The notes under the pieces are model-generated. The model ran no database searches. It was given only the letters and a program-made list of their open reading frames with translations, and was not told where the DNA came from. A stretch of 10,322 nt of DNA from Candidatus Lithacetigena glycinireducens (GTDB lineage: Bacteria; Coprothermobacterota; HKB111). Numbering within the stretch: the stretch's first letter is position 1; the number at the start of each line of letters is the position of its first letter. The stretch covers positions 1-10,322 of the forward strand of contig QLUP01000028.1 of the NCBI GenBank assembly GCA_018725485.1, written 5' to 3'. A program made the position numbers and the translations under genes. Of the stretch, positions 1 to 10,322 are shown piece after piece.

Positions 1-2
1 TA

Positions 3-572
3 ATAACTGTTATGTACAACATCCTTGAAGGATTGGTTTCTATTTTTTTTGGCTATCTCGCTGGAAGTATCGCCCTTATAGGCTTTGGGCTTGATAGTTT
101 TATTGAGTCTATATCAGGAGGTATAATGATCTGGCGCTTTGGTTTCCATAGCAAAGTATCTGAGGAAGCAAGAGAAATTATTGAGAGAAAAGCAACCAAA
201 TTAGTTGCTTACACCTTCTTTATTTTAGGTGCTTATGTATTTTTAGTTTCAATAAATAAATTAATCACCGCCCAGCCTCCAGAACCAACTTTATTTGGAA
301 TAATAATAGCTGTTATTTCTTTAGTTACTATGCCAACCCTTTATTATTTCAAGACCAGGACCGCTAAAGCCCTTAACAGCCACAGCCTCCAGGCAGACAC
401 TAAACAAACTCTTGCCTGTATGTTTCTCTCTTTAGCCCTTTTGATCGGACTGGGGCTAAATTACCTCTATGGCTTCTGGCAAGCAGACCCCATAGTAGGA
501 CTCTTGATTGTTTCATACCTTTTTCGTGAAGGCTGGGAAACCCTGAAGGAAGAAAAACTCTGTAGTTGTTAA
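3..572 (+). CDS. Cation-diffusion-facilitator-like membrane transporter, 5' end outside window
   Basis: This is a small, very hydrophobic protein with about five to six membrane segments, resembling the membrane domain of the CDF (cation efflux) family, which exports divalent metal ions. The pattern GFGLDSFIES (residues 25-33 counted from the ATG at 12) matches the CDF second helix, with D28 and E32 as likely metal-site residues. In the later helix the motif is LQADTKQT (126-133) rather than the classical HxxxD pair. The large cytoplasmic C-terminal domain of typical CDF proteins is absent, and the protein ends in a short Cys-containing tail (CSC). The frame stays open upstream of the ATG at 12 to the window edge. 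Homologues as I remember them have some 15-20 more residues there, so 12 is probably an internal Met and the gene is partial. It converges on the S9 peptidase gene with only 4 bases between the two stop codons. Family placement is fairly sure; the metal is unknown. Confidence 0.8.
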   Translation: MTVMYNILEGLVSIFFGYLAGSIALIGFGLDSFIESISGGIMIWRFGFHSKVSEEAREIIERKATKLVAYTFFILGAYVFLVSINKLITAQPPEPTLFGIIIAVISLVTMPTLYYFKTRTAKALNSHSLQADTKQTLACMFLSLALLIGLGLNYLYGFWQADPIVGLLIVSYLFREGWETLKEEKLCSC

Positions 573-576
573 AATA

Positions 577-2400
577 TCAAAAAGCATTCTTCAAAAAATC
601 CACCATTTTCAACAACAAAACTTTCAAATTCTTAGGTTTACTTATTCCATGGCCTTCATCTTCAAAAGTTAAAAGCTCATAATTGATACCAAAGTTATCA
701 AGCTTTTCCCTGACTACCCTTACATTCTCAGGGGTAACATTGGGGTCTCTTAAGCCCTGTACAATTAGCACTTTTCCTTTTATATTCTGCAAATAGTTAA
801 TGGGGGACCTTTCCAAATATCTCTGGGGGACTTCTGCAGGAGTACCTCCCATCATTTCTTCGCTATAAGGTCTTAAATCGGGCCTGGTGGTTTCATAATC
901 TATAACTAAATCCGTCATACCGCAAATCGGTATAGAGGCAGCCACCAGATCCTTTTCCCAGTGAGTAATAGCATGCCAAGAAGAATATCCCCCGTATGAA
1001 GTACCCATTATGCCTACCTTTCCCGGATAGGCAATGCCCCTGTTTATTAAGGATTCAATACCTGTTTTAATATCTTCTTGCTCTTTTGCTCCCCAACCAT
1101 CTTTCTTTATCGCTTCCTGAAAATCAAGCCCAAAACCGGTACTCCCCCGATAATTGGGGTCAAGCACATTAAATCCCTGAGAGGTTAAAAACTGAACCAT
1201 TACGGCAACCCTGTCTTCACTATGAGCAGTAGGACCTCCATGAACATAAACAACGGTCCCAATGGCACCTTGAACCTCATAAAGCCAGCCCTGAATATTC
1301 AAGCCATCAGTTGAACTCCACCTATAATCTTTTGCTGGAGTAAAATCTTCGTGTGTTAGAACAGTTTTCTCCCAAACACCGCTTAGACTTATAAAGGATT
1401 CAGGGTGGATATTATTTAAGGAAAATCTCACTACATCGGTAGGTTGACAGGAACTATAATACAGACCGACCCAGTGTTCTTTATCTACTGGAGCGAGGGG
1501 TATTAAATTTCCTTTTATGGAGGGAAGAAATGTCTCTAATCCTGATTCCATATCTAATAACGAGGCACTTAACTTTGCCTCTTTAACCTCAACCATAACT
1601 GCCTGGGTGGATCCATAGGGAACAAAAACCTGTTCAAGGTTTCGCTCGGGATTATCTACTAACCAATGATGTTTACCAGAAGATATATCGTATACACCTA
1701 CCCGACGATAATTACCATGTTCGGCTAAAAATAATACTCTGTCTCCATCAGGATGCCAGGAAGCCTCAACTTTAACTGTATCTCCAAAATTCAATATTTC
1801 CTTATCCTCATCTCCTTCAATATCTACTAACCAAATCTGCTGACCTGCTGGATGAAGGTCTCCTCTCGAGTAAATTATGTGTGTGCCTTTGGAATTAAGC
1901 CGGGGAAAATAAAAATGACCCTTTTTAGGTCTGGCAAGTACCTTTCTTTCACCGATTTCCAGGTTATGAAGGTAAAGCCAGGCAGGTTCAATTTCCTCTC
2001 CTTTATCAAAGTCGTAATTGGCTGCATAAATAAGGTGTTTACCCTCAGGGTGAAGCTGACCCCCTCTAATAAAATAGGAGGGGGAGGGTTCAGTAAGAGG
2101 AATCATAATACCAGGTTTATCTATATCAACTTTAAATAATTGCACCCTCTCATCTCCCCCTTTATCTTCCTCCACTACCAGGGAACAACTATCCTGGGTC
2201 CAGGATACTATAAAGGTGTTTTCGGGGGTTTCAGTTAATCTGATTGGTGGTTGAGAACCATCAGAGGGTGCAATAAAAACATCCGCTGCTGGACCTACCC
2301 TGAACCATGACCAGGCAACCCACTTACCATCAGGAGAAACCGTAGGTTCTACCATACCAGGTAAAGACAATAATGCATCAAGATATTCTTCAGGTCTCAT
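577..2400 (-). CDS. S9-family serine peptidase (acylaminoacyl-peptidase / prolyl-oligopeptidase type)
   Basis: This is a 607-residue two-domain alpha/beta-hydrolase peptidase that probably trims short or N-acylated peptides in the cytoplasm; no signal peptide or membrane helix is visible. Residues ~15-340 are a beta-propeller built of PD40/WD-like blades, for example VSPDGKWVAW (21-30), LHPEGKHLIY (116-125) and WHPDGDRVLF (215-224). Residues ~357-607 are the catalytic domain: HGGP at 387-390 (oxyanion region), the nucleophile elbow GTSYGG at 466-471 with S468, then D552 in RDPN, and H584 in EGHG. This gives a complete Ser-Asp-His triad. The ATG start is preceded by GGAGG with a 6-base spacer (2407-2411). 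The gene lies 61 bases downstream of dgkA in the same direction, so it may be the last gene of that operon or have its own start. The family is certain; the precise substrate is not visible. Confidence 0.93.
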   Translation of the reverse strand: MRPEEYLDALLSLPGMVEPTVSPDGKWVAWSWFRVGPAADVFIAPSDGSQPPIRLTETPENTFIVSWTQDSCSLVVEEDKGGDERVQLFKVDIDKPGIMIPLTEPSPSYFIRGGQLHPEGKHLIYAANYDFDKGEEIEPAWLYLHNLEIGERKVLARPKKGHFYFPRLNSKGTHIIYSRGDLHPAGQQIWLVDIEGDEDKEILNFGDTVKVEASWHPDGDRVLFLAEHGNYRRVGVYDISSGKHHWLVDNPERNLEQVFVPYGSTQAVMVEVKEAKLSASLLDMESGLETFLPSIKGNLIPLAPVDKEHWVGLYYSSCQPTDVVRFSLNNIHPESFISLSGVWEKTVLTHEDFTPAKDYRWSSTDGLNIQGWLYEVQGAIGTVVYVHGGPTAHSEDRVAVMVQFLTSQGFNVLDPNYRGSTGFGLDFQEAIKKDGWGAKEQEDIKTGIESLINRGIAYPGKVGIMGTSYGGYSSWHAITHWEKDLVAASIPICGMTDLVIDYETTRPDLRPYSEEMMGGTPAEVPQRYLERSPINYLQNIKGKVLIVQGLRDPNVTPENVRVVREKLDNFGINYELLTFEDEGHGISKPKNLKVLLLKMVDFLKNAF

Positions 2401-2461
2401 TAACTACCTCCGAATTAAAATTTTAATAGCCATCTAAAAGCGTTAATTTATTTTGTAAAAA

Positions 2462-2836
2462 CTAAATTACCAGGAGATGAATTAACCTGGGTAGGAATAT
2501 AAGAAGACCAATAATCAGTGCAATAACAGCAGTAAAAATAACTGCTCCTGCGGCTACATCCTTAGCAATTTTAATTGTTCCATTGGGGTTAGAATCTATT
2601 AAATCGAGGGTTCTTTCCAGGGCAGTATTGAATAATTCAGAAGTTATGACCATTGAAATAACCAATAACAGAATCGTCCATTCCACAAAGGTAATCCTGA
2701 AGCCTATTCCTAAAATTATAGCTACTAACCCAAAAAATAATTGAATCCTTACATTTTTTTCTTTTTCAAACGCCTCTTTGAAACCGGCTATGGCATGTTT
2801 AAAGGACACAAGTAAAGGTCTTTTGCTTTTTCCCAT
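2462..2836 (-). CDS. dgkA: Diacylglycerol kinase / undecaprenol kinase, DgkA family
   Basis: This is a 124-residue integral membrane kinase of the DgkA family, with three hydrophobic segments (~32-47, 51-66, 95-117). It uses ATP to phosphorylate a membrane lipid alcohol. In Gram-positive relatives the substrate is mainly undecaprenol, recycling the cell-wall lipid carrier; in Proteobacteria it is diacylglycerol. The family signature is clear: ELFNTALERTLDLID (67-81), with the catalytic E67 and E74, followed by KIAKDVAAGAV (89-99). The length is typical. The first 49 bases lie inside the end of ybeY in another frame, which is a large overlap. The start is still well supported, by GAAGGAG seven bases upstream and by the normal N-terminus (SFKHAIAGF). 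The ybeY-dgkA order is standard for Bacillota. Which lipid is used cannot be told from sequence. Confidence 0.92.
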   Translation of the reverse strand: MGKSKRPLLVSFKHAIAGFKEAFEKEKNVRIQLFFGLVAIILGIGFRITFVEWTILLLVISMVITSELFNTALERTLDLIDSNPNGTIKIAKDVAAGAVIFTAVIALIIGLLIFLPRLIHLLVI

Positions 2837-3243
2837 AGTTTTTCTCCTTCTTTTATCATCTTTTCATAACCTTCAACTGAACTATCTTCATACCCCAAAA
2901 TATGCAATAAACCGTGAATTAATAACTCTCCCAATTCATCTTCCAGCATTTTTCCTTGATTATTTGCCTGTTTTAGGGCTGTATCCAGGGATATGATTAT
3001 TTCACCTGAAAGGTCAATTTTTGGAGGTTTTTCTTTATAAGTAAACGATAAAACATCAGTTGCCTCATTTTTATGGCGATAGGTTTTGTTTATATCAGTC
3101 ATGGTTAAATCATCGGTAAAAAATATACTCAATTCGGTTTTATCTATTTTAACCTGCTCAAGTTTTAAAACCTGGTTTATAGCAAACTTCAATAGCCTTG
3201 CTCTAACACCTTGGGGTTTTCTTTGCCAGAGAAAAGTAATCAC
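2788..3243 (-). CDS. ybeY: YbeY endoribonuclease (rRNA maturation factor) with Asp in place of third zinc His
   Basis: This is a 151-residue member of the YbeY/UPF0054 family, metal-dependent single-strand endoribonucleases involved in 16S rRNA 3'-end maturation and 70S ribosome quality control. The conserved core is present: NKTYRHKNEATDVLSF (52-67) with the invariant Arg at 56, SGEIIISLDTA (79-89), and the metal motif HGLLHILGYED (110-120). The usual motif ends in GYDH. Here H110 and H114 are kept but the third ligand position, 120, is Asp. Asp is an accepted third ligand in some metzincin-type zinc sites, so activity may be retained (inference). The start is GTG, two bases after the stop of the upstream HD protein gene, with a weak purine-rich site (GGAAAAG) seven bases ahead; translation is probably coupled. 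The C-terminal ~16 residues overlap dgkA. Confidence 0.92.
   Translation of the reverse strand: MITFLWQRKPQGVRARLLKFAINQVLKLEQVKIDKTELSIFFTDDLTMTDINKTYRHKNEATDVLSFTYKEKPPKIDLSGEIIISLDTALKQANNQGKMLEDELGELLIHGLLHILGYEDSSVEGYEKMIKEGEKLWEKAKDLYLCPLNMP
2844..2850 (-). promoter_or_regulatory. Shine-Dalgarno of dgkA, inside ybeY
   Basis: On the minus strand this reads GAAGGAG, seven bases before the ATG at 2836. It lies within the coding sequence of ybeY. It fixes the dgkA start and shows that the 49-base overlap with ybeY is genuine and not an over-extended start. Confidence 0.75.
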
Positions 3244-3245
3244 TT

Positions 3246-5285
3246 TCAGGCTTTTCCGTAATCTATCCGACTATGGTATAGAGTAAGGAGATCGTCTATC
3301 AAACTTTCCTGAACCAGCTTTAATTCCCTGAAGGAAATTGCTGACTCGGTAAACTGACCATCATCTGCTCGTTCTTTTACAATGGATTCCACTGACTCTT
3401 TAATCCGGGTGGGGCTTACCTCGGTAAGCGAACGAACAGCTGCTTCGCAGGCATCAGCTAACATAACAATAACATTCTCTTTTGAATTTGGCCTGGGACC
3501 CGGGTAACGATAGGTTTCTTCTTTGGGATAGGTTTCCTTGAGGGAAGCTTCTTGATAAAAGTAAGGTACCAAATAAGTCCCATGATGGGAATTTATAATA
3601 TCTATTATTTGCGGTGGTAACTTTACTTTTCTCCCTACCACCGCTCCCTCCCTGGGATGGCTGATAATAACCCGAGCGCTTAAAGAAGGTGAAATTTTTT
3701 GGTGGATGCTCTGACCACCGGTTTGATTTTCGTTATAAAAAAGCGGGTGGTTTATCTTGCCCAGATCGTGATATAGCCCTCCAACTTTACAAAGTAGCGA
3801 ATTGGCTTTAATTTTACCGGCAGCATGTTCGCTTAAAGTAGCTACTAATTGAGAATGATGGTAAGTACCAGGAGCTTCCAGCAATAGCTTCTTTAGAATA
3901 AACTGGTCTAAATCAGCCAGCTCCAGAAGTCTAAAAGGAGTAAGTACTTTAAAATATCTCTCAAAAATAGGCAACAATATCATCACCAGGATAAAAGCAG
4001 CCCCACAGCTAACTGCTAATTTGAATGAATAATCAAGGGAAGTTATTAAATTAAAGCCTTCATATAGTTTAATAGGTAAGTAAAGCAGGAATAAGACAGT
4101 AAAAGTAATACCGGATAACAGGATAAATTCAGCTCTGTGTCTTACTTTTTGCATATAAATAAGTGCTGGAGCAAACCCCACCAAAAGAGGAATTACCTCT
4201 AATCCTTTCAAGGGAAAAATAAGGACGAATACACCGATAGAAAAGAAAATAAAAATCACGCTACCTGCAAAGTTTGTGGCTACCCCGATTAAAATACCAA
4301 TAGTGAGTATGGGGGAAAAATGGTACTCTATGGGTAAACCCCGGTAAATATATGAGATTAAAAGAACTGTGAAGGTAGCACTAATCCAGATCCAATCGTT
4401 CAAGGTGTTTCCCCCGAGTATTTGTTTTTGTTTAAAAAGCTTTAGATAACCAAAAGCTAACAGGGCTACATAGGGAAAAAAATAAACGAAGTTGTAATAT
4501 AGGAAAGGGTTTTTTCGGTAAAGACCAACCGCTTCTAATATATCAATGTGTCTTGGACTCACAACCTCCCCTTCCTTGAGGATAGCTTCGCCACGAAAAA
4601 CCATACCTGTAATATCCGCTACTGAAGACCGAGCCTCCCTTTTTCTTTGTTCTGTAGCACTGATATCCACCAGGGAATTTGGTTCAGTCACCTGATAAGA
4701 AATAAGCTTAGAAGCGATATCTATTTCCAGAGGGCTATATATTGCCAGTGCTGGAGAATTAATTACTAAACTGGCGATCTGATTCACTTTTTCCTCTTTT
4801 ATTCCTTCTTCCAAAAACTGTTTTAATAATTGGGTGCAACTCAAAGAAAAATCCTTGAAGGCTTCTTCGGGAAGATTTAAAAGATACAGCGCTTCTTCTC
4901 TGGATAATACCCTGGTATCTTCTACTATAAAAGTTACCTTTTCTTCCTGATTTATGCTTTGCCCTCTAACCTGAGAAATAAACTCCAGAGTAGTGTTCAT
5001 GTTTGTTAGAATGTTCAGGGTTATGGTCGGATTAATACTATATACCGGAAGTACTATTTCTTCAGCCTTTTTCTTCAATTCCTCAGTCTTTACCCTGTCA
5101 ACAAACAAAGCCGTTCGAGGAGAAATAATGGTTTCCTTGCTTACATCCCCCACATTTAGAAAGAGTATCTGGGGAGCGGTAAATAAAAAGATAAATACTA
5201 ACCAGATGGTAATTAAAACTGTTGGCTTAATAAGGGATAAAATAAAGTTATAAAAAGGACTTTTATTTATGCTGACTTTTCTCAT
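3246..5285 (-). CDS. pgpH: 7TM-HD domain c-di-AMP phosphodiesterase, PgpH type
   Basis: This is a 679-residue membrane-anchored HD phosphohydrolase of the YqfF/PgpH family, whose studied members hydrolyse the second messenger c-di-AMP. The order is: one N-terminal membrane helix (~21-43); a long extracytoplasmic sensor region (~44-258, 7TMR-HDED type, with the typical VFRGEAILKEGEVVS stretch at 229-243); about seven membrane helices (~262-441); and a cytoplasmic HD domain. Visible HD metal-site residues are H476/H477 in GTYHHS, H506-D507 in YHDLGK, H543 in ISHP, H567/H568 in SHHGT, and D611 in LADACEA. Length and architecture are complete. The ATG overlaps the end of phoH by 23 bases and the stop is 2 bases from ybeY, so the three genes are tightly linked. 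That order matches the standard phoH-pgpH-ybeY cluster of Bacillota. c-di-AMP as substrate is inferred from the family. Confidence 0.93.
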   Translation of the reverse strand: MRKVSINKSPFYNFILSLIKPTVLITIWLVFIFLFTAPQILFLNVGDVSKETIISPRTALFVDRVKTEELKKKAEEIVLPVYSINPTITLNILTNMNTTLEFISQVRGQSINQEEKVTFIVEDTRVLSREEALYLLNLPEEAFKDFSLSCTQLLKQFLEEGIKEEKVNQIASLVINSPALAIYSPLEIDIASKLISYQVTEPNSLVDISATEQRKREARSSVADITGMVFRGEAILKEGEVVSPRHIDILEAVGLYRKNPFLYYNFVYFFPYVALLAFGYLKLFKQKQILGGNTLNDWIWISATFTVLLISYIYRGLPIEYHFSPILTIGILIGVATNFAGSVIFIFFSIGVFVLIFPLKGLEVIPLLVGFAPALIYMQKVRHRAEFILLSGITFTVLFLLYLPIKLYEGFNLITSLDYSFKLAVSCGAAFILVMILLPIFERYFKVLTPFRLLELADLDQFILKKLLLEAPGTYHHSQLVATLSEHAAGKIKANSLLCKVGGLYHDLGKINHPLFYNENQTGGQSIHQKISPSLSARVIISHPREGAVVGRKVKLPPQIIDIINSHHGTYLVPYFYQEASLKETYPKEETYRYPGPRPNSKENVIVMLADACEAAVRSLTEVSPTRIKESVESIVKERADDGQFTESAISFRELKLVQESLIDDLLTLYHSRIDYGKA

Positions 5286-6123
5286 ACTGCTCGTAGGATT
5301 TGACTATTTTCTGAACTAATGAGTGACGGACCACATCTTTCTCGCTTAACTTGATAATTTCTACCTCCGAAATATTTTTTAATATTTGCACAGCTTCAAT
5401 CAACCCTGAAGTAGCCCCCTTCGGTAAATCTATTTGGGTTATATCACCAGTAACTACAAATTTAGAACCAAAGCCCATGCGGGTAAGGAACATTTTCATC
5501 TGTTCAGTAGTGGTATTCTGGGCTTCATCAAGAATTACAAAAGAATCATTGAAAGTTCTGCCTCTCATAAAAGCCAGAGGAGCAACTTCTAAGGTGCCTT
5601 TTTCAAAAAACCGCTGCAGGACATCACTTTCTACCATATCATAAAGAGCGTCGTAAAGTGGTCTGAAATAGGGGTCAACTTTTTGCAGAATGTCCCCTGG
5701 TAGAAAACCGAGCCTTTCTCCAGCTTCCAGAACTGGTCTAACTAATATGACCCGGCTGATGATTTTGGCTTTTAAAAAATGAATGGCCACTGCTGCCGCT
5801 AAGTAAGTTTTTCCTGTGCCAGCTGGACCTATGGCTACAGTAAGGTCGCTTCGCCTCATGGCTTCAGCATACAACCTCTGCCCCTCGGTTTTAGGGGTAA
5901 TGCCTTTCCCCCGGTGGGTGGTCAGTATAACATCGCGAAGTATTTTTGAAGGGTCAGCTTCTTCATCATGGAGGAAATAATCAACCTCTCTTTCTGAAAA
6001 TAACCCTCCTTTTTCTACCACCTTTAAAGCTTTCAAAAGGAGTGATTCCACCCGAGCGCTTTCGTCGTCTTCTCCAATAATTACCAGCCTGTTGTCTTCA
6101 ACAAATATCTTAACCCCGCTCAC
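5263..6123 (-). CDS. phoH: PhoH family ATPase; N-terminus probably longer than the GTG start given
   Basis: This is a cytoplasmic P-loop ATPase of the PhoH family, linked to RNA metabolism and usually next to ybeY. Numbered from the GTG at 6123 it has 286 residues: Walker A GPAGTGKT (99-106), the family block EAGERLGFLPGDI (133-145) and KVDPYFRPLYDALYDM (148-163), Walker B VILDEAQ (196-202), and sensor VTGDITQIDLP (224-234). The PhoH core is complete. The frame stays open upstream and encodes 29 further residues that look like the normal PhoH N-terminus (NPENLRKLVG, then HIEKVSGVKI). With these the length becomes ~315, the family norm. A perfect AAGGAGG lies six bases before the codon GTA at 6208-6210, but no ATG, GTG or TTG occurs between there and 6123. 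I give the first canonical start; the true one is probably near 6210. The gene overlaps the anti-sigma gene by at least 32 bases if so extended. Confidence 0.9.
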   Translation of the reverse strand: MSGVKIFVEDNRLVIIGEDDESARVESLLLKALKVVEKGGLFSEREVDYFLHDEEADPSKILRDVILTTHRGKGITPKTEGQRLYAEAMRRSDLTVAIGPAGTGKTYLAAAVAIHFLKAKIISRVILVRPVLEAGERLGFLPGDILQKVDPYFRPLYDALYDMVESDVLQRFFEKGTLEVAPLAFMRGRTFNDSFVILDEAQNTTTEQMKMFLTRMGFGSKFVVTGDITQIDLPKGATSGLIEAVQILKNISEVEIIKLSEKDVVRHSLVQKIVKSYEQYEKSQHK

Positions 6124-6178
6124 CTTCTCTATATGCCTTAGGGTAGCATCACCTATACCAACGAGTTTCCTGAGATTT

Positions 6179-6889
6179 TCAGGGTTGCTGGTGATAATCT
6201 CTCGTTCTACTTTTTTCCTCCTTAATATAAATATAAATGGTCCCGCTTTCTATATTATCGGTCTTAGTTTTAAGGGCGTCAGCTAAATTCATTTTTTCCT
6301 TGAATTGGGTTAATTCTTTCATAAAATTGTCCATTTCTTTATCAGAAACAATTATATAATATAATACCTCTTTTTCTCTTATTTCTTTAGATTCAACTAC
6401 TACTGAAGAAGTTTTAATCAGTTCTTCAAATTCCAGTGAGGTACTTTTCAAATTGGCTACTTCCAGGGTAGTAGGAGTTATCTTTATAGCTAAACTATCT
6501 AAAGCGCGTTCCTGGATAACCGGAGGCTTATCAGAACTATACATAGGACCATACCAGGAAGGCAAAGCATAGCGAAGACCAATAGCTATTAAAAGGGCGG
6601 CGGTTAGAAATACGGCAACCCCTATCCTCTCATTCAATATTCTTAACCTTTTCATTTTATTCGTTTTTATTGTTTCCAAAACCTTGAATTTTAACTCCAG
6701 CGGTACCTCAACCTGAGGGATTTCTGTCAGGGTAGTGTTAATAAACTGAAAATCATGGAATATCCTACGGCAGTCAGGGCACTCTGCCAGATGCTGTTCT
6801 AATTCAGTTTTCTGGGGCTCATTAAGCTCATCATCAAGGTATTGGTTTATATTATTTCTTAGAGTGTGGCAATTATTTTCTTTCATCAT
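6179..6889 (-). CDS. Membrane-bound anti-sigma factor with zinc finger (zf-HC2/ZAS type)
   Basis: This 236-residue protein is a probable anti-sigma factor that holds its partner ECF sigma factor inactive at the membrane. The N-terminal cytoplasmic domain carries the ZAS signature H33-x3-C37-x2-C40 (HLAECPDC), with C7/H8 upstream as further candidate ligands and the helix NQYLDDELN around 15-23 typical of the family. One membrane helix follows at ~90-107. The remaining ~130 residues would lie outside the membrane and are rich in Lys/Glu, with no domain I recognise. The gene starts with ATG-ATG, 12 bases after the stop of the sigma factor gene, the usual order. It looks intact, whereas the sigma gene is broken. 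Its last codons overlap the likely true start of phoH. The anti-sigma assignment rests on the ZAS motif, the single helix and the neighbour; the signal sensed is unknown. Confidence 0.85.
   Translation of the reverse strand: MMKENNCHTLRNNINQYLDDELNEPQKTELEQHLAECPDCRRIFHDFQFINTTLTEIPQVEVPLELKFKVLETIKTNKMKRLRILNERIGVAVFLTAALLIAIGLRYALPSWYGPMYSSDKPPVIQERALDSLAIKITPTTLEVANLKSTSLEFEELIKTSSVVVESKEIREKEVLYYIIVSDKEMDNFMKELTQFKEKMNLADALKTKTDNIESGTIYIYIKEEKSRTRDYHQQP
6217..6223 (-). promoter_or_regulatory. Strong Shine-Dalgarno for phoH without a canonical start codon behind it
   Basis: On the minus strand this is AAGGAGG followed by six A residues and then GTA GAA CGA GAG ATT in the phoH frame. The site and spacing are ideal for translation initiation at 6210, and the encoded residues there look like PhoH. 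The codon at that place is not a standard start. It lies inside the 3' end of the anti-sigma factor gene. Confidence 0.65.
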
Positions 6890-6901
6890 ATTCTTTGACG
6901 A

Positions 6902-7410
6902 TTATCCTTCCTTTATGGTTCCCTCGCCAAATAACCAAGATTTTAATATAAACCTGCCACGATAAATACGAGATTTAACCGTGCCTACAGGAATTTGTAG
7001 TATTTCTCCGATTTCTTCATAAGAAAGACCGTCAACAGCTTTCATAAGAAGAGGTAGCCTGAACTCTACGGGAAGGTTCATCACCTTTTCTTGAACCCTT
7101 TCTTTTAACTCCTCCTGCTCCAGATTTTCATATATATCTCTTTTATCTATTTGGGGGTTAAAACCCTTTTCTTCCAGTTCGTCATAGGAGAGCTCTCTGG
7201 CTCGCTTCTTTTTCCTTAAATAATCAATACTCGCATTCACCGTAAGGCGGTATATCCAGGTTTTCAGGCTGGAAAGACCTTTAAAACCCGGTAAGGCTTG
7301 ATATTTTTATACAAGCCTCCTGAACAACATCATCTTACTATTTTAAGCGATACCGAATATATAAGCGGTAGATATTCTATGATTACTTCCTCAGCCTTAT
7401 CTCTCTCCAT
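6902..7410 (-). pseudogene. ECF-type sigma-70 factor, reading frame broken twice in region 2
   Basis: A complete ECF sigma factor can be pieced together only by using three frames. An ATG at 7408-7410 begins MERDKAEEVIIEYLPLIYSV and runs to KIV (7336), with a TGA at 7330-7332. A second frame gives DDVVQEACIKI (7334-7302). The third frame, 7300 down to 6902, reads QALPGFKGLSSLKTW, then the region 2/4 linker, then region 4 LSYEEIGEILQIPVGTVKSR with its helix-turn-helix. The joined product would be ~175 residues, the usual ECF length. Both breaks fit small deletions: the first about 17 bases by comparison with the family spacing, the second 2 bases in an ATATAT-like run. The only long intact frame starts at GTG 7240 and would give 112 residues lacking most of region 2 (-10 and core binding). 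Translation of the ATG is plausible from AAGGT just upstream. Either this is a true decayed gene or the assembly has indel errors. Confidence 0.8.
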
Positions 7411-7429
7411 CAGACCTTATCAACAAAGT

Positions 7430-8686
7430 TTATAGTTTGCTTCCTGAATAAACCAGGTTATTTTCTTCTTCTATTCTAAGGAGCTCATTATATTTGAGGG
7501 TTCTTTCTCCCCTGGCAGGGGCTCCTGCTTTTATACCCTGGGCTCCTGTGGCTACCGATAGGTGAGAAATAAAGTTTTCTTCTGTTTCTCCTGACCGGTG
7601 AGATACGATGACTTTGTAGCCTGCATCACGGGCAATCTTTATAGTCTCCAGGGTTTCGCTGATGGTTCCTACCTGGTTCACTTTAACCAATACACTATTA
7701 GCTATTCCCCTACTGATACCTTCTTTTAACCTGGCAGGATTGGTTACAAATAAATCATCACCCACCAGCTGAACCCTTTTACCTATCCTTTCTGTTAAAA
7801 ACTCCCAACCGTCATAATCATTTTCGCCCAAAGCATCTTCAACAGAAATAATTGGGTATTGCAGGGTTAAATCCTCATAAAAATAGGTTAAATCTTTATA
7901 ATTCCAGTTTTTCCCTTCAAAATGATATTTACCATCTTTATAGAACTCAGAAGAAGCAACATCTAATGCCAGAAATATTGATTCACCCAATTTATAGGGA
8001 CTGGAAGAAACAGCCTCAATGATTACTTTCAAGGCTTCTTCAGTAGTTGATAATCGCGGGGCAAAACCTCCCTCATCACCTACACTTATAATATCATTTT
8101 TCTGTTTTAGAATAGATTTAAGTATATGATAAATCTCTACAGATGCTCTCAGGGCTTCTTTAAAACTTTTAAATTTCATAGGCATTAACATAAACTCCTG
8201 TACATCAAGCTGGTTATCGGCATGCCTTCCACCATTAAGGATGTTTAAGTAAGGAATCGGTAAAGTAAAACTTGCTATACCTCCAAGGTAACGGTAAAGT
8301 GGTATGCCTAAATAATTTGCTGAAGCTCGGGCAACTGCTCCTGAGACAGCTAAGATAGCGTTCGCACCCAACTTACGCTTATTAGGGGTTCCATCAAGGG
8401 TTATCATCAGGTTATCTATTTCCAGCTGATTTAATGCTTCTTGTCCTAAGAGCTCGGGTTTAATTATTTCCGAAATATTGTTAATCGCCTGCAAAACCCC
8501 ATCACCAAAGTATCTCTGCTTGTTTTTATCTCTTAATTCCAGGGCTTCGTGCTCCCCGGTTGATGCTCCCGAAGGGACTATAAAAGCACCCTCAGTACCG
8601 TCTTCCAGTGTTACTACCCCTTCTACCGTAGGTTTCCCCCGGCTGTCAAGAACTTCTCTGCCTTTAATGTTTATGATAGTGCTCAT
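7430..8686 (-). CDS. eno: Enolase (phosphopyruvate hydratase)
   Basis: This is a 418-residue enolase that interconverts 2-phosphoglycerate and phosphoenolpyruvate in glycolysis and gluconeogenesis. The whole family pattern is present, numbered from the ATG at 8686: substrate loop SGAST (39-43), H155 in GGRHADN, E164 in VQEF, E205 in GDEGGFAP, metal ligands D242, E283 and D310, catalytic K335 in VKVNQVGT, the signature SHRSGETE (362-369), and K386. A few positions are unusual (RHADN for AHADN; GAQGIKAGAP for the common GQIKTGAP), so it is somewhat divergent but should be active. It is about 10 residues shorter than common bacterial enolases. The frame extends 14 codons further up to an ATG at 8728, but AAGGAGG six bases before 8686 and the N-terminus MSTIINIKGREVLDSRG favour 8686. 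It overlaps the end of mazG by 23 bases, suggesting coupled translation. Confidence 0.96.
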   Translation of the reverse strand: MSTIINIKGREVLDSRGKPTVEGVVTLEDGTEGAFIVPSGASTGEHEALELRDKNKQRYFGDGVLQAINNISEIIKPELLGQEALNQLEIDNLMITLDGTPNKRKLGANAILAVSGAVARASANYLGIPLYRYLGGIASFTLPIPYLNILNGGRHADNQLDVQEFMLMPMKFKSFKEALRASVEIYHILKSILKQKNDIISVGDEGGFAPRLSTTEEALKVIIEAVSSSPYKLGESIFLALDVASSEFYKDGKYHFEGKNWNYKDLTYFYEDLTLQYPIISVEDALGENDYDGWEFLTERIGKRVQLVGDDLFVTNPARLKEGISRGIANSVLVKVNQVGTISETLETIKIARDAGYKVIVSHRSGETEENFISHLSVATGAQGIKAGAPARGERTLKYNELLRIEEENNLVYSGSKL

Positions 8687-9818
8687 TGGTTTCCTCCTTA
8701 TCTTTAATATCCTCCCATAAACCATCAAGTTTATAAGGGTCTAAAATGCTTTCATCGGTTACTAACTCGCAGACCTTCTGGAAACGATCAGCAAATTTTA
8801 TAGTGGATGATTTTAAAGAACCTTCAGCATCCACCTTTATATGCCTGCTCAGGTTGACAATGCTAAATAATAAATCACCTACTTCGTTTTCTAAGTTTCC
8901 TCCCTGATTTATAGCCGTTTTCAATTCTTCAAGTTCTTCTTCCACTTTTTTAAGTACATCCTTATAATCTGTAAAATCAAACCCTTTTTTACGAGCTCCT
9001 TCCTGGACTCTCTTAGCTCCCATCAGAGCCGAGGGTGTAGCCTGAGCTATTTCATTAATCTTATTGATGGCAATTTCACCATTTTTGTTTCTTTCCCAGA
9101 TAGTTATAGCTTCTTCGCCAGTTTCAACCGCTTCATCGCCAAAAACATGCGTATGTCTTCTTATTAACTTATCTCGCAGATGGTTAATAACCGACTTGAT
9201 ATTGGCTTTATAACCTTGATTTTCTTCTAACATCAAACTGTGCAAAATAATGTGCAAGAGCAAATCGCCAAGTTCTCCTTCTATCTCTTCCTTTCTATCA
9301 TATTTTATAGCCTGCCATAGTTCAGACACCTCTTCCCAGGTTAAAGGAAGAATATCAATCATTTTAAGGGAGTTGTCCCAGGGACATTTTTCTCTCAGCG
9401 TTTTAATCAGAATATACAGGTTTAATAAAGAGTTGCTCAGGGTATTTGCTTCCAGAGAAGGTACAGCTGGTAAATCTTCTACCTTTAAGTTTCCGAAAAG
9501 TAAACCTCCAGCACCTTCCTGTAAAGTTGATAAGGCTTTTCCCGGCAAATAACCAATTTGCATAAGAAAATATGCTAATAGTATTCCCGCACTTTCAGGA
9601 CTCAGAATATCTGGAATTAAACAAAGTAGTGGATAATTACCCTTATCAACCTCTTCCAGGATTTTCAAATAAAACTGTTCATATTCAATGTTTTCTGAAT
9701 CAGTAACAAAGGCTAAAAGGTCTATTTCAGAAAAAAACCCTTCATGGAATACGGGGATAGGTTTTTTTCTTACAAATGCCAGCAGCCCGGGAATTAACCA
9801 GATGATACTATCTGTCAA
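8664..9818 (-). CDS. mazG: MazG nucleoside triphosphate pyrophosphohydrolase with extra N-terminal domain
   Basis: MazG hydrolyses NTPs/dNTPs to monophosphate and pyrophosphate, cleaning the nucleotide pool or modulating stress signalling. The 384-residue protein has two tandem MazG repeats. The first (~130-243) has LREKCPWD (141-148), WEEVSE (161-166), GELGDLLLH (181-189) and IRRHTHVFG (219-227). The second (~265-350) has EEELEELKTAI (293-303), ENEVGDLLFS (310-319) and FADRFQKV (342-349). Residues E162, E163, E166, E182 and D185, and likewise E294, E297, E298, E312 and D315, fit the metal-binding pattern. E. coli MazG is about 263 residues; here ~130 extra residues precede the repeats. Bacillota YabN carries a full tetrapyrrole methylase there, and this part may be a shrunken remnant (weak inference). 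The start is TTG, overlapping the lapA-like gene by 11 bases, with AAGGA upstream. The stop lies inside the enolase gene. Confidence 0.92.
   Translation of the reverse strand: MTDSIIWLIPGLLAFVRKKPIPVFHEGFFSEIDLLAFVTDSENIEYEQFYLKILEEVDKGNYPLLCLIPDILSPESAGILLAYFLMQIGYLPGKALSTLQEGAGGLLFGNLKVEDLPAVPSLEANTLSNSLLNLYILIKTLREKCPWDNSLKMIDILPLTWEEVSELWQAIKYDRKEEIEGELGDLLLHIILHSLMLEENQGYKANIKSVINHLRDKLIRRHTHVFGDEAVETGEEAITIWERNKNGEIAINKINEIAQATPSALMGAKRVQEGARKKGFDFTDYKDVLKKVEEELEELKTAINQGGNLENEVGDLLFSIVNLSRHIKVDAEGSLKSSTIKFADRFQKVCELVTDESILDPYKLDGLWEDIKDKEETNEHYHKH
8693..8699 (-). promoter_or_regulatory. Shine-Dalgarno of enolase, inside mazG
   Basis: The minus strand reads AAGGAGG with a 6-base spacer to the ATG at 8686. 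It lies inside the 3' end of mazG. It decides the enolase start at 8686 over the in-frame ATG at 8728, which has no family-like N-terminal sequence. Confidence 0.85.
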
Positions 9819-10176
9819 TAATATTTCCTTTTTCCGAAGGAGCGGTTTCAGCTTTATGCTTCAAAAGAGATATTTCTCGTTCCAGTTTTTCTACTTGATA
9901 TTCTAATTCATCGATTTTGTTTTCAAATTCTTCTCTTTTTTTCCGCAACTCTTCCCGGTGTTGAGCAACTACTGAAAGCCGGTTAAAGTATTCTAGAACT
10001 CCAAAAATGATTAAAGCTACCAACAGGACAAGACCAGCACCTACAAAGATATGTGCTACTGTTGTTTTAGTTACTCCTATCAAGGGCAGGTTTATATCAA
10101 CTATAGCTGTATTATTAAGCGCCATAATAGCTCCCAGTAAGGCAACTGAGAGGCCAAAAATAATATAACGGTTCAA
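9808..10176 (-). CDS. LapA/DUF1049-family two-helix membrane protein with coiled coil
   Basis: This 122-residue protein matches the LapA (DUF1049) pattern: a first membrane helix (~3-20), the short loop ALNNTAIVDINLPLIG (19-34) resembling the family's 'QN..PV.V.F' segment, a second membrane helix (~42-63), and a charged cytoplasmic coiled coil (~69-111, heptads rich in Glu, Lys and Leu). In Proteobacteria LapA takes part in lipopolysaccharide assembly control; in Gram-positive-like genomes the role of DUF1049 proteins is unknown, so no function is assigned. The start is TTG, supported by AAGGAGG seven bases upstream. The gene overlaps mazG by 11 bases and appears to lead the mazG-eno group, 44 bases after the stop of the gene at the window edge. 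Confidence 0.82.
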   Translation of the reverse strand: MNRYIIFGLSVALLGAIMALNNTAIVDINLPLIGVTKTTVAHIFVGAGLVLLVALIIFGVLEYFNRLSVVAQHREELRKKREEFENKIDELEYQVEKLEREISLLKHKAETAPSEKGNIIDR

Positions 10177-10183
10177 AGCGTTA

Positions 10184-10190
10184 CCTCCTT
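10184..10190 (-). promoter_or_regulatory. Shine-Dalgarno deciding the TTG start of the LapA-like gene
   Basis: The minus strand reads AAGGAGG, spaced seven bases from the TTG at 10176. There is no ATG or GTG at a suitable distance, so this site fixes the non-ATG start. Confidence 0.8.
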
Positions 10191-10209
10191 AGAAAATATT
10201 ATCTATATT

Positions 10210-10215
10210 ATTATA
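10210..10215 (-). promoter_or_regulatory. Possible -10 element upstream of the LapA-like gene
   Basis: A perfect TATAAT occurs on the minus strand between the partial gene at the right edge and the LapA-like gene. The region 16-18 bases upstream (GTCGAT-like) is a poor -35 match and no TG extension is seen. In this AT-rich gap the hexamer may be chance, so the promoter is only a candidate. Confidence 0.25.
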
Positions 10216-10220
10216 ACTGT

Positions 10221-10322
10221 TCAAGGTGTTAAATCGACCCCTTCGTCTTTGTGAAGCGTTGCTAAAACAAACTCATCTTTTAATTTCAGGTCAGAACTTT
10301 GAAAACGCAAAAAGGACCACAC
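10221..10322 (-). CDS. C-terminal end of an unrecognised gene cut by the window edge
   Basis: On the minus strand an open frame enters from the right edge and ends at TGA 10221-10223, giving 33 residues with a protein-like mix of charged and hydrophobic residues (for example SSDLKLKDEFVLATLHKDEG). I do not recognise the family. A chance open frame of this length at the edge is possible. The same strand, the composition and the 44-base spacing to the next gene make a real upstream operon member more likely than not. Confidence 0.5.
   Translation of the reverse strand: MWSFLRFQSSDLKLKDEFVLATLHKDEGVDLTP

Follow-up and report, generated by a model that had tools for sequence, protein, structure and literature searches.

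The window, a contig of 10,322 nucleotides, carries on its minus strand an ECF sigma factor sequence distributed over three frames (7410–7336, 7334–7302, and 7300–6902). On the best explanation, this is probably a genuine pseudogene that arose recently from a SigW/RpoE-like ECF sigma factor gene and has lost its function. Two lesions separate the frames, an intact copy stands at the syntenic place of a relative, the neighbouring genes are intact, and the remnant has kept the mark of selection. On this reading the case is unexceptional, a recent pseudogene in a well-known family.

Genomes and locus organization

The sequence examined, contig C126, comes from the draft genome (1.24 Mb, 204 contigs, 83% complete) of an uncultured bacterium belonging to the same genus as Candidatus Psychracetigena formicireducens (candidate phylum "Ca. 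Lithacetigenota"). Ca. Psychracetigena formicireducens is a member of "Ca. Lithacetigenota" described from the serpentinite-hosted springs The Cedars and Hakuba, and its genome was assembled from short reads with SPAdes (PMC9751293). Within the genus, the comparison was made with one genome, that of Ca. Psychracetigena formicireducens BS5B28 (G001), the nearest relative that has been sequenced. The aligned part of the window and the relative's contig covered 9.8 kb and was 84% identical. The gene order was kept, and both carry enolase, ECF sigma factor, zinc-finger anti-sigma factor, and phoH in succession. The features of the locus are collected in Table 1.

Table 1. Features of the sigma factor locus in the window
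Feature	Position	Strand	Description
Enolase gene	7430–8728	−	Intact, upstream of the sigma sequence (stop at 7430); syntenic anchor
N-terminal remnant, start of region 2	7336–7410	−	ATG 7410 opens MERDKAEEVIIEYLPLIYSVSLKIV, followed by R and a stop
First lesion	7334–7338	−	17 bases fewer than the syntenic relative
Middle remnant DDVVQEACIKI, part of region 2	7302–7334	−	Second frame, GAT...ATA
Second lesion	7300–7302	−	2 bases fewer than the relative
C-terminal remnant (rest of region 2, linker, region 4)	6902–7300	−	Third frame
Anti-sigma factor gene (zf-HC2, ZAS-type, membrane)	6179–6889	−	Essentially intact, start 6889; last residues altered
phoH-family ATPase gene	5263–6210	−	Downstream syntenic anchor; first usual start GTG 6123, coding conservation to about 6210

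Structure of the disrupted sigma factor sequence

The three-frame reading of the preliminary description and its coordinates were correct: KIV ends at 7336, DDVVQEACIKI runs from 7334 to 7302, and QALPGFKGL begins at 7300. After the end of MERDKAEEVIIEYLPLIYSVSLKIV at 7336, the next codon is AGA (R) and the one after it is a TGA stop. The C-terminal remnant QALPGFKGL... resumes with CAA at 7300, and from there no stop interrupts the frame before the original one at 6902. A single frame over region 2 and region 4, expected of a functional ECF sigma factor, is absent. Translation from ATG 7410 covers about 26 codons and stops short of most of region 2.

The preliminary description had also proposed comparing the same locus in a close relative, and this returned an intact copy. 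BS5B28 (QLTX01000028.1, L032 6883–7410; G001:C200) has a continuous sigma frame of 176 codons at the syntenic place, against which the changes in the window disrupt the frame. The DNA identity across the sigma gene was 84%, and the protein identity over the C-terminal part was 88%. In the N-terminal remnant, 24 codons were identical in protein with 4 synonymous differences. At the two sites, the orthologue exceeds the window by 17 and 2 bases, so that the loss of about 17 bases claimed for the first junction proved to be exactly 17 in the alignment. Both losses are of the form 3n+2, as had been proposed, and the two together (17 + 2 bases) do not restore the frame. The blastn alignment displayed the 17-base loss near 7336 in two parts (8+9). 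Of these bases, 9 could be accounted for by a short AGATGA-like repeat. For the second junction, the 2-base loss stood, but its origin need not be the supposed ATATAT run. With ATATAC at this site in the relative, dropping a TA repeat unit is just one of the possible routes; a slip in an ATATAT run would be possible only if the ancestor of the window carried that synonymous variant.

With 17 and 2 bases lost close together, a working protein is probably no longer made. The only products could be a peptide of about 26 residues or, at most, a region-4 fragment starting at GTG 7240 or later. From either, a working ECF sigma factor is not expected. The earlier claim that the core- and −10-binding part would not be made agrees with this predicted outcome.

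Family identity

Judged by its domain matches, the remnant is an ECF (group IV sigma70) sigma factor by ancestry. The open frame of the window alone matched Sigma70 region 4 (PF08281, 1.3e-13). Aligning the three-frame translation with the ECF sigma family, a check already suggested, matched both regions: the read-through with X at the missing residues gave Sigma70_r2 (PF04542) at 4.3e-15 (55.7 bits) and Sigma70_r4_2 (PF08281) at 2.9e-13. For the intact protein of the relative, region 2 gave 2.6e-18 (66 bits) and region 4 gave 55.3 bits. Only regions 2 and 4 matched and region 3 was absent, as in ECF sigma factors, and the TIGR02937 sigma70-ECF match was above its cut-off. The adjoining gene matched zf-HC2 (1.6e-10), so a linked zinc-finger anti-sigma gene is present; such linkage is common, not universal, for ECF sigma factors.

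A DNA search found no second copy of the sigma sequence in the same assembly. Two other ECF sigma genes of the draft, on contigs C34 and C122, have open frames; as paralogues of 35–38% identity, they were ruled out as a second intact copy. The gene on C34 is followed by its own, weakly similar anti-sigma gene. The anti-sigma gene had no match in the remaining seven genomes of the phylum, whose phoH loci, where read, had no sigma/anti-sigma pair upstream. Synteny beyond the genus is thus uninformative for the sigma locus.

Selection and timing

The dN/dS ratios were counted codon by codon against the relative (Nei–Gojobori) with bootstrap limits, and they describe one genome pair. The sigma remnant showed a dN/dS of 0.12 (95% bootstrap 0.06–0.21), and 45 of its 65 differences were at third positions. 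The neighbouring genes, the anti-sigma gene excluded, ranged from 0.06 (phoH) to 0.27. Because the remnant resembles its intact neighbours in this respect, the break appears recent. Neutral drift over the whole branch of the window would give a pairwise dN/dS above about 0.5. Taken with the upper bootstrap limit of the remnant, this puts the break, as a rough inference, within about the last third of that branch. Recent gene decay, one of the readings offered at the outset, is thus supported by the syntenic intact copy, by the frame-disrupting losses, and by the mark of purifying selection on the remnant.

Anti-sigma gene and phoH start

The claim that the anti-sigma gene is intact held for its main parts. 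The zinc-finger domain (zf-HC2) and the hydrophobic segment are intact and fit a ZAS-type membrane anti-sigma factor. It did not hold for the last residues: just before the stop codon, at about 6210, the gene has one base fewer than that of the relative, so that the last few residues are replaced (RTRDYHQQP) and the frame overlaps into the phoH region. In the window, this difference puts the relative's stop codon (AAAAAAGGTAG) out of frame (AAAAAAGTAG; 6179–6215, minus strand).

Among the ten genes compared, the anti-sigma gene (6214–6889, minus strand) had the highest dN/dS, 0.38 (0.25–0.54). Relaxed constraint is one possible cause of this value; another is that proteins of this kind usually evolve fast. 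That an orphan anti-sigma factor has been evolving fast since the loss of the sigma factor, perhaps rewired to a paralogous ECF sigma factor such as that on C34, seems quite improbable.

In both species, the phoH frame (6124–6210, minus strand) continued with codon-like conservation for about 29 codons ahead of GTG 6123. This stretch had no usual start codon (ATG/GTG/TTG) in either of them. A Shine–Dalgarno-like sequence (AAGGAGG/AGGGAGG) lies 6–7 bases ahead of a GTA codon upstream of phoH in both species, so a non-canonical start codon of phoH is possible.

Isolated break or assembly fault

The frames were checked gene by gene over about 26 kb in two contig pairs; contig C1 had too little alignable sequence in the relative. 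In the 9.8 kb aligned with the window, every other gene shared with the contig of the relative matched in a single frame. Internal indels of these genes were multiples of three or were cancelled within a few bases, and the one base at the anti-sigma tail was the exception outside the sigma gene. The second pair (G000:C2 against G001:C213, about 16.6 kb aligned) showed no split gene; its multi-frame matches were paralogues or places present twice in overlapping loci. Apart from the base at the anti-sigma tail, no other uncompensated frameshift was found in the about 26 kb compared. With the other genes in frame, neither a general error of the consensus nor decay across the genome is likely, and we rejected both.

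The consensus error considered in the preliminary description is thereby improbable in its general form, and what is left of it is a purely local fault of assembly or consensus, such as a strain variant that was collapsed, with the gene whole in the organism and the lesions only in the contig. We regard such a fault as unlikely, though it deserves serious consideration. The draft genome is fragmented, and two unrelated-looking indels fall within 36 bases of a stretch that is otherwise undamaged, a pattern that misassembly of strain variants could give. Moreover, the remnant bears no sign of relaxed selection. However, a loss of 17 bases is untypical of a base-calling error, and the scarcity of uncompensated frameshifts on the two contigs indicates a good consensus quality. 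The lesion was not found in a second genome, which counts against a real pseudogene.

A shortened protein that consists of region 4 and keeps a role, e.g., binding the anti-sigma factor or the −35 element without the polymerase, is very unlikely. GTG 7240 is the only usual in-frame start ahead of region 4 in the C-terminal remnant, and the frame of 112 codons that it opens retains region 4 in full. However, the position reads GTA in the relative, and no Shine–Dalgarno-like sequence was seen upstream of GTG 7240, so the 112-residue product does not appear to be a conserved form. The suggestion that this protein, started at GTG 7240, is the conserved form fails and was rejected, since the relative keeps the full-length frame.

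Reversible on/off switching (phase variation, earlier suggested at the TA run) or programmed frameshifting that keeps the gene in use can be practically discounted: a very short TA run does lie at the second site, but it has two or three units only and reads ATATAC in the relative, the long simple-repeat tract that marks a phase-variable gene is absent at the break, the 17-base loss does not correspond to a repeat unit and also removes about six residues with a stop directly after, and two frame changes would be required within 36 bases.

Proposed course of events and comparison with known systems

For the pseudogene, we infer that the lesions are present in the living cell and that function was lost, with the following order of events and regulatory consequence. 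An ancestral sigma gene with a zinc-finger membrane anti-sigma gene would have stood between enolase and phoH. After the divergence from Ca. Psychracetigena formicireducens, selection would have acted on the sigma gene over most of the elapsed time. Small deletions of 17 and 2 bases within region 2 would then have cut translation short at about 26 codons. Binding of the RNA polymerase core and −10 recognition by this sigma factor would be lost, the anti-sigma factor would be left without its cognate partner, and the regulon of the sigma factor would be expected to be off.

The result matters mainly for the annotation of this genome. A gene caller would predict a sigma-70 region 4 protein of 112 residues here, which is to be annotated as a piece of a broken gene. 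Beyond that, the locus would at most represent the recent loss of one regulatory system, with the anti-sigma factor left behind, in a small-genome lineage from serpentinite-hosted springs. If both forms occurred in one population, the locus would show, in nature, a regulator in the course of being lost.

Among known systems, SigW was the closest. For the protein of the relative, the best NCBIfam model was PRK09641.1 of SigW (1e-39), and the best solved structure was also of SigW (5wuq). The model match was below that family's own cut-off, so we call the protein SigW-like only and do not claim a SigW orthologue. The locus shares with SigW/RpoE-type systems region 2 and region 4 without region 3, and a zf-HC2 anti-sigma gene directly downstream. 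Unlike in those systems, the frame in the window is broken twice inside region 2.
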